A DNA stretch of 64,000 nucleotides from Clostridia bacterium (GTDB taxonomy: Bacteria; Bacillota; Clostridia; UBA1381; UBA9506). Positions 1 to 64,000 of this stretch are shown in pieces. The notes below the pieces were generated by a model. It searched no databases. It had not been told where the DNA came from and saw nothing but the letters and a program-made list of their open reading frames with translations. The stretch is taken from the NCBI GenBank assembly GCA_017546245.1, contig JAFYXI010000045.1:1-64000 (forward strand), read 5' to 3'. Every line of letters starts with the position of its first letter. The first letter of the stretch is position 1. Position numbers and translations under genes: made by a program.

Positions 1-1343
1 ACAAGCAACGTCAGGAGCTTGAAAAAGAAATTAAAGAAAGACGTAACGAAATTACACGTCAGGAACGCAGAATCCAGCAGAAAGAAGAAACTCTGGATAA
101 AAAGAACGAGGCAATCGAGCAAAAGGATGAAAGCCTTAATCTTAAAGAAAAAGAACTTGATGCAGCAAAAATTGAAATTGAAGAAATTAAGCAGAAGGAA
201 CTTGAGGTGCTTCAGAAGATTTCAGGCTTAAGTGTTGAGGACGCAAAACAGTTCCTCTTAAAAAGCTTAGAAAGTGAAGTACGCCACGAAGCTGCAATGA
301 TGGTAAAAGACATAGAGACACAGGCAAAAGAAGAAGCAGACAAAAAAGCAAAAGACATCATCGCAGGTGCAATTCAAAAATGTGCGGCAGACCACGTTGC
401 AGAAACTACCGTTTCTGTTGTTAACCTGCCAAGCGATGAAATGAAGGGAAGAATTATCGGTCGTGAGGGTCGAAATATCCGCACACTCGAAACTCTTACC
501 GGAATTGACCTTATTATTGACGATACTCCGGAGGCAGTTATTCTGTCAGGATTTGACCCCGTGCGCCGTGAAATCGCACGTGTTTCGCTTGAAAAGCTTA
601 TTGTTGACGGACGTATTCATCCGGCACGCATTGAAGAAATGTACGAAAAAGCTAAAAAAGAAGTTGAAACCGAAATTAAGCAAGAGGGTGAAAATGCAAC
701 CTTCGAAACAGGTGTACACGGACTTCATCCTGAAATTATCAAGCTTTTAGGTAAGCTCAAATTCAGAACAAGTTATGGTCAGAATGTTCTTAAGCATTCA
801 ATCGAGGTTTCGCACCTTTCCGGCTTAATCGCAGGGGAGCTTGGCGCAGATATTACCTTAGCAAAACGCGCAGGTTTACTCCACGACCTCGGAAAAGCGG
901 CAGACCACGAGATGGAAGGCTCGCACGTTATGATTGGTGCAGAGCTTGCTAAAAAATATAAAGAGGGCAAAGAAGTTATCCATGCAATCATGGCTCACCA
1001 TGGCGATGTTGAAGCAACAACCTTAGTTGCAGCAATCGTTCAGGCGGCTGATGCTATTTCTGCAGCTCGTCCGGGTGCGCGCCGTGAAAATATCGAAAAC
1101 TACATCAAGCGTTTAGAAAAGCTTGAGGAAATTGCAAACTCATTTGACGGAGTTGAAAAATCCTTTGCTATTCAGGCTGGTAGAGAAATTCGTATTATGG
1201 TTCGTCCTGAAGATATTAAAGACGAAGGCATCACAATGATTGCACGCGATATTGTTAAGAAGATAGAAAGCGAAATGGAATATCCGGGTCAGATTAAGGT
1301 TAATGTGATTCGTGAAACCAGAGCTATCGACTACGCAAAATAA
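1..1343 (+). CDS. rny: Ribonuclease Y, 5'-truncated
   Basis: This is the C-terminal portion of RNase Y, the membrane-anchored endoribonuclease that starts mRNA decay in Firmicutes. The reading frame is already open at base 3, so the N-terminal membrane helix and first codons lie outside the window. Visible in order: a Lys/Glu/Gln-rich coiled coil, a KH RNA-binding domain with the [10 protein letters not shown] loop, and an HD phosphohydrolase domain with the metal-binding HDLGKA motif and a downstream AHHGDVE motif. The C terminus (ETRAIDYAK) is the usual family ending, so only the 5' end is missing. A hairpin with a T-run follows directly and separates it from the Nudix gene. Confidence 0.96.
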
Positions 1344-1350
1344 TAATTAA

Positions 1351-1392
1351 GGCTGTATCGCAAAAACAAAATGCGGTACAGCCGTGTTTTTT
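1351..1392 (+). terminator. Rho-independent terminator after rny
   Basis: An 11-bp stem (GGCTGTATCGC pairing with GCGGTACAGCC) is followed by a T-run beginning at about 1386. It lies 8 bases past the rny stop. Confidence 0.85.
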
Positions 1393-1422
1393 GCAAATTT
1401 TACGAAAGGACGGAAACGCATA

Positions 1423-1839
1423 ATGCAGATGGAAAAATCGTGCGGAGCGATAATTTTGCGCCGTGAAAACGACCGTTGGAAAACTCTGCTGGTTCAAAAC
1501 CGTAACGGCGGTCACTGGGCATTTCCTAAAGGTCACGTTGAAGAGGGCGAAACCGAAAAGCAAACCGCCATTCGTGAAGTGCGTGAAGAAACCGGACTTG
1601 TTATAGAAATAAATACCGATTTTAAAATGACAACTCAATATTCTCCTAAAAAAGGAGTCTTAAAGGATGTTATATATTTTCTTTCGGTAGTAAACACCGA
1701 AGAAACGCAGCGTCAGATTGAAGAAATTGATGCAATAAAATGGTTTTCGCTGCCGCGTGCCGTAACAAAGGTTACATTTAAGCGCGACCGCGAAATATTG
1801 GCGGCTGCTGCAGAATATGCAAAGCTGTACCTGAAATAA
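1423..1839 (+). CDS. Nudix hydrolase
   Basis: A Nudix-fold pyrophosphohydrolase of 138 residues. The Nudix box is complete: a GHVEEGE start, the REVREETG core, and the acidic residues that bind the catalytic metal. It splits nucleoside diphosphate-linked substrates; the short size and the N-terminal CGAIILRR segment resemble diadenosine-tetraphosphate-type hydrolases, but the substrate cannot be read from sequence. I chose the ATG at 1423 because an AAAGGA site lies 12 bases upstream and the reading frame before it overlaps the rny terminator; ATG 1429 is an alternative. It appears to be a single-gene unit between two terminators. Confidence 0.88.
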   Translation: MQMEKSCGAIILRRENDRWKTLLVQNRNGGHWAFPKGHVEEGETEKQTAIREVREETGLVIEINTDFKMTTQYSPKKGVLKDVIYFLSVVNTEETQRQIEEIDAIKWFSLPRAVTKVTFKRDREILAAAAEYAKLYLK

Positions 1840-1840
1840 A

Positions 1841-1865
1841 AACTCGCCATATGGCGAGTTTTTTA
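1841..1865. terminator. Shared terminator between convergent genes
   Basis: The palindrome AACTCGCCATATGGCGAGTT is followed by T's on the plus strand. It sits between the Nudix stop and the stop of the minus-strand nucleotidyltransferase gene, so it can serve both. Confidence 0.75.
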
Positions 1866-4064
1866 TTTCATTAACCTTTCAATCTTACAACAAAATTCCT
1901 CCGCCGCTTCTATGGCAAACTGCGCATTTTTATTTTCTGAAACTATGCGTATTTTCTGCGCAGATATATCAGGAATGACCAAAACCCTGCCGTCTTTTGT
2001 GCGCAGGCTTATACCGCCGTCCGCCTCAAATTGGGCAGATTGTCCGCTTTCGAACAATTTACGCATTGCCTCGCCCTTTTTACTGTCGGGGCAGTCAATG
2101 CTGCGGCATATTTTATATATTTTCGGAATTACAGATAAAACCTCAGAAAGAGCACAGTCGTTAAGATAAAGAAATTCGCAAATTCTTACAACTGCACGCA
2201 CGGGGTCGCAGCACAAGGCATATTCCAGCCTCGATGCAGGCGCATTCTGCGCCAGAAGATGCGCCTCTATTTTATTTTCTTTTATTCTTACAATACTGCA
2301 CCCTAAGGCTTTTGCTATGCTGTCTGCCGCCTCTGAAATATCGGTGGGAACATAAATTGCCGTGCCTTTTACTGCCGAGCCGCAAATTAAAGCTACTAAT
2401 GCCCAATATGTGTCTTTGTCCGGCTCATTTAAGCTGTCGTCGGTCAATGCACAGCTGCCGTCCTGCTCTATGGTGATGGCAAAATCAAGATTGTTGTTTT
2501 TTATCATGTCAGATAACAGCGAAGACTTGTTGGTAAACAAAAATTTAATCCCTAAAAGGCTTCCCAGTTTTTTAAAGGTTTCGCACAATGCATCAGAATC
2601 TGTGCAGATTCCGACAGAAAAGTTAAGCCGTCTGTAACTCGTATAGGCAACAACATCTTTTAAATAATAGTCCGAAATATCATTTACATTCACGGGCATT
2701 TGCGTTTTTTCGGGCAGAACATAGCAATTTTCTTCACTTTTTAAAGTGTCAGATACTTCTTTTAATATACTTTTTGAAATCGGCGCACCTGCTGAGCCTA
2801 AAAGCTCAATTAAAATAATATCCTTTTGAACGGATATATTGACTGCTCCGCCTGCGTGCAAATGCCTTACTGCAAATTTTGCTGCACCACGGTCGTTAAT
2901 ACCGCACAGATTATACACCCTTGAACCTGCGGCAATCAGTCCTGAGAGCATAGCAAATTTTAAACTCATATACTCAGGAATATCAGGAAAGTTTAACACT
3001 ACCGCATAATTTTTATCCAGAGCCGATGCAAATGCGGCACATAGTTTTGCAGAAAAATCGGGTGTAATATCCTTATGCATCTGGCCTGTAATTTTGTTAC
3101 CGTTAAGTCTGTCAGAAATAATTTTTTGCTTGTTAAAAACAGGATTCTGAGTAGCTATAATGCTGTCGTGCAGACGGGTGTTGTTATCAATTTTACTGCC
3201 CGGCCATATTATGCAGTCCTTTAACGAAACATTATCGCCAACTGTGCATTCATCGCCCAACACACAGTAAGGCAGAATTTCGGCAGATGTGCTTATTTTG
3301 CAGTTTTTGCCTATTAATATTCCGCTTTTTAGGGTATTTTCGTCTATATCAAGATTAATTTTTCGCTCAAAAATATCTCTGTGACACTTGCGATATGCCT
3401 GCGCAGAGCCTATGTCACACCAGTATCCGTCAGATTTAAAGCCATAAACCGACAATCCGCTGTTTAGCATTTGCACCAATAAATCCTTAGATAAATCATA
3501 AGGGCAAAACGGCGGAATCAAAGATAATATTTTAGGCTCAATAATGTAAATCCCCGTGCTTATCATATCTGTGCAAACCTCGTCCCAGTCAGGATTTTCG
3601 CACATATGCATAATACGGTTATCCTCAGCGGTAACAACCGCAGAATATTCTGTGGGATTTTCAGAAGCCGTAAGCACGATTGTGGCATCTGCTCTGTTTT
3701 GCCTGTGAAAGCTAAGGGCGCGACTTAAATCAATATTGGTTATAACATCGCCGCTTATAACAAAAAAGGTGTCGCAAATAAGGCTTTCGGCTGACTTTAT
3801 ACTGCCGGCCGTGCCAAGCGGCTCGTTTTCAATAAGGTATTTTATGTTAACACCGAAATTTTTGCCATCGCCAAAATATGCTCTTATATCTTCGCTTTTG
3901 TAGTATAAGGTTATTAAAATATCGCAAATTCCGTGCTTTTTTAAAAGCTCAATCGTGTGGCAAAGCAAGGGCTTGTTCATTACGGGAAGCATCGGCTTGG
4001 GTACGCTGCTTGATAAAGGTCTTATGCCCTTGCCCTCGCCGCCTGCTAAAATAATTGCCTGCAT
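1863..4064 (-). CDS. Sugar nucleotidyltransferase fused to phosphohexomutase-like domain
   Basis: A 733-residue protein with three parts. Residues 1 to about 235 are a sugar-1-phosphate nucleotidyltransferase (start MQAIILAGGEGKGIRPLSS, then PKPMLPV, the nucleotide- and Mg-binding signature). Residues about 250-360 look like left-handed beta-helix hexapeptide repeats. The rest resembles the alpha-D-phosphohexomutase fold. This layout is known in Firmicutes and cyanobacteria (mannose-1-phosphate guanylyltransferase-like with a mutase-like tail). The mutase catalytic serine loop (usually TASHNP) reads NISVQKD, and no DGDADR metal loop is seen, so the tail is probably not a working mutase. The frame stays open upstream to 4217, but ATG 4064 has an AGGAAG site seven bases away and starts at the conserved motif. 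It probably supplies an activated sugar for glycans. Confidence 0.86.
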   Translation of the reverse strand: MQAIILAGGEGKGIRPLSSSVPKPMLPVMNKPLLCHTIELLKKHGICDILITLYYKSEDIRAYFGDGKNFGVNIKYLIENEPLGTAGSIKSAESLICDTFFVISGDVITNIDLSRALSFHRQNRADATIVLTASENPTEYSAVVTAEDNRIMHMCENPDWDEVCTDMISTGIYIIEPKILSLIPPFCPYDLSKDLLVQMLNSGLSVYGFKSDGYWCDIGSAQAYRKCHRDIFERKINLDIDENTLKSGILIGKNCKISTSAEILPYCVLGDECTVGDNVSLKDCIIWPGSKIDNNTRLHDSIIATQNPVFNKQKIISDRLNGNKITGQMHKDITPDFSAKLCAAFASALDKNYAVVLNFPDIPEYMSLKFAMLSGLIAAGSRVYNLCGINDRGAAKFAVRHLHAGGAVNISVQKDIILIELLGSAGAPISKSILKEVSDTLKSEENCYVLPEKTQMPVNVNDISDYYLKDVVAYTSYRRLNFSVGICTDSDALCETFKKLGSLLGIKFLFTNKSSLLSDMIKNNNLDFAITIEQDGSCALTDDSLNEPDKDTYWALVALICGSAVKGTAIYVPTDISEAADSIAKALGCSIVRIKENKIEAHLLAQNAPASRLEYALCCDPVRAVVRICEFLYLNDCALSEVLSVIPKIYKICRSIDCPDSKKGEAMRKLFESGQSAQFEADGGISLRTKDGRVLVIPDISAQKIRIVSENKNAQFAIEAAEEFCCKIERLMK

Positions 4065-4145
4065 ATTTATCTTCCTTTCTTTAAAATCAGTTTTATTATT
4101 TAGTGTAAATAAATTTTGAAAAAATATGCAGTTTTGGATTTTTCG

Positions 4146-4174
4146 TTGTTTTTTATTTTTGTTTGATGTATAAT
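4146..4174 (+). promoter_or_regulatory. Sigma-A promoter for the adenosyltransferase gene
   Basis: TTGTTT (4146-4151) and TATAAT (4169-4174) are separated by 17 bases. The start codon lies about 50 bases downstream. Confidence 0.65.
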
Positions 4175-4222
4175 CAATGTATAGCGATTTTAAACAAAGC
4201 TTGTCAAAAAGGAGCACAAACT

Positions 4223-4714
4223 ATGAAAATTTACACAAAAGGCGGAGATTTTGGCACTACCACTCTTTGCGGCGGCGAGCAGGTATCAAAAACCGATGAA
4301 CGAATAGAGCTTTTAGGCACGATTGATGAGGTAAACAGCCATTTAGGATTGGCAAAGGCGATGGCGGCAGATAGCTTAAAAGAAATTATTTCTTGTCTGC
4401 AGCGCACGTTAATGACGGTTATGGCAGGGTTTTATGACGCTAAAAATCCGGAATTTTTTATAAAAGACGAGCAGATTCAGGCTTTAGAATCAGAAATAGA
4501 CAAACTGGAATCCTCGTTTGAGCGCAAAAAAGGCTTCGTTCTTTACGGAGCGAACGAATTATCTGCAAGGCTGGATGTTGCACGCGCCGTTTTGCGCCGT
4601 GCCGAGCGTGATTTTTGCAGAGTATCGCAAAAATGCGAAACAGATAAAAATGCACAGGCTTATATAAACCGCTTGTCCGACTATCTTTATATATTGGCTC
4701 GCGCGAGCGAATAA
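4223..4714 (+). CDS. pduO: Cob(I)alamin adenosyltransferase, PduO type
   Basis: A 163-residue PduO-family ATP:cob(I)alamin adenosyltransferase, which transfers the adenosyl group from ATP to make coenzyme B12. The N-terminal MKIYTKGGDFGTT segment is the family's ATP-binding start, followed by the helical bundle segments DERIELLGTIDEVNSHLG and the C-terminal RAVLRRAERD and YINRLSDYLYILAR. Length matches the family. ATG 4223 follows an AAGGAG site; longer upstream starts would overlap the promoter. It is divergent from the nucleotidyltransferase gene and appears to be monocistronic. No other cobalamin gene is nearby, which suggests salvage, though a B12-binding radical SAM protein lies at 29.9 kb. 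Confidence 0.92.
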   Translation: MKIYTKGGDFGTTTLCGGEQVSKTDERIELLGTIDEVNSHLGLAKAMAADSLKEIISCLQRTLMTVMAGFYDAKNPEFFIKDEQIQALESEIDKLESSFERKKGFVLYGANELSARLDVARAVLRRAERDFCRVSQKCETDKNAQAYINRLSDYLYILARASE

Positions 4715-4761
4715 AATAGCAGAAAACTGATTTTTATAATATCGAAATTTGATGAAAAACT

Positions 4762-4770
4762 TGATATAAT
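4762..4770 (+). promoter_or_regulatory. Extended -10 promoter for the LRR protein
   Basis: TGATATAAT is a perfect extended -10 element about 45 bases before the start codon. The -35 is weak (TCGAAA at 4742-4747, 17-base spacer). Confidence 0.5.
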
Positions 4771-4814
4771 TAATACTTGTACGCAATAATATTTTTAATT
4801 CCGGAGGAATCGGT

Positions 4815-5879
4815 ATGAAAAAATTTCTTTTAATTTTACTTTTGATGATATATGTTTTTGTCAGCATATTTGCAATAAGCACATATGCGGCAAATAATAC
4901 GTGCGGAGCAAATTTAACGTGGTCGCTTACAGACGGAGTTCTTACAATAAGCGGCGAAGGCGAAATGGCAAACTACACGGCAAGAGGATCTGCACCGTGG
5001 AATTCAAGCTATGTTGAAAAAATAGTAATTAATGATGGCGTTACAAGTATAGGCGATTATGCATTTGCACATTGCGTAAATCTTACCGAAATTGTTTTCG
5101 GCAGCACGGTTGCTTCTATTGGCACGAAAGCATTTTTTGATTGCTATACTATGGAAGCGATAACGATTCCTAAAAATATTAAAACTATAGGTAATAATGC
5201 TTTTGATTGCTGTTATGCTCTTAAAAAAGTGACGATAGAAAACGGCGTAACCACCATAGGAGCATATGCTTTTCAAAACTGTACCGGACTTACGGATATA
5301 ACTATTCCTAAAAGCGTCGGCGCGGTCAGTGCTTTTTCGTTCTTCTGTTGCGAAAGCTTAAAAAATGTAGTAATAAATAATGGGGCAAGCTCGATTGATA
5401 ATTCTGCTTTTTATGATTGTAAATCACTTGAAAGCATAACTATACCTTCTAGTGTGACGAAAATTGATTACTATGCATTTTATAATTGCAGAAATCTGAA
5501 AAATGTTTATTATATCGGAACAGAAAGCTCATGGAACGAGATAGCAATTAAATCTTACAATACAAATCTTTTAAACGCAACAATACATTTTCAGGATTTG
5601 GCTGAATCGGGCATAAGCATCGACCTTGCTGAAAACATAATAACGATAAATACACCAAATGCCGCCTTAAGTGCAATCATTCCGGTTGTTATGTATAATA
5701 ATACTGATGGTGTGATTGATATAAAATATGTTCCGATCGCACTTAATGCAGGTAAAAATGAGATTGCAAGCCCGTATGACAATTATCAGAACGCAGATGC
5801 AATCAAGATTATGGTTTGGGAAAGCTTAGAAAGTCTGAAACCGATAATGAACTATTCAGAAATACCAATAATAAATTAA
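4815..5879 (+). CDS. Secreted leucine-rich-repeat (BspA-type) surface protein
   Basis: A 354-residue exported protein. Residues 1-25 are a signal peptide (MKKFLLILLLMIYVF, cleavage probably after TYA). Residues about 45-235 contain six or seven copies of the 23-residue BspA/LRR_5 repeat, with units such as ITIPKNIKTIGNNAF and VTIPSSVTKIDYYAF style cores. Such repeats usually mediate adhesion or protein binding at the cell surface. The C-terminal 100 residues are a beta-rich domain ending in an IKIMVWESLESLKPI motif, which resembles the end of the large NlpC/P60-like protein at 21.5-24.4 kb. A GGAGG site precedes the start, and an extended -10 (TGATATAAT at 4762-4770) lies upstream. The binding partner is unknown. 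Confidence 0.85.
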   Translation: MKKFLLILLLMIYVFVSIFAISTYAANNTCGANLTWSLTDGVLTISGEGEMANYTARGSAPWNSSYVEKIVINDGVTSIGDYAFAHCVNLTEIVFGSTVASIGTKAFFDCYTMEAITIPKNIKTIGNNAFDCCYALKKVTIENGVTTIGAYAFQNCTGLTDITIPKSVGAVSAFSFFCCESLKNVVINNGASSIDNSAFYDCKSLESITIPSSVTKIDYYAFYNCRNLKNVYYIGTESSWNEIAIKSYNTNLLNATIHFQDLAESGISIDLAENIITINTPNAALSAIIPVVMYNNTDGVIDIKYVPIALNAGKNEIASPYDNYQNADAIKIMVWESLESLKPIMNYSEIPIIN

Positions 5880-5884
5880 TAAAA

Positions 5885-5910
5885 AATTCTCCTTTAAAGG
5901 AGAATTTTTT
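5885..5910 (+). terminator. Terminator after the LRR gene
   Basis: The palindrome AATTCTCC-TTTAAA-GGAGAATT is followed by a T-run, five bases past the stop codon. Confidence 0.8.
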
Positions 5911-6025
5911 ATTATTAAAAACCGCTATTTTGCTTTACTTTATAAGCGCAATGTGATAAAATAACCATATATGTATATAAAATTTTTGCTTGTATAGATT
6001 GTTTAATTGCTTTAGGAGGTTTATT

Positions 6026-6601
6026 ATGGCTAGAAATTCAAAAAAGAATGGCAAGGGTAACAAGTTTTTACTTGGATTGGGTATAGTTGTACTGTTAATA
6101 GCATTGTTTTTTGCATCTTTTTGGATTACAACATTGTCGCTGCGCTCAAACAGCGAGCCTGATGCAATAACAGAAAGCACAGATGCACCGACAGCTGTTG
6201 CTACGGCATCACCTGATGTTAACTACAAAAAAATGTCTAAAAAAGAATTAATAGAGATAATTGAAAAGAAAGAAGACAGAATAAAAGAGCTTGAAGAGGC
6301 TTTGGGTCTTAATTCGTTATCTACTCAAGCTCCTATTAACGAGCTTGGTTCTTCTTCGTCAGAAAGCAACACAGCGCCAACGGCAAAACCGACAGCGGAA
6401 CCTGCAACAAAAACAGCAGAACCGACCAAAACAAGTGCTCCTAAGCCGACGGCAACTCAAAAGCCTGCAGCACCTAAGCCTGTTGCAACACAAAAACCGG
6501 CAGCTACCCCTGCGCCGACGCCTAAGCCGACACAGGCACCTGCGCCGGCAACAAAAGCACCGTCAATTAAACCGATGGCTCCGGCAGCAGACAGCGAGTA
6601 A
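6026..6601 (+). CDS. Membrane-anchored Ala/Pro/Thr/Lys-rich protein
   Basis: A 191-residue protein that I do not recognise as a named family. It has a short basic N terminus, one strong transmembrane helix (about residues 14-36: FLLGLGIVVLLIALFFASFW), an acidic linker, a short charged coiled coil (KKELIEIIEKKEDRIKELEEA), and a long tail built of imperfect PTA/KPA/APKPT units up to the end. The tail resembles wall-spanning linkers of Gram-positive surface proteins; there is no LPxTG motif. The start follows a strong TAGGAGGT site. The stop overlaps the region just before the tsaE start, so the two may be translationally coupled, but a functional link is not implied. Confidence 0.75.
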   Translation: MARNSKKNGKGNKFLLGLGIVVLLIALFFASFWITTLSLRSNSEPDAITESTDAPTAVATASPDVNYKKMSKKELIEIIEKKEDRIKELEEALGLNSLSTQAPINELGSSSSESNTAPTAKPTAEPATKTAEPTKTSAPKPTATQKPAAPKPVATQKPAATPAPTPKPTQAPAPATKAPSIKPMAPAADSE

Positions 6602-6605
6602 TGCT

Positions 6606-7031
6606 ATGGAAAAAATAACGAATAACGAAAAAGAAACACTTGGCTTTGCCAAAGAATTTGCGGCAACCTTATCATCCGGCGACGTTATCTGTCTTTCGGG
6701 TGACTTGGGGGTAGGAAAAACCGTATTTACCAAGGGCATATGCGAATATTTTAAGGTCAGCGATATAGTAAACAGTCCTACCTTTACGATAGTTAATGAA
6801 TACAGCGCAGATAGCGGCGAAACGATTTATCATTTTGATATGTACCGCATAGATGACGAAGACGAGCTTATAGAAATCGGTTTTGACGATTATTTAAATT
6901 CAGGCGCTCTGTGTCTTATAGAATGGCCCGAAAAGGTTCCGTCTTATATCCCCAAAAACAGTTTAAAGGTCAGCATTTTAAGAGATAATTCATCAGATGA
7001 TGCAAGAATCATTAAAGTAGAAAGGTTTTAA
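6606..7031 (+). CDS. tsaE: tRNA threonylcarbamoyladenosine biosynthesis ATPase TsaE
   Basis: A 141-residue TsaE. It is the ATPase partner of TsaB and TsaD in making N6-threonylcarbamoyladenosine at position 37 of ANN-decoding tRNAs. The Walker A loop is GDLGVGKT, followed by the family's SPTFTIVNEY segment and the YHFDMYRI and LIEWPEK motifs. ATG 6606 lies five bases past the previous stop with no clear ribosome binding site, so it is probably translated by coupling. tsaB follows four bases downstream. tsaD is not in the window. Confidence 0.94.
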   Translation: MEKITNNEKETLGFAKEFAATLSSGDVICLSGDLGVGKTVFTKGICEYFKVSDIVNSPTFTIVNEYSADSGETIYHFDMYRIDDEDELIEIGFDDYLNSGALCLIEWPEKVPSYIPKNSLKVSILRDNSSDDARIIKVERF

Positions 7032-7035
7032 AAAT

Positions 7036-7740
7036 ATGCTTTTACTGGGAATCGACACCTCCTCGCAGGCTGCAACCGCGGCTCTTTCAAAGGATGGAGC
7101 GATAATATGTGAGTATACACTTAATCAGAAAAAAACGCACTCGGCACAGCTTCTTCCTATGATAGAGCAAATGCTTAAAGCCTCGGGTTATGAGTTTTCT
7201 GATATTGATGCATTTGCATGCGGCGTGGGCCCCGGCTCTTTTACCGGTGTGCGCATAGGCGTAACCACCGTTAAAGGCTTCGCTCAGGCGCTTAATAAGC
7301 CGGTAATAGCGGCTGACAGCTTAGAAATCTTGGCTTTTGGCTGCACTCCGTTTGACGGAATGATTGTATCGGCAGTTTTTGCAAGGGTTGACGAGGTATT
7401 TTGTGCTGCATATGAGCATAACGAAAGTGGGTTAATAACCAAAATTGCACCGAGTGTTATGACAATAGGCGAGCTTTTAGAAATATTGCCCGATACAAAA
7501 TGTCTTTTTGTCGGTGACGGAGCAGTTATGCATAAAGGTTTAATTAAAGAAAAAATGGGCGAAAAGGCATATTTTGCAGGTGAGCGCCAGAATATTATTT
7601 CTGCGGCAAATCTTGCGCTTTTATGCGATAGCCGCACAGAAAGCGGTTTTAAACGCTATGATGAAATATCACCGCTTTATTTGCGCGTATCGCAGGCGGA
7701 ACGAGAATATGAAGAAAAACATAAAGGAGAAGAACAATGA
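7036..7740 (+). CDS. tsaB: tRNA threonylcarbamoyladenosine biosynthesis protein TsaB
   Basis: A 234-residue TsaB (YeaZ), the ASKHA-fold scaffold that pairs with TsaD in t6A synthesis. Family motifs seen are the N-terminal LLGIDTSSQAATAAL, THSAQLLPMI, and VGPGSFTGVRIG. Like other TsaB proteins it lacks the metal-binding His pair of TsaD. It is in an operon with tsaE (four-base gap), and its stop codon TGA overlaps the ATG of rpiB in an ATGA arrangement. In many clostridia rimI follows tsaB; here rpiB takes that place. Confidence 0.94.
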   Translation: MLLLGIDTSSQAATAALSKDGAIICEYTLNQKKTHSAQLLPMIEQMLKASGYEFSDIDAFACGVGPGSFTGVRIGVTTVKGFAQALNKPVIAADSLEILAFGCTPFDGMIVSAVFARVDEVFCAAYEHNESGLITKIAPSVMTIGELLEILPDTKCLFVGDGAVMHKGLIKEKMGEKAYFAGERQNIISAANLALLCDSRTESGFKRYDEISPLYLRVSQAEREYEEKHKGEEQ

Positions 7741-8177
7741 TTGTAATTGGTTGCGACCACGGCGGCTTTGAGCTTAAGCAAGAGCTTATTAAGTATTTAG
7801 AATCAATCGGTAAAGAGGTAAAGGATTGCGGTACATACGACACCCAGTCTGTTGACTATCCTGATATTGCAGAAAAAACCTGCAAAGAATATTTAAAGGG
7901 CGGCTATGAATTTGGAATATTGATTTGCGGTACAGGCATTGGTATATCAATGGCTGCAAATAAAATAGACGGCATTCGTTGTGCTTTGGTTTCAAACGAA
8001 TATTCTGCCCGGATGACAAAGTGTCACAACAATGCAAATATGCTTGCGTTCGGCGGCAGAGTAATAGGCATAGAGCTTGCTGCTTCTATATTAAAGGCTT
8101 ATATGAATGCGGAGTTTGAGGGCGGCAGACACGAAAACCGTGTCAACAAGGTAATGGCTCTCGAACAGGGAAAGTAA
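7737..8177 (+). CDS. rpiB: Ribose-5-phosphate isomerase B
   Basis: A 146-residue RpiB-type isomerase interconverting ribose 5-phosphate and ribulose 5-phosphate (or a related pentose/hexose phosphate) in the cytosol. Diagnostic segments are the N-terminal IGCDHGGFELK, the DYPDIAE substrate loop, the active-site cysteine in LICGTGIGIS and the CHNNANMLAFGGR segment. The start overlaps the tsaB stop by four bases, which indicates translational coupling. upp follows 59 bases later, so both may share a nucleotide-salvage transcript. Confidence 0.94.
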   Translation: MIVIGCDHGGFELKQELIKYLESIGKEVKDCGTYDTQSVDYPDIAEKTCKEYLKGGYEFGILICGTGIGISMAANKIDGIRCALVSNEYSARMTKCHNNANMLAFGGRVIGIELAASILKAYMNAEFEGGRHENRVNKVMALEQGK

Positions 8178-8236
8178 AAAAGTTCAGACCGCACAACAGC
8201 ACACATAAGCAAAACTTTAAAGAAAGGGTAATAAAT

Positions 8237-8866
8237 ATGAAAAATATAATTGAAATTACACATCCGCTGGTACAGCACAAAATAACAATGCTGCGTGACA
8301 GCCAGACAAGCATAAAAGAATTTCGTGAACTGGTAAAAGAAATTTCTACTTTAATGTGGTACGAGGTAACACGAGACCTGCCGCTTAAAGAAATTACAGT
8401 TGAAACACCGATAGCAACGGCACAGTCTAAGGTTATGAGCGGAATTAAGCTTGCTTTAGTTCCCATTTTGCGTTCGGGTCTTGCTATGGCAGAGGGTATT
8501 GAAAGCATTATGCCGTCAATAAAAATCGGTCATATAGGACTTTACCGCGAGGCAGAAACACTTATGCCAAAGGATTATTACTGCAAATTGCCGACCGACA
8601 TCGAAACCTCAGAGGCGATTATTTTAGAGCCGATGCTTGCAACCGGCGGTTCTGCTTGTGCAGCTATCGAACTTTTAATTAAAAGAAACGTAAAAGATAT
8701 AAAAATAATGAGCCTTATTGCTGCTCCCGAGGGTGTTAAACTCATTGAAGAAAAATATCCTGATGTAAAAATTTACGTATGTTCTGTTGATAAAGGCTTA
8801 AACGAAGACGGATTTATAGTACCAGGCTTTGGTGATGCCGGCGACAGAATGTTCGGCACAAAATAA
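8237..8866 (+). CDS. upp: Uracil phosphoribosyltransferase
   Basis: A 209-residue Upp that makes UMP from uracil and PRPP. The protein begins with the family opening ITHPLVQHKITMLRD, then RSGLAMAEGI, the PRPP-binding loop EPMLATGGSA, and ends with the uracil-binding PGFGDAGDRMFGTK. Length is exactly typical. An AAAGGG site precedes the start. It stands between rpiB and a dCMP deaminase, so the three form a pentose and pyrimidine salvage group. Confidence 0.96.
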   Translation: MKNIIEITHPLVQHKITMLRDSQTSIKEFRELVKEISTLMWYEVTRDLPLKEITVETPIATAQSKVMSGIKLALVPILRSGLAMAEGIESIMPSIKIGHIGLYREAETLMPKDYYCKLPTDIETSEAIILEPMLATGGSACAAIELLIKRNVKDIKIMSLIAAPEGVKLIEEKYPDVKIYVCSVDKGLNEDGFIVPGFGDAGDRMFGTK

Positions 8867-8923
8867 AAAATCCCCATCTGTCTTAGGGCGACAGAAAAAT
8901 AAGCAACAAAGAGAGGGAATTTT

Positions 8924-9412
8924 ATGGAAAGAAGAGACAAAATAAACTATTATTTAGACATTGCTCAAACTGTGGCAGGCAGAGGCACTTGTCTGCGCCG
9001 TAACTATGGTGCGATTTTGGTTAAAAACGACGAGATTATTTCAACCGGTTACACCGGTGCTCCGCGTGGCAGAAAAAACTGTATTGATTTGGGTTTTTGC
9101 CGACGTGAAAAGCTTAATATTCCGCGTGGACAGCGTTACGAGCTGTGCCGTTCGGTGCATTCTGAGGCAAACTGCATTATAAGTGCAGCACGCCGTGATA
9201 TGATCGGTGCAACAATGTATATGGTCGGCATAGATGCAAAAACCGGTGAAATTGTCGAAAATGCCACAAGCTGTGCAATGTGCAAACGAATGATTATAAA
9301 TGCAGGCATTAAAGACATTGTAGTTCGTGATACCCCTAACGAATACAGAGTAATAAAGGTTGCCAACTGGGTTGAAAATGATGATTCATTGTCAGATGAG
9401 TTAGGTTATTAA
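8924..9412 (+). CDS. dCMP deaminase family protein (ComEB-like)
   Basis: A 162-residue zinc-dependent deaminase. The catalytic motif HSEANCI (His ligand and proton-shuttling Glu) and the CAMCKRMI zinc cysteines are present, together with the CLRRNYGAILVKND and TGYTGAPRG segments typical of deoxycytidylate deaminases. The expected reaction is dCMP to dUMP for thymidylate synthesis. An AGAGAGGGAA site precedes ATG 8924. A short CTGTC/GACAG hairpin at about 8878-8894 separates it from upp but has no T-run, so read-through is likely. Confidence 0.9.
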   Translation: MERRDKINYYLDIAQTVAGRGTCLRRNYGAILVKNDEIISTGYTGAPRGRKNCIDLGFCRREKLNIPRGQRYELCRSVHSEANCIISAARRDMIGATMYMVGIDAKTGEIVENATSCAMCKRMIINAGIKDIVVRDTPNEYRVIKVANWVENDDSLSDELGY

Positions 9413-9420
9413 GATTTAAT

Positions 9421-9700
9421 AAAGGAGCTGTAGCAAAATGAAATTCATTTTGCTACAGCTCCTTTGGGCTGGAAGGAAAATAGCGCAGATTGGACAAACT
9501 GAACCCGTAGGGGGTCACCCGAAGGCGTACGTGGGTACGTCGAGAGGTGAAGTTTGTTCAAAACACAAGGCATTATAAAAAAGGAATTCGTTAAATAACG
9601 AATTCCTACATTAAGTTTTAACTTAGTCAATTGCATTAAAGGGCTTAGTTATGCGATTTGTTTGCCTTGTGTGGTATGCGCATTTTGCTACAGCCCCTTA
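9421..9700. repeat. MITE-like element, copy 1
   Basis: A 280-base non-coding element with related ends: AGCTGTAGCAAAATG on the left and CATTTTGCTACAGCCCC on the right. The left end is itself a long palindrome (9421-9465). Inside are a GGAATTCGTT/AACGAATTCC palindrome and a block with GTACGTGGGTACG. The same element occurs inverted at 53055-53358, and a diverged relative is at about 12392-12620. No transposase is encoded, so it is probably non-autonomous. It fills the gap between the deaminase and yerC genes. Confidence 0.8.
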
Positions 9701-9704
9701 TTAT

Positions 9705-9980
9705 TTATTTAGACAGTACCGAATTATATCCGCCGTTGCCGTATAACAAGCAACGGTTAACTCTTGAGATGGTTGCTGTGGATGCGCCTGTTTTATCGAC
9801 AATATCCTGAAAGGTTTTGCCCTCTTTTAGAAATTTTGCAACGCACAGGCGCTGAACCATCGAGTCGATTTCTTTGTGTGTACACAAATCTTCAAGAAAA
9901 CGGGCGCATTCGTCTGCGTTTTCTAAAGATAATATTGCATTTATTAATTCAGATATATCGTTTTTGTCTGAACGCTTCAT
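9705..9980 (-). CDS. yerC: TrpR-like regulator, YerC/YecD family
   Basis: A 91-residue protein of the TrpR superfamily, YerC/YecD branch. It is all helical, with the helix-turn-helix segment GKTFQDIVDKTGASTATISRVNRCL, in which ASTATISR is the recognition helix. Family members are small DNA-binding repressors; the ligand is unknown. It is the last gene of a minus-strand operon behind an amino-acid ABC transporter (24 bases after the ATPase stop), so it may sense the transported amino acid. A CTTTAG-N4-CTAAAG palindrome inside the operon promoter (12339-12354) is a candidate operator. Confidence 0.88.
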   Translation of the reverse strand: MKRSDKNDISELINAILSLENADECARFLEDLCTHKEIDSMVQRLCVAKFLKEGKTFQDIVDKTGASTATISRVNRCLLYGNGGYNSVLSK

Positions 9981-10004
9981 ACGCCGCTCCTTTTTTAAAT
10001 TTGT

Positions 10005-10787
10005 TTATTCAAACATTTTTGATAAAAATGCCTTTGTTCTTTCGTTTTTAGGATTATCAATTACTTCTTCGGGAGTTCCCATTTCGGCAACGATACCCTC
10101 TGACATAAAGATTATTTTATCGCTTACCGCCTTTGCAAAATCAATTTCGTGAGTTACGATAACCATTGTTATTTTTTCTGCTGCAAGCTGTTTTATAACC
10201 TTTAAAATTTCGCCCGTAAGCTCGGGGTCGAGCGCAGATGTAGGCTCGTCAAAGAATAAAACGCGCGGACGAAGAGCAAGCGCTCTTGCAATAGAAACTC
10301 TCTGCTTTTGACCGCCCGAAAGCTGACAAGGATAGCTTTCTAACTTATCTGACAATCCTACACGGGCTAAAATTGCCTCGGCATTTTTGCGGATTTCATC
10401 TGTAATTTCTTTTTTATTCTCTTTAAAATCAGGTCGCTCTTTTGCTAAAAGCGTCGGAGCGAGCATTACGTTGTCTAAAACATTATATTGCGGAAAAAGG
10501 TTAAAATCCTGAAAAACCAAACCAAAGTTAAGCTGTTTTGCTCTTATTTCTTTTGCCGATGCCTTATTGTCGCTGTCACCGTCAAAAAGAACTTCGCCGT
10601 CTAACAGAATTTTGCCTGTGTCTGCTCTTTCTAAAAAATTTATGCATCTTAAAAGAGTAGTTTTTCCGCTGCCCGATGAACCGATGACCGAGATAACCTC
10701 GCCCTCGTCCATCGAAAAATTGACACCTTTTAAAACCTCGGTTTTGCCAAAGCTTTTATAAAGGTCCTGTACTTCTAATATTCTCAC
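10005..10787 (-). CDS. Amino-acid ABC transporter ATP-binding protein
   Basis: A 260-residue GlnQ-like ATPase that powers uptake of a polar amino acid. It has Walker A GSSGSGKTT, Q-loop VFQDFNLFPQYN, signature LSGGQKQR, Walker B VLFFDEPTSALD and the H-loop VTHEIDFA. It is about 15 residues longer than usual because of an insertion around GDSDNKASAKEIRAKQ. Second-last gene of an operon in the order binding protein, permease, ATPase, TrpR-like regulator. Confidence 0.95.
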   Translation of the reverse strand: MRILEVQDLYKSFGKTEVLKGVNFSMDEGEVISVIGSSGSGKTTLLRCINFLERADTGKILLDGEVLFDGDSDNKASAKEIRAKQLNFGLVFQDFNLFPQYNVLDNVMLAPTLLAKERPDFKENKKEITDEIRKNAEAILARVGLSDKLESYPCQLSGGQKQRVSIARALALRPRVLFFDEPTSALDPELTGEILKVIKQLAAEKITMVIVTHEIDFAKAVSDKIIFMSEGIVAEMGTPEEVIDNPKNERTKAFLSKMFE

Positions 10788-10799
10788 GTTTGCACCTCT

Positions 10800-11444
10800 T
10801 TACTCAAAGTAATCAAGCTTTTTCTCTATGCTGCTGAACATAATGGTTAAAAGACCGTTAAACACAAGGAAGTAAAGACCGGTTGAGAAAAGAGGCCAGA
10901 TTAATCCCTGCTTTGTGAATCTTTCGGCACACATAATAATTTCGGCAACACTTATTACTCTTGCCAAAGAGGTATCTTTAACAAGGGTTATAACCTCGTT
11001 GCTTATGGGTGCAACAATACGTTTTACAACCTGAAATAAAACTACTTTGAAAAATGCCTGTGCCTTGGTCATACCCAGAACCTGACAAGCCTCGTACTGA
11101 CCTTTTGAAATAGAGTCGATACCGCCCCTGAAAATTTCGGAAAAATATGCGGCATAGTTTATAACAAAAGCTATCAGCGCTGCCGTCATTCGCGAACGGA
11201 TTGGAATATCGAACAGAATTCCGGGAGCATACATAACAACAAAAAGCTGGAGCATCAGAGGCGTACCTCTGATGATCCAGACAAATGTTCTTGTAAGCCA
11301 CCTTATCGGTTTAAATTTCATTCTTGAACCGAAAGAAATTATTAAACCCAAAGGCAAAGACATAAGCAAAGTAAGCACAAATATTATAAAGTTTGTATAA
11401 AATCCTTCGAAAAGCGACATTATAATCGCCTGAGTATTATTCAT
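10800..11444 (-). CDS. Amino-acid ABC transporter permease
   Basis: A 214-residue HisM/GlnP-type inner-membrane permease with about five transmembrane helices. The segments IRGTPLMLQLFV, AAYFSEIFRGGIDSI and the EAA loop GQYEACQVLGMTKAQAFFKVV (coupling helix to the ATPase) are typical. It lies 12 bases upstream of the ATPase gene and 31 bases after the binding protein gene. Confidence 0.95.
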   Translation of the reverse strand: MNNTQAIIMSLFEGFYTNFIIFVLTLLMSLPLGLIISFGSRMKFKPIRWLTRTFVWIIRGTPLMLQLFVVMYAPGILFDIPIRSRMTAALIAFVINYAAYFSEIFRGGIDSISKGQYEACQVLGMTKAQAFFKVVLFQVVKRIVAPISNEVITLVKDTSLARVISVAEIIMCAERFTKQGLIWPLFSTGLYFLVFNGLLTIMFSSIEKKLDYFE

Positions 11445-11475
11445 GCTTTAACCATACTTTCTGACTTATTTTTTA

Positions 11476-12294
11476 TTATTTAGATACCATTACCTGTTTG
11501 TTCTGCATATAAGGAACAGAAATGCTCATATTAGCAAGTCTTTCTTCGGTAATTGTCATACCGTTCCAGATACAGTCGATGTTCTTAGATTCGAGCTCAA
11601 CTTCTTTTGCATCCCAGTTGATTTCAACAAACTTAGCTTTAACACCGAGTTTTTCGCAAACTGCTTTTGCAAATTCTGTTTCAAAACCGATAAGCTCGTT
11701 GTTATCATCATAGTAGTTCATAGGAGCAAAAAGTGTTATACCGATAACCAGTTCGCCTTTTTCTTTTATGTAAGCTAAGTCACCTTCAATAACTTCGCCC
11801 TCGTTTGCTTTGCCGTCTTTGATTAAAAGAGCATCGAGCTTGTAGTCTTTACCGATTTTATCCATTGTGCCGTCTGCGGCTAATGCTGCAATTGCTTCGT
11901 TTACAGCAGCTGTCAGATCACTGCCTTTTCTGAATGCGATACCGTATTCTTCAGGGCTGAAATCTTTACCCTCAACAACTTTTAAATCAGCATAGTCTGT
12001 GCCTTCGCCGATTGAGCCGATAGATGTTACATAGTCAACAATTGCGATGTCTGCTGTGCCTGCTGAAACTTCCATAAGAGCTTTTGCCATTGAATCAACA
12101 GGAGTGAAGTTAGATTCTTTAAAGAAATCTTCAGATGTTGCAAGCTCTTCACCTGCTGAACCTGCTTCTGCAACGATGTTTGCTTTAGCAACCGACTGAG
12201 CATAGTCTGCTGCTTTGTCTGCTGTATTGGCGCATCCTGCGAAAACGCCTGCAATCATTAAAATTGACATGGTAAGTGCTAATAATTTTTTCAT
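11476..12294 (-). CDS. Amino-acid-binding lipoprotein with permuted domain order
   Basis: A 272-residue lipoprotein (signal peptide with lipobox VFAGC, Cys 21) of the solute-binding family 3 that feeds the adjacent permease. The order of conserved blocks is unusual. Usual members run: lobe 1 start (GELVIGI...GFETEFAKAV...GMTITEER...NKQVMV), then lobe 2 (VAEAGSAGEE...ADIAIVDY), then the C-terminal EEYGIAFRKGSDL...LAADGTMDKI. Here lobe 2 starts at residue 40, the usual C-terminal block is at 115-151, and the usual N-terminal block follows at about 180-272, ending right at the hinge. All blocks are present once, so this reads as a circular permutation rather than a truncation. A GGAGG site and a strong promoter precede it. 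Confidence 0.9.
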   Translation of the reverse strand: MKKLLALTMSILMIAGVFAGCANTADKAADYAQSVAKANIVAEAGSAGEELATSEDFFKESNFTPVDSMAKALMEVSAGTADIAIVDYVTSIGSIGEGTDYADLKVVEGKDFSPEEYGIAFRKGSDLTAAVNEAIAALAADGTMDKIGKDYKLDALLIKDGKANEGEVIEGDLAYIKEKGELVIGITLFAPMNYYDDNNELIGFETEFAKAVCEKLGVKAKFVEINWDAKEVELESKNIDCIWNGMTITEERLANMSISVPYMQNKQVMVSK

Positions 12295-12329
12295 AACGAA
12301 AAACCTCCGTAAAATTTTATTGTGTTACT

Positions 12330-12358
12330 ATATTAACACTTTAGCACACTAAAGTCAA
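12330..12358 (-). promoter_or_regulatory. Promoter and candidate operator of the ABC operon
   Basis: On the minus strand TTGACT and TAATAT are separated by 17 bases. The spacer contains the palindrome CTTTAG-TGTG-CTAAAG (12339-12354), well placed for a repressor. The TrpR-like protein at the end of the same operon is an obvious candidate, by inference. Confidence 0.7.
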
Positions 12359-12391
12359 GGGGTTTTTGAAATAAATTTTGGTTTATATAGG

Positions 12392-12620
12392 GATGTAGAA
12401 AAAAGCGCAGACCACGCAAAGCAAATAATAAAGTAAATAGTGAAGTATAGCAAATCTATTAGTTAAAACTGTATGTAGAAATTTGCAAGCAAATTTCTTT
12501 TTAATAATGCTTTGCGTTACGAACAAACGTCACCTCTCAGCGTACACAAGTACGCTTTCGGGTAACCCCTTCGGGTTCCGTTTGTCCATTCTGCATCTTT
12601 TTTCGTCCATCCTTTGTAGA
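12392..12620. repeat. MITE-like element, diverged relative
   Basis: This stretch shares the internal layout of the elements at 9421-9700 and 53055-53358: a GCGCAGACCACGC end, an AAATTTGC/GCAAATTT palindrome, an ACGAACAAACGTCACC block, a GTACACAAGTACG palindrome, and a closing TTTTCGTCCATCC. It is more diverged and lacks clear GGGCTGTAGC ends. Confidence 0.55.
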
Positions 12621-13049
12621 TTCAAAGATATTTACGTAGTGCAAACGGTAAAAACCTACCGTCTGTACGTAATGCTTAAAAATTATATTGTTTCCCGTCT
12701 TTTACTAAGTGGTAACGGTTCCAAGGCAGAGCCTTGTGTCGCTTCACGATGGCTTCGCCCCTGCATTACGAACTCTAAAGCTCGCACTTCGCCTTTGGCT
12801 CGCGCTTGCTAAGAGTTCAGTATTAAGGGGGTTAAAGGGGGGGGAAAATTCGAAATCCCCCCTTTGTTTTGCTTCTTTTGCAATTAAAAGAAGGCCCGTC
12901 CGGCAGGACTTAGTAACTTTTATTTTTGCATTTTCGTAAATTCAGAAAAATTATGATGCAACTCTAAACCAAAATTTACTTTATTTCTTTTGACACAAAC
13001 ATTACATTACAACCACAAAAATAAAAATGGAATAATTTGGAAAAAATAC
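12621..13049. other. Non-coding stretch with repeat debris
   Basis: No credible gene is seen. The stretch contains repeat-like GC-rich fragments (12715-12810), a long G/C hairpin (a G-run at 12834-12848 facing CCCCCC at about 12868), and the sequence TAAACCAAAATTTACTTTATTTC at 12965-12987, which is the inverted counterpart of 12368-12385. Together with 12392-12620 it may be one composite element of about 620 bases. Confidence 0.5.
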
Positions 13050-13078
13050 TGGACAAATATTAATATTTGTGTTATACT
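13050..13078 (+). promoter_or_regulatory. Strong promoter for the structured leader RNA
   Basis: TGGACA (13050-13055) and TATACT (13073-13078) have a 17-base spacer. Transcription would start near 13085, just before the first base of a long inverted repeat. Confidence 0.7.
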
Positions 13079-13084
13079 TGTAAT

Positions 13085-13252
13085 TGCCAAACGAATTTAA
13101 TAATTAATTCTTTAAAGTACGTGTGTATTTTACCATAGGTAAAAATACATGCTCTTTTTCGCACACTTACTTTAAAGATGTTCGAAATTCGTTTGGCTAC
13201 GATGAGCTATGTATTTTTCGTGCGTGGCTTCATCGAAGTCACGCATTTTTTA
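13085..13252 (+). ncRNA. Structured leader/small RNA with alternative terminator
   Basis: The RNA begins with CCAAACGAATTT (13087-13098), which pairs perfectly with AAATTCGTTTGG (13185-13196). Inside, CTTTAAAGTA pairs with TACTTTAAAG, and a TATTTTACC/GGTAAAAATA hairpin caps the structure. After this arm comes CGATGAGC (13200-13207), which can pair with GCTTCATCG (13227-13235). The latter lies inside an 11-bp terminator stem (13221-13245) followed by TTTTTT. So an antiterminator and a terminator exclude each other, as in riboswitches or attenuators. A short ORF with a strong Shine-Dalgarno site follows. Related RNAs occur at 24818-25026 and 25132-25251. It does not match a riboswitch class I know. 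Confidence 0.6.
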
Positions 13253-13271
13253 ATTTAAGGAGGAAAAAGGA

Positions 13272-13400
13272 ATGGAAGAAACAAATTACAAAGAGCTTTA
13301 TTATGCTTTATCTCAAGCCGTTGCAGACACAATTGAAAAGCTTACAGAAAAACAAGTTGAGCTCGAAGAAATGTATATCAGTCAGAATAACGTGGAATAG
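13272..13400 (+). CDS. Small ORF, 42 residues, downstream of structured RNA
   Basis: The ORF encodes a 42-residue acidic, mostly helical peptide (begins MEETNYKELYYALSQAVAD, ends YISQNNVE). It has a strong AAGGAGG site eight bases before ATG 13272 and lies about 20 bases past the terminator hairpin of the structured RNA, so its expression would need read-through of that terminator. I do not recognise a named family. Short YKELYYxL-type peptides are common in clostridial genomes, but I cannot assign a role. Alternatively the RNA is a stand-alone sRNA and this ORF only has incidental proximity. Confidence 0.55.
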   Translation: MEETNYKELYYALSQAVADTIEKLTEKQVELEEMYISQNNVE

Positions 13401-13404
13401 GAGC

Positions 13405-13488
13405 GTGGTTTTGACTGCGCACCTTTTTTGTTTTTACATATAAATTGGTGCGCAACGTAAATTCGATAGTCGCTAAACCAATTGATAA
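13405..13488 (-). repeat. Partial copy of the structured RNA family
   Basis: On the minus strand the stretch reads CAATTGGTTTAGCGACTATCG and then ACGTT, followed by a GCGCACC/GGTGCGC hairpin. It aligns with the 3' part of the RNA at 25132-25251 (CAATTAGTTTGGCGACTAACG). The 5' pairing arm and a promoter are missing, so this is probably a remnant. Confidence 0.4.
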
Positions 13489-13525
13489 GCAAACAGGCTG
13501 AAGCATTTTGCTTCAGCCTGTTTGC
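13489..13525. terminator. Perfect hairpin after ppa
   Basis: A 16-bp perfect stem with a 4- to 5-base loop (GCAAACAGGCTGAAGC and its complement) lies just past the ppa stop. It has no good T-run on either side, so it may protect the 3' end or act as a weak terminator. Confidence 0.55.
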
Positions 13526-13528
13526 GTC

Positions 13529-14062
13529 TTATTTACAATATTTTTCTACATAGTTATCAATAGAATTTCGTATAATTTCAATCGCCGCATCAGGACCTTT
13601 TACTTCGTTTACGGCAGTTTCTTTGCCCTCTAGTGCCTTATAAACCGAGAAAAAGTGACTCATTTCATCGAAAATATGCTGCGGCAGCTCATCAATGCTT
13701 TTATATTTCTGATACGTCGGGTCGTTATAAGGAATAGCAATGATTTTTTCGTCATTTCTGCCGTTGTCAATCATTGAAATAACGCCGATGGGATAGCTGC
13801 GCACCAGGGTCATAGGTTCAATTTCTTCTGAACATAAAAGCAAAACGTCAAGCGGGTCATAGTCGTCCGCATATGTACGCGGAATAAAGCCGTAGTTTGC
13901 CGGATAGTGCGTAGATGTGTATAAAATACGGTCTAAAATAAGCATTCCTGTTTCTTTGTCAAGCTCATATTTTTTCTTGCTGCCCTTCGAGATTTCTATT
14001 ACAGTAATAAAATCAGTAGGGGTAATTCTTTTTGGACATATATCGTGCCAGATGTTACTCAT
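13529..14062 (-). CDS. ppa: Inorganic pyrophosphatase, family I
   Basis: A 177-residue soluble pyrophosphatase that hydrolyses PPi to phosphate and so drives biosynthetic reactions. The signature DDYDPLDVLLL with its metal-binding aspartates is present, preceded by the YPANYGFIPRTYADD segment and followed by GVISMIDNGRNDEKIIAIPYND. I chose ATG 14062 (MSNIWHDI) because a GAAAGGAT site lies eight bases upstream; the frame extends to 14110, but those extra residues look random. It follows the HIT gene on the same strand with a 67-base gap. Confidence 0.93.
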   Translation of the reverse strand: MSNIWHDICPKRITPTDFITVIEISKGSKKKYELDKETGMLILDRILYTSTHYPANYGFIPRTYADDYDPLDVLLLCSEEIEPMTLVRSYPIGVISMIDNGRNDEKIIAIPYNDPTYQKYKSIDELPQHIFDEMSHFFSVYKALEGKETAVNEVKGPDAAIEIIRNSIDNYVEKYCK

Positions 14063-14129
14063 AAACAGTATCCTTTCGATTGGGTATTTTCTCTCTCGTA
14101 AAAAACACATTTATCTTTGCTGTTTTTAA

Positions 14130-14471
14130 TTAAACCATTTTGTCAAACTTGCCGCCTGCAAGCAGATGAAAATGCAAATGAAATACTGTCTGACCTGCAT
14201 TTTCGCCGCAGTTGTTTACAATACGGAAACCATCGTCGGCAAATCCCTCTTGTCTTGCAATTTTCTGTGCAGTTAAAATGATGTGGCCAACTAATTCTTT
14301 ATGCGTCTCTTCTAATGCATTTGCGCCTGCGATATGCTCACGCGGAATAATTAAAATATGCTGAGGTGCAGCAGGATTAATATCGCGGAAAGCATAAACA
14401 AGCTCATCTTCATAAACCTTTTGTGACGGAATATCTCCGTTTAAGATTTTGCAAAAAATACAATCTGTCAT
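14130..14471 (-). CDS. HIT family hydrolase (HinT-like)
   Basis: A 113-residue histidine-triad protein. It opens with the zinc-type CIFCKILNGDIPS motif and has the triad HLHFHLL, plus the family segments DINPAAPQHILIIPR and FRIVNNCGENAGQTV. HinT-like enzymes split nucleoside phosphoramidates or aminoacyl-adenylates. It lies 25 bases after aroK on the same strand. Confidence 0.94.
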   Translation of the reverse strand: MTDCIFCKILNGDIPSQKVYEDELVYAFRDINPAAPQHILIIPREHIAGANALEETHKELVGHIILTAQKIARQEGFADDGFRIVNNCGENAGQTVFHLHFHLLAGGKFDKMV

Positions 14472-14496
14472 TTTTTATTTTCCTTTCTTTTGTATG

Positions 14497-15018
14497 TTAT
14501 TTGCTTTGGATTTTTTCAACTTCCTCCAAAACTTTTTCTACTATTGAATCAAGGTCGCGACCGTCAACCGATATTTTTATATCGCAGTCACTGTAAAACG
14601 GCTCACGCTCTTTAAGCATTGCCGCAATCTCGCTGACCGAAAGCCCCGTAAGCTCAGGTCTTTTGTTGTGCGATTCTTTTGTATTCTGATAAACTGTTTC
14701 GGCAGAGGCGCAAAGCCAGACTATAATGCCGTTTTTCTTAAGCATCTCCATATTCTGTTTATCCATAGCAGTATTTCCGCCGGTAGAAATAAGCGCACCC
14801 TCGTTTTCACAAAGATTCATAACAGCAAAGCGCTGTGCGCCCTCAAAATATTTTTCGCCTTTTTTTGCAATTATTTGCGAAACGGGCATTTTTTCGCTTT
14901 TTTTCAAAAACTCATCCGTATCGTAAAAATCAAGTCCCATTGTGGCGGCAACTCGCCGACCTACTGTTGTTTTGCCCGAGCCCATAAAGCCGATGAACAC
15001 AATATTCTTTTTCATCAT
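14497..15018 (-). CDS. aroK: Shikimate kinase
   Basis: A 173-residue P-loop kinase that phosphorylates shikimate at the 3-OH in aromatic amino-acid synthesis. Seen: Walker A GFMGSGKTT, the shikimate-binding DTDEF and STGGN motifs, and the lid region with RPELTG. Two tandem ATG codons begin the gene (15018 and 15015) after an AAGGGTGG site. It is alone among the aro genes here. The CAP-domain gene ends 13 bases upstream. Confidence 0.93.
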   Translation of the reverse strand: MMKKNIVFIGFMGSGKTTVGRRVAATMGLDFYDTDEFLKKSEKMPVSQIIAKKGEKYFEGAQRFAVMNLCENEGALISTGGNTAMDKQNMEMLKKNGIIVWLCASAETVYQNTKESHNKRPELTGLSVSEIAAMLKEREPFYSDCDIKISVDGRDLDSIVEKVLEEVEKIQSK

Positions 15019-15031
15019 GCCACCCTTTCTG

Positions 15032-16063
15032 TCAGCCGATTGTAACTATCGGAGGATTAAAATAGTTCTGTACCAGATACGGCCGAGCATCTTCGGCGAA
15101 CGCAACACCTACGCCAAGATATTTATAGTCGCCCAAAATAATTTTTCTGTGACCCTCTGAGTTCATAAGAGCCTCGTGCATCATAATGCCGCTCTGGCAG
15201 CCCGTTGCAAGATTTTCTGCCACAACGGATACTGACACACCAACAGCTGTAACTCTTTTTAAAACATCACCGCCCGATAAGTCGGCATGGCCAAAATAAT
15301 TGTTTTGCGCCATTTCTGTTGCGTGAGCGCGTGCTGCAGGCAAAACTGCAAGGCTGTGCTCTAAGGGTTTTAATCCCTCGCGCACTCTTAAAGCGTTTGT
15401 CACATAAAAATTTTCAAGCTCCATAAACGTTGCGTTTTCGCTTGACGGCAAAGGATATTGCCGCACAAAAAGTTCTTCCGTATCTCTATCTATTATATGG
15501 ACTGCTGTTACGGTATTATTCTTAAAACAGTCATAAAAAATGCGTATATACATTTTACGGAACAAAAAAGTATCTGTCTCGTGTTTGCCGTCTGTTCCCG
15601 TCGGCAGATAAAAAAGGATATTTTCTTTTTTTATTGCCTCTATCGGCTCACCGAAAGCCTCCCATACTTCTTCTGCCGATGAGCCGACACTGATGCCGCA
15701 CAGGCTGAAAGTCAAAGAGTTTGTGTATGCTGCACAGACTCTACCTGAGCTGTCTGTTCCTATCTGAATATAGTTTTTGTAGTCATTGTGATAAACGCTC
15801 CACAAAAAACCGTATTCTGAATTAAAGGTGTCAACCGATTCGCCGAAATTATCCATAACGGTGTCCGGTGTATCGCCCATATTGAGAGTTTTGCCCGACA
15901 AAACCAACGTTGACGGTGTAATTTCGCCCGGCGGCAGAGGCGATGCATCTTCATACTGACTGAAAAAAGATTTTATTTGCTCCGGTAAAACCAAGGTGTC
16001 TATATTGAAAAATAAAATTGCCGCTAAAATTACCAAAAGCGCAAAAAAAGACTTTTTCAACAT
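15032..16063 (-). CDS. CAP-domain (SCP/PR-1) exported protein
   Basis: A 343-residue exported or membrane-anchored protein of the YkwD type. Residues about 4-24 are a signal/anchor helix. Residues about 60-200 match the CAP-associated N-terminal domain (two alpha/beta repeats with MGDTPDTVMDNFG and VGSSAEEVWEAFG). Residues about 215-340 are the CAP domain with the conserved RAHATEMAQNNYFGH, AENLATG and MNSEGHRKIIL motifs. Function of such proteins is poorly defined; many are surface or spore associated. It precedes aroK on the same strand. Confidence 0.88.
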   Translation of the reverse strand: MLKKSFFALLVILAAILFFNIDTLVLPEQIKSFFSQYEDASPLPPGEITPSTLVLSGKTLNMGDTPDTVMDNFGESVDTFNSEYGFLWSVYHNDYKNYIQIGTDSSGRVCAAYTNSLTFSLCGISVGSSAEEVWEAFGEPIEAIKKENILFYLPTGTDGKHETDTFLFRKMYIRIFYDCFKNNTVTAVHIIDRDTEELFVRQYPLPSSENATFMELENFYVTNALRVREGLKPLEHSLAVLPAARAHATEMAQNNYFGHADLSGGDVLKRVTAVGVSVSVVAENLATGCQSGIMMHEALMNSEGHRKIILGDYKYLGVGVAFAEDARPYLVQNYFNPPIVTIG

Positions 16064-16182
16064 ATCACCTCATAAGTTTAAAGTTTGGCTTTGCAAAAAT
16101 AAATGGTTTTATATAAAGGCTGAACGATGTAGTCAATATGCCGCATCCCTTGCAGGGCACAGCCTTTAGGATGTGCCGAAAA

Positions 16183-16213
16183 CGGTTCGTCGGAAACCGC
16201 CGAACCCTACAAC
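16183..16213 (-). repeat. REP-like palindrome
   Basis: On the minus strand it reads TTGTAGGG followed by a TTCGGCGG/CCGACGAA hairpin. The TTGTAGGG head is shared with the palindromes at 24473-24526, 25098-25126, 43761-43789 and 43926-43954, so this is one of a dispersed REP family likely mobilised by the transposase at 43.6 kb. The rest of the 16064-16284 gap has no gene. Confidence 0.5.
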
Positions 16214-16284
16214 ACATTGTGCAAAACACTTGTATAATCCGGATGCCAATTTCCATCGCACCATGCTTATGACAAGTTGGGTTC

Positions 16285-16323
16285 AAAAAATTAACCGATG
16301 TAGACTTGATATTTCTACATCGG
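16285..16323 (-). terminator. Terminator of the toxin-antitoxin operon
   Basis: On the minus strand a CCGATGTAG/CTACATCGG stem is followed by TTAATTTTTT, just after the toxin stop. Confidence 0.75.
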
Positions 16324-16329
16324 TTTTGG

Positions 16330-16605
16330 TTAAAACAAATCGCTATGTGTTCCTGTCCGAGTTAGATACAATATCAATTCGTCATCTGCAATCTCATAAA
16401 TCAACAACCAATCCGGTGTAATGTGACATTCTCTGCACCCTGAATATTCTCCCAACAAATTATGATCCTTATTCTTTTCAGGAAGTTGTTCCCCACTTGC
16501 TAATTTTTTAATTACTTCTGTCAGTAACGAAATATTATATCCTCGTTTCTCAATTCGTTTTAAGTCCTTTTGAAATTTTGTAGTAGGTCTTATTGAGTAT
16601 ATCAA
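16330..16605 (-). CDS. Type II toxin, YafQ/RelE family
   Basis: A 91-residue mRNA interferase-like toxin. The sequence follows the YafQ subgroup: MIYSIRPTTKFQKDLKRIEKRG at the start, LPEKNKDHNLLGEYSGCRECHI in the middle, and the C-terminal DWLLIYEIADDELILYLTRTGTHSDLF, with the active-site His and Arg typical of ribosome-dependent cleavage. Its start overlaps the antitoxin stop by four bases, so the pair is translationally coupled. Confidence 0.9.
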   Translation of the reverse strand: MIYSIRPTTKFQKDLKRIEKRGYNISLLTEVIKKLASGEQLPEKNKDHNLLGEYSGCRECHITPDWLLIYEIADDELILYLTRTGTHSDLF

Positions 16606-16877
16606 GCGAGCAACTCCTTCATCATATCATCAACATTCGTATATGTCTTTCCAAGAGAAGGATTTTTCTTCATCGCTTTCACTTCTTCTATCGCATCTAT
16701 TGTTTCACTATTTGGAACTCTCATAGATATATCGAAAGGTATTCTCTGTTCTCTGACAGCTTGCTTTGCAGATAAAGTAAAAAATGTTGTCATATCCATT
16801 CCAAGGTTAGAAACCAATTCCTGAAGTTGAGCTTTAAGTTCCTCATCCATACGCATTGTCACATTTGTAGCAGCCAT
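16602..16877 (-). CDS. Type II antitoxin, RelB/DinJ family
   Basis: A 91-residue ribbon-helix-helix antitoxin. The N-terminal TNVTMRMDEELKAQLQELVSNLGMDMTTFF segment is the DinJ/RelB DNA-binding motif; the C-terminal half should wrap the toxin. ATG 16877 follows an AGGAGG site, which rules out the longer frame beginning at 16928. DinJ-type proteins bind their own promoter, and a TTATTACA/TGTGATAA palindrome lies inside the promoter spacer. Confidence 0.9.
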   Translation of the reverse strand: MAATNVTMRMDEELKAQLQELVSNLGMDMTTFFTLSAKQAVREQRIPFDISMRVPNSETIDAIEEVKAMKKNPSLGKTYTNVDDMMKELLA

Positions 16878-16899
16878 ATTATCAACCTCCTTTAAGATT

Positions 16900-16928
16900 A
16901 TATTATCACAATGTAATAACACTGTCAA
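16900..16928 (-). promoter_or_regulatory. Autoregulated promoter of the toxin-antitoxin pair
   Basis: TTGACA and TAATAT with a 17-base spacer on the minus strand. A near-perfect palindrome TTATTACA-T-TGTGATAA in the spacer and -10 region is a likely antitoxin operator. Confidence 0.75.
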
Positions 16929-17065
16929 TATATTATATGTACTTTCGCCGTAATTTTATACAACGATTTCATATTAAAATCTTTCGAGGTCAATTTTTCG
17001 CCAAATTTCGACAATCTTTATAGCCTCATATCAAACAGGATTTACTTTTTCAATACAAACTGCGT

Positions 17066-17575
17066 TTATTTTGCCCACACGGACTCGATTTCTGCGATGT
17101 ATAAGGTGTGATAATCTCCTGCTGAATACATTTCATCGCAGATAGATTTTAAAATAAATGAATCTTCTGTCATATCCTGAGCAAACATTTTTTTGCAGAT
17201 TAACACCATTTTTGCTTCTTCAAAATACGGCACGCCGTCATTTTCTGCAACGCTTAAGCCTGACTTTATAATTTTATCTTCATCACGACCCGAAACCGAG
17301 CCTAAATAGCTTAACTGCTTTTTGTAATCTTCGGCAAAAAATGTCAAAGAAAAGCTGTCTGATGCATCGACAAATTCTTTTGTATACCTTTGCGGACGCA
17401 AAACAACAAATGCCGCATTTTTGTTCCACATAACGCCTAAACCGCCCCAGGATGCAGTCATTGTATTAACTGTGCCGTCAGGCTTTTTTGCAGTAACCAG
17501 CATCCAGTCTTTGCCTATTAATTCAAAGGTGTTTTTGCTTATTTCTTCTGCTGAAATCTTTTTAAAACCGTTCAT
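17066..17575 (-). CDS. Flavin reductase family protein
   Basis: A 169-residue FMN-binding split-barrel protein. The core segments DWMLVTAKKPDGTVNTMTASWGG, VVLRPQRYTKEFVDASDSFSLTFF and LSYLGSVSGRDEDK match flavin reductase-like proteins common in clostridia. Substrate is unknown. It lies 11 bases downstream of csoR and would be cotranscribed with the copper operon, which hints at a redox role under copper stress; this is inference. Confidence 0.85.
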   Translation of the reverse strand: MNGFKKISAEEISKNTFELIGKDWMLVTAKKPDGTVNTMTASWGGLGVMWNKNAAFVVLRPQRYTKEFVDASDSFSLTFFAEDYKKQLSYLGSVSGRDEDKIIKSGLSVAENDGVPYFEEAKMVLICKKMFAQDMTEDSFILKSICDEMYSAGDYHTLYIAEIESVWAK

Positions 17576-17586
17576 TGTAATCCTCC

Positions 17587-17853
17587 TTAAAGCTTTGCGA
17601 TAATTTTTGTAAGTTCTTCAATTTTTTGCTGTGCATTTTCACGACTGCCGTTTAAAAAGGCATCATTTACACAGCTTTCAAGATGCGCACGCAAAATTTC
17701 TTCATTTGCTTTTTTTAAAATTGCCTGTGCCGCCATCACCTGACACGATATATCAAGACAGTATTTGTCATCATCTATCATTTTTAAGATTCCGTCAATC
17801 TGTCCGCGTGCGGTCTTTAAAAGTCGGCACACTTTTGTCTTATCTGCTTTCAT
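17587..17853 (-). CDS. csoR: Copper-sensing repressor, CsoR family
   Basis: An 88-residue all-helical CsoR-family repressor. The Cu(I) ligands are in place: Cys 32 (YCLDIS), His 57 and Cys 61 (HLESC), giving the C-x24-H-x3-C pattern of true copper sensors. It begins five bases after the copA stop, so copA and csoR are one transcript. The likely operator is the GACACCCCTTGGGGGTGTC palindrome at the copA promoter. Cu(I) binding would release the repressor and induce export. Confidence 0.93.
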   Translation of the reverse strand: MKADKTKVCRLLKTARGQIDGILKMIDDDKYCLDISCQVMAAQAILKKANEEILRAHLESCVNDAFLNGSRENAQQKIEELTKIIAKL

Positions 17854-17858
17854 ATCTG

Positions 17859-18065
17859 TTACGACAACGAAACAACGGTGTAGCCTGCATCGGTAACTGC
17901 AGCTTTTAAAACATCGTCGCTTACATCAGAAGTTAAGGTTATATTTGCACATTTATCCTCTAAAATCACAGTTGCGCTTACTCCCTCTATGGCGTTTAAT
18001 ACCTGCTCAACACGGGCAGAGCAATGATGGCATGCCATGCCGTCAATAATCATTTTCTTTTCCAT
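17859..18065 (-). CDS. Possible internal-start CopZ-like copper chaperone
   Basis: This is the last 68 codons of copA read from an internal ATG (MEKKMIIDGMACHHC). A GAAGGAG site lies eight bases upstream, better than the ribosome site of copA itself. The product would be a complete heavy-metal-associated domain of the usual CopZ length with the CHHC copper site. I infer dual expression; the alternative is that the site is a relic of a former separate copZ gene that fused to copA. Confidence 0.4.
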   Translation of the reverse strand: MEKKMIIDGMACHHCSARVEQVLNAIEGVSATVILEDKCANITLTSDVSDDVLKAAVTDAGYTVVSLS

Positions 18066-20369
18066 TGTCTTTGCTCCTTCTTTATTTATATTTTTGCCCG
18101 ATTCAGATTTAAACAATCTTAATCTTAAGGCATTTGAAACAACACAAAACGAGCTTAAGCTCATTGCCGCCGCACCTATCATAGGACTTAACCTTAAATT
18201 AAACAGCGGATAAAAAACTCCTGCCGCAAGAGGTATACATACGGCATTATAAAAGAACGCCCAGAAAAGATTCTGCTTTACGTTTCGCATAACGGCACGG
18301 CTCAGCTTAATTGCAGTAACTGCATCGGTTAAGTCGTTCTTGATTAAAACAACATCTGCCGATTCTATTGCAATGTCTGTTCCTGCACCGATTGCAAAGC
18401 CGACATCGGCACGTGCCAAGGCAGGGGCATCGTTTATTCCGTCACCTATCATCGCAACGGTTTTGCCGCTTTGTTTAAGCTTTCTTATTTCTCTCTCTTT
18501 ATCCTGAGGTAACACCTCGGCTATAACACGGCTTATGCCTATCTGTGCGCGTATTGCCTCGGCTGTGCGGCTGTTATCGCCCGTAAGCATAATAACCTCC
18601 AGTCCCATTTTTTGCATATCTTCTATTGCTTTTGCGCTGGTTTTTCGTATGGTATCGCTGACAGCGATTATGCCCGAAAGCTTGCCGTCATATGCAAAAT
18701 AAAGAGGGGTTTTGCCAAGCTTGGCAAGCTCTTCGCCCTTAGTTTTGTAATTCTTTAAGTCAATACCGTTTTTTTCAAGCCATACTGCATTGCCGGCAAT
18801 TATGGTTTTGCCGCCAAGCATTGCGCCGATTCCGAAACCCGGCTCGTTATAAAAATCTGTTATATCCGAAAGATTTATATTATCACTTTTGCATCTTTCG
18901 ATAATCGCACGGGAAAGCGGATGCTCTGACCTTTGCTCAGCCGAGCCTGCAATAAACAGCAGCTCGCTTGCCGAAATGCCATCGGGGATTATGTCAGTAA
19001 CCTCCGGTTTACCCTCGGTAACCGTTCCTGTTTTATCTAAAACTACGGCAGATACGCCTCGTAAAAGCTCTAAGCTTTCTGCACTTTTAAATAAAATTCC
19101 GTTTTCTGCGCCCTTGCCCATACCGACCATAACGGCTGTCGGAGTTGCAAGACCCAAAGCACACGGACACGAAATAACCAAAACGGAAATAGCGTTGCCT
19201 AAGGCAAACGAAATACCTTTGCCGGCAAGCATCCACGCAATAAAGGTTACTGCCGCAATCAAAATTACTATCGGCACAAAAACACCGCTTACCTTATCGG
19301 CAAGCTTTGCAACGGGAGCTTTAGATGCCGATGCATCTTCGACCAGCCTTATTATCTGCGCTAAAGCCGTATCGCTGCCAACATGTGTTGCCCTCATTGT
19401 AAACGCACCCGAATGGTTTATGGTTGCACCTGTTACCGAATCGCCGGCAGACTTTTCAACCGGAATACTTTCGCCGGTTATGGCGGATTCGTCAATAACT
19501 GCGTGACCTTCTAAAATAACACCGTCAACGGGGATTTTCGCCCCGGGTTTTATCACAACTATGTCGCCGACCATAACCTGCTCCGACGGAATTTCTGTCT
19601 CTTTGCCATCTCTTAAAACAATCGCACGCGCCGGCGCAAGCTCTATAAGCTTTTTGATAGCGGCAGATGTTTTACCTGCCGAGCGCGCCTCTAAATATTT
19701 TCCGATAGTTACCAAAGCCAGAATCATTGCCGCAGATTCAAAATACACGTTGTGAACAAACGAATATGAAATATCAGCCGCAGGATATTTTACACTCAGT
19801 GCATCTAATCCGCATGAGGCATAGAGTATAGCTGTGCTGTATAAAAGCGCCGCACCCGAGCCGATGGCAATTAAAGAATCCATATTGGGCGAGCCGCGAA
19901 AAAGTGTGCGAAAGCCTACTGAGTAAAATTTTCTGTTAATGAACACAACAAAAATAGTTAATATAAACTGAGTTAACAAAAGCTCGGTTGCGTGCATATG
20001 GTCGCTTAAAAAGGAGGGCAGCGGCAGCCCTGTCATATGCCCCATCGAAAGATACATAAGCGGCATTAAAAGCGCAAGCGAAGATATTATGCGAAATTTA
20101 GTGTTTTTTTGCTCACCGTCTTCTGAAGAGGTATCCTTTGCTTTTTTATCGCCTCTGTCATCTGATTTTTTTGCGCTGTATCCTGCTTTTTCTACCGCTG
20201 ACACAACTGCATCTAAATCTTCTTTGTCATTTTTGAATTCAACCTGCATAGAGTTTGTCAAAAGGCTGACAGAAACCTGCTCAACACAATCCAGACCCGA
20301 AACAGCTTTTTCTACATGCGCGCTGCAGGCGCTGCAGGTCATGCCCGAAACGTCAAATCTTTGTTTCAT
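17859..20369 (-). CDS. copA: Copper-exporting P1B ATPase with C-terminal CopZ-like domain
   Basis: An 836-residue Cu(I) efflux ATPase. In order: N-terminal metal-binding domain (GMTCSAC, Cys 12 and 15), eight predicted transmembrane helices, actuator loop with TGES, the membrane CPC motif in SCPCALG, phosphorylation motif DKTGT, the HP motif (SEHPLS), and GDGINDAPAL. Unusually, a second metal-binding domain (DGMACHHCSARVEQ) sits at the extreme C terminus after a linker. Inside the gene an in-frame ATG (minus strand, 18065) preceded by GAAGGAG at eight-base spacing could yield a separate 68-residue CopZ-like chaperone. The start at 20369 has only a weak ribosome site. It leads the csoR operon. 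Confidence 0.95.
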   Translation of the reverse strand: MKQRFDVSGMTCSACSAHVEKAVSGLDCVEQVSVSLLTNSMQVEFKNDKEDLDAVVSAVEKAGYSAKKSDDRGDKKAKDTSSEDGEQKNTKFRIISSLALLMPLMYLSMGHMTGLPLPSFLSDHMHATELLLTQFILTIFVVFINRKFYSVGFRTLFRGSPNMDSLIAIGSGAALLYSTAILYASCGLDALSVKYPAADISYSFVHNVYFESAAMILALVTIGKYLEARSAGKTSAAIKKLIELAPARAIVLRDGKETEIPSEQVMVGDIVVIKPGAKIPVDGVILEGHAVIDESAITGESIPVEKSAGDSVTGATINHSGAFTMRATHVGSDTALAQIIRLVEDASASKAPVAKLADKVSGVFVPIVILIAAVTFIAWMLAGKGISFALGNAISVLVISCPCALGLATPTAVMVGMGKGAENGILFKSAESLELLRGVSAVVLDKTGTVTEGKPEVTDIIPDGISASELLFIAGSAEQRSEHPLSRAIIERCKSDNINLSDITDFYNEPGFGIGAMLGGKTIIAGNAVWLEKNGIDLKNYKTKGEELAKLGKTPLYFAYDGKLSGIIAVSDTIRKTSAKAIEDMQKMGLEVIMLTGDNSRTAEAIRAQIGISRVIAEVLPQDKEREIRKLKQSGKTVAMIGDGINDAPALARADVGFAIGAGTDIAIESADVVLIKNDLTDAVTAIKLSRAVMRNVKQNLFWAFFYNAVCIPLAAGVFYPLFNLRLSPMIGAAAMSLSSFCVVSNALRLRLFKSESGKNINKEGAKTMEKKMIIDGMACHHCSARVEQVLNAIEGVSATVILEDKCANITLTSDVSDDVLKAAVTDAGYTVVSLS

Positions 20370-20393
20370 TTATATCACCGCTTTCATAAACGA

Positions 20394-20447
20394 ATAGACA
20401 CCCCTTGGGGGTGTCTATATTTTATCGCATATTTAAAAGGTTGTCAA
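20394..20447 (-). promoter_or_regulatory. copA promoter with CsoR operator
   Basis: On the minus strand TTGACA (20442-20447) and TAAAAT (20419-20424) have a 17-base spacer. Immediately downstream, over the start site, lies an 11-3-11 palindrome (20394-20418) with the CACCCCTTGGGGGTG core typical of CsoR boxes. The -35 overlaps the 3' end of the LysR gene. Confidence 0.85.
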
Positions 20448-21401
20448 GTCGGCAAAAAGCTCTTTGGCAACAGATATAAAGTTTTGCATAGATTTTGTAA
20501 GCTGTCGGTCTTTTTTATATACAAGCATTATCTGCCTTATATTATTTTCAATTCCTAATGAAAAATAGTAAAGCTCATTTTTATCATCAGCATTCTCTGA
20601 AATAACAACCCTAGGTGCGATTAATGCGCCTAAACCTTCAAGCATCAGTTTATAGTGCATATCCATTCGATGAAAATTAACAGGTCGAAATGATGCAGGT
20701 TTGCATTGTGACATAAATCCGGACATATTTTTCCATCCGTTAGAATTTATACCCGGTCTGTAAAATTCTATATCTTTAAACAGTTTATAATCGGTTATTT
20801 CTTTATCCGAAGAAAAATTTCCACTTAGGATTTCATCACGCGTAAGTGCATATTTGCTCAGCTTTTCAATGCCCGGATAATCCTTTTTAACAACCACCAC
20901 ATACTTTTCGTTCCAGAGCTTTACGGCATCAAATTTCGAAAAATCGCAGTTTGTTGCGATTACAATATCCAAAGCGCCCTGTTCTAGCTTGTCAAAAAGA
21001 AATCTTGTGGTTTCTCCTATATCAATTGTCATCTCCATTTTACGAAAGCGACGGTTAAGCTCACCGCAAACTTTAGGAATAATATGATATGCCGCAGAAT
21101 TAGAGCCGCCGACCGTAAGCTTTTTAGAATTTTTTTCGTGCATAGATGCTATGCGGTTTGTAAGATTATTCTCAAGCGTTATTGCCTCTTCAAGATATTC
21201 GGCATAAACCTCGCCCTCCGGCGTTAAAGTTACGGGGTAACGGTTTCGGTTAAATATTTCATATCCCAGCTCAGTTTCTAACTTTTTAATGGTTTTACTT
21301 AATGCAGGTTGCGATACATACAGCTCTTTTGCCGCAGCAGAAAAGCTTTTTGTCTGGCAGACCTTATATACATATTCTTCGGCTTTATTCACCAACAACA
21401 C
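20433..21401 (-). CDS. LysR family transcriptional regulator
   Basis: A 322-residue LysR-type regulator: an N-terminal winged helix (SFSAAAKELYVSQPALSKTIKKLETELGYEIFNRN) followed by a periplasmic-binding-like effector domain. It is divergent from the NlpC/P60-like gene, with about 100 bases between, an arrangement typical of LysR control of the neighbour. The effector cannot be inferred. Confidence 0.92.
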   Translation of the reverse strand: MLLVNKAEEYVYKVCQTKSFSAAAKELYVSQPALSKTIKKLETELGYEIFNRNRYPVTLTPEGEVYAEYLEEAITLENNLTNRIASMHEKNSKKLTVGGSNSAAYHIIPKVCGELNRRFRKMEMTIDIGETTRFLFDKLEQGALDIVIATNCDFSKFDAVKLWNEKYVVVVKKDYPGIEKLSKYALTRDEILSGNFSSDKEITDYKLFKDIEFYRPGINSNGWKNMSGFMSQCKPASFRPVNFHRMDMHYKLMLEGLGALIAPRVVISENADDKNELYYFSLGIENNIRQIMLVYKKDRQLTKSMQNFISVAKELFADLTTF

Positions 21402-21442
21402 CTCATAACCTTTTGTTTATATTTATATTACTTTATTTATAT

Positions 21443-21471
21443 TTGATTATAACATTAATGTATGCTAAAAT
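21443..21471 (+). promoter_or_regulatory. Promoter of the NlpC/P60-like gene
   Basis: TTGATT and TAAAAT with a 17-base spacer, about 30 bases before the start codon and in the divergent region shared with the LysR gene. Confidence 0.65.
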
Positions 21472-21502
21472 CAATATATGAACTAAAAAAGGAGTTTTAC
21501 AT

Positions 21503-24418
21503 ATGAAAAAATTTTTAACAATGTTTTTATGTGCTGTTATGGCAGTTTCTTTTGCCTGCCCTTATATCAGCGCAGTTGAAGCACCAACTTACAGCAACTA
21601 TGACATTATAAAAGAGGTTGCATATGCCTACGACAGACAAGGGGCGCAGATTCTTTATGACCAGTTAAATGCAAGAAGACACATTTATGCATCTCCTGAG
21701 GATGCAACTGCACAAAGAACGGTTTATTTAGATTGCAGCAGTTATGTAAACTCCTGCTATCGCGAGGCATTCGGTGTAAATGTAATGCCTGTGGATATTT
21801 CGTCCGGAGTTTCGGGAACCTCTCCCAGCACGGTTAATCTTACTAAATATGCTAAAGAAAACCCTGATAACGTTGATGTTGTAGGATATTGGGAAAACGC
21901 AGATTATACAACAGAAGAAGCAAAGCAAGAAATTATGAATCATGTAAGAAGTCAGCTTGAAATCGGCGATTTGCTTGTTTACCGTCACGGCAAAACCTCG
22001 GATTCAAGCGGTCACGTGTATATCTATGTGGGCAATAATACCTTTATGCATTGCTACGGCGGCGGTTCGTATACCAGAAATGCATCAAACCCTGCTCTTT
22101 CGTACGACGGTACAATCGGTGAAGAAACAAACGGTATGATAGATGATATTTCGTGCAAATCTATTTTTGAGGATACATCAAATAAAAGATATTTGTTTAA
22201 AGAAACATCTTCTGATACAGTAAGAAACTTTTGCTTATTAAGACCTCTTGCAAGGGGGCTTACACCAACCGAAAAGACTTTAAAGCGTATGGAAATCGCA
22301 GGTCTTTCGATGGAAAAAACCGCATCGGTTTACGAAAACTCTGCTGTATACACAGGCGATGTTATAACCTATACAATAACTCTTGAAAATACTGCTTCGA
22401 CAGCTTATGCAAGCATTAATGTTACAGATGTTATCCCCGAGGGAACAGAGCTTGTGTCGGCAACCGACGCAACTGTTCAAGACGGCAAAGCTCTTTCGTG
22501 GAGCATAGATGCGGCGGCGAAAGCTACGGTTAAGCTGACCTATGATGTACGCGTTACCGAAAGCACACCGGGCGCGCTTATTAAAAGCGAATCAACATAT
22601 GTAAACGGAATAGAGCTGGGCGACATAACCCACAGTGTATCAGGATATGCAAAAGCACAGGGTCTTATTCTCGGTGAAATTGCAAGAGAGCATATAGAAA
22701 AAGCAACTGCCTTTGACAGCGGATTAAGCTTTGCAAATGCTTTGTATAAATCTGCTTTAGGCATAGACCTTTTTGGCGATATGACAGAAAAAGATGCTCT
22801 TGACAGTCTTATAGATGTTGAAAACCGAGACCGCTATACAGATACCGAGCTTTCGAAAATGATTGCTCCCAACCTTTACGGCGGATACTCAATAAGATAC
22901 GGCTGGTTATATAATCCCTCACAAAACAGCCGAACACGTCTTATTTCAGAAGATGAGCTTGAAGAAGGAGATATTATCATCGCTGACTACAGCGGCGGAA
23001 GCATTGTTTATGTATATATCGGAAATTCTACATTGGCAACAGTAAAAAATGGTGTTTGCACCACTCTTACAATAGGCAAAAACATACACGGCGAGGGTGC
23101 AGACAACATTCTTATTTCGCTTTTAGGATATGACAGATTTGCAGTTTTGCGTCCGTCAATGACAAACACCGGCTCGGACGTGAGCGTTGAATCAATCGCT
23201 GTTACAACTCCGCCTGCAAAGCTTACATATAAAAGCGGCGAAACCTTCGACTCAACGGGTATGGTTGTAAGTGCCAATATGAGCGACGGCTCGATATGGA
23301 ACATAAAGGGCTACAGCGTAACCCCCGAAATTTTAGAATATCCGACAAATTCTGTTACAGTAAGCTTTGGCGGCTTTACCGCAAGCTTAGAAGTAACGGT
23401 TTTAGAGCAAATGATTGTTACAAGCGTTAAAGATGCAGTGCTTTTAGATGTCGACCGAGAGATTATGGCAGAGGGCATCGTTGTCGGGGCATCAAACGAA
23501 GGTGATGGAACTGTTGCACAAAAAGAACTGCTTATAAAGGATATTTCATCAGACCACCTGATTGCAGTTCGCGGCATACCGTCTTCATACGGTGCGTATC
23601 CTTTCTATGGCTATGAAAAAGGCGACAGAATAACATTTAAGGCAACAGTTAAAACAGATGCACACTATACCGAGAAAAAATATCTGGCATTTTCTTCAGA
23701 AAACGGAGAGAAAGACACAACCATTATTTCTAAAAATAATGAAATAACATATAATTTTGACAATGCTGTTACTCTTAGCAACTGGACTAATATGAAGAAG
23801 TTTTACCGTTCTACTTATTCGCCGTATACATACTTTAAAATTACCGGCGGTGTGTATATGAATCAATACACAGGCTCAAGCGACGGAGTTATATCATACA
23901 GAGTACACAAAAACAGCGCAGCTGCAAAGACTTCGGATATGAAGGTCAGCGCAGGAACATATTTATCGTTAAGAGATAACATTATGAAGTATAACGTAGG
24001 TGAAGACTGGACAAAGCTGTTTTTTGATGAAGCAAGCAGCAGTGTTCCCGGAGTCTTTGTCGATAAAGAATTTTATGCCGTTTATATAGGCGGAAACAAC
24101 TCGTATTTTCAGCTTGTAATATTAGATGAAGACTGGATAGAAAATAAAGAATTCGCTATTACAAAAATCGGTGCAGATAAAAAATCGGCACAGATAAATG
24201 TGCCGACAGCCGGTTCATATTCAGTTGTTTTTGCAGATTATGATAAAGGTCAGCTTAAAAATGTTGACATTGTTCCCGTAACAGTATCAGAAAGCCAGAC
24301 AGGCAAGGTTACAGTTAATATGCAAAAATCCTTCACCTTAGAAGCAGATGATAAAGTTATGCTCTGGAGCAGTATGACGGATATAACACCAATGTGTGAG
24401 GAATTTAAAGTTAAATAA
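21503..24418 (+). CDS. Large secreted NlpC/P60-like multidomain protein
   Basis: A 971-residue exported protein. Residues 1-25 form a signal peptide. Residues about 32-250 are an NlpC/P60-like papain-fold domain with catalytic Cys 78 (LDCSSYVNSCY) and His 171 (SGHVYIYVG), normally a peptidoglycan amidase or endopeptidase. Residues about 275-355 match a DUF11-type beta domain (DVITYTITLENTAS). Residues about 382-550 look like a second copy of the papain fold (FANALYKSALGIDL, GSIVYVYIG) that has lost both Cys and His. Residues about 560-640 are a bacterial Ig-like domain. The remainder is beta-rich with no clear assignment and ends with VMLWSSMTDITPMCE. It has no sortase or SLH anchor. Divergent LysR gene probably regulates it. 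Confidence 0.85.
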   Translation: MKKFLTMFLCAVMAVSFACPYISAVEAPTYSNYDIIKEVAYAYDRQGAQILYDQLNARRHIYASPEDATAQRTVYLDCSSYVNSCYREAFGVNVMPVDISSGVSGTSPSTVNLTKYAKENPDNVDVVGYWENADYTTEEAKQEIMNHVRSQLEIGDLLVYRHGKTSDSSGHVYIYVGNNTFMHCYGGGSYTRNASNPALSYDGTIGEETNGMIDDISCKSIFEDTSNKRYLFKETSSDTVRNFCLLRPLARGLTPTEKTLKRMEIAGLSMEKTASVYENSAVYTGDVITYTITLENTASTAYASINVTDVIPEGTELVSATDATVQDGKALSWSIDAAAKATVKLTYDVRVTESTPGALIKSESTYVNGIELGDITHSVSGYAKAQGLILGEIAREHIEKATAFDSGLSFANALYKSALGIDLFGDMTEKDALDSLIDVENRDRYTDTELSKMIAPNLYGGYSIRYGWLYNPSQNSRTRLISEDELEEGDIIIADYSGGSIVYVYIGNSTLATVKNGVCTTLTIGKNIHGEGADNILISLLGYDRFAVLRPSMTNTGSDVSVESIAVTTPPAKLTYKSGETFDSTGMVVSANMSDGSIWNIKGYSVTPEILEYPTNSVTVSFGGFTASLEVTVLEQMIVTSVKDAVLLDVDREIMAEGIVVGASNEGDGTVAQKELLIKDISSDHLIAVRGIPSSYGAYPFYGYEKGDRITFKATVKTDAHYTEKKYLAFSSENGEKDTTIISKNNEITYNFDNAVTLSNWTNMKKFYRSTYSPYTYFKITGGVYMNQYTGSSDGVISYRVHKNSAAAKTSDMKVSAGTYLSLRDNIMKYNVGEDWTKLFFDEASSSVPGVFVDKEFYAVYIGGNNSYFQLVILDEDWIENKEFAITKIGADKKSAQINVPTAGSYSVVFADYDKGQLKNVDIVPVTVSESQTGKVTVNMQKSFTLEADDKVMLWSSMTDITPMCEEFKVK

Positions 24419-24423
24419 AAAAC

Positions 24424-24576
24424 AAAGGGACTGTCTCAATAATCAATTTTATGAATATTTATGTGCGAGATATTGTAGGGAACGCATTAATGCGTTCCGC
24501 GGAATGGATAAATCCATTCCCTACAACCAAACCTTGCATAATTATTCGCTATATATGATTATTAAGACGGCCCCTT
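24424..24576. repeat. MITE-like element carrying a paired REP
   Basis: The ends are imperfect inverted repeats (GGGACTGTCTCAATAATCA on the left, complement of TGATTATTAAGACGGCCCC on the right). In the middle (24473-24526) sit two facing REP palindromes: TTGTAGGG plus a GGAACGCATTAATGCGTTCC hairpin, then a GGAATGGATAAATCCATTCC hairpin closed by CTACAA. No gene is encoded. Confidence 0.65.
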
Positions 24577-24581
24577 ATTTT

Positions 24582-24788
24582 TTAGTTTTCGTCCTCTTTA
24601 TCCTTTTCGTTTACACCAAGTAAAATCTTAAGCTGTTTTTCAGGGGACAGCATTTTAAAATATATATACCTTGCTTTAATTTTAATAACACGTGCAAGGT
24701 TTTTTACAGTCAAGCCGTCTTCTAATATTTTATGTATTGCTTTGTTTCCCATATCTTTTATCACATCATCCGAACGGTCTTTACGCAT
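24582..24788 (-). CDS. Small hypothetical protein, 68 residues
   Basis: A 68-residue basic, mainly helical protein (MRKDRSDDVIKDMGNKAIHK at the start, acidic tail KDKEDEN). The middle part DGLTVKNLARVIKIKARYIYF could be a short helix-turn-helix-like unit, but I do not recognise the family. A weak AGGGGAT site lies ten bases before ATG 24788. It is the first ORF after the terminator of the structured RNA at 24818-25026, the same arrangement as the 42-residue ORF at 13272; the two peptides are not alike. Confidence 0.5.
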   Translation of the reverse strand: MRKDRSDDVIKDMGNKAIHKILEDGLTVKNLARVIKIKARYIYFKMLSPEKQLKILLGVNEKDKEDEN

Positions 24789-24817
24789 AGTGCAGCATCC
24801 CCTTTGTCTTTAAAAAT

Positions 24818-25026
24818 AAAAAATGCGCCAACCGAAGTCAGCGCACAAAAACGCAAACTCCAACTGTCGCGAAACATAACTTAATAGAATGGGTATGACA
24901 ATACACTCTACTAAATGGAATTTGCGTTTTTAACAAATTCATAAGTAGAATGTGAAAAGACATACAAAAATATACAGTTATTCTGCAAAAGAATACCCGA
25001 TTAAAATTATTAAGTTATGTTTCGCA
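24818..25026 (-). ncRNA. Structured RNA, second full copy
   Basis: A minus-strand RNA of about 210 bases. Its promoter is at 25032-25060. The first bases (GCGAAACATAACTTAAT, 25009-25025) pair perfectly over 17 bp with 24869-24885. Within this arm GGGTAT/ATACCC, ACATTCTAC/GTAGAGTGT and GAATTTG/CAAATTC stack into one long interrupted hairpin. Then comes a linker and a terminator stem TGCGC-TGAC-TTCG-GTTG-GCGCA (24824-24845) with TTTTTTATTTTT. Linker bases can pair with the terminator loop side (AGTTGGAG with CTTCGGTT, several G-U pairs). This matches the layout of the RNA at 13085-13252. Confidence 0.6.
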
Positions 25027-25031
25027 TATTT

Positions 25032-25060
25032 ATATTATCACACTTTTAATGTTTTATCAA
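25032..25060 (-). promoter_or_regulatory. Promoter of the second structured RNA
   Basis: On the minus strand TTGATA (25055-25060) and TAATAT (25032-25037) with a 17-base spacer. The RNA's long pairing arm begins about seven bases downstream. Confidence 0.7.
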
Positions 25061-25097
25061 CAATTTTATAAAATTATAAATAAAACATTATTAAATA

Positions 25098-25126
25098 TTG
25101 TAGGGGAGGGTCTCTGCGCCCTCCCG
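25098..25126 (+). repeat. REP palindrome
   Basis: TTGTAGGGGAGGGTCTC, a short loop and GCCCTCCCG. It is nearly identical to the two copies inside the REP-associated transposase gene (43761-43789 and 43926-43954). Confidence 0.7.
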
Positions 25127-25131
25127 AAAAT

Positions 25132-25251
25132 AAAAAATGCGCCAACCGAAGTCAGCGCACAAAAACGCAAACTCCGTTAGTCGCCAAACTAATTGAATAG
25201 GACAAGAATTAATATTCTATGCCACCCAGCTCGAAATTTGCGTTTTTAACA
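25132..25251 (-). ncRNA. Structured RNA, third copy, 5'-truncated
   Basis: The minus-strand 3' part is almost identical to the RNA at 24818-25026: AACGCAAAT and GGAGTTTGCG close an arm, followed by the same TGCGCTGAC-TTCG-GTTGGCGCA terminator (25138-25159). CTAACGGAG (25172-25180) can pair with CTTCGGTTGG (25142-25151) as an antiterminator with one bulge. A TATAAT-like -10 lies at 25258-25263. The long 5' pairing strand is absent, replaced by the hairpin array to the right. Confidence 0.45.
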
Positions 25252-25278
25252 AATTGTATTATAAAAAGAAATGTTTGT

Positions 25279-25455
25279 AAATGAAGCATTTGCCTTACGG
25301 CAAATATGAAGCGGTGGCTTTGCCACCATGAAGCAAATCCGCAAAGCGGATTTATGAAGCGAAGCGTTCTTAAAATGTTGCGAAGCAACGCTTCATTAGC
25401 GAAGCGACTTCATAGCCGATGGCTGCTTAATGTTCCGCAGGAACGCTTCATTGAA
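25279..25455. repeat. Array of short hairpins separated by ATGAAGC
   Basis: The heptamer TGAAGC or ATGAAGC recurs and separates different small palindromes: ATTTGCCTTACGGCAAAT, GGTGGCTTTGCCACC, AAATCCGCAAAGCGGATTT and a longer GAAGCG...CGCTTC unit, continuing toward the tRNA terminator. The palindromes differ from each other while the separators are alike. No protein is likely to be encoded. Confidence 0.6.
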
Positions 25456-25492
25456 AAGGCGGTAGATTTTTATCAAAATCTACCGCCTTTTC
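25455..25492 (-). terminator. Terminator of tRNA-Glu
   Basis: Perfect 17-bp stem AAAAGGCGGTAGATTTT and its complement with a TATC loop and terminal T's, directly past the 3' end of the tRNA. Confidence 0.8.
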
Positions 25493-25567
25493 TGGTGACC
25501 CGTAGGGGACTCGAACCCCTGTTTTCGCCGTGAGAGGGCGACGTCTTAACCGCTTGACCAACAGGCC
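25493..25567 (-). tRNA. tRNA-Glu (CUC)
   Basis: On the minus strand the gene begins GGCCTGTTGGTCAAGCGG, has the anticodon arm TCGCC-CTCTCAC-GGCGA with anticodon CUC, the T-arm GGGGTTCGAGTCCCC, and an encoded CCA end. All four arms pair. Confidence 0.95.
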
Positions 25568-25674
25568 GTATTCAGTTTTAAAATTAACTTGCTATATAAT
25601 TATAACATAAAAATTATAATTTGCAAGTATTTTTTTAGTTTTTGTCATTATTTTTTGTTTTACAATTATTTTAG

Positions 25675-25703
25675 TAGACATTGCCGAAATTTTCGGATAT
25701 AAT
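25675..25703 (+). promoter_or_regulatory. Promoter of the membrane protein-tagA-era run
   Basis: TAGACA (25675-25680) and TATAAT (25698-25703) with a 17-base spacer. A second TATAAT follows at 25705-25710. Confidence 0.6.
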
Positions 25704-25751
25704 ATATAATGATATAGTATGGGTATTTGATAACGGACGGACGGTGAGCAA

Positions 25752-27242
25752 ATGATAAAAAACAGACCTTATGAAAGCAAAAGCTTTGCATATGCTTTAA
25801 TTTTTTTTGCGGCTGTGCTTACCAAATATTTGCTGTTCGGATTTGAGTATTATCCGATACTTGACGACTTTATACAATACGGTGGCTATCCGCTTTATAA
25901 CGACCCGAGTTATGTTTATTTTAAAATCGGCACAATGGCTGCAAGACCTTTAGCAAGCCTTTTAGACCCAATCTTTTGGGGAGCAATATGGGGCAATATG
26001 CGTTTGGCGTTGATTTTAATAAGCCTGCTTCACTTTTTTGCGGTTTTATTAATCGTAAAAACCTTGGATAAATGCGGATTTAAAATAAGTCCTCTTTTTT
26101 ATATAATAACTTTATTTATCCCCATCGGCACAGAGGGCGCATACTGGCTGTCGGCATCGAGCCGCTTGGTTGTGGGAATGTTTTTTGCGGCACTTTCGCT
26201 TTATTTTTTAGCTGAATATTTTTCTGATAAAAAAAAGCACCTTTTGGTGTTGTTTACCGTTTTTCATATAATATCATACGGATTTTACGAGCCTGTATGC
26301 ATATTTGCCTTTTTGGGTGTGTGCCTTACAGCACTCAATTTCCGCAAAGATTTAAAACAAAAGTGGTGGATTCTTTTAATCCCCGTAATTTCGATGATTC
26401 TGCTAATGATTTATTATGCGTGGGGCGCAAATTTAGGCGCATTGGGCAGCCGCGCGAGCGGATTTTCGTTTGCCGATATTTTTTATAAGCTTAAAGACGC
26501 AACAATTCAGGTTGTAAGATGCTTTACAAAGGGAATTTATAAATCAACCGTAAAAGGATTTTTTGCAGGTCTTTTGGTTGCGGCAAGAGAGGGTATTTCG
26601 GGCGGATTATGGCTTGTGCTTTGCGGACTGGTGGCTGTCTGGCTTTACAAGGCGGCGGCTAAAACCAAAACAGAAAGGGGCAAGCTGCTGTTTTTGGTCG
26701 GCATTATCCTCTTTTCAGCGCCGCTTGCACCTAACGTTGTGGTCGAAACAGTATGGATTCCGTACAGAACGATATTTGTTTCGATTTTCGGTTTTGCACT
26801 TATGGCAGAGCCTGTTTTTACCTTCGTTTTCCGTTCAAAATGGTTGCAGGCAGTTACTTGCTCGCTGGTTTTAATAGTTTTTTTGGTTGCAAATGCCAAT
26901 GAGTATAATACATATAAAAAGGTCAGCGAATTTGATACGGTTACAGCACAAAACATAGCCGAGCAGCTGTCTGATGAGGTTATGCGCGGCGAAAAAAATG
27001 TAGTGGTAATCGTAGAGGGGGCATACGAAATTGCTCAGGTCGATTTATACAAAGACCACGTAAAAAGCGTTATCGAGACAGACTGGTCGCTAACCGGCGC
27101 GGTTCGCGCCGTAACGGGCAATATTAAAATTAAGAAAATTACGCCCGAAAGGTTTGAAACAGCAAAAATAACTGACGAACAGGTTTTATATCTGGGCGCA
27201 GACGGACATATAACAGACATAACAAAAGAATACGTTAAATAA
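25752..27242 (+). CDS. Polytopic membrane protein, GT-C-like, unknown function
   Basis: A 496-residue protein with about 11-12 transmembrane helices in the first 390 residues and a soluble C-terminal domain of about 100 residues. An early acidic pair after the first helix (YYPILDDFIQYG) fits the DD/DE motif in the first loop of GT-C glycosyltransferases, which use lipid-linked sugar donors. I cannot assign a substrate. It is followed 18 bases later by a TagA-type glycosyltransferase, so both may act on a cell-surface glycan. Confidence 0.75.
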   Translation: MIKNRPYESKSFAYALIFFAAVLTKYLLFGFEYYPILDDFIQYGGYPLYNDPSYVYFKIGTMAARPLASLLDPIFWGAIWGNMRLALILISLLHFFAVLLIVKTLDKCGFKISPLFYIITLFIPIGTEGAYWLSASSRLVVGMFFAALSLYFLAEYFSDKKKHLLVLFTVFHIISYGFYEPVCIFAFLGVCLTALNFRKDLKQKWWILLIPVISMILLMIYYAWGANLGALGSRASGFSFADIFYKLKDATIQVVRCFTKGIYKSTVKGFFAGLLVAAREGISGGLWLVLCGLVAVWLYKAAAKTKTERGKLLFLVGIILFSAPLAPNVVVETVWIPYRTIFVSIFGFALMAEPVFTFVFRSKWLQAVTCSLVLIVFLVANANEYNTYKKVSEFDTVTAQNIAEQLSDEVMRGEKNVVVIVEGAYEIAQVDLYKDHVKSVIETDWSLTGAVRAVTGNIKIKKITPERFETAKITDEQVLYLGADGHITDITKEYVK

Positions 27243-27260
27243 AAACAGAGGTGAAAGAAA

Positions 27261-28034
27261 ATGTCAAAAGGAAGAATTGATATTTTAGGTGCGTTGGTAG
27301 ATAAGCTCACAATGAACGAAGCCTTAAACAGACTTAAGGTCTATTTAAAAGAAAGCAAGCCGCACGCGGTTTATACACCAAATTCAGAGATAATAATGCG
27401 TGCATACCGTGACGAAAATTTCAGAAAAGTGTTAAACAGCGCAGATATGGTTGTAGCTGACGGCATAGGTGTTGTGTATGCATCAAGAATATTAAAAGAT
27501 CCTATAAAAGAAAGAGTCGGCGGCTTTGATTTATCAGGACTTTTAATAAAAGAAATATCAGACGGCAGCGCAAGCCTTTACTTCTTTGGCGGAAAGCCGG
27601 GAGTCGCAGAGCAGGCTAAAAAGAAGTTATGTAAAAAATATCCTAAGCTTAACATATGCGGTGTGGCTGACGGATATTTTGATGCCGAAAAAGAAAAAGC
27701 AATCATCGCAGATATAAAAGAGAAAAAGCCTGATATTATATTTGTTTGCTTAGGTGTTCCAAAGCAGGAGGAATGGATTTTTGCTCACAAAAGCGAGCTT
27801 GGGGTAAAGGTTTTAATGGGCATTGGCGGCAGTCTTGATGTTTATGCAGGCATCGTAGAAAGAGCACCCGAAGCATTCCAGAAACTGGGACTTGAATGGT
27901 TTTACAGACTTATAAAAGAACCCTGGAGAATAGGCAGAATGATGGACTTGCCGAAATTCGGCTTTACTGTGCTTTTAAAGGGCAAAAGAGTTGAAAAGCC
28001 TTATGAAAAGCGAAAGGAGAAAACAAATGGCTGA
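27261..28034 (+). CDS. WecG/TagA/CpsF family glycosyltransferase
   Basis: A 257-residue GT26 enzyme. Conserved segments are TPNSEIIMRA, ADGIGVVYASRIL, VGGFDL, LYFFGGKPGVAEQA, the catalytic-region VCLGVPKQEEWI and IGGSLDVYAG, with the basic C-terminal membrane-binding tail. The usual reaction transfers ManNAc or a related sugar to a polyprenyl-linked GlcNAc in teichoic acid or polysaccharide synthesis. Its end overlaps the era start by eight bases. Confidence 0.92.
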   Translation: MSKGRIDILGALVDKLTMNEALNRLKVYLKESKPHAVYTPNSEIIMRAYRDENFRKVLNSADMVVADGIGVVYASRILKDPIKERVGGFDLSGLLIKEISDGSASLYFFGGKPGVAEQAKKKLCKKYPKLNICGVADGYFDAEKEKAIIADIKEKKPDIIFVCLGVPKQEEWIFAHKSELGVKVLMGIGGSLDVYAGIVERAPEAFQKLGLEWFYRLIKEPWRIGRMMDLPKFGFTVLLKGKRVEKPYEKRKEKTNG

Positions 28035-28920
28035 GTTTAAATCGGGTTTTGTCAGCTTAATAGGCAGACCAAACGTAGGAAAATCGACACTTTTAAACCG
28101 AATGGTCGGCGAAAAAATTGCCATAATATCGAACAAGCCTCAGACCACCCGTAACAATGTTTTAGGTATTATGACAGAAGATGATATTCAGATTGTTTTT
28201 ACCGATACACCGGGTATCCACGCACCTGCGACCAAGCTGGGCGAATTTATGGTAAAATCGGCGCAAACCGCAATGCGTGATGTTGATGCCGTACTGTTTT
28301 TGGTTGAGCCGATAGATAACGTAGGCCGCACCGAAGAAAAAATAATTGAAGATTTAAAAAAATCTGATTGCCCCGTAATTTTGGTTATAAATAAAATTGA
28401 TAAAATAAAAAGAGAAGAGCTTTTTTCAATTATCACAAAATATACCGAAAAATTTGATTTTCGTGCGGTTGTTCCTATCTCTGCACAGAAAAAAGACGGC
28501 ATAGACCTGTTGAAAAAAGAGCTTTATGCACTTATCCCCGAAGGTCCGATGTTTTATCCTGAGGATATGGTAACAGACCAGCCCGAAAGACAAATTGTGG
28601 CAGAAACAATACGCGAAAAGATTTTAAGAAATTTAGATAAAGAAGTTCCGCACGGCATTGCCATCGAGATTATGAAGATGAAAGACAAGGGCAAAACCGT
28701 AGAAATAATTGCAAATATCTATTGCGAAAAAATGAGCCATAAGGGTATTTTAATCGGCAAAAACGGCGAAATGATGAAAAAAATAGGCCAGCTTGCGCGT
28801 GAGGATATGGAAAAAATGCTCGACAAAAAAGTATATTTAGAGCTATGGGTTAAGGTAAAAGAAGACTGGCGAAACCGTGACAGCTTAATCCGAAATTTCG
28901 GATACGATATGAACGAATAA
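28027..28920 (+). CDS. era: GTPase Era
   Basis: A 297-residue Era, the GTPase that binds 16S rRNA and helps 30S maturation. G1 is GRPNVGKST, G3 DTPGI, G4 NKID and G5 SAQ; the C-terminal KH domain carries ILIGKNGEMMKKIG. ATG 28027 follows an AAAGGAG site and lies within the end of the tagA-like gene; the 12 codons upstream are not family-like. Confidence 0.96.
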   Translation: MAEFKSGFVSLIGRPNVGKSTLLNRMVGEKIAIISNKPQTTRNNVLGIMTEDDIQIVFTDTPGIHAPATKLGEFMVKSAQTAMRDVDAVLFLVEPIDNVGRTEEKIIEDLKKSDCPVILVINKIDKIKREELFSIITKYTEKFDFRAVVPISAQKKDGIDLLKKELYALIPEGPMFYPEDMVTDQPERQIVAETIREKILRNLDKEVPHGIAIEIMKMKDKGKTVEIIANIYCEKMSHKGILIGKNGEMMKKIGQLAREDMEKMLDKKVYLELWVKVKEDWRNRDSLIRNFGYDMNE

Positions 28921-28997
28921 AAAATTTACCACGTATATTAACGGGTTATTATCTCAAACTAAATTTGTCAGGGAATTTTTGTGAAGGTGGGATAATA

Positions 28998-29159
28998 ATG
29001 AATGATGAATCAGCGTGGGAAAAGTTTTGCAAGACAGGCAATATTAATGAATATTTGTTATATAAAGGGTTGCTCTCTGGCACCGATAATGTAAAGACGG
29101 GCGAAAATATTAACAGCACGTCAACACTTTTAAGAGGAAGCGAAAATGGAACTGATTAA
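28998..29159 (+). CDS. yqzL: YqzL family small protein
   Basis: A 53-residue protein too short to be obvious, but its core WEKFCKTGNINEYLLYKGL matches the YqzL family, which sits between era and recO in Bacillus and relatives. An AAGGTGG site precedes ATG 28998. Its end overlaps the recO start by 14 bases, which supports a real coupled gene. Function unknown. Confidence 0.85.
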   Translation: MNDESAWEKFCKTGNINEYLLYKGLLSGTDNVKTGENINSTSTLLRGSENGTD

Positions 29160-29904
29160 AACAGACGGAGTTGTGCTAAAGCGTACAAATGTGGGTGACA
29201 ACGACGTTATACTAACTGTTTTTACAGACAGGCTGGGTGTTGTGCAGGCATCAGCAAAGGGCGTAAAGAGCTTAAAAAGTCGGCTTGCGGCAGGCTCTGC
29301 CCTGTTTACATACGCAGAATTTGTGCTAAAGCCGGGCAGAAGCATGTACTCTGTAAGCTCGTGCGAGCCAAAAGAGAGCTTTTACAGCTTATCTACCAAC
29401 ATAGAGAGGCTTGCTTTTGCGACATATATAGCCGATTTAACTGCCTATGCTGTGCGAGAAGAAGTGCCTGATGAGCGGCTTTTGTCACTTTTGTTAAACA
29501 CACTTTATCTTTTTGCAAATTCGCAGAGAGATTTAAGAATTATAAAGTGCGTATACGAACTTAAGCTTTTGTCGTATATAGGCTTTGCTCCGGAGTTATC
29601 AGGCTGCGTGCGCTGCGGAGATGTTTCGGATATTGACTATATATCGGCAGCTTCGGGCGGACTTTTGTGTACAAGCTGCAAAACTCCTCAAGACAGAGCA
29701 AAAAAACTGTCAGAGCAATGCTTAATTGCAATGAGATATATAATATACACCGAAGACAAGCGGTCGTTTGCATTTTCTGCCTCGGAAAAGGTGACCGAAG
29801 AGCTTGAAAATCACATAGAAGGCTTTATAAAAGAACACATAGACAAAGATTTTTATTCACTCACCTATTTAAATATGATTTTGGGAAAACCGCAAAAGCG
29901 GTGA
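29146..29904 (+). CDS. recO: DNA repair protein RecO
   Basis: A 252-residue RecO, which anneals single strands and loads RecA with RecR. It has the N-terminal OB fold (TDGVVLKRTNVGDNDVILTVFT) and a zinc site made by CVRCGD and CTSC in the C-terminal half. It starts inside yqzL after an AGAGGAAG site, and a radical SAM gene follows after 13 bases. Confidence 0.94.
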   Translation: MELIKTDGVVLKRTNVGDNDVILTVFTDRLGVVQASAKGVKSLKSRLAAGSALFTYAEFVLKPGRSMYSVSSCEPKESFYSLSTNIERLAFATYIADLTAYAVREEVPDERLLSLLLNTLYLFANSQRDLRIIKCVYELKLLSYIGFAPELSGCVRCGDVSDIDYISAASGGLLCTSCKTPQDRAKKLSEQCLIAMRYIIYTEDKRSFAFSASEKVTEELENHIEGFIKEHIDKDFYSLTYLNMILGKPQKR

Positions 29905-29917
29905 AAGGACGATACTA

Positions 29918-31750
29918 ATGAATTTAGACCGTATTTTAAAACGAGTTCAAAAGCCGACCAGATATATCGGCTCGGAGTATAACAGCGTACATAAGGATAA
30001 AAACGAAGTAGATATCCGCTTTGCGTTTTGTTTTCCTGATGTGTACGAGGTTGGCATGTCGCATCTGGGTATGAAAATTTTATATCACCTTTTAAACGAG
30101 CAAAAGGATATATGCTGCGAGCGTGTGTTTGCTCCCTGGGTTGATATGGAAGAAGAAATGCGAAAAGAGGGTATACCGCTGTTTTCGTTAGAGAGCAAAT
30201 CACCCGTGCGTGAATTTGATTTTGTCGGCTTTACCCTGCAGTACGAAATGAGCTTTTCAAATATTATAAACATGCTCGACTTAGCCGGCATTCCGCTTTT
30301 GTCAGAAGACCGAGGTGAAGATGAGCCGTTTGTGTGCTGCGGCGGACCGTGTGCATATAATCCTGAGCCACTTGCCGATTTTGTTGACTTTTTTATGCTC
30401 GGCGAGGGCGAAGAAATTATGCTTGAGGTTATGCAGGCACACCGTGAGTGGAAAAAGTCAGGCGAACCAAGAAAAGCATTTTTAGAAAGAATATTAAAAA
30501 TAGAGGGTATCTATGTTCCGTGCTTTTATGATGTAAGCTATAACGATGACGGCACAATCAAAGAATTTGAGCCGAATCACAAAGATGCACCGAAGAAAAT
30601 TAAAAAACGCATAATTAAAGATATGGATAATGTTATTTATCCCGATAAATTTATCGTTCCTTTTATGGAGATTGTCCACGACAGAATAATGCTCGAGGTA
30701 TTCAGAGGCTGCATACGCGGATGCCGTTTCTGTCAGGCGGGTATGATTTATCGCCCCGTGCGTGAAAAAACTCCCGAAACGCTGCTAGATTACGCTAAAA
30801 AGCTTATAGATTCAACCGGCTATGAAGAAATGTCAATCTCAAGCCTTTCAACCAGCGACTACACTAAGTTAAAAGAACTCACCGACGGACTTTTAGAGCT
30901 TACTGAGAATAAAAAAATAAGCCTGAGTCTTCCGTCGCTTCGTCTTGACAACTTTTCTATGGAGCTTATGCAAAAGGTACAAAAGGTCAGAAAAAGCGGT
31001 CTTACCTTTGCTCCCGAGGCGGGTACACAAAGACTTCGCGATGTTATAAACAAGGGCATAACAGAAGAAGATTTGCTGCGTGCCGCATCAATTGCCTTTC
31101 TGGGCGGATACGGTGGAGTTAAGCTTTACTTTATGATGGGTCTTCCGACCGAAACCCGAGAAGATTTGGCAGGCATTGCACGTCTTTCAGAAAAGGTGCT
31201 AGAGCAATATTTTGCTGTGCCGAAAGAACAGCGCAATAAAAATCTTAAAATAACAGTAAGCACATCTTCATTTGTTCCAAAGCCTTTTACACCATTTCAA
31301 TGGGTAAGACAAAACGGCGTAAAAGAGTTAGAAGAAAAACAGGTATTTTTAAAGAATGAAATAAAGAGCAAAAAAGTAAGCTATAACTGGCACGATGCAC
31401 AGTTATCCGTTATGGAGGGTGTGTTTGCACGCGGTGACAGACGCCTTTCAAAAGTATTGCTCTGCGCTCAGAAGCTAGGTGCAAAATTTGACGGATGGCA
31501 CGAATATTTTGACTGGAACTTATGGATGCAGGCATTTGCCGATGCAGAAGTTGACCCGTATTTTTATAATCTTCGTGACAGAGAGTATTCAGAAATTCTG
31601 CCTTGGGACCATATAGATGTAGGCGTCAGCAAAGAATTTTTAATTAGCGAAAACGAAAAGGCAAAACGCGGCGAGGTTACACCAAACTGTCGTGAAAAAT
31701 GTAACGGCTGCGGAGTTATTAAAGGCTTTGGAGGTGGTTTGTGTGGTTAA
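29918..31750 (+). CDS. B12-binding radical SAM protein (TIGR03960 type)
   Basis: A 610-residue member of the family annotated as TIGR03960. An N-terminal cobalamin-binding-like region (FPDVYEVGMSHLGMKIL) precedes the radical SAM core with the cluster motif GCIRGCRFCQAG (CxxxCxxC) and the C-terminal CREKCNGCG cysteines. It is nearly always found next to a TIGR03936-type protein, as here (eight-base overlap). The reaction is not established; in clostridia the pair often lies beside ribonuclease G and ribosomal protein genes. Confidence 0.9.
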   Translation: MNLDRILKRVQKPTRYIGSEYNSVHKDKNEVDIRFAFCFPDVYEVGMSHLGMKILYHLLNEQKDICCERVFAPWVDMEEEMRKEGIPLFSLESKSPVREFDFVGFTLQYEMSFSNIINMLDLAGIPLLSEDRGEDEPFVCCGGPCAYNPEPLADFVDFFMLGEGEEIMLEVMQAHREWKKSGEPRKAFLERILKIEGIYVPCFYDVSYNDDGTIKEFEPNHKDAPKKIKKRIIKDMDNVIYPDKFIVPFMEIVHDRIMLEVFRGCIRGCRFCQAGMIYRPVREKTPETLLDYAKKLIDSTGYEEMSISSLSTSDYTKLKELTDGLLELTENKKISLSLPSLRLDNFSMELMQKVQKVRKSGLTFAPEAGTQRLRDVINKGITEEDLLRAASIAFLGGYGGVKLYFMMGLPTETREDLAGIARLSEKVLEQYFAVPKEQRNKNLKITVSTSSFVPKPFTPFQWVRQNGVKELEEKQVFLKNEIKSKKVSYNWHDAQLSVMEGVFARGDRRLSKVLLCAQKLGAKFDGWHEYFDWNLWMQAFADAEVDPYFYNLRDREYSEILPWDHIDVGVSKEFLISENEKAKRGEVTPNCREKCNGCGVIKGFGGGLCG

Positions 31751-32393
31751 ATATCGTCTTGAATTTTCAAAAACGGGCGAAACTAAATTTGTTTCGCATC
31801 TTGATTTGGTAAGACTTTTTTCAAGGGTTTTTAAAAGAGCAGAACTTCCACTGGCTTATTCAGAGGGCTTTAATCCGCACCCTAAAATGTCAATCGGCAT
31901 ACCTCTTTCTGTCGGTGTTACAAGCGAGGCGGAGCTTTTAGATGTTGAGTTTTATAACGAGGTAGAGGCAGAGGACATAAAAGTCCGCTTAAACGAAAAA
32001 ATGCCGATGGGAATTTTAATAAGCAAGGTAAAAAAGCTTGAGCAGGGTGATGCTAAATTATCAACTGTTTCTAAAGCGCAGTATAATGTCAAGCTGTTCG
32101 GCGCAGAGATTACCGAAGAGAAAGTATCTGACTTTATGAAAAAGGCTGCAATCGAAATTGAGAAAAAGACCAAACGCTCGGAAAAGGTAGTCGATATAAA
32201 GCCTGATATATTTGCGCTTTCGTACATATCAGAAGATGAACTTTTTATGGAGCTTGCAACGGGCAGCAACGCAAATTTAAAGCCCGATGTTGTTTTAGAG
32301 GCAATGCAAAAATATATCGACGGTTTTGGCGTAGAGGATTACGCTCTGCACCGCATAAAAATGACCGATGCGACTGACCGCGAGCTTATTTAA
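31743..32393 (+). CDS. Radical SAM-associated protein (TIGR03936/DUF2344)
   Basis: A 216-residue partner of the radical SAM protein upstream. The opening VKYRLEFSKTGETKFVSHLDLVRLF and AYSEGFNPHPKMSIGIPLSVGV are diagnostic. I chose the GTG at 31743 because GGAGGTGG lies just upstream and the family usually begins at this point; the frame is open further left only because it overlaps the previous gene. Role unknown. Confidence 0.9.
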   Translation: MVKYRLEFSKTGETKFVSHLDLVRLFSRVFKRAELPLAYSEGFNPHPKMSIGIPLSVGVTSEAELLDVEFYNEVEAEDIKVRLNEKMPMGILISKVKKLEQGDAKLSTVSKAQYNVKLFGAEITEEKVSDFMKKAAIEIEKKTKRSEKVVDIKPDIFALSYISEDELFMELATGSNANLKPDVVLEAMQKYIDGFGVEDYALHRIKMTDATDRELI

Positions 32394-32410
32394 TTTGTCT
32401 AATATTTATA

Positions 32411-32439
32411 TTGCCAAAACTGTTATTTACAGTTATAAT
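32411..32439 (+). promoter_or_regulatory. glnN promoter with palindromic operator candidate
   Basis: TTGCCA and TATAAT with a 17-base spacer. The spacer holds the perfect inverted repeat AACTGT-TATTT-ACAGTT (32419-32435), placed as a repressor site would be. Confidence 0.65.
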
Positions 32440-32483
32440 AAAAATGGAGAAAACTGAGCCTTGAATACGGAAGGATGAAATAT

Positions 32484-34619
32484 ATGTCAACAGAAAACAA
32501 AAGCTATAACACCTTAGATTTGAGAGAGGTTTTTGGCTGTCACGTTTTTAACGACAGCGTTATGAAAGAACGTCTGCCGAAAGAAATCTACGGGGCGTTA
32601 CATAAGACAATAGAAGAAGGCACAAGATTAGAGACGGAGGTAGCTGCTGTTGTTGCCGACAGCATGAAAGAATGGGCAATTGAGCACGGTGCAACACACT
32701 ACACACACTGGTTTCAGCCGTTAAACGGCTTTACTGCAGAAAAGCACGATTCCTTTTTAAATGTTCCGCTGGGGGCTGATAAGGCAATCGCAGAATTTTC
32801 TGCAAAAGAGCTTATAAAAGGCGAGCCTGATGCATCAAGCTTTCCGTCGGGCGGACTTCGTGCAACCTTCGAGGCGCGCGGCTACACCGCGTGGGACTGC
32901 ACATCTCCTGCCTTTTTAAAGCAGGACTCAAGCGGTCTTACACTTTGCATACCTACTGCGTTTTGCTCATATAACGGCGAAGCGTTAGATAAAAAAACAC
33001 CGCTTTTGCGCTCTGTTGAGGCAATATCAAAGCAGGCGGTTCGTATTTTGCGCTTGTTCGGCGATACCGAATCAAACCGCGTAACCATAACCTGCGGTCC
33101 TGAACAGGAATATTTTTTGGTCGATAAGGAAATGTTTAAGAAAAGACCCGACTTGGTATTTACAGGCCGCACACTTTTCGGCTGCAAGCCACCTAAAACA
33201 CAGGAAATGGATGACCACTATTTCGGAACATTAAAAGAGCGTGTTGCGGCATTTATGAAAGAGCTTGATTATGAGCTGTGGAAGGTCGGCGTTATGGCAA
33301 AAACAAAGCATAACGAGGCAGCACCTGCACAGCACGAGCTTGCGCCTATTTTCGGAACGGTAAATATTGCAACTGACCACAATCAGCTTACAATGGAGCT
33401 GATGAAAAAAATTGCTGACCGCCACGGAATGTCGTGCCTGCTGCACGAAAAACCCTTTGCCGGAATAAACGGAAGCGGAAAGCACAACAACTGGTCTATA
33501 AACACTCCGTCAGGGCAGAATCTGTTTAACCCGGGTAAAACTCCGCGCGAAAATGCACAGTTTTTAGTATTTTTGTGCGCAGTTATAAAGGCGATTGACG
33601 AAAATGCCGAATTAATCCGTGCATCTGCGGCAAACGCAGGTAACGACTATCGTTTGGGTGCGCTTGAAGCACCGCCGGCTATTATTTCAATCTTTTTGGG
33701 TGATGAGCTTAACGAGGTATTGGACGAGGTTGAAAAGGGAATAAAACGCGATGTGAATTTTGGCGGAAAGCTCGATTTTGGTGTGCCTACACTTCCGGCA
33801 TTCCAGACCGATAAAACCGACCGCAACAGAACATCTCCGTTTGCCTTTACCGGTAACAAATTTGAGTTTCGAATGGTTCCTTCGTCTGCCTCTGTTGCAG
33901 GTCCTAACACCGTTTTAAATACCGTTGTTGCCGAGGCTCTTCGCGAAATTGCCGACGAGCTTGAAAAAGCAGATGACTTTAAAGCTGCACTTGGTGATGT
34001 TTTAAGCAGAATCGTAAAAGAGCATAAAAGAGTTATCTTTGACGGTAACGGCTACGGCGAAGAATGGGTAAAAGAAGCAGCCCGAAGAGGTCTTCCGAAT
34101 ATCAATAACTCTGTTGATTCTTACCGTGCGTTTATTTACGATAAATCAATAGAAATTTTTGAAAAACACCATGTTTATACTCGTACAGAGCTTGAATCAC
34201 GTTACGAGATAAAAATGGATAAATATATAAAAATAAACACTATCGAGGCACACACAATGCTCGAGATGTGTCACAAACAGATTATTCCTGCTTGTATGCG
34301 TTACAGCAGCGTCGTTGCCGAAACTCTGACAAACCTAAAGGCAACAGGTCTGCCGCTTGATACGCAGATTAACGAAGAGATTCTCTTAGAGGTTACCTCG
34401 AACTTAGCTAAGCTTAACCGCAGCGTTAAAAAGTTAGAAAAAGCGGTTTTAAAATCAGAAAGCTTAGAGGGCAACTTTGTAGCTCAGGCAGAATTTGTGC
34501 GTGACAGCGTTGTAACAGCAATGTCAGATGTCAGAAAATATGCTGATGCACTCGAGATGTGCGTTGACAAAGAGCATTGGCCTATTCCGACATACAGCGA
34601 CCTTATTTATAGTGTTTAA
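32484..34619 (+). CDS. glnN: Glutamine synthetase type III
   Basis: A 711-residue GSIII, which makes glutamine from glutamate, ammonia and ATP. It carries the type III N-terminal extension ([18 protein letters not shown]), the [10 protein letters not shown] and [12 protein letters not shown] active-site motifs, [10 protein letters not shown], and the [16 protein letters not shown] region. ATG 32484 fits an AAGGA site nine bases upstream; ATG 32475 is too close. GSIII is common in gut Bacteroidetes and Ruminococcus-like clostridia. Confidence 0.95.
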
Positions 34620-34732
34620 TGAAATGGCGAAGCCATTTCTCACCAAAAATTTTAAAGAAAAGAGAAGATGTTTATCAGCTTGTAGTTTGTAAGTAAGACA
34701 AAGATGTAAGGAAGAAGAAAAGGAGAAAAATT

Positions 34733-36502
34733 ATGGAATTTTCACAGATTGTAGGAATTGTATTATCGCTTTTAAGCGGTCTTGGATTGTTTTTGTTTGG
34801 TATGAATTTAATGGGCGACGGCTTAGAAAAAGCTGCCGGCGACAAAATGAGCGGCATTATCGAAAAGATGACCGGAAACCTTTTTAAAGGTGTTTTGGCA
34901 GGTATCGTGGTAACAGGGCTTATTCAGTCATCATCTGCCACAACCGTTATGGTTATCGGTTTTATTAATGCCGGAATTATGAAGCTTGGTCAGGCTGTCG
35001 GTGTAATAATGGGTGCCAATATCGGTACAACCGTAACAGCACAGCTTTTAAGTCTTTCCGAAATAAGCGGAAGTGCGTGGTATTTAGCAATATTAAAGCC
35101 GACAAACTTCGCTCCTGTTTTAATCGGTGTCGGTGTTTTCTTTATAATGTTCTCTAAAAAGAAAATTATAAACCATGTCGGTGATATTTTAGCAGGCTTT
35201 GGTATGATTTTTATCGGTATGAGCATGATGGAGGGCGCAGTTGACCCGCTTAAAGAATTACCGTGGTTTCAGACAATGTTCGAATCGCTTACAAATCCTG
35301 TTTTAGGCGTGCTGGCAGGTGCTTTGGTTACTGCAATTATTCAGTCGTCATCTGCATCAATCGGTATACTTCAGGCAGCGTCGGCAACAGGAAACGTTAC
35401 GTTTTCATCTGCCGCACCGATTATTCTGGGTCAGAACATAGGTACTTGTATAACAGCAATTTTATCCGCTGTCGGAGCAAATAAAAATGCTAAAAGGGCG
35501 GCAGTAATCCACCTGGCTTTTAACGTTATAGGTACGGTAGTATTTTTGGTAGTACTCTATTCGATTAAAAATATGATTCCATTCTGGGATGATGTAGCAA
35601 ACAAAAACACAATTGCGAATTTCCATTTGGTATTTAACATAATAAATACCCTGCTTCTTTTACCTTTTACAAAGCTTTTGGTTAAGCTTGCAAACTTTGT
35701 TGTTAAAGATATAGAGGTTGTTGAAGAAAAGTTAAAACCTTTAGACGAGCGTTTTCTTGCAAATCCACCTGTTGCTGTTGAGCAGGCGAAGAAAGAAACA
35801 CTCAATATGGCAAGCCTTGCTTATAACAACTTTACACTCAGCCAAAAAGCAGTTATTGATATGGACTTTGGTATCGAAGAGATTCTTTTGGCAAACGAAG
35901 AGGTTATCGACGAATACGAAACTGACATATGGCGTTATCTTATGAAAATTGTCGATGCAGATTTAAGTACAGCAGACAGTAAATTAACATCAAGCTTGTT
36001 CCACGTTTTAATTGACGTTGAGCGTATAGGCGACAGATGCTTAAATATGTATGAAGTGGCAAAAGATATGCATTCGGGCGGCATTGTTCTGTCTGACAAA
36101 GCGCGTATGGCAATGTCGAATATGATGGATGCCGTAGGCGAAATATTTAAACTTGCTATTTCGTGTTATAACAAGTTAGACATAGAAGCTGCGCACAAAA
36201 TTACAACCTATGAGGATGTAATAGACGAAATGCGTCAGCGCCTCAGAATTGAGCATATGACACGCATGACAAATAATGAATGTAACTTTGAAGCAGGTGT
36301 CGTATATCTTGATTTGGCAAGTAACTTAGAGCGTATTTCAGACCACTGCACAAATATCGCTAAAAGTGTAGAACAGCTTATAAGTAAAAATACAAAATTT
36401 GACCCACATAAAGATTCTAATTCTTTCCAGAAAGAGAATCCGCAGGAATATGCAATTTTATACAAAGAATTTGACGAAAAATATCGCATAGGTGCAAAAT
36501 AA
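34733..36502 (+). CDS. Na+/Pi cotransporter family protein with PhoU-like tail
   Basis: A 589-residue membrane transporter. Two inverted halves each contain the QSSSAT/QSSSAS substrate motif (GLIQSSSATT and AIIQSSSASI). About eight transmembrane segments occupy the first 330 residues, followed by a cytosolic PhoU-like helical domain of about 230 residues. Related clostridial proteins import phosphate or act as regulators. AAAGGAG precedes the start. Confidence 0.93.
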   Translation: MEFSQIVGIVLSLLSGLGLFLFGMNLMGDGLEKAAGDKMSGIIEKMTGNLFKGVLAGIVVTGLIQSSSATTVMVIGFINAGIMKLGQAVGVIMGANIGTTVTAQLLSLSEISGSAWYLAILKPTNFAPVLIGVGVFFIMFSKKKIINHVGDILAGFGMIFIGMSMMEGAVDPLKELPWFQTMFESLTNPVLGVLAGALVTAIIQSSSASIGILQAASATGNVTFSSAAPIILGQNIGTCITAILSAVGANKNAKRAAVIHLAFNVIGTVVFLVVLYSIKNMIPFWDDVANKNTIANFHLVFNIINTLLLLPFTKLLVKLANFVVKDIEVVEEKLKPLDERFLANPPVAVEQAKKETLNMASLAYNNFTLSQKAVIDMDFGIEEILLANEEVIDEYETDIWRYLMKIVDADLSTADSKLTSSLFHVLIDVERIGDRCLNMYEVAKDMHSGGIVLSDKARMAMSNMMDAVGEIFKLAISCYNKLDIEAAHKITTYEDVIDEMRQRLRIEHMTRMTNNECNFEAGVVYLDLASNLERISDHCTNIAKSVEQLISKNTKFDPHKDSNSFQKENPQEYAILYKEFDEKYRIGAK

Positions 36503-36579
36503 ACCATAAGGGATAAAGAGGGCAAAAGCTCTTTTTATCCCCATTCTTATATAAAATAATATTCGAAAGGAAGATTAAA

Positions 36580-38025
36580 ATGGCTTTGTATAATCCCAAA
36601 TCATTAAAAGCAGAAGAATTTATAAACGACGCAGAAATTCTGGCTACCTTAGAATATGCAGAACAAAATAAACATAACTTAGAGCTTATTGACAAAATTT
36701 TAGAAAAAGCTCGCCCCAAAAAGACAGACCACGGAGTTTCGTGTGCAGGCCTTACTCACCGCGAGGCGTCGGTGCTTTTAGCGTGCGATATTCCTGAAAA
36801 GGTCGAAGAAATTTATAAAATTGCCGAAGAAATAAAGCTTGCCTTTTACGGAAACAGAATAGTTATGTTTGCACCTTTATACCTTTCGAATTATTGCATA
36901 AACGGCTGTCTTTACTGTCCGTATCACTTAAAAAACAAACATATCGCCCGTAAAAAGCTTACTCAGGACGAAATCCGTGCCGAGGTTATTGCCCTTCAGG
37001 ATATGGGGCACAAGCGCTTGGCAATCGAGCTGGGCGAAGACCCTGTAAATAATCCTATCGAATATGTTTTAGAGAGTATAAAAACCATTTATTCAATTAA
37101 TCACAAAAACGGTGCAATCCGCCGTGTTAACGTAAATATAGCGGCAACCACCGTTGAAAATTACAGAAAGCTTAAAGATGCAGGAATAGGCACATACATA
37201 CTCTTTCAGGAAACATATCATAAAGAAAGCTACGAAAGACTGCATCCGACCGGACCTAAGCACAACTATGCTTATCATACCGAGGCGATGGACAGAGCAA
37301 TGGAGGGCGGCATAGATGATGTCGGCTTAGGCGTTTTGTTCGGCTTAGAGCTTTATAAGTACGAGTTTGCAGGCTTAATTATGCACGCAGAGCATTTAGA
37401 GGCGGTACACGGTGTAGGTCCGCATACCATAAGCGTTCCCAGAATTAAGCACGCAGACGATATAGACCCCGATGTTTTTGATAATTCCATCCCTGATGAG
37501 ATGTTTGAAAAAATAATTGCCTGCATCCGTTTAGCTGTACCATATACCGGTATGATTATTTCAACCCGTGAATCTGAAGAGGTAAGAGGAAGAGCATTAA
37601 ACAAGGGTATTTCGCAGATAAGCGGAGCTTCACGCACCTCGGTCGGCGGATATACCGAAGAAGAGCGTCCGCACGATTCTGAGCAGTTTGATGTATCAGA
37701 CCAGAGAACCTTAGACGAGGTTGTGCGCTGGCTTATGGAAAACGGACACATACCGTCATTCTGTACCGCCTGCTATCGTGAAGGCAGAACAGGTGACAGA
37801 TTTATGACTCTCTGCAAAAACGGACAGATTTTAAACTGCTGTCATCCGAATGCGCTTATTACTTTAAAAGAATATTTAGTTGACTACGCATCTGACGAAA
37901 CGAAAAAAATCGGTCTTGAATTAATAGAAAAAGAGCTCAATAAAATCCCTAACGAAAAGGTAAAAACGACCGCCAAAAGCTATATTGATAAAATAGAAAG
38001 CGGCGAACGTGATTTCAGATTCTAA
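36580..38025 (+). CDS. hydG: [FeFe] hydrogenase H-cluster maturase HydG
   Basis: A 481-residue radical SAM tyrosine lyase that makes the CO and CN ligands of the hydrogenase H-cluster. The N-terminal cluster motif is CINGCLYC (CxxxCxxC) and the C terminus holds the auxiliary-cluster cysteines CTACYREGRTGD and CCHPNALITL, which separate HydG from thiazole synthase ThiH. It is followed by hydF with a 16-base gap. hydE and the hydrogenase are outside the window. Confidence 0.96.
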   Translation: MALYNPKSLKAEEFINDAEILATLEYAEQNKHNLELIDKILEKARPKKTDHGVSCAGLTHREASVLLACDIPEKVEEIYKIAEEIKLAFYGNRIVMFAPLYLSNYCINGCLYCPYHLKNKHIARKKLTQDEIRAEVIALQDMGHKRLAIELGEDPVNNPIEYVLESIKTIYSINHKNGAIRRVNVNIAATTVENYRKLKDAGIGTYILFQETYHKESYERLHPTGPKHNYAYHTEAMDRAMEGGIDDVGLGVLFGLELYKYEFAGLIMHAEHLEAVHGVGPHTISVPRIKHADDIDPDVFDNSIPDEMFEKIIACIRLAVPYTGMIISTRESEEVRGRALNKGISQISGASRTSVGGYTEEERPHDSEQFDVSDQRTLDEVVRWLMENGHIPSFCTACYREGRTGDRFMTLCKNGQILNCCHPNALITLKEYLVDYASDETKKIGLELIEKELNKIPNEKVKTTAKSYIDKIESGERDFRF

Positions 38026-38041
38026 AAAGGAGGTCTGCCCA

Positions 38042-39232
38042 ATGCTTAACACACCTCAGTCTATGCGTATGACGATTGCCGTATTCGGTCGTACAAACAG
38101 CGGAAAATCATCGCTTGTAAATGCTGTTTTAGGTGAAGATGTGTCGCTTGTGTCAGAGGTATGCGGCACAACGACAGACCCTGTAAAAAGACCGACGGAG
38201 CTTTATCCTATTGGTCCTTGTCTGTTTATTGATACGGCAGGCTTTGATGACGAAACCGAGCTGGGAAAGCTGCGTACCGAACGCACAAAAAAAGTGCTGG
38301 ACAGAGCCGATATGGCAATTTTAGTGGTTGCGGCAGGCGATGAAATAACCACAGCACAAAAATGGGCAGATATGTTTTTTGGGCGAAATATTAAAGCAAT
38401 CGGTGTTTTAAATAAATCGGATTTAATAAAAGATGCCGAAAAAAAGGCAGCAGAGCTTTCGAAAACGTTAAAAATGCCGTTTGTTGCGGCATCTGCGCTT
38501 GTCGGCGAGGGGATAGATAAGGTAAAAACAGCAATTATTGAAAACGCTCCTCGTGATTTTGAACTGCCGTCGATTATAGGTCATTTGGTATCAGAGGGCG
38601 ACAGCGTGCTTTTGGTTATGCCACAGGATATTCAGGCGCCTAAGGGCAGACTTATTCTTCCTCAGGTTCAGGTAACGCGTGATCTTTTAGACCATGGTGC
38701 AGTAATAACGAGTGTTACGGCAGATAAATTAGAAGAAGCACTAAAAAAATTAAAAGAACCCCCAAAGCTTATAATTACCGACTCTCAGGTTTTTCCGTTT
38801 GTTTACGAGCGCAAGCCAAAAGAGTCGCAGCTCACATCGTTTTCTGTGCTTTTGGCAAGATACAAAGGTGATATATCAGCATTTTTAAAGGGTGCAGAAA
38901 AAATTGACACATTAACCGAAAACGACCGTGTGCTAATTGCCGAGGCTTGCTCACATAATCCGCTTGACGGAGATATAGGAAGAATAAAAATACCTAATCT
39001 TTTGCGTAAAAAGATAGGCGAAAAGCTTGAAATAGACATAGTCGGCGGAAGTAACTTCCCCGAAGATTTATCTCCCTATTCGTTGATTGTTCATTGCGGC
39101 GGATGTATGTTTAACCGAAGATATATGCTAAACCGCATAAGAGCGGCAAAAGAGCAAAATGTTGCAATTACAAATTACGGTATGCTTATTGCTAAATTAA
39201 GCGGTATTTTAGATAAAATTACGATAGAATAA
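38042..39232 (+). CDS. hydF: [FeFe] hydrogenase maturation GTPase HydF
   Basis: A 396-residue HydF, the scaffold that carries the 2Fe precursor to the hydrogenase. It has a GTPase domain (GRTNSGKSSL, DTAGF, NKSD) and the C-terminal cluster-binding HCGGCMFNRRYM. ATG 38042 follows an AAAGGAGGT site. It lies between hydG and a decarboxylase gene in one compact run. Confidence 0.95.
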   Translation: MLNTPQSMRMTIAVFGRTNSGKSSLVNAVLGEDVSLVSEVCGTTTDPVKRPTELYPIGPCLFIDTAGFDDETELGKLRTERTKKVLDRADMAILVVAAGDEITTAQKWADMFFGRNIKAIGVLNKSDLIKDAEKKAAELSKTLKMPFVAASALVGEGIDKVKTAIIENAPRDFELPSIIGHLVSEGDSVLLVMPQDIQAPKGRLILPQVQVTRDLLDHGAVITSVTADKLEEALKKLKEPPKLIITDSQVFPFVYERKPKESQLTSFSVLLARYKGDISAFLKGAEKIDTLTENDRVLIAEACSHNPLDGDIGRIKIPNLLRKKIGEKLEIDIVGGSNFPEDLSPYSLIVHCGGCMFNRRYMLNRIRAAKEQNVAITNYGMLIAKLSGILDKITIE

Positions 39233-39243
39233 AAGGAGTCTGT

Positions 39244-40593
39244 ATGTATATTTCAGACAGTCTTAAAAAACACATAAAAACCGAAAAAGCATCGTTTCAT
39301 ATGCCGGGTCACAAGGGCGGAGCGGCATTTTTTGGCACGCCGTTTGAAAATGAGCTTTTGTCCTTTGACGTGACAGAGGTCGGCGGAACAGATTGTCTGG
39401 CAAGTCCTAAAGAGGCGATTGCGCAATCCGAACAAAAGGCGGCTAAGCTTTATGGTGCAAAAAGTGCGTTTTATTTGGTAAACGGCTCTACCTGCGGCAT
39501 ACTTTCGATGTTTTTTGCCTTTTTTAAAGAGGGCGACAGCGTTATTGTTGACCGCTCTTGTCATATAAGCGCAGTCAATGCACTTGTTTTGTGCGGATTA
39601 AATCCTGTTTATGTATCGCAGAATATAGATGAAAAACGTGGTGTTCCGTCAGGGATAACTGCCGATAAAATTAAAAAAATGCTGGAAGAATATCCCGATG
39701 TAAAGGGTGTTTTTATAACAAGCCCCAACTACTACGGAATGATGAGCGAGGTAGAAAAAATTGCAGAGCTGGCACACGAAAAGGGAATAGTTCTTTTAGT
39801 TGACGAGGCGCACGGTGCGCATTTTCCGTTTAGCAATCGCTTGCCAAAAAGTGCAATATCTATGGGCGCAGATGCAGCTGTTGTAAGCCTGCATAAGTCC
39901 TTGCCATGCCCTAATCAGACAGCACTTTTGCTAATTAACGATGAAAAAATGGCAGAAAAAATGCAAAAAGCCATTAATGTATTTCAGACAACCAGTCCGT
40001 CATATATGCTTTTGGTGTATATCGAGGCGGCGCTTGATATGGCGGAAAAACAAGGAAAAGAGTTAACCGACAGGCTTTTAAAATATTTAAAGCCGTTTAG
40101 CCGGTATCAGACAGAGGATCCGTTTAAACTGCTTTTGACTTTTTCGCAAAACGGTATTACTGGATATGAAGCAGAAAAAATATTAAAAGAAAAATTCGGA
40201 ATTTATGCTGAGCTTTGTGATAATAAAAATGTTTTGCTTATGACATCGTGGGGCAACTCTTTTCAGGATTTTGAGCTTTTGGCTATGGCAATAAACCATA
40301 TAAAAGATATAAAAAAAGAGCCGAAAGAAAGTAAAATAACTACAGAGTTTAACGAGGGAAAGCCCGAGCTTTCGCCGAAAATTGCATTAAATTCAGAATG
40401 CGAATGGATATTACCAAAAGACAGCGTTGGTCGCATTGCAGCAGCAAGCGTTACGGCATTCCCGCCGTGTATTCCCGTGCTTTTACCGGGCGAAAAAATA
40501 AGCAAAAAGCAGGCAGACGAGGTAGAATATATGATTTTGCAAAAAACTGCCGAGGGAATAAGAGACGGAAAAATTTGTGTGATAAAGGAATAA
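39244..40593 (+). CDS. Orn/Lys/Arg decarboxylase family PLP enzyme
   Basis: A 449-residue PLP enzyme of the short Orn/Lys/Arg decarboxylase group. Seen: the N-terminal SFHMPGHKGG, the PLP-phosphate site NGSTCGILSM, DEAHGAHFPF with the PLP aspartate, the Schiff-base lysine in SLHKSLPCP, and the C-terminal PPCIPVLLPGE. It probably makes a polyamine precursor (cadaverine, putrescine or agmatine); the substrate is not clear. It begins 11 bases after hydF. Confidence 0.9.
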   Translation: MYISDSLKKHIKTEKASFHMPGHKGGAAFFGTPFENELLSFDVTEVGGTDCLASPKEAIAQSEQKAAKLYGAKSAFYLVNGSTCGILSMFFAFFKEGDSVIVDRSCHISAVNALVLCGLNPVYVSQNIDEKRGVPSGITADKIKKMLEEYPDVKGVFITSPNYYGMMSEVEKIAELAHEKGIVLLVDEAHGAHFPFSNRLPKSAISMGADAAVVSLHKSLPCPNQTALLLINDEKMAEKMQKAINVFQTTSPSYMLLVYIEAALDMAEKQGKELTDRLLKYLKPFSRYQTEDPFKLLLTFSQNGITGYEAEKILKEKFGIYAELCDNKNVLLMTSWGNSFQDFELLAMAINHIKDIKKEPKESKITTEFNEGKPELSPKIALNSECEWILPKDSVGRIAAASVTAFPPCIPVLLPGEKISKKQADEVEYMILQKTAEGIRDGKICVIKE

Positions 40594-40599
40594 ACAGTT

Positions 40600-41220
40600 A
40601 TGAAGGTTAATTATAAACGGCTTATGGATGCCGAAATTGAAAAAATAAAAGCCGCAGGCAAAAAGCCGAGCTTGCTTTTACATGCGTGCTGTGCTCCCTG
40701 CTCGAGTGCTGTGCTTGAGGTTTTAAGCGATGTTTTTGACATAACCTTGTTTTTTTACAATCCGAATATATCGCCCGAAAGTGAGTTTAATTTTCGTCTT
40801 GACGAATTAAAAAGACTTACAGGAGATATGAATTTATCGGACATCAGCATTATTGCCCCAAAATATAACAATGATGAGTTCAGCGAAATTGCAAAAGGGT
40901 TTGAAAATATTGCTGAAGGCGGCGCAAGATGCAAAAAATGCTATCGTCTCAGACTTTCAAGGGCGGTAGAATATGCCAAAAATAACGGTTTTGACTATAT
41001 TACCACAACCCTTTCTATAAGTCCGCACAAAAATGCCGACTGGCTTAACGAAACAGGTAAAGAGCTTTCTGATGCGCAAGGTGTTAAATATCTTTACTCA
41101 GATTTTAAAAAGGGTGAGGGGTATAAACGCTCTTGTGAATTATCAAAGCATTATAACCTATACAGGCAGGACTACTGCGGCTGTATTTATTCTAAAAACT
41201 TACAAAAGGAGAAGATGTAA
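40600..41220 (+). CDS. queH: Epoxyqueuosine reductase QueH
   Basis: A 206-residue QueH (DUF208), the cobalamin-independent enzyme for the last step of queuosine tRNA modification. The paired cysteines CCAPCS, the GARCKKCYRLRL segment, and C-terminal CGCIYS that bind the metal clusters are present. It lies six bases after the decarboxylase gene. No other queuosine genes are in the window. Confidence 0.93.
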   Translation: MKVNYKRLMDAEIEKIKAAGKKPSLLLHACCAPCSSAVLEVLSDVFDITLFFYNPNISPESEFNFRLDELKRLTGDMNLSDISIIAPKYNNDEFSEIAKGFENIAEGGARCKKCYRLRLSRAVEYAKNNGFDYITTTLSISPHKNADWLNETGKELSDAQGVKYLYSDFKKGEGYKRSCELSKHYNLYRQDYCGCIYSKNLQKEKM

Positions 41221-41221
41221 A

Positions 41222-42820
41222 ATGAAAGCGTGTATTATTCAACCGCCATACTCACGGGAGGTATCATTTTCGGATGAGTATTTTGACTATAAAATCAAAA
41301 TGTTAGATGAATGCGACAACTCTGTTGATTTAATCGTGCTGCCCGAATACAGCGATGTTCCGTGTGCAACATCTACATTAGAGGAAACTATTTTTTATCA
41401 TAAAAAATACATAGATGTTCTTTTGGATAAGTGTATCGAAACTGCAAAAAGATGCACTGCTCTGGTTTTTGTTAATGCACTTTATCCCATAAACAACAAT
41501 TTCAGAAATACAACATATGTCTACAATCAGAAGGGAGAGCTTATCGGCAAGTATTTTAAAAAGCATCTGCCGCCGCTTGAGCTTGAAACCTTAGCACTTG
41601 ATTCTGATTATACATTTGAATTTTCTGAGCCTTATATATTAGAAATCGACGGCTTAAGATACGGATTTTTAACCTGCTATGATTTTTATTTTTACGAGGC
41701 TTTTGCAAATATAGCAAGAAAAAATGTTGATATAATAATCGGCTGTTCTCTGCAGCGAAGTGACAGCCACGATGCAATCGAAACAATGTGCAGATTTTTA
41801 GCATATAACACAAATGCTTATGTTATTCGTTCGTCAGTCAGCTTTGACGAAAATTCTGATATTTGCGGTGCAAGTATGGTTGTATCGCCTTACGGCAAGG
41901 TGCTTAAAAATATGAGGGGCAGATTTGGCAAAGAAGTCGTTGAATTTGACCCGAAAGACAAGTACTATAAACCTGCAGGGTACGGCAATCCCGATGCATC
42001 ACACTATGAATACATCGAATACGGCAGAAAGCCGTGGCAATACAGACCGGCAGGCGCAGCAATTATTAAAAACGATGCAATGCTTAGCTATCCGAGAGTA
42101 TGCGCTCACAGAGGCTTCAGCACAATCGCGCCCGAAAACAGCATGCCGGCATTCGGTGCGGCAATAGCAATGGGCGCAGACGAAATAGAGTTTGACATCT
42201 GGCCGACAAAGGATGGCGAGATTGTATCGTGCCACGACAAAAGTCTTGAGCGTGTAAGCACAGGTGAGGGTTTAATAATTGACCACACCCTGTCAGAGCT
42301 TGAAAAATTAGACTTTGGTGTTAAATTCGGCGAAAAATTCAAGGGCTTATCCATCGTTAAGCTTGAGGATATTTTAAAGAAGTTTTCTTGTCAGGTTATT
42401 ATGAACATTCACATTAAACCTTTGTCGTATACAGAAGATTATCCTGAAGATATGATGAAAAAAATCGTTGAGCTGATTAAAAAATACGACTGCGAAAAAT
42501 ATGTTTATTTTATGCTTGAAACCGATATGCAGCTTAAGCAGTTTAAAGCATATGCGCCCGAAATAGCGGTATGTGTGGGTCACTTAAAGGCAAGACCATG
42601 GGATATTGTTGACAGGGCAATAGAACTTGGCTGCGAAAAGGTTCAGCTTTATAAGCCGTATTTTAATCAGGAAATGATTGATAAGGCGCACGAAAACGGC
42701 ATTAAATGTAACGTATTCTGGTCCGATGACGAAGAAGAAACACAGGAATTTTTAAAGATGGGTATAGATACCATACTTACAAACGAATATAACCTGATTT
42801 CGCAAAAGGTAAAAAAATAA
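41222..42820 (+). CDS. Nitrilase-domain plus glycerophosphodiester phosphodiesterase fusion
   Basis: A 532-residue two-domain enzyme. Residues 1 to about 270 are a carbon-nitrogen hydrolase with the triad Glu (VLPEYSD), Lys (YFKKHLPP) and Cys (LTCYDFYF). Residues about 295-530 are a glycerophosphodiester phosphodiesterase with HRGFSTIAPENS, EFDIWPTKDGEIVSCHD and HIKP. Each domain looks catalytically complete. The fusion suggests successive hydrolysis of a compound with both an amide and a glycerophosphodiester, but no substrate can be named. It starts one base after queH and is followed by an SGNH hydrolase. Confidence 0.85.
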   Translation: MKACIIQPPYSREVSFSDEYFDYKIKMLDECDNSVDLIVLPEYSDVPCATSTLEETIFYHKKYIDVLLDKCIETAKRCTALVFVNALYPINNNFRNTTYVYNQKGELIGKYFKKHLPPLELETLALDSDYTFEFSEPYILEIDGLRYGFLTCYDFYFYEAFANIARKNVDIIIGCSLQRSDSHDAIETMCRFLAYNTNAYVIRSSVSFDENSDICGASMVVSPYGKVLKNMRGRFGKEVVEFDPKDKYYKPAGYGNPDASHYEYIEYGRKPWQYRPAGAAIIKNDAMLSYPRVCAHRGFSTIAPENSMPAFGAAIAMGADEIEFDIWPTKDGEIVSCHDKSLERVSTGEGLIIDHTLSELEKLDFGVKFGEKFKGLSIVKLEDILKKFSCQVIMNIHIKPLSYTEDYPEDMMKKIVELIKKYDCEKYVYFMLETDMQLKQFKAYAPEIAVCVGHLKARPWDIVDRAIELGCEKVQLYKPYFNQEMIDKAHENGIKCNVFWSDDEEETQEFLKMGIDTILTNEYNLISQKVKK

Positions 42821-42834
42821 AGGAGATATTAAAA

Positions 42835-43566
42835 ATGAATATTTTATCAATCGGCAACAGTTTTTCTCAGGATGCACAACGATACTTGCACGATATTGCA
42901 AAAAATGACGGATTTGAGCTTAACGCAGTTAATCTTTACATAGGCGGATGTGAACTGTCAACACATTTCAGAAATATGTTAAAGGATGAAAAAGCATATC
43001 TTCTTGAGGTGAACGGTCAGCGCACAGGCTTTTATGTTTCGATAAAAGAGGCTCTTTTAAATCGCAACTGGGATGTAATCACTCTTCAGCAGGCAAGTCA
43101 TTTTTCGAACGATTATAATACATATCAGCCGTATCTTGATAAGCTGGTAGAATTTATTAAAGAATTTGTGCCAAAGGCTAAGATTGTTATTCATCAGACC
43201 TGGGCATACTTAGAAGACAGCAAAAGATTAAACGAGTTTATGGGTTATAAAACGCATAAAGATATGTTTAGCGATATAAAAGACGCATATAAAAAAGCGG
43301 CAGAGACTATAAATGCAGATATGCTGATTCCGTGCGGAGAGTTAATTGTAAATCTTTTAGATGCAGGAATCGAAAGAGTGCACCGCGACGAGTTCCACAC
43401 AACCTATGGTCTGGGACGCTACGCAATGGGGCTTTTGTGGTATAATATGCTCAGCGGAAACAAAATAGAAAATATTTCATTTTCAGATTTTGATGAAGAG
43501 GTGTCTGATAAAGAAATTAAAATTGCAAAAGAATGCGTCGAAAAAACAATAAAGCAGTATAGATAA
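42835..43566 (+). CDS. SGNH-hydrolase-like protein (DUF4886)
   Basis: A 243-residue protein resembling the DUF4886 branch of SGNH hydrolases. It starts NILSIGNSFSQDAQRYLHDI, with the block I Gly-Asn-Ser nucleophile, and has a late HRDEFHTTYGLGRYAMGLLW block that includes the catalytic Asp-x-x-His-like pair. These are usually esterases on polysaccharides. It lies 14 bases after the nitrilase-GDPD fusion, AAAGGAG upstream. Confidence 0.85.
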   Translation: MNILSIGNSFSQDAQRYLHDIAKNDGFELNAVNLYIGGCELSTHFRNMLKDEKAYLLEVNGQRTGFYVSIKEALLNRNWDVITLQQASHFSNDYNTYQPYLDKLVEFIKEFVPKAKIVIHQTWAYLEDSKRLNEFMGYKTHKDMFSDIKDAYKKAAETINADMLIPCGELIVNLLDAGIERVHRDEFHTTYGLGRYAMGLLWYNMLSGNKIENISFSDFDEEVSDKEIKIAKECVEKTIKQYR

Positions 43567-43569
43567 CGT

Positions 43570-43594
43570 AAAAGGTCGCTTTTAGCGACCTTTT
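43570..43594. terminator. Terminator after the SGNH gene
   Basis: AAAAGGTCGC-TTTTA-GCGACCTTTT followed by T-rich sequence. It also lies at the 3' end of the convergent transposase gene. Confidence 0.8.
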
Positions 43595-43760
43595 ATTTAT
43601 AAAAACAATCTTCTTCCCATTTTAATATGTTAGTATCAACATATTCACATATTTTCTGATAATCCTTTTTATTGCGGATGATATGGTCGTGAAATGAGCG
43701 TTGCCAAAGAACGTGATCGAATTTATTTGTTGTATATGATTTTAGTTGTCCGATTATGTT

Positions 43761-43789
43761 TTGTAGGGGAGGGTTTCCATGCCCTCCCG
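43761..43789 (+). repeat. REP palindrome inside the RAYT gene (first)
   Basis: TTGTAGGGGAGGGTTTC, loop, GCCCTCCCG. Same family as 25098-25126. Confidence 0.8.
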
Positions 43790-43925
43790 AATCGTCTAAA
43801 ATAACAATTAAATGAATATGATTTGGCATAATTGTATATTTGTCAATTTTTACACCAATATAATTATTGTTAATGTATTGTATAGATTTTTCTGTTTCTT
43901 TTCCAATTGGTGTTAAGGTATTTTT

Positions 43926-43954
43926 CGGGAGGGCGCAGAGACCCTCCCCTACGA
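43926..43954 (-). repeat. REP palindrome inside the RAYT gene (second)
   Basis: On the minus strand it reads TCGTAGGGGAGGGTCTC, then GCCCTCCCG, differing from 25098-25126 by one base in the head. Confidence 0.8.
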
Positions 43955-44087
43955 TATTTGACAATAAACATTCTCTGTTGTGCGTACATATCGTAACAAA
44001 ATATACTCCCGAGGCGGAATAATCATATCCTTTTAATCTTGTTGGCTTTCGTTTTGGTAAAATTATATTATCCGACATAATTTTGTA

Positions 44088-44846
44088 TTATCCCATATAA
44101 AAATCCATAATAAGCATCGCGCAAAAGCCTATTAAAAGAGCGTAGGTTGCGCCGCGTTCGCTTCCGTGCGAATGAGTTTCGGGTATCATTTCGTCACTTA
44201 TTACATAAAGCATAGTTCCGCCTGCAAAGGCAAGTGCAAACGGAAGAATTGCAGTCGATATGCTGACTGCCGCATATCCCAAAAATGTTCCTAAAACCTC
44301 GACAAGTCCTGTAAGCGCTGCTATAAACAGCGTTCTTTTTTTGCTCATTCCTCCTGCTAACATTGGGGCTATTATAACCATTCCTTCGGGTATGTTCTGC
44401 AAAGCTATACCGCCTGCGATGGTAAGTGCCTCTGCTGTGTTGCCCGTTCCGAAGCCGACGCCTGCGGCTAAGCCCTCGGGCAGATTATGTATGGCAATAG
44501 CCATTACAAAAAGCAACACCTTGTTTAGCTTTTCGTTATTTTCAGGATGCCCCTCTATATCAACACCCGACAGTCTGTGCAGATGCGGTATGAGCTTATC
44601 CAAAACATTGAGCATAAATGCTCCGCAAAAAATGCCGATAATCGTAATAAAAACTGCCCAATTTTCGCCGTATTCAAGTGATGGCATAATAAGTCCGAAA
44701 AATGCTGCGCACAGCATAACTCCTGCCGCAAATGATAAAACCAAATCGCTGAATTTATGCGATATTGTTTTTGTTAAAAAGCCAATCAGCGCACCTATTA
44801 CAGTCGCTCCGCCAACCCCCAGCGCTGTAAGTAATACAAGATTCAT
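44088..44846 (-). CDS. ZIP family metal transporter
   Basis: A 252-residue ZIP transporter with eight predicted helices. The metal-binding motifs HNLPEGLAAGVGF in helix IV and ALQNIPEGMVI in helix V are intact (the second has Gln-Asn in place of His-Asn, as in many GufA-like proteins). Probable substrate is zinc or another divalent cation. Located just upstream of the transposase gene on the same strand. Confidence 0.92.
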   Translation of the reverse strand: MNLVLLTALGVGGATVIGALIGFLTKTISHKFSDLVLSFAAGVMLCAAFFGLIMPSLEYGENWAVFITIIGIFCGAFMLNVLDKLIPHLHRLSGVDIEGHPENNEKLNKVLLFVMAIAIHNLPEGLAAGVGFGTGNTAEALTIAGGIALQNIPEGMVIIAPMLAGGMSKKRTLFIAALTGLVEVLGTFLGYAAVSISTAILPFALAFAGGTMLYVISDEMIPETHSHGSERGATYALLIGFCAMLIMDFYMG

Positions 44847-44868
44847 TCAAAACGCCTCCTATATAAAA

Positions 44869-45681
44869 TCATTTGCTTAAATCTTCATAAATATATTTTA
44901 TAAATGCTTCGGCAATGTCAAAATCGCTTAGCGAGTACAGCATTCTCGCCCCTACAACATCTTCTATTTCGTTTAACACCCAGTTGCCGTTATGAAGTAT
45001 AAAATCAAATCCTGCATAGTCTGAAAAAATTTCAGAGCGCAGCTGTTTGATTACAGAAAGCTGCTCATCGGCAGGAGTAAACAATTCGACTTTTCCGCCA
45101 AGCGAGAAGTTGCTTCGAAAATCAACGGACGAGGTTCGTTTAACTGCCATAATCGGCTTATCGCCCAAAACGTAAACTCTGACATCTGCTCCCAAGCAAG
45201 ATGCAATTTTTTGAGCGATATATCCGCTTTTGTTTTCTAATTTCAAACCGAGTAAATCCTGCTTGGTGTTTACCCGAAATACCTCGCTTCCGCCATGACC
45301 GTTTCTTGATTTGATTATAAACGGATATTCAAGGCTTATAGCAGAAGCATCATTAATCTCAACAGTATCCATTACGGGTATGTTCAACTTTTTGCACAAA
45401 GAATAAGTCAGCCACTTGTCGTTTGCAGTTTTTACTGTGTGCAGATTGTTAAAGCAACGAATATTTTTTGATTCAAAAGCCTCATTTATCCGGCTGTTTC
45501 GCGTTCGGTTTATGCAAAAATCAATATCTTTTACAGCGGCTGTGCTTTCAAAATTTGTATCGTCTAAAACAGCAAAAGTCAGATTGATACCATAGTTTTT
45601 TGAAAGCTCTGTCAAATGCTCAATAAACCATTTGTTTTTTGCGGCATCTGCTTCGCCGTAAAGTAACAGTCCTTTTATCAT
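44869..45681 (-). CDS. ATP-grasp ligase, RimK-like (second of pair)
   Basis: A 270-residue ATP-grasp protein. The segments KLNIPVMDTVEI, PFIIKSRNGHGGSEVFRV (ATP-binding lysine and glycine loop), and DFILHNGNWVLNEIEDVVGARML with the metal-binding Asn/Glu are typical. Such enzymes ligate an amino acid to a carboxylate. Its start overlaps the stop of the next ATP-grasp gene by four bases. The two proteins share fold but are clearly different, so they may act in sequence or as a heteromer. Substrate unknown. Confidence 0.85.
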   Translation of the reverse strand: MIKGLLLYGEADAAKNKWFIEHLTELSKNYGINLTFAVLDDTNFESTAAVKDIDFCINRTRNSRINEAFESKNIRCFNNLHTVKTANDKWLTYSLCKKLNIPVMDTVEINDASAISLEYPFIIKSRNGHGGSEVFRVNTKQDLLGLKLENKSGYIAQKIASCLGADVRVYVLGDKPIMAVKRTSSVDFRSNFSLGGKVELFTPADEQLSVIKQLRSEIFSDYAGFDFILHNGNWVLNEIEDVVGARMLYSLSDFDIAEAFIKYIYEDLSK

Positions 45682-46547
45682 TTTAATTCCTCTGCAATGT
45701 AATTAATAATGTGTTCGGCAAGATTAACCCCCGTACACTCTAATGTGCTTTTAAAATGCGGATTTGAATTAACCTCGCAGACGACAGGCGCATCGTCCGG
45801 TCCGAATAAAATATCTACCCCTGCAAAGTCTGAGTTCAGTGCTTTTGCAGCGGCGACTGCAAGCTGATTTTGCGCATCTGACGGATTAAAAGGCTTCATA
45901 TTTCCGCCGTTTGTAATGTTCGAGCGAAAATCGTTGTCGTTATATCTTAGCATAGATGCAACAACCTTGCCGCCTACAACGTTTATTCTTACATCCTTTC
46001 CGCAGCTGTTTTTTATAAATTTTTGAAAAACAAATTCTTTATGCCCTATTTTTTTAATAATTTCTTTCGCCTCATCTAAAGTATTTGCTAAAAATACCTG
46101 CTGACCAAATGAACCGTAAGCCTCTTTTATAATAATCGGCAAGCCTAAGCGGTCTATCGCATTTTTTAAAAAATCAAAGTCGTTATAGCCTATTCCCTCA
46201 AATGTTTTAGGTGCAATTATTGTTTTAGGAATGCGAATACCTGCTTTGGCTAAACTAATATAGGTTTGCGCTTTGTTGTCGCAGGCGTATATGGCATCGG
46301 CAGAGTTAAAAAGTTTTAAGCCTGCATTTTCAAGCTGCTGTGCAAGCATCACGTCTTTATCCCAGAAAATTGCAAAATCGGGCAGAGTATAGCCGGAAAA
46401 ACTGCTGCCGACAATGTCAGTAATTTCGCAGCTTTTTAACAGCTTTAAAGAAATTCCTTTCGCTTTTGCAGCTTCTAACAGCAATGTATAAATTTCTTTA
46501 AATTTGTCAGAATCCATAAACGAATTGACAATTAACCAGCCGTTCAT
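45678..46547 (-). CDS. ATP-grasp ligase, RimK-like (first of pair)
   Basis: A 289-residue RimK-type ATP-grasp ligase. It has KAGIRIPKTIIAP, LPIIIKEAYGSFGQQVFLA, KEFVFQKFIKNSCGKDVRINVVG and the catalytic-end DAPVVCEVNSNPHFKS. The last motif (EVNSNP) is the Mg-binding site typical of RimK and cyanophycin-like ligases. It is translated just before the second ATP-grasp gene (ATGA overlap) and after a PIG-V-like mannosyltransferase gene (36-base gap). Confidence 0.88.
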   Translation of the reverse strand: MNGWLIVNSFMDSDKFKEIYTLLLEAAKAKGISLKLLKSCEITDIVGSSFSGYTLPDFAIFWDKDVMLAQQLENAGLKLFNSADAIYACDNKAQTYISLAKAGIRIPKTIIAPKTFEGIGYNDFDFLKNAIDRLGLPIIIKEAYGSFGQQVFLANTLDEAKEIIKKIGHKEFVFQKFIKNSCGKDVRINVVGGKVVASMLRYNDNDFRSNITNGGNMKPFNPSDAQNQLAVAAAKALNSDFAGVDILFGPDDAPVVCEVNSNPHFKSTLECTGVNLAEHIINYIAEELK

Positions 46548-46583
46548 TTTGTACCTCCTGCCCGAATTGTTGTAACATTTGTA

Positions 46584-47870
46584 CTACATAATCTGCTTGC
46601 CGATAAGATAGCCTGTAAAATACATTCCGAATAAAATGCTCCAACTGATGAAAATGCCAAGCTTGAGTTTTTCGTGCTTTTCACATTCATCGGCAAGAAT
46701 CATATAAAGCGGCACAGCAGTTGCCATATAGCGGCAGAAGCTAAGCGGCCACGACATAGAAGAATTAACAATTATAGATACTGCAAGCCATGCAATATAC
46801 ATGGTTTTATGCTTTTTAGCACCATACATTAAGGTCACGTAAGAGCAAATAAGCACAATAAATCCCGGCACAAAAGATGCCAAAAGGGTTGCAGGCTTGT
46901 ATTTTCCGGTTGTTATAATATCCCAAAAAGTGCCTATGGTTTTGCAAAACGGCTGACTTGTCTGATGCCAGAACTGCTTTTCTAACGAAAGGAAGTAAAA
47001 AGGATCGCCTGAAATATCATAGTTAATGTATAAATAAATCAGCGTTCCGAGCGGTAAAAGCAAAAGCCAAGCGCCTTCTTTTAAGGTTTTTATCCAGGTA
47101 TTTTTATCTTTTAAGTTACCAAACAATTTGTTTTCTTCGAGTAATTGAATTACCGCAGGCACAATCAAAAACACCCCTAAAGAACGAGAAAGCGATGCGC
47201 ACAATCCACATATGCCCGCAAGCTTCCAGTTGTTTTTTCGTGCATAGTAAAGAGTCATAATTGATGTCAGCAAAAATGTGCTTTCGCTCATAATAGCACC
47301 GTAATAAAAGCTGAATGGAAACAGGCACATAAGTAAAACTGCGATTTTGGCAGTTGCTTTGCTGTAATCTATACACATCAGCTTGTACATATATACGCAG
47401 GCAAATGAAGATAAAACTGCAGAAATTAGCAAGCCTGCAGCGGCTGCGTTAGGAATAATATATCTTAAAATTTTAATCAATAAAGGATATAACGGAAAAA
47501 ATACAACGGTCGGATATTCTCTGTTTTCCATATAAGATGTATAGCCGTTGCTGATGCGTATGTACGCATTTGCATCCCATTTTATCCAGTTGTCAAACAG
47601 CTGATTCCACTGAAATTTCTCGCCGGTTTCGATAAAAATGCAGAAAATAACAAAACCAAGAGCAAATAGAAAAACCCTGAACAGCATAGCATAGACAAAA
47701 ACACTTCTGCATTCTTTAAATGTAGGCTCTGTTGCCGTAAAGCGACGCACCTCGGGAATTGTTTTTGATAAAGAAGCGCCGCCGTTACCCAGCACTCGCC
47801 ATATCAGAACAACACAGACTGCCAACATAGAAAAAAGACCCAAACTTTGTAAAATATAACTCATAATCAC
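46584..47870 (-). CDS. PIG-V-like mannosyltransferase family membrane protein
   Basis: A 428-residue polytopic protein with about ten transmembrane helices. The first extracytoplasmic loop holds NWIKWDANAYIRISNGY, the acidic motif of GT-C enzymes, and the family-typical EYPTVVFFPLYPLLIKIL follows. PIG-V-like proteins add mannose from a lipid-linked donor. It is the first gene of the minus-strand run with the two ATP-grasp ligases. Confidence 0.82.
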   Translation of the reverse strand: MIMSYILQSLGLFSMLAVCVVLIWRVLGNGGASLSKTIPEVRRFTATEPTFKECRSVFVYAMLFRVFLFALGFVIFCIFIETGEKFQWNQLFDNWIKWDANAYIRISNGYTSYMENREYPTVVFFPLYPLLIKILRYIIPNAAAAGLLISAVLSSFACVYMYKLMCIDYSKATAKIAVLLMCLFPFSFYYGAIMSESTFLLTSIMTLYYARKNNWKLAGICGLCASLSRSLGVFLIVPAVIQLLEENKLFGNLKDKNTWIKTLKEGAWLLLLPLGTLIYLYINYDISGDPFYFLSLEKQFWHQTSQPFCKTIGTFWDIITTGKYKPATLLASFVPGFIVLICSYVTLMYGAKKHKTMYIAWLAVSIIVNSSMSWPLSFCRYMATAVPLYMILADECEKHEKLKLGIFISWSILFGMYFTGYLIGKQIM

Positions 47871-48075
47871 ACCTCATATTATTTTAATAATTTTTTTATT
47901 TGATTTAATTCTTTTTATTCCTAACTATTCTATTCCTCCTGTTATTTTTTAAATCTGAATTTTAAACCTCCAAACAATTTATATCCAAAATTATAGCACA
48001 CAAATATGCACAAATCAACAATTTACAATGTTTTAATGCGTTTTAAATGCAATAAAAAATTTTTTAAAAAAACTA
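47871..48075. other. AT-rich divergent intergenic region
   Basis: No gene. It separates the minus-strand mannosyltransferase from the plus-strand T-box operon and is very AT-rich. Confidence 0.6.
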
Positions 48076-48104
48076 TTGACAACTTAAATTTTTTAGAGTA
48101 TAAT
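48076..48104 (+). promoter_or_regulatory. Promoter of the isoleucine T-box operon
   Basis: A consensus promoter, TTGACA (48076-48081) and TATAAT (48099-48104) with a 17-base spacer. Start of transcription would be near 48111. Confidence 0.88.
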
Positions 48105-48110
48105 ACAACT

Positions 48111-48391
48111 TAAATTTGAATATCACAAAAAACGACTGTGACGAGGACGGTCGGATTGCGAAGCCTTAAGAGAGTTGCCGGATGGTGCAAGGCAATGGCA
48201 GAGCTTTCCAATGACTTATCACCTCTGAGTCGGAGGACCGAAAGCAAAAGCAAGTAGACTCCTTCCGTAATGCTGCGTAAAAGCAAAGGGCTTGATAGAG
48301 TCCGGTAAGTGACGGAATTTTTTCCGTAATTTGAGTGGTACCGCGGGTTATTATAACTCGTCTCAAAAGTTTTTTTGAGACGGGTTTTTTT
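48111..48391 (+). promoter_or_regulatory. T-box riboswitch leader, probable isoleucine (AUC) specifier
   Basis: A complete T-box leader. Stem I has the kink-turn pair GACGAGG/CCTCTGAGTC, the AGAGAG bulge and the GGATGGTG loop. The T-box sequence TGGTACCGCG is at 48336-48345, followed by a terminator (48354-48391) made of CTCGTCTCAAAA and its complement with a T-run. Counting back from the kink-turn (codon, purine, four bases, TGAG) gives ATC (48218-48220), hence isoleucine. The usual AGTA motif on the 5' side of the specifier loop is not clear, so the codon call is moderate. It controls an acyl-CoA synthetase gene, not a tRNA synthetase. Confidence 0.9.
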
Positions 48392-48445
48392 GTTTTATTC
48401 AAGTTCGTAACAAAAAAAGTCGCGAAAATGAAAGGAGACAAAACA

Positions 48446-50746
48446 ATGGAGTACAATTTAAAAGAGGTTGCAGGCAGAATCAAAGACCTGCGCGAAGCAA
48501 AAGGATACACACAAGAAGAGCTTGCAAAGCTTTGCGGTGTGTCAGCTGAGGATTATAGGGTTTTAGAAGAGGGCGAAACAGACTTTAGCTTTACATTTAT
48601 TTATAAATGCGCTAAAGCCTGCGGTGTTGAGGTTGTTGATATTTTAGAGGGAACAAGCTCGACCTTAACCTCCTTTGCAATTACAAGAAAAGGCGAAGGT
48701 CTTAAAATATTAAAGAAGCACGGTGTAGAATACGACAACCTTGCGCCTAAGTTTAAAGGAAAGTTTGCAGAACCTTTTCTTGTTAAATTCCCGTATCTTC
48801 CCGAAGAACAAAATGCTCCGATGCAGTTAAACTCGCATAATGGTCAGGAATTTGATGTTATCGTTAAAGGCTCGCTCAAAGTTCAGGTAGGAAATCATGT
48901 AGATATTCTTAATGAAGGCGACTCAATCTTCTATAACAGTATCATTCCTCACGGCATGGTTGCAGTATCAGAGGGCGGATGCGAATTTCACGCAGTAGTT
49001 TTAAATCCGCAGGACGGACAGGTGAGTGAAGAATATCCCGAAGCGCCAATGATTGCCGAAAAAGTGGCAGCCAAAAAGAAAAAATCAGAAACGGTTGCAG
49101 ATAAATTTATCGAATCATCTTATGATGAAAAAGGTGTATTTTCAGGAATTAAATTTAAAAATGCAGATTCATTTAACTTTGCGTACGATTGTGTGGATGC
49201 TATTGCAGAAAAGAATCCTGATAAGCTTGCAATGATGTGGGTTGCAAATGATAAGACCGACAGACGCTTTACATTTTCTGATATGAAAAAGTATTCTGCA
49301 AAAACTGCAAACTACTTTGAATCACTCGGTATCAAAAAGGGCGATACAGTAATGTTAGTGCTTAAAAGACATTACCAGTTCTGGTTCTGTATGCTTGCAC
49401 TTCATAAAATCGGTGCTATCGCAATCCCTGCAACAAATCAGCTTGTAGAACACGATTTTGATTACAGATATAAAGCGGCAAAAGTAAAAGCAATTGTTTG
49501 TACCGCAGACGGTGAGGTTTCGCAAGAGGCGGAAAAGGCAGCAGAAGCATATCCTGATATGATTAAAGTTTTAGTTGGCGGCAACAAAGAAGGCTGGCAC
49601 GATTTTAATGTTGAAATGGAACGCTTCAGCACACATTTTTATCGTACCGAAAAAACACCTTGCGGAAATGACCCGATGCTTATGCTCTTTACATCAGGCA
49701 CAACCGGATATCCGAGAATCGCAACACATTCATATAAATATGCATTAGGTCACTATCCGACTGCTAAGCATTGGCATAACGTAAACCCTGACGGGCTTCA
49801 CTTTACAATTTCAGATACCGGCTGGGGTAAGGCTCTTTGGGGTAAGCTCTACGGACAGTGGCTCTGCGAAGCGGCACAGTTCACATACGACTTTGACAGA
49901 TTTCATTCAGAAGACATTCTGCCGATGTTTGCTAAATATCATATCACAACATTCTGTGCACCGCCTACAATGTATCGCTTCTTCATCAAAGAAGATTTGT
50001 CAAAGTATGACCTTTCTTCTATTGAATATGCTACAACAGCAGGCGAAGCATTAAATCCTGAGGTGTTTAATCAGTTTAAAAAAGCAACAGGTCTTACCAT
50101 TATGGAAGGCTTCGGTCAGACAGAAACTACACTTTCTATCGCAAACTTCGTAGGTTCTACACCGAAAATCGGTTCTATGGGCAGACCAAGTCCTTTGTAC
50201 GATGTAGTTGTCCTTGATCCTGACGGCAACGAGTGCAAGACCGGTGATACGGGCGAAATCTGTATCAGAGTTAAAGATGATATTCCTTGCGGTCTCTTTA
50301 TTGGTTATTATCTTGATGAAGAAAAAACAAACGAAGTATGGTATGACGGTTACTATCATACAGGCGACCAGGCTACTATGGATGAAGACGGATACCTCTG
50401 GTATGTAGGAAGAATTGATGATGTTATCAAATCATCGGGCTACCGTATCGGACCTTTCGAAATTGAAAGTGTTATCATGGAGCTTCCGTATGTTTTAGAA
50501 TGTGCAATCACACCTGTTCCCGACGAGGTTCGCGGTCAGATTGTAAAAGCTACAATTGTTCTTGTAAAAGGCACTGACGGCACAGACGAGCTTAAAAAAG
50601 AAATTCAGGAATATGTTAAAACACATACTGCACCTTATAAATATCCGAGAATCGTTGAGTTTGTTGATGAACTTCCGAAAACAATCAGCGGTAAGGTAAG
50701 ACGTGTCGAAATCCGTAAGAACGATATGGAGAAGCTCGGCAAGTAA
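48446..50746 (+). CDS. XRE-cupin-acyl-CoA synthetase fusion
   Basis: A 766-residue protein with three parts. Residues about 8-65 are an XRE-type helix-turn-helix (GRIKDLREAKGYTQEELAKL). Residues about 110-195 are a cupin (LNSHNGQEFDVIVKGSLKV, GDSIFYNSIIPHG). From about 235 on is an AMP-forming synthetase of the medium-chain acyl-CoA synthetase group, with LFTSGTTGYPR, EGFGQTE, YHTGDQA, GRIDDVIKSSGYRIGP and the adenylate-forming lysine in KTISGKVRR. It should turn a carboxylic acid, CoA and ATP into acyl-CoA and AMP. Under an isoleucine T-box, a short branched acid such as 2-methylbutyrate is a reasonable candidate (inference). AAAGGAG precedes ATG 48446. Confidence 0.9.
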   Translation: MEYNLKEVAGRIKDLREAKGYTQEELAKLCGVSAEDYRVLEEGETDFSFTFIYKCAKACGVEVVDILEGTSSTLTSFAITRKGEGLKILKKHGVEYDNLAPKFKGKFAEPFLVKFPYLPEEQNAPMQLNSHNGQEFDVIVKGSLKVQVGNHVDILNEGDSIFYNSIIPHGMVAVSEGGCEFHAVVLNPQDGQVSEEYPEAPMIAEKVAAKKKKSETVADKFIESSYDEKGVFSGIKFKNADSFNFAYDCVDAIAEKNPDKLAMMWVANDKTDRRFTFSDMKKYSAKTANYFESLGIKKGDTVMLVLKRHYQFWFCMLALHKIGAIAIPATNQLVEHDFDYRYKAAKVKAIVCTADGEVSQEAEKAAEAYPDMIKVLVGGNKEGWHDFNVEMERFSTHFYRTEKTPCGNDPMLMLFTSGTTGYPRIATHSYKYALGHYPTAKHWHNVNPDGLHFTISDTGWGKALWGKLYGQWLCEAAQFTYDFDRFHSEDILPMFAKYHITTFCAPPTMYRFFIKEDLSKYDLSSIEYATTAGEALNPEVFNQFKKATGLTIMEGFGQTETTLSIANFVGSTPKIGSMGRPSPLYDVVVLDPDGNECKTGDTGEICIRVKDDIPCGLFIGYYLDEEKTNEVWYDGYYHTGDQATMDEDGYLWYVGRIDDVIKSSGYRIGPFEIESVIMELPYVLECAITPVPDEVRGQIVKATIVLVKGTDGTDELKKEIQEYVKTHTAPYKYPRIVEFVDELPKTISGKVRRVEIRKNDMEKLGK

Positions 50747-50779
50747 TTCTATACAAAGCATATAAATGTGGTGATTTAA

Positions 50780-52216
50780 GTGAAAAAGACCTATGTAACC
50801 TCTATGCCTAATCATATCGGAGCTTTTTTAAAAGCAAGTAAATGCTTTTCACTTCTTGGAATAAACATTACCCGAGTAAGCTACAATAAAGCGGTTGATT
50901 CACACACCTTGTTTATAGATGCGGAAGGCACGGAGGAACAATTAAAAAAAGCAGATGCCGAGCTTGAAAAAATCGGTTATCTTCCGAGTAATGCCAATAA
51001 GACAAGTGTTGTTTTAATAGAGTTCTGTCTTTTAGATGCTCCGGGGAGCGTAACGAATGTACTTGAACTGATAAGTGAATTTAACTTTAACATCTCCTAC
51101 ATCAGTTCGCAGGAAAACGGAACAGATTATCAGTATTTTAAAATGGGCTTGTATGTTGATGATTATGATAAGATTTCGGAATTTTTAAAAGAAGCCGAGA
51201 AGCTTTGCAAGGTTCGTGTGATAGATTATAACAGCTCTGAAAAGGTTTATGACAACAGTATTTTTTATAACACCTATGTTTTGGGTCTGTCGCAGACAAT
51301 GGAGCTTTCGGAAAAAGTGAGCCGTGAACTGCTGGTTCATGTCAACCTTGCAATGCAAACTCTTGACGAACAAGGATTATCACCATACCGCACCTTTGAC
51401 AGTATCAGCAAATTTGCAGAACTTTTAGGCGCTTCAAAGGGAAATAATTTTAATCCCCGAATAAGCACTCACAAGGTAACTGACAATACAGAAATAACTC
51501 TTGTTGAGCCGCCTTGCGGAAGTAATACTATTATCATTAAAAGTAATGACAAGGTTTTGTTTGTTGACAGCGGATATGCTTGCTACAACGAAGAAATGCA
51601 GGAAGTATTCAAAAGAATACTTCCTGAGTTTGATAATATAGAAAAAACAATTCTTGTAACTCATGCAGATGTTGACCACTGCGGACTTCTGCCAATGTTT
51701 GATAGGGTAATTGCAAGTGCGAAAACTGCAAATTGTCTTGTAAATGAATTTGAGGGCAAGGATGGATACAGAGAATCAAATCCTCTTCATAAGCCGTATA
51801 TAAACATTTGCAAAATTCTTACGTCATACAAAGCGGTGAATCCTGACAAGATAACAGCCTTGTGGAATGATACACAAAATCCGACAGAACCGCTTACACA
51901 GATTGGTTTCTTTGATTTTGGAGAATTGCATTTTGAGGTTTACGAAGGAAGGGGCGGTCATCTGCCCGGTGAGATTGTGCTCATTGATTATTCAAAGCAC
52001 ATTGCAATTACAGGCGATATTTATATCAACACACATGGACTTACGGCAGAACAGGCAGAATACAACCAGTATGCACCGATTCTTATGACATCTGTTGATA
52101 CCGATTCTGACTTGTGTTCAGAAGAAAGAAAAGCCATTATGCAAAGACTTGGAGTCGGCAACTGGCAGATATTTGGTGCACACGGGTTTAAGAAAGATTA
52201 TTTTGTCAGTTTATAA
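50780..52216 (+). CDS. ACT-ACT-metallo-beta-lactamase-fold protein
   Basis: A 478-residue protein. Residues about 1-70 and 73-145 look like two ACT domains (MPNHIGAFLKASKCFSLLGIN; DAPGSVTNVLELISEFNFNISYIS), which usually bind amino acids. After a helical linker, residues about 225-478 adopt the metallo-beta-lactamase fold, with LFVDSGYACYN, THADVDHCGLL and ITGDIYI. The metal motif is HxDxDH rather than HxHxDH, and a later GAHGFKKDYF may supply another His. It starts at GTG 50780, 33 bases after the synthetase gene, and so is in the same T-box operon. Role unknown; amino-acid-gated hydrolase is an inference. Confidence 0.8.
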   Translation: MKKTYVTSMPNHIGAFLKASKCFSLLGINITRVSYNKAVDSHTLFIDAEGTEEQLKKADAELEKIGYLPSNANKTSVVLIEFCLLDAPGSVTNVLELISEFNFNISYISSQENGTDYQYFKMGLYVDDYDKISEFLKEAEKLCKVRVIDYNSSEKVYDNSIFYNTYVLGLSQTMELSEKVSRELLVHVNLAMQTLDEQGLSPYRTFDSISKFAELLGASKGNNFNPRISTHKVTDNTEITLVEPPCGSNTIIIKSNDKVLFVDSGYACYNEEMQEVFKRILPEFDNIEKTILVTHADVDHCGLLPMFDRVIASAKTANCLVNEFEGKDGYRESNPLHKPYINICKILTSYKAVNPDKITALWNDTQNPTEPLTQIGFFDFGELHFEVYEGRGGHLPGEIVLIDYSKHIAITGDIYINTHGLTAEQAEYNQYAPILMTSVDTDSDLCSEERKAIMQRLGVGNWQIFGAHGFKKDYFVSL

Positions 52217-52241
52217 ATTTAATAAGATAAGGAGAATGATT

Positions 52242-53030
52242 ATGAAAAGAAAAAGCCTGATAATCGGAGCGGTTTTAGTATTTGTGTTATCTTTGGCTGC
52301 ATGTACCGATAACACAAACACAGACAAAGCGGCAAAGTATGACGATGCCGCGAAAGTGCTTACAGAAGTTAAAACAACACAGTTTTTTACGGATGAAAAA
52401 ATTGCAGACGGAGATGCTGAAAAAATCCTTTCGGCAGGTGTGAATGCTCCGAGTGCCATGAACACTCAGCCATGGCATTTTACAGCAGTAACCGATGAAG
52501 AAACTCAAAAGAAGCTTGCAGATGCAATGAGCAGTATGAAGCCGCCTGCAATGAAAGACGGTAAACCCGGTATGCCGCCTCCTGCTATGCCTGAAGGTAT
52601 GGAAGGAAAGCAGCCGCCTGCAGAGCTGCCGGAGGGTAACCAGCCACCTGCAAATGCTCCGAAAGATATGCCGAAGCAGCCTGAAGGCGGAGCAGGATTT
52701 TCAAAGATGCCGAATAAAGCAGGTATCGGAGATGCACCGCTTACAATTGTAGTTTCCTGCAAAGAAGGTTCGGAACTTGATGCAGGTCTTGCAGTCCAGA
52801 ATATGTCCGCAGAAGCACAGCTTTTGGGATACGGAACAAAGATTATGACTGCGCCCACAATGGCCCTTAACAATGATGAATATAAAGAAATGTTAAGCAT
52901 ACCCGAAGGGCAGAAGATTGCAGCAGTACTTATTGTCGGAAAGCCTGCAACAGAAAAAGACAATCCCGATGCAGTATCAAGTGCGACAACAAGAAATGCT
53001 TATAACGATATGGTAACAGTTATAGGTTAA
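52242..53030 (+). CDS. Nitroreductase-like lipoprotein with Met/Pro-rich insert
   Basis: A 262-residue lipoprotein (signal peptide, lipobox LAAC). The remainder resembles a nitroreductase domain: SAGVNAPSAMNTQPWHFTAV (FMN-binding start) and GLAVQNMSAEAQLLGYGTKIM with a C-terminal AVLIVGKP. Between them, residues about 105-160 are a low-complexity Met/Pro/Gly stretch (PPAMPEGMEGKQPPAELPEG) that interrupts the fold. The gene follows the ACT-MBL gene by 25 bases with AAGGAGA before the start, so it may be in the T-box operon. FMN binding is not certain. Confidence 0.75.
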   Translation: MKRKSLIIGAVLVFVLSLAACTDNTNTDKAAKYDDAAKVLTEVKTTQFFTDEKIADGDAEKILSAGVNAPSAMNTQPWHFTAVTDEETQKKLADAMSSMKPPAMKDGKPGMPPPAMPEGMEGKQPPAELPEGNQPPANAPKDMPKQPEGGAGFSKMPNKAGIGDAPLTIVVSCKEGSELDAGLAVQNMSAEAQLLGYGTKIMTAPTMALNNDEYKEMLSIPEGQKIAAVLIVGKPATEKDNPDAVSSATTRNAYNDMVTVIG

Positions 53031-53054
53031 TAAAACAATTACATACAAAACGGA

Positions 53055-53358
53055 AGGGCTGTAGCAAAATGCGCACACCACACAAGTCAAATAAAATGCA
53101 TAATTATACTTTTTAATTAAAACAATAAACCAAAATAAACTAAAACTTAATGTAGGAATTCGTCATTTGACGAATTCCTTTTTGTTACAATGCCTTGTGT
53201 TTCGAACAAACTTCGCCACTCGACGTACCAACGTACGACTTCGGGTAACCTAAATCAAGGTTATACCTTAATTTCGCTCAGTTTGTCCGATCTGCGCTAT
53301 TTTTCGTCCATCCCAAATGGGCTGTAGCAAAATGAAATTCATTTTGTTGCAGCCCCTC
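53055..53358. repeat. MITE-like element, copy 2 (inverted)
   Basis: A 304-base element with ends GGGCTGTAGCAAAATGCG and CATTTTGTTGCAGCCCC. It is the reverse complement of the element at 9421-9700 through most of its length: GGAATTCGTC/GACGAATTCC palindrome, AAACACAAGGCATT and CGTACGTTGGTACG blocks. It fills the gap before the VTC gene. Confidence 0.8.
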
Positions 53359-53376
53359 AAAATTTTTTTTGTCGTA

Positions 53377-53408
53377 TTAACTTTCTTTTAACTTTGAGAT
53401 TTTATAAT
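53377..53408 (+). promoter_or_regulatory. Candidate response-regulator box and -10 for the VTC operon
   Basis: TTAACTTT occurs twice with an 11-base period (53377 and 53388), the spacing used by OmpR/PhoB-family regulators, just upstream of TATAAT at 53403-53408. An OmpR-family regulator is encoded at the end of the gene cluster. Confidence 0.5.
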
Positions 53409-53453
53409 AATCTTAAAATCGAGGCAATGGTACAGCTATGGAGGTGATAAAAA

Positions 53454-54119
53454 GTGAAATTCAGACATGAATACAAGCATCAGATTAACCTTGCAGATAT
53501 TTACGGACTTAGAACAAGGTTGTCTGCAATCGCGGAGCACGACTCGAACTGCGGTGCAGACGGAACATATTTTGTCAAGAGTTTGTATTTTGATAACTAT
53601 ATGGACAAGGCTCTCCGTGAAAAAATTGACGGAGTGAATAAACGTGAAAAATTCCGTATCAGGTACTACGGAACAGACACATCCTTTATCCGCCTCGAGA
53701 AGAAAAGCAAAATAAACGGTTTGTGTAATAAAGTGACCTGCAGGATTACGGCAGAGGAATGCAGAAAAATTATTGGCGGCGATATTGAGTTTATGAAAAA
53801 CAGTAACAATGAGCTAATGTGTGAACTGTATTCAAAGATGAAATATCAGCTTCTGCGTCCGAAATGCATCGTGGCTTATACCCGTGAGTGTTTTGTGTAT
53901 CCGCCCGGCAATGTCAGAGTAACTCTGGATATGAATATCTGCGGCAGTAACAATGTAAATGAATTTTTAAATCCTGATTTACCTTTCTTACAGACCTATC
54001 ACGACTCTGTTTTAGAGGTAAAATGGGATGAATATCTTCCGCAGATTATCAGAGACTTAGTTCAGGTTAAATCAAGAAGAAGTGCCGCCTTCTCAAAATA
54101 TGCGGCAATAAGAATATAA
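53454..54119 (+). CDS. VTC-domain polyphosphate polymerase-like protein
   Basis: A 221-residue protein of the VTC/CYTH-like tunnel fold. It opens with FRHEYKHQINLADIYGLRTRL and has IRSLYFDN-like (VKSLYFDNY), KFRIRYYGTD, FIRLEKKSKINGLCNK and VLEVKWDEYLP, the basic and acidic residues that line the tunnel in polyphosphate polymerase VTC4. Bacterial members often neighbour DUF4956 and CotH genes, as here. It starts at GTG 53454 with a GGAGGTGAT site. Confidence 0.88.
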   Translation: MKFRHEYKHQINLADIYGLRTRLSAIAEHDSNCGADGTYFVKSLYFDNYMDKALREKIDGVNKREKFRIRYYGTDTSFIRLEKKSKINGLCNKVTCRITAEECRKIIGGDIEFMKNSNNELMCELYSKMKYQLLRPKCIVAYTRECFVYPPGNVRVTLDMNICGSNNVNEFLNPDLPFLQTYHDSVLEVKWDEYLPQIIRDLVQVKSRRSAAFSKYAAIRI

Positions 54120-54150
54120 ACAAATGAATTTTTGAAAGGATGAAATTTTT

Positions 54151-54822
54151 ATGACTTTTTCAGATGTTTTTAAATCAAGCTTTTTATCAAACATTAATTC
54201 TTTTTCAACACTAGATGTGCTGTTGGCGCTCGGACTTGCCTTTGTAATAGGACTCTTTATCTTTTTAATTTACAAAAAGACCTATCAGGGTGTTATGTAT
54301 TCCGATTCATTCGGCGTATCGCTGATTGCAATGTCGATGATTACAAGCCTTGTGATAATCGCAGTAACATCGAATGTAGTATTGTCACTCGGTATGGTCG
54401 GTGCTCTTTCTATTGTCCGTTTCAGAACTGCTATTAAAGAGCCAATGGATATAGCATTTCTGTTCTGGGCAATAGCAGTTGGTATTGTTCTTGGTGCAGG
54501 ACTTCTTCCACTTGCAATTATCGGTTCGGTTATCATCGGTATCATCATTGTTGTTTTCTCAACAAGAAAAATCGGCGATACACCATACATCCTTGTTGTA
54601 AACTGCGAAAATGAAGAAACAGAAAATACAGCATACGAGCTTATTAAAGAAGAAGCTAAAAAAAGTGTTCTTAAATCAAAAGCTGTAAATAAATTGGGCG
54701 TTGAGCTTACTTATGAAGTACGAATTAAAGATGATAACACAGGCTTTGTAAATAAGGTATCAGCCTGCGAGGGTATAACAAACGCAGTTTTAGTTTCCTA
54801 TAACGGCGAATATATGTCGTAA
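54151..54822 (+). CDS. DUF4956 membrane protein
   Basis: A 223-residue protein with an N-terminal membrane domain of about four helices and a soluble C-terminal domain of about 90 residues. The SLGMVGALSIVRFRTAIKEPMDIAFLFWAIAVGI segment is diagnostic of DUF4956. The family has no proven function but often accompanies VTC and CotH genes. It lies 31 bases after the VTC gene. Confidence 0.88.
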   Translation: MTFSDVFKSSFLSNINSFSTLDVLLALGLAFVIGLFIFLIYKKTYQGVMYSDSFGVSLIAMSMITSLVIIAVTSNVVLSLGMVGALSIVRFRTAIKEPMDIAFLFWAIAVGIVLGAGLLPLAIIGSVIIGIIIVVFSTRKIGDTPYILVVNCENEETENTAYELIKEEAKKSVLKSKAVNKLGVELTYEVRIKDDNTGFVNKVSACEGITNAVLVSYNGEYMS

Positions 54823-54840
54823 TCAGAAAGGAGACTTACA

Positions 54841-55446
54841 ATGCTTAAGAAAGTGATTCCGATGGTCGTTGTACTATGCCTGGTATGTGGCATAAGCGCA
54901 ATGGCTGAAAATGCAGGTGCTGTTACTGAAGGCGCGGGTGCTGAAGTATCGCAGCAGATGCCGCAAGGTGCAGGAGGTCGTCCGGGCAGAGAAAGAGGCG
55001 GTATGCCTCCGATGGGTGAAATGCCGTCAGGAGATTTTGCCATGCCGGAAGGCTTTACACCACCCGAAGGCTTTACTCCTCCAAATAGCGAGTTTACTCC
55101 TCCGCAGAATGCCGGTGAATTTGTACCGCCTCAAAATAACGAAAGCAACAGCACAGAAACAACTGCGCCCAAAGCGGATACGGGCGTAACCGAAGAAAAT
55201 CAGGAAGCGCCTAAAAACAGCGAAGAAACCGGTCAGCCACAGGGCGAAAATCAGCAGCTTGGCGGTCAGATGCCCGGCGGTATGGGAGGCTTTCCCGGCA
55301 ATATGCAAAGCAGTCAGAATACGGCTGTTCAGCAGCCGACAGGATTTTTGGGGTTTGTTAAAACATATTCTACTCCGATAACTTCTATTATTCTTTTAGG
55401 TCTGGCATTTATATTTGTTATTTTCTACAGAAGAAAGAACTATTGA
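54841..55446 (+). CDS. Secreted Met/Pro/Gly-rich protein with C-terminal anchor
   Basis: A 201-residue protein that I do not recognise as a family. Residues 1-22 are a signal peptide. The middle is low-complexity, rich in Met, Pro, Gly, Gln and Glu, with imperfect repeats such as MPEGFTPPEGFTPP. A transmembrane helix near the end (ITSIILLGLAFIFVIFY) and a basic tail RRKNY anchor it. It lies between the DUF4956 and CotH genes and shares composition with segments of CotH and of the nitroreductase-like lipoprotein, so it may be a substrate or scaffold of this cluster. Confidence 0.72.
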   Translation: MLKKVIPMVVVLCLVCGISAMAENAGAVTEGAGAEVSQQMPQGAGGRPGRERGGMPPMGEMPSGDFAMPEGFTPPEGFTPPNSEFTPPQNAGEFVPPQNNESNSTETTAPKADTGVTEENQEAPKNSEETGQPQGENQQLGGQMPGGMGGFPGNMQSSQNTAVQQPTGFLGFVKTYSTPITSIILLGLAFIFVIFYRRKNY

Positions 55447-55486
55447 TAAAATACTGCTGAAAATCTTAAAGAAAAGGAGGACAAAT

Positions 55487-57073
55487 ATGCTATCGAGTAA
55501 ACATATATCTAAAATAACAATAGCACTTATAGCTGCTGTTTTAATTCTGTGCGTTCTTGCTATGACCTTTTATGATAAGCTGTTGCCTGCTGTAAACAAT
55601 TCGGGTTACAGTATGGAATATGAGGACAAGCTTTTTAACACAAGCGAAATTCTTGATATTGAGATTGTTATTGACGATGCAAAGTGGAATGAGATGCTCA
55701 AAAATGCAACGCAGGAAGTGTATTATGAGTGTGATGTTATCATAAACGGCACTACATTCAAGCAGGTTGGCATCAGACCAAAGGGCAACACAAGCCTTTC
55801 TTCTATTGCAAGTGACCCTGACAATAACAGATATAGCTTTAAGCTGGAATTTGATCAGTTTGCCCCCGGTCAGACCTGTTTTGGTTTGGATAAACTTATT
55901 TTAAATAACAGCTTTGCAGACACCACCAATATGAAAGAAGCAATCGTTTATGATATGTTTCAGTATTTGGACGTGGATGCTTCGCTTTACAACTACGCAA
56001 AGATTTCTGTAAACAATGAATATTGGGGCATATATCTTGCTTTAGAAGCTGTTGAAGACAGCTTTATGCTCCGTAACTACGGTATGGAAAAGGGATATTT
56101 GTATAAGCCCGACAGTATGAATTTCGGCGGCAATGATGACAAAAAATCATCGGGAGGCAATAACTTTTCTGCACCGCCCCAAGGCGGAAAACAATCATCT
56201 GATAAAAGAAGCTTTTCGGGCAGCGGTCAAAGAATGGGTCGAGGCGGTTTTCCCGGCGGTATGGGCGGCGGAGGAAATTTGAATTACACAGATGACAGTC
56301 TTGACAGCTACGGAACTATATGGAACGGTGAAGTAAATGACAGCTCGGATGCAGACCATAAACGAGTTGTAGCAGCTCTTAAAAACATTAATAACCGAAC
56401 CGATATTGAAAAATATATTGACGTTGACCAAATCCTGAAGTATATGGCGGTTCACAACTTCTCTGTTAATGATGACAGCTTGAGCGGTTCAATGGCTCAT
56501 AACTATTATCTGTACGAAGCAAACGGACAAATCTGTATTCTGCCCTGGGATTATAACCTTTCTCTCGGCGGAATGCATGGCGGCGATGCAACAAGCGTTA
56601 TAAACGAACCGATTGACGATTTGTGGCAGGGAACAAAGCTTTTTGATTTCGTTTTGGAAAACGAAGAATACAAGGCTCGTTATCACGAATATTATAATAA
56701 GCTTGTAAATGAATATTTATATGGCGGTAAATTTGAGGAAGCATATAACAGAATTACAAGTCAGATAGATGAACTTGTAAAAACCGACCCGAACAGTATG
56801 TACACCTATGAGGAATATTTGAAGGGTGTTGAGGTTTTATATGATGCGGTTATGCTTCGCGCCCAAAGCATCAAAGGTCAGCTTGACGGAACTATTCCGT
56901 CAACAGCGGAAACTCAAAGTGCTGACTCATCAAAGCTTGTTGACGCGTCGCATCTTAATCTTTCCGATTTAGGTCAGTTTATGATGGGGGGATTCGGCGG
57001 TAACAGAGGCGGAGGACAGCAACCATTTGGAGAAATGTCCGGAAGAAATAATCAGAATACTTTAAACAAATGA
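55487..57073 (+). CDS. cotH: CotH kinase family protein
   Basis: A 528-residue exported CotH-type kinase. An N-terminal signal/anchor helix is followed by DIEIVIDDAKWNEML, GIRPKGNTSLSS, YSFKLEFDQF, GLDKLILNNSFAD, IYLALEAVEDSFM and the catalytic-region ILPWDYNLSLGG. Bacillus CotH phosphorylates spore coat proteins; this version lies outside any spore coat cluster. Gly/Met-rich inserts (about residues 205-265 and the C terminus, GGFPGGMGGGG) are unusual. AAGGAGG precedes ATG 55487. Confidence 0.9.
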   Translation: MLSSKHISKITIALIAAVLILCVLAMTFYDKLLPAVNNSGYSMEYEDKLFNTSEILDIEIVIDDAKWNEMLKNATQEVYYECDVIINGTTFKQVGIRPKGNTSLSSIASDPDNNRYSFKLEFDQFAPGQTCFGLDKLILNNSFADTTNMKEAIVYDMFQYLDVDASLYNYAKISVNNEYWGIYLALEAVEDSFMLRNYGMEKGYLYKPDSMNFGGNDDKKSSGGNNFSAPPQGGKQSSDKRSFSGSGQRMGRGGFPGGMGGGGNLNYTDDSLDSYGTIWNGEVNDSSDADHKRVVAALKNINNRTDIEKYIDVDQILKYMAVHNFSVNDDSLSGSMAHNYYLYEANGQICILPWDYNLSLGGMHGGDATSVINEPIDDLWQGTKLFDFVLENEEYKARYHEYYNKLVNEYLYGGKFEEAYNRITSQIDELVKTDPNSMYTYEEYLKGVEVLYDAVMLRAQSIKGQLDGTIPSTAETQSADSSKLVDASHLNLSDLGQFMMGGFGGNRGGGQQPFGEMSGRNNQNTLNK

Positions 57074-57076
57074 TAT

Positions 57077-57106
57077 ACAAGGTGTGGCTAATTTTGTCAC
57101 ACCTTG
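57077..57106 (+). terminator. Hairpin after cotH
   Basis: ACAAGGTGTG pairs with CACACCTTGT. No T-run follows, so it may be a weak terminator or a 3' stabiliser. Confidence 0.5.
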
Positions 57107-57134
57107 TATAATATATAGAAAATGTTCGCATTTG

Positions 57135-57163
57135 TTGAAATTTGAGCCATAATATGATATAAT
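57135..57163 (+). promoter_or_regulatory. Promoter of the two-component system
   Basis: TTGAAA and TATAAT with a 17-base spacer, 25 bases before the response-regulator start. Confidence 0.75.
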
Positions 57164-57187
57164 TTAATAAGCAAAAGAGGTGATTTT

Positions 57188-57859
57188 ATGCGGCTTTTGA
57201 TATGCGAAGATGAAAAGCATCTTAACAAAACACTTACGGAAAGGCTGACAAAAATCGGTTATACGGTTGACAGTTGTTTTGACGGTGAGGATGCTTTATA
57301 CTATATAGAAAATACCAGGTATGACGGAATTATACTTGATGTTATGATGCCTAAAATTAACGGTTTTGAGGTTCTTCGTATTATGCGTGAAAAGAAAATA
57401 CTGACTCCTGTTTTAATGCTTACGGCAAAGGATTCGGATGAGGATATAATAAACGGACTCGACATTGGTGCAAATGACTATCTTACCAAACCGTTCTCCT
57501 TTGAAATCCTTTGTGCAAGAATCAGGGCGATGCTTCGTGTTAAAGAAAATGTAACCGGAAGCGTACTTGAAATTGTAGATTTGAGTTTAGACACAACTAC
57601 GAGAGTTGTCAAACGAGGAGATACCGTGATCGAGCTTTCGTCAAAGGAATACTCGGTGCTTGAATACCTTATGAGAAACAAAGGTATTATTGTTTCAAAG
57701 GAAAAGATAGAAGAAAACATCCGGAACTATGAATACGAGGGTTCAAGCGATGTTATAAAGGTTTATATCCATCACCTTCGCAAAAAGATTGATGATAACT
57801 TTGATAAAAAACTGCTTCACACGATTAAGAATGTGGGCTATGTGATAAAGGAAGATTGA
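57188..57859 (+). CDS. OmpR-family response regulator
   Basis: A 223-residue two-domain regulator: a receiver with acidic pocket (CEDEKHL), phosphoacceptor DVMMPK, and the Lys of DYLTKPF, then a winged helix (LSSKEYSVLEYLMRNKG, VYIHHLRKKID). The kinase gene begins two bases past its stop. Likely controls the VTC-DUF4956-CotH genes just upstream through the TTAACTTT direct repeats at 53377-53395 (inference). Confidence 0.94.
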   Translation: MRLLICEDEKHLNKTLTERLTKIGYTVDSCFDGEDALYYIENTRYDGIILDVMMPKINGFEVLRIMREKKILTPVLMLTAKDSDEDIINGLDIGANDYLTKPFSFEILCARIRAMLRVKENVTGSVLEIVDLSLDTTTRVVKRGDTVIELSSKEYSVLEYLMRNKGIIVSKEKIEENIRNYEYEGSSDVIKVYIHHLRKKIDDNFDKKLLHTIKNVGYVIKED

Positions 57860-57861
57860 AA

Positions 57862-59217
57862 ATGAAAAGAATCACTTCTATCAAAACACGAATAACAATA
57901 TGGTACACATCGCTTATGTTTGTTCTGATTGTGGTAGTATTGTCGCTTGTTGGCGGTCTTTCTTATCAGCTTTCTACAGACAGCATTGAAAAAGATGTAA
58001 TTCTGCAGGTTACGCAGGTGACAGAAAAACTGTCTAAGATGCAAAGAGATGTTTTTGACTTGGTTGACAGCAACGAAGAATTCAAGAATGTATCTATATA
58101 TGAGGCAAATGGCAAATATATTGTGGGACAGTATATTTACGATATTGTAAATATTCCTTTTGAAGAGGGCGTTCCTCGCCGAGAAAGCATTGACGGAAAA
58201 GAATATATTGTTTATGATACAAAGACACCGTCGCCTCCGGGGATAGGCGGTGGATTTTGGATAAGGGGTGTTGAGTCGGTTAATTCGACAATGCTCTTAG
58301 GGCGTTCGGCTGTAATTATTATGCTGATTTTAATACCGGTTATTTTGCTTTTTACTGCACTTGGCGGATACTACATTACAAAACGTGCGTTCAGACCTGT
58401 AAATAATATTGTAAAAACAGCAAATGACATTTCGCATCAGAAAGACATTACACGAAGAATTGAAATTGCTTCGGACAGCAAGGAAGACGAGCTTCATCAT
58501 TTGTCGGTAACACTGAATAATATGCTTGATAAAATTGAAAATCTTATTATTCAGGAAAAACAGTTTACATCGGACGCATCTCACGAACTGAGAACTCCCA
58601 TCAGTGTTATTCTTGCACAGGGAGAGTATCTTTTGGATATTGCAAAGGACGAAAAAGAAAAGGAACTTGCACAGACGATTGTTGATAAAGCAAATCAGGT
58701 TTCAAAGCTTGTTTCAAGACTTCTGCTCCTTGCAAGAATAGACCAGCACCGACAGACGTTCAACAAGGATAAGATTGACCTCGGCGTGCTCGTTGATATT
58801 GCGGTTGACGGCATGAAAGAATTGGCGGCGCAAAAAGAAATACTGCTTTTTGCAAATGTGCCTGAAGGTACTATTGTAGATGCAGATGAATCCTTGCTGC
58901 TTTCTGCAATTACAAACCTTATCAGCAACGGAATTAAGTATGGCAAAGAAGCGGGACATGTTTCTGTTTCTGCGTCAAAGCTTGGTGACGGAACAGAAAT
59001 CGTGGTTGCAGATAACGGAGCCGGAATATCGGAAGAACACATTGATAAAATTTGGACTCGTTTCTATCGTGTCGATGATGTCCGCAATGACGAATACGGA
59101 AGCAGCGGATTAGGTCTTCCGATGGTTAAAAGTATAATTGAGCTTCATGGCGGAGAGATTACAGCAAAAAGCAGTATCGGTCACGGAACAGAATTCAGAA
59201 TTGTTTTGAAAGATTAA
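57862..59217 (+). CDS. Sensor histidine kinase
   Basis: A 451-residue membrane kinase with two transmembrane helices flanking an extracellular sensor of about 130 residues, a HAMP linker (YYITKRAFRPVNNIVKTAN), the dimerisation domain with phospho-His in ASHELRTPISV, and an ATPase domain with N box (ITNLISNGIKYG), G1 (VADNGAGI) and G2 (GSSGLGLPM). ATG 57862 has an AAGGAAG site seven bases upstream. Cognate to the response regulator. Confidence 0.94.
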   Translation: MKRITSIKTRITIWYTSLMFVLIVVVLSLVGGLSYQLSTDSIEKDVILQVTQVTEKLSKMQRDVFDLVDSNEEFKNVSIYEANGKYIVGQYIYDIVNIPFEEGVPRRESIDGKEYIVYDTKTPSPPGIGGGFWIRGVESVNSTMLLGRSAVIIMLILIPVILLFTALGGYYITKRAFRPVNNIVKTANDISHQKDITRRIEIASDSKEDELHHLSVTLNNMLDKIENLIIQEKQFTSDASHELRTPISVILAQGEYLLDIAKDEKEKELAQTIVDKANQVSKLVSRLLLLARIDQHRQTFNKDKIDLGVLVDIAVDGMKELAAQKEILLFANVPEGTIVDADESLLLSAITNLISNGIKYGKEAGHVSVSASKLGDGTEIVVADNGAGISEEHIDKIWTRFYRVDDVRNDEYGSSGLGLPMVKSIIELHGGEITAKSSIGHGTEFRIVLKD

Positions 59218-59234
59218 AAAATTTTAAAAAAGTA

Positions 59235-59263
59235 TTGACAAATAATATTACGTGTGTTAAAAT
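59235..59263 (+). promoter_or_regulatory. Promoter of the leucine T-box operon
   Basis: TTGACA (59235-59240) and TAAAAT (59258-59263) with a 17-base spacer. Confidence 0.85.
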
Positions 59264-59269
59264 GAATTC

Positions 59270-59546
59270 TGATTTTAAACGCTGAGATGCGGAATAGTAG
59301 GTAAATAGTTTTCGCCTTTGAGAGAGATGTCGGATGGTGTGAGACATTGGGAAAGCATTGCCGAACTCGCCGTGGAGCGGTTGCTGTGAACTAATAGTAG
59401 GGGCAAACGGGAACTCCCGTAACAGAGTTAAGATGTGTTGGCATCTAAAGGGCATCCTTTCAGGATGAAAAAGAGTGGTACCGCGGAAACAATGAATTTA
59501 GCGTTTTCGTCTCTTTAAACTGACAAAGAGACGAAAACGTTTTTTT
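59270..59546 (+). promoter_or_regulatory. T-box riboswitch leader, leucine (CUC) specifier
   Basis: A complete T-box leader. It has an AGTAGGT loop on the 5' side of the specifier loop, the AGAGAG bulge, the GGATGGTG apical loop and, on the 3' side, GAA-CTC-G-CCGTGGAG. The codon CTC is at 59366-59368, hence leucine. The T-box TGGTACCGCG is at 59475-59484. A terminator (59501-59546) made of CGTTTTCGTCTCTTT and its complement with a T-run closes it. It controls the LeuA-like and acyl-CoA ligase genes. Confidence 0.92.
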
Positions 59547-59597
59547 GTTAGTAAAAATCCTATTTTTAATATTTATATTTTGAAAGGAGTTTTCAGA

Positions 59598-60986
59598 ATG
59601 AAAACAATTAACACCGCAGACATTACGCTTAAAAAGCTTTCCGAGGATCGAGCAATCTCGCTGCTCTTCCGTGAAAAATCGGCAATTGCAAATTGTGCAG
59701 ATGTACTTGGAGCCGATGCCATAGAATTACCTGTTGTTAAAAATCTTCGTGAGGATACAATTATATATAAAACAATCGCACAGAATGTTCAGAATGCGGC
59801 ACTTGCTATTCCTGTCGGCTTTAACAAAGAAGATGTTGCATCTGTTTGGGAGTGCATTAAGGATGCGAAAAAGCCACGCCTTCAGATTGAGCTTCCTGTT
59901 TCAACAATTCAGATGGAATATACATACCATGTAAAGCAGGCTGTTATGCTTGAAAAGATTTCAGAGCTTGTAAAAGCTGCAAAAGAATATTGTAAGGATG
60001 TTGAATTCTCTGCACTCGATGCAACAAGAGCAGACATCGACTTCCTTATCTCTGCGGCAAAAGAGGCAGAAGCAAATGGAGCGACGATTGTAACTGTTTG
60101 CGATGATGCAGGCGTATCAACACCGGAACAGATTGCAAATATGGTTGAAAAGGTTAAAGAAACGGTAAGAATCCCTGTATATGTTCAGGTTTCGGACCGT
60201 ATTAATATGGGTGTTGCGTCTGCGTTTGCAGCTGTTTCAAAAGGTGCTGACGGCATTAAATGTGCTATGGCAGGTAAGGATATTCTTTTAACCGCAGAAT
60301 TTTCTGATGCTGTGCGTGCCTGCGGTTCGCAGATTGATGCACAGCTTAAATTGGACACTACAAAAATACATGCAAGCATAGATGATATGGTTTCGAGCAT
60401 AAACCACGACAGTTATGAGAATGAACTGACCGTGAGTGATAAGAAAAAGATTTTACTTGACTCAGATTCTTCTGTTGCACAGGTGGCGCAGGCGGCTTCT
60501 GTTCTTGGTTATGAGCTGTCTGATTCTGATGTCGGCAATGTATATAAGGCACTTATCGGGGTATGTGAAAAGAAAGGTGCTGTTGGTTCAAAAGAGTTCG
60601 AGGCTTTAATTGCAAGCTCTGCAATGCAGGCTCCGTCAACATATCATTTTGAAACATATACAACAACCAGTTCTAATGTAGCAAATTCAATGTCGCAGGT
60701 AACACTTAAATGCAATGATGAAATTATCTGCGGCGTGGCTAACGGAGACGGACCTGTTGATTCAGCGTTCAGAGCAATCGAACAGTGCATAGGTCATCAC
60801 TATGAGCTTGATGATTTTCAGGTTCAGTCTGTAACTGAAGGAAAGGAAGCATTAGGCTCTGCTTTAGTCAGACTTCGCAACAACGGCAAGCTCTATTCCG
60901 GCAACGGAACATCAACCGACATTGTTGCAGCAAGTATAAGAGCATATATAAATGCACTTAACAAAATCGTATTTGAGGAGGCGTAA
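59598..60986 (+). CDS. 2-Isopropylmalate-synthase-like protein, catalytic motifs lost
   Basis: A 462-residue protein with the layout of LeuA: an N-terminal HMGL-like TIM barrel and a C-terminal LeuA allosteric domain (about residues 340-462: GDGPVDSAFRAIEQC, SVTEGKEALGSALVRL, YSGNGTSTDIVAASIRAY), which binds leucine in true IPMS. The barrel has lost key residues. The usual DTTLRDG is DITLKKL here, and the metal-binding HxHxD strand reads VQVSDRINMG. So it is probably not an active synthase and may be a leucine-responsive partner or regulator. It is the first gene behind a leucine T-box and is followed one base later by the ligase fusion. Confidence 0.85.
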   Translation: MKTINTADITLKKLSEDRAISLLFREKSAIANCADVLGADAIELPVVKNLREDTIIYKTIAQNVQNAALAIPVGFNKEDVASVWECIKDAKKPRLQIELPVSTIQMEYTYHVKQAVMLEKISELVKAAKEYCKDVEFSALDATRADIDFLISAAKEAEANGATIVTVCDDAGVSTPEQIANMVEKVKETVRIPVYVQVSDRINMGVASAFAAVSKGADGIKCAMAGKDILLTAEFSDAVRACGSQIDAQLKLDTTKIHASIDDMVSSINHDSYENELTVSDKKKILLDSDSSVAQVAQAASVLGYELSDSDVGNVYKALIGVCEKKGAVGSKEFEALIASSAMQAPSTYHFETYTTTSSNVANSMSQVTLKCNDEIICGVANGDGPVDSAFRAIEQCIGHHYELDDFQVQSVTEGKEALGSALVRLRNNGKLYSGNGTSTDIVAASIRAYINALNKIVFEEA

Positions 60987-60987
60987 T

Positions 60988-63447
60988 ATGAAGATAGTAT
61001 TTTCAACCAAGAATGTAAGTCGTGCATCCTTTCTTGATACCTGCCGTTATGCCTTTGATTACGGTTTTCACGGTTTTGAAATATACGATGCTATCAAGGA
61101 AAGAAATATGCATCATGACAGCATATTAAGGCGGGACCGCATAGCTGATGCAAAAAGAAAACTTGTAAACAGAAATCTTGCTGTTTCAGCACTTCGTATG
61201 CCTGAAAGTATTGAAAACGAAAACACTACATCAGATTTAGTGCTTAAATATGTGGATATGGCGTTGACATCAGGAATTTCAAATGTCATTGTCTATATTA
61301 AAGAGAATGTTTCTTTTGATGTGCTGGATGAAAAGCTTTCTGCAGCAGTTAAGAAAGCAGAAAATAATGATGTTAATATTTTGTTTGAAACAGTAGGCTA
61401 TCTTGCCAATACCGAGAATGTAATCGGCATAATTAATCATTTTTCATCAGCATCTATCGGCGCAGCATGGAACGTGCGAGGTACATACTTTGATGCGGGC
61501 GAAACATCTGAAGCAACAATCAAAACCTTGGGCGCATACATAAAGTATGTCCGTCTTGGAGATATGAAAGATGGAAAAACAGTCTTAATAGGCGAAGGCG
61601 AGCTTGATGTGGCAAAGCTTATAAATTCACTTTCGTCCCTTAACTATGAAGGATATATCTGTGCAGCATGGAATGAAGAAATTAACGACGCAGACATAGT
61701 TTTAACTCACTTTGCAAATTATATTTCACAGCTCAACCGTGAAAAGAAAACTTTTGACAAGGCGTACTATAACAGAGATAAGACAGGAACTTTCGTGTGG
61801 AAAAAATACGATGTTATTGATGCCACATTCTCTGATGTTCTTGATACAATGGCAGAAAAATATCCCGATCAGTATGCTTTTAAGTATCCCACGCTTGATT
61901 ATACAAGAACTTATGAACAATTCAGACGCGATGTTGATGAATGTGCTGCTGCTTTGATTTCTTTAGGAGTTAAAGCAGGAGATCATGTTGCGGTATGGGC
62001 AACAAATGTGCCCGAATGGTTTATTACATTCTGGGCAACAACAAAAATCGGTGCGGTTTTAGTTACAGTTAATACCGCTTATAAGATTCACGAAATTGAA
62101 TATCTTTTAAAGCAGTCCGATACACATACTCTTGTTATGATTGAGTATTGCAAGGATATAAACTACAAAGAAATTATTCAGGAGCTTTGTCCTGAGCTTG
62201 AAAATTTAGAACCCGGTAAACCTTTGTATTCAAAGAATCTTCCGTTCCTGCGCAATGTTGTTACGTCAGGGTTTTCTATGCCGGGATGCCTTACATGGAA
62301 TGAGATGCTTTCCCGTTCTTCTCTTGTTCCCCGTGAAGAAGTAAGAAGACGTGCATCGCTTGTTAAGCCTGACGATGTATGTAATATGCAGTACACATCA
62401 GGTACAACAGGATTCCCGAAAGGTGTTATGCTTACTCACAGAAATATCGTTAATAACGGTAAAACTATCGGCGACAGAATGGATTTATCAACGGCAGACC
62501 GAATGATGATACAAGTGCCTATGTTCCATTGCTTTGGCATGGTTCTTTCGATGACATCTATGATGACACACGGCGGTACACTTTGTCCAATACCGTATTT
62601 CTCGCCGAAATCATCACTTGCCTGTGTAAATGATGAAAAAATTACTTGCTTTAATGGTGTGCCCACAATGTTTATTGCAATGTTTAATCATGCTGATTTT
62701 GCAAAAACTGATTTCTCGTATATGAGGACGGGAATTATGGCAGGTGCAAACTGCCCGGCAGATTTGATGCGCAGAGCGTCTGTTGAAATGAATATGCGTG
62801 AAATTATTTCGGTTTACGGTCAGACCGAAGCTTCTCCCGGCTGTACAATGGGTGAAGTAAATGAAGACCTTGATCACAGAGTAGAAACTGTCGGCAGTGC
62901 TTTCCCGGGTGTTGAATGTAAAATCATTGATCCTGAAACGGGAGAAGAACTTCCTGACGGTGAAAGCGGTGAATTTGTTGCTCGCGGCTTTAACATTATG
63001 AAAGGCTACTACAAGATGCCCGAAGCAACCGCGCTGGCAATAGATGCTGACGGATGGCTTCATTCCGGTGACATTTGTATGAAAACACCTGACGGATACT
63101 ATAAGGTAACCGGCAGATTAAAGGATATGATTATCCGTGGCGGTGAAAATCTGTATCCGAGAGAAATTGAGGAATTCTATCTTACCAATCCGAAAGTTCG
63201 TGATGTTCAGGTAGTTGGTGTTCCTGATGAAAGATACGGCGAAGAATGCTGTGCATGGGTTATTCTTCATAAGGGCGAAACCGCTGACGAAAACGAAATG
63301 AAAGAATTTGGTTATGCTTCAATCGCAAGACATAAAGTACCGAGATATTTTATGTTTGTAAACGAATTCCCGATGAATGCAGCAGGTAAAATACTCAAGT
63401 ACAAAATGCGCGATGAATCCGCCGAAAAGTTAGGTTTAAAAAAATAA
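60988..63447 (+). CDS. TIM-barrel-acyl-CoA ligase fusion
   Basis: An 819-residue two-domain protein. Residues 1 to about 265 resemble the xylose-isomerase-like/AP-endonuclease-2 TIM barrel (FDYGFHGFEIYDAI, ETVGYLANTENV, YVRLGDMKDGKTVLIGEGELD). From about 290 an AMP-forming acyl-CoA synthetase of the FadD type follows, with YTSGTTGFPKGVMLTH, SVYGQTE, WLHSGDICM, GRLKDMIIRGGENLYP and the adenylation lysine in NAAGKILKYK. A GAGGAGG site before ATG 60988 lies inside the end of the LeuA-like gene. Under leucine T-box control, a leucine-related acid such as isovalerate is a candidate substrate (inference). The role of the barrel is unknown. Confidence 0.85.
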   Translation: MKIVFSTKNVSRASFLDTCRYAFDYGFHGFEIYDAIKERNMHHDSILRRDRIADAKRKLVNRNLAVSALRMPESIENENTTSDLVLKYVDMALTSGISNVIVYIKENVSFDVLDEKLSAAVKKAENNDVNILFETVGYLANTENVIGIINHFSSASIGAAWNVRGTYFDAGETSEATIKTLGAYIKYVRLGDMKDGKTVLIGEGELDVAKLINSLSSLNYEGYICAAWNEEINDADIVLTHFANYISQLNREKKTFDKAYYNRDKTGTFVWKKYDVIDATFSDVLDTMAEKYPDQYAFKYPTLDYTRTYEQFRRDVDECAAALISLGVKAGDHVAVWATNVPEWFITFWATTKIGAVLVTVNTAYKIHEIEYLLKQSDTHTLVMIEYCKDINYKEIIQELCPELENLEPGKPLYSKNLPFLRNVVTSGFSMPGCLTWNEMLSRSSLVPREEVRRRASLVKPDDVCNMQYTSGTTGFPKGVMLTHRNIVNNGKTIGDRMDLSTADRMMIQVPMFHCFGMVLSMTSMMTHGGTLCPIPYFSPKSSLACVNDEKITCFNGVPTMFIAMFNHADFAKTDFSYMRTGIMAGANCPADLMRRASVEMNMREIISVYGQTEASPGCTMGEVNEDLDHRVETVGSAFPGVECKIIDPETGEELPDGESGEFVARGFNIMKGYYKMPEATALAIDADGWLHSGDICMKTPDGYYKVTGRLKDMIIRGGENLYPREIEEFYLTNPKVRDVQVVGVPDERYGEECCAWVILHKGETADENEMKEFGYASIARHKVPRYFMFVNEFPMNAAGKILKYKMRDESAEKLGLKK

Positions 63448-63545
63448 TTTGAATATCACAAATAAAAACTGTTCAAGGACGGATGCAAAGCCTTTAGAGA
63501 GTTGACGGCGTTGTGAAGCGATTTTTAACGCTTTTGGTCTCGTAG
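63445..63545 (+). repeat. Decayed T-box leader fragment
   Basis: TTTGAATATCACAAA, GGACGGA, TGCAAAGCCTTTAGAGAGTTG follow the start of the T-box at 48112-48178 almost base for base. The specifier half, T-box sequence and terminator are missing. No ORF follows, so it seems a remnant of a duplicated operon. Confidence 0.65.
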
Positions 63546-63569
63546 TAAAAATAAAGGCCGAAATAGCAG

Positions 63570-63624
63570 CCCCCAAAAAACAAAAGCTATGGCACGGACG
63601 TAAAAATCCGTGCCATAGCTTTTG
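63570..63624 (-). terminator. Strong terminator reading leftward
   Basis: An 18-bp stem (CAAAAGCTATGGCACGGA and its complement). On the minus strand it is followed by a T-run, so it would stop transcription entering from the right edge. Confidence 0.7.
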
Positions 63625-63859
63625 GGTATATTAAATTTTGATACAGTGTAAACAAAGAAAAGGAGCAGAACTTAATTAAAGTAATTATAGCTGATTTTTT
63701 GTGATTTAGGGCAAAAAAACAAGAGTAAAATCCCGCAAAGCCTTGCTACAACTGCGTTTGAGGCATGAAATGTGGCCAACATGTGGTCAAAACCGAAAAA
63801 ATGAGGTTTTTCAAACAAAGCAAAAACCTCAGAAACCGCTTGGTTACTGAGGTTTAAGG

Positions 63860-63906
63860 TGGTCGGGATGACTGGATTTGAACCAGCGGCCCCTACGTCC
63901 CGAACG
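63860..63906 (-). other. 3' fragment of tRNA-Pro, probable integration site
   Basis: On the minus strand the sequence from the anticodon loop (TTCGGGA, anticodon CGG) through the T-arm GCTGGTTCAAATCCAGT to the CCA end of a proline tRNA is intact. The 5' half is absent: the sequence before it cannot form the anticodon, D or acceptor stems. A block from the anticodon loop to the 3' end is the classic crossover region of tyrosine integrases. The flanking 63625-63859 has no gene; it holds TGTGGCCAACATGTGGTCAA direct repeats (about 63772-63791) that may be integrase arm sites. Confidence 0.7.
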
Positions 63907-63943
63907 CTCGCTAAAGCCTGATATATAGCGGTTTTGGCTTTTT

Positions 63944-64000
63944 TTAGCCCTTTCTGCTACATTCAACATACTCTTTGGACATCTTATCTCCACTGTTTCC
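63944..64000 (-). CDS. Partial C-terminus entering from the right edge
   Basis: Eighteen codons and a stop, reading GNSGDKMSKEYVECSRKG. It ends about 37 bases from the tRNA-Pro fragment. A position next to an attachment site suits an integrase C terminus, but the sequence is too short to identify. Confidence 0.3.
   Translation of the reverse strand, partial: GNSGDKMSKEYVECSRKG

Follow-up and report, generated by a model that had tools for sequence, protein, structure and literature searches.

Rotated chain order in a family-3 solute-binding lipoprotein of a Clostridia bacterium and in related receptors

Introduction

Circular permutation is usually inferred from pairs of old, diverged proteins. 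A gene within a 64,000-nucleotide stretch of DNA from a Clostridia bacterium (the whole stretch is called the window below) raises a nearer question: does it encode an intact family-3 solute-binding protein (SBP) whose chain has been rotated in nature and, if so, does the rotation stand alone? The permuted and conventional forms compared here are still ~70% identical and occur in the same type of operon. Very probably the gene product is a family-3 solute-binding lipoprotein that has undergone circular permutation in nature. It would serve the permease and ATPase encoded alongside it, and it is the one receptor of its subfamily that the genome was found to contain; its binding, closure and part in transport are inferred.

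Permutation of SBPs in general is already known. Rotation within family 3, recent and repeated and with several cut sites, appears to be new, in so far as the open-access literature yielded no account either of a naturally permuted member of the family or of recent rotations made repeatedly at several cut sites (most subscription papers, and bioRxiv, lay outside the scope). What was found there comprised only engineered sensors, TpMglB-2 and the CPSARST paper, of which the latter two are dealt with below.

Chain order of the receptor

Three blocks serve to describe the fold: N runs from lobe 1a through hinge 1, M is lobe 2, and E is hinge 2 together with the C-terminal helices of lobe 1. Ordinary family-3 SBPs have the order N-M-E, and the window protein has M-E-N. 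The features concerned are in Table 1.

Table 1. Features of the permuted gene and of its probable operon, in window coordinates
Feature	Position	Strand	Basis
Circularly permuted family-3 solute-binding lipoprotein, 272 aa, lobe 2 - lobe 1b - linker - lobe 1a (M-E-N)	11476..12294	-	profile, PDB and rotation alignments
Lipoprotein signal peptide MKKLLALTMSILMIAGVFAGC, lipobox cysteine = residue 21	12232..12294	-	sequence and permutant alignment
M block: lobe 2, residues ~24-113, mid-chain in ordinary proteins; carries conserved Asp87	11956..12225	-	alignments
E block: hinge 2 and lobe 1 C-terminal helices, residues ~114-158, ordinarily the C-terminus	11821..11955	-	alignments
Linker from old C-terminus to old mature N-terminus, residues ~159-175	11770..11820	-	rotation alignment
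N block: lobe 1a, hinge 1 and first strand past hinge 1, residues ~176-272, ordinarily the N-terminus; carries conserved Arg252	11479..11769	-	profile and alignments
Amino-acid ABC transporter permease, BPD_transp_1; HEQRo_perm_3TM above cut-off	10800..11444	-	profile
Amino-acid ABC transporter ATPase, TcyN/GlnQ-like	10005..10787	-	profile
YerC/YecD-family TrpR-related protein, last gene of probable operon	9705..9980	-	profile and synteny
Terminator-like hairpin (11 pairs) and T run past last gene	9582..9607	-	pattern match only
Sigma-70-like promoter, TG before -10, upstream of permuted gene	12330..12358	-	pattern match only

The first-pass annotation had read the family-3 blocks as occurring once each in rotated order, with lobe 2 and the usual C-terminal block first and the usual N-terminal block last, and the alignments bear this out in each respect. 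The PF00497 (SBP_bac_3) profile matches the protein in two stretches (E 1.3e-31, 109.5 bits against a cut-off of 26.4), and the start of the profile (3-90) aligns to residues 184-271, i.e. to the C-terminal end. With 4zv1, an ancestral arginine-binding protein reached in a PDB search, residues 179-271 pair with positions 9-102 and residues 64-148 with positions 144-227. Rotations of the mature protein at each of its positions were aligned globally to the conventional relative L007: the score of 234 for the unrotated chain rose to 877 with rotation at residue ~160, where 178 of the 248 aligned positions are identical (72%); the top score among 100 shuffles was 23. A conventional control, L009, scored best without rotation. 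Each block is present once in the window protein, and the rotation spans the whole domain. Judged by these alignments it is a permuted variant of PF00497, homologous over its full length, and not a canonical N-M-E member. No other family matched in the profile search, and in particular none of the type I sugar-binding (MglB-like) kind.

The lipoprotein signal was correctly said to have been kept: the lipobox cysteine, Cys21, is invariant in 17 of the 17 aligned M-E-N permutants. Arg252 and Asp87 are likewise invariant across the 17, and are taken, as established knowledge of the family, to be the usual ligands of the α-carboxylate and α-amino groups, respectively, of the amino acid. A linker does join the old ends as proposed, though it is shorter than the ~28 residues given, DLAYIK being separated from the last lobe-1 helix by ~17-18; it looks like the old C-terminal tail followed by the old mature N-terminus. 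The view that the protein stops exactly at the hinge (NKQVMVSK) has to be abandoned. Its real end comes after the first β strand past hinge 1 (QVMVSK), whose counterpart in GlnBP is presumably already part of lobe 2.

Predicted structure

Structure prediction with AlphaFold2, using an alignment of 17 M-E-N proteins, gave a confident model (mean pLDDT 86.8, pTM 0.80) in which only residues 1-29 are poor. Sequential Foldseek comparison with full-length family-3 SBPs aligns lobe 1a only (82-85 columns, 1.1-1.3 Å, TM 0.29-0.30), and OpuAC is matched, again sequentially, along most of the model (TM 0.45-0.47; by VIA-align Z 10.9 for 197 residues at 4.4 Å). Sequential matches of this kind are to be expected when a pseudo-symmetric two-lobe fold has been permuted, but they do not amount to an order-independent superposition. 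The match of the model to OpuAC is loose and provides no evidence of shared ancestry of the rotation. PfVFT1 (5jkq) is among the leading structural matches, with an alignment of interest in lobe 1.

Among the PDB matches listed, neither the 60 best for the window protein and L075 nor the 51 for L089 and the 52 for L081 include a solved family-3 structure with permuted order. Where a match extends over the rotated junction, the structure concerned is 6h30, the GlnPQ tandem.

Operon context

The operon was claimed to be an intact ABC operon and is so: permease and ATPase lie downstream with the same synteny in relatives, the order SBP-permease-ATPase being preserved across permuted loci. The permuted gene has a clean signal peptide, linker and stop codon, and the short gap that separates it from the permease gene is clean too. 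The permease reaches 70.8 bits with HEQRo_perm_3TM (PAAT-type) against a cut-off of 42.2. None of the NCBIfam equivalog cut-offs that would name a defined amino acid is reached. Scanning against Rfam revealed no riboswitch at the operon, and matches to promoter-type patterns are no commoner in the region than expected by chance. The genome has just one other PF00497 protein, which is conventional, distant (34% identical) and encoded on a separate contig; hence the permuted gene appears to be the transporter's only receptor.

A YerC/YecD-family gene also follows the ATPase gene in L033, L037 and L040. This TrpR-related gene (9705-9980, minus strand in the window) ends the operon in several relatives too, and its product is a possible regulator of the transporter.

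Conservation in close relatives

A search for homologues with the same order yielded eight further distinct M-E-N genes from independent assemblies, 72-96% identical to the window protein: L004/L033 (96%), L034 and L035 (79%), L005/L038 (77%), and L036, L037, L134 and L135 (72-74%). [L004 and L033, and likewise L005 and L038, are apparently the same contigs in two collections, to judge from their length and from the position on them, and each pair is counted once.] These and the window protein form one clade (SH-aLRT 100%). The same order is present in L039 and L040, which are 64-65% identical to the window protein. The named records among all these relatives are metagenome-assembled genomes, some of them from goat, water buffalo, red deer or roe deer. 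Pairwise dN/dS between the window gene and its permuted relatives is 0.08-0.29, mostly 0.08-0.2; in the permuted relatives both lobes are the most constrained parts and the new N-terminus is fast-changing. By this measure the permuted gene is under purifying selection. The nearest conventional relative of both parts of the window protein is L007 (78% and 69%), which rules out a chimera of two different receptors.

That the order of the two gene halves is an error, produced in a chimeric or mis-circularised contig during assembly or binning, had to be considered with a window genome in 73 contigs and with named relatives that are themselves metagenome-assembled. However, the same junctions occur in the eight other distinct genes, from different hosts and different contigs, the gene is clean from its signal peptide to the intergenic gap, and its dN/dS is far below 1. 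With so many independent genes having the same order, an artefact is rejected; it is scarcely conceivable now and, on the genomic evidence, already largely refuted. Slightly less remote, though still very improbable, is that the gene is a relic, a decaying or sub-functional by-product of tandem duplication by which the transporter is no longer served. There are no functional data to set against this, and the fast change at the new N-terminus would fit it. Yet constraint is strongest precisely in both lobes, the ligand-binding positions are invariant, and the genome has no second member of the subfamily, the next match being the distant protein on the other contig. The natural and functional-looking permutation that the first-pass annotation inferred is instead the reading supported, by the rotation test, the eight genes, purifying selection, operon context and the confident model alike.

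Further permuted receptors

The SBPs fetched were each assigned a chain order from their N, M and E blocks. Of those that entered the final tree, 75 are conventional, 36 M-E-N and 13 E-N-M, and 2 are cut within lobe 2 (the counts mirror the queries used and are not estimates of prevalence). Permuted family-3 SBPs are thus found repeatedly in related bacteria, and their cut sites number at least three, leading to M-E-N, to E-N-M and to termini in mid-lobe 2.

The E-N-M proteins (L008, L010, L011, L088-L092, L096, L097 and L149, and the more distant L082 and L133) start just ahead of the last lobe-2 strand, and their main group ends past the lobe-2 helix ANAMVGK or similar. An E-N-M model, again a confident one (pLDDT 86.2, pTM 0.75), matches conventional SBPs in sequence order over residues 103-275, with Z up to 15.8. 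In L081 and L085 both termini are in mid-lobe 2. The M-E-N proteins are themselves not uniform, as the first helix of lobe 2 is N-terminal in the window protein and C-terminal in L006/L067, and L039/L040 lack it.

Among the 80 genera sampled from the family of genome G340, 15 have a close M-E-N protein and one more has an E-N-M protein (L133). Four loci of this family (L124, L127, L129 and L130) have a frame of ~520 aa (ORFs of 516-534 aa) in which the permuted receptor runs into the permease, a fusion seen directly in L124 and L129; the hinge-1 strand there leads on to the membrane domain. Three successive SBP genes, all apparently M-E-N though with weak family matches, are at 2224-5001 (plus strand) of L059, and the third continues into a permease domain. 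L149 (102-1109, minus strand) is an E-N-M receptor with an apparent transmembrane anchor and a charged low-complexity linker, without a lipobox; its genome, G407, also encodes a lipoprotein E-N-M paralogue, L091.

Number of origins

Trees were computed with all proteins restored to N-M-E order; the support values derive from quick searches, and long branches affect some of the rows. The tree requires 12 changes of order in total. A single origin for all M-E-N proteins, tested as a single clade, is rejected in the AU test (p-AU 0.0002), as is one for the near E-N-M proteins (p-AU 6.7e-5). A single clade of the near M-E-N proteins (the window clade, L039/L040 and L006/L067) is not rejected (p-AU 0.147). 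For the window protein, L006, L010 and L091 both parts are nearest to the same conventional relative or group (L039 is less clear), and the nearest conventional relatives differ between permuted groups. The sharing of one conventional relative by both parts, and its difference from group to group, point to single genes having been rotated, repeatedly.

A mixture of orders would also result if, in place of repeated new permutations, there had been a single ancient one and then repeated reversion to the conventional order. Parsimony cannot polarise every change, and the single origin of near M-E-N proteins that survives the AU test leaves some room for it. Each return, however, would be a second and equally complex rearrangement, the cut sites differ and there are three chain orders, and even within M-E-N the first lobe-2 helix has three different fates. 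In addition, the strongly supported branches alone force at least four changes for M-E-N and at least four for E-N-M. A single ancient permutation with later returns is accordingly unlikely, though of the alternatives weighed it is the least easily dismissed. Repeated new permutation remains the preferred reading: the distribution suggests that the same fold has been re-threaded independently several times in related bacteria, with returns to conventional order not fully excluded.

Possible origin and working

The observations are of a rotated order that is conserved in related genomes, of purifying selection, of the operon context and of one nearest conventional relative common to both parts of the chain; the route to the rotated order is inferred. 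One SBP gene would have been duplicated in tandem and fused in frame, as N1-M1-E1-N2-M2-E2. Loss of N1 behind the signal peptide of the first copy, and of M2-E2 at the end, would then have left M1-E1-N2. No tandem-duplication intermediate was found at the window locus itself. By analogy, tandem SBPs such as that of GlnPQ exist as plausible intermediates: in 6h30, reading from lobe 2 of SBD1 to lobe 1 of SBD2 gives the block order of a permutant, though GlnPQ, unlike the permutants, retains two complete conventional domains. L075 and L081 each align as one continuous stretch over its SBD1-SBD2 junction.

On GlnBP the C-terminus of L075 aligns to residue 96, and the chain ends of L081 and of the E-N-M protein L089 fall at ~130 and ~168 (both extrapolated). 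The hinges of GlnBP are taken to be at ~85-89 and 181-185 with lobe 2 between them and, if so, all the cuts seem to be in lobe 2, outside both hinge crossings. With every cut there and both crossings covalently intact, the clamp can work as usual, and the amino acid should be bound through the customary clamp motion, binding itself being inferred. Physically, what changes most would be the attachment of the lipid anchor, or of the fused permease, which shifts from lobe 1 to lobe 2. Permutation may be recurrent and adaptive in the lipid-anchored family-3 receptors of Clostridia and relatives, with several independent rotations at different points each moving the anchor or fused permease to lobe 2, the hinge crossings intact, and so tuning the presentation of the receptor to its transporter. 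This remains a tentative proposal, and a somewhat doubtful one.

Relation to known systems

The first-pass annotation considered that natural permutation of such a receptor would be notable. There is a precedent among SBPs, TpMglB-2 (Tp0684) of Treponema pallidum (PMC4990184), and permutation recurs in family 3, so the window protein is no lone curiosity. TpMglB-2 is likewise a lipid-anchored ABC-transporter receptor with a natural circular permutation, termed 'Type Ic / Cluster Bc', in which the first strands of the first lobe have been shifted to the C-terminus; it binds D-glucose, changes conformation and has relatives in Gram-positive gut bacteria (PMC4990184). Its authors suggested that the permutation is an adaptation to tethering (PMC4990184). 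However, it has a type I sugar-binding fold, not the two-lobe type II fold of family 3, with a fourth hinge crossing added, its permuted part is just 13% identical to the conventional protein, and one permuted topology is described for it (PMC4990184). In family 3 the rotation is recent enough for 72% identity to remain in the window protein, and several cut sites occur. By its sequence relationships the window protein is a parallel case to the Type Ic receptors, not a member of them.

Fold-level permutations among the OpuAC/ProX glycine-betaine and molybdate-binding proteins, reported with CPSARST in 2008, are also natural permutation relations among bilobal binding proteins, though deep ones, at <24% identity and visible only in structure (PMC2395249). 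The conventional PF00497 SBPs (GlnH, HisJ, TmArgBP, L007 and L009) share sequence blocks, binding residues and operon type with the window protein, and lipoprotein export is common to it and to L007 and L009. They differ from its M-E-N in being N-M-E, with the anchor on lobe 1.

Several origins of permutation, with different cut points, in one receptor family would be of consequence beyond it. If evolution has rotated the fold of a gut-bacterium receptor several times and at different points, a common fold is re-threaded more easily than has been assumed. The permutants offer natural designs for permuted binding-protein biosensors. They also call for caution in annotation, in that a profile assignment to PF00497 hides the chain order.

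Other features of the window

Elsewhere in the window a T-box leader (59275-59517, plus strand) precedes a gene of 468 aa (59580-60986, plus strand) that resembles 2-isopropylmalate synthase; LeuA models match its product in two stretches, far under the curated cut-offs, as if an internal part were missing. Two acyl-CoA-ligase-like proteins (48335-50746 and 60952-63447, plus strand) each have ~280 extra N-terminal residues, and their genes are each near a T-box leader, the one at 48129-48368 and that at 59275-59517. The called start of the former ORF overlaps its T-box.
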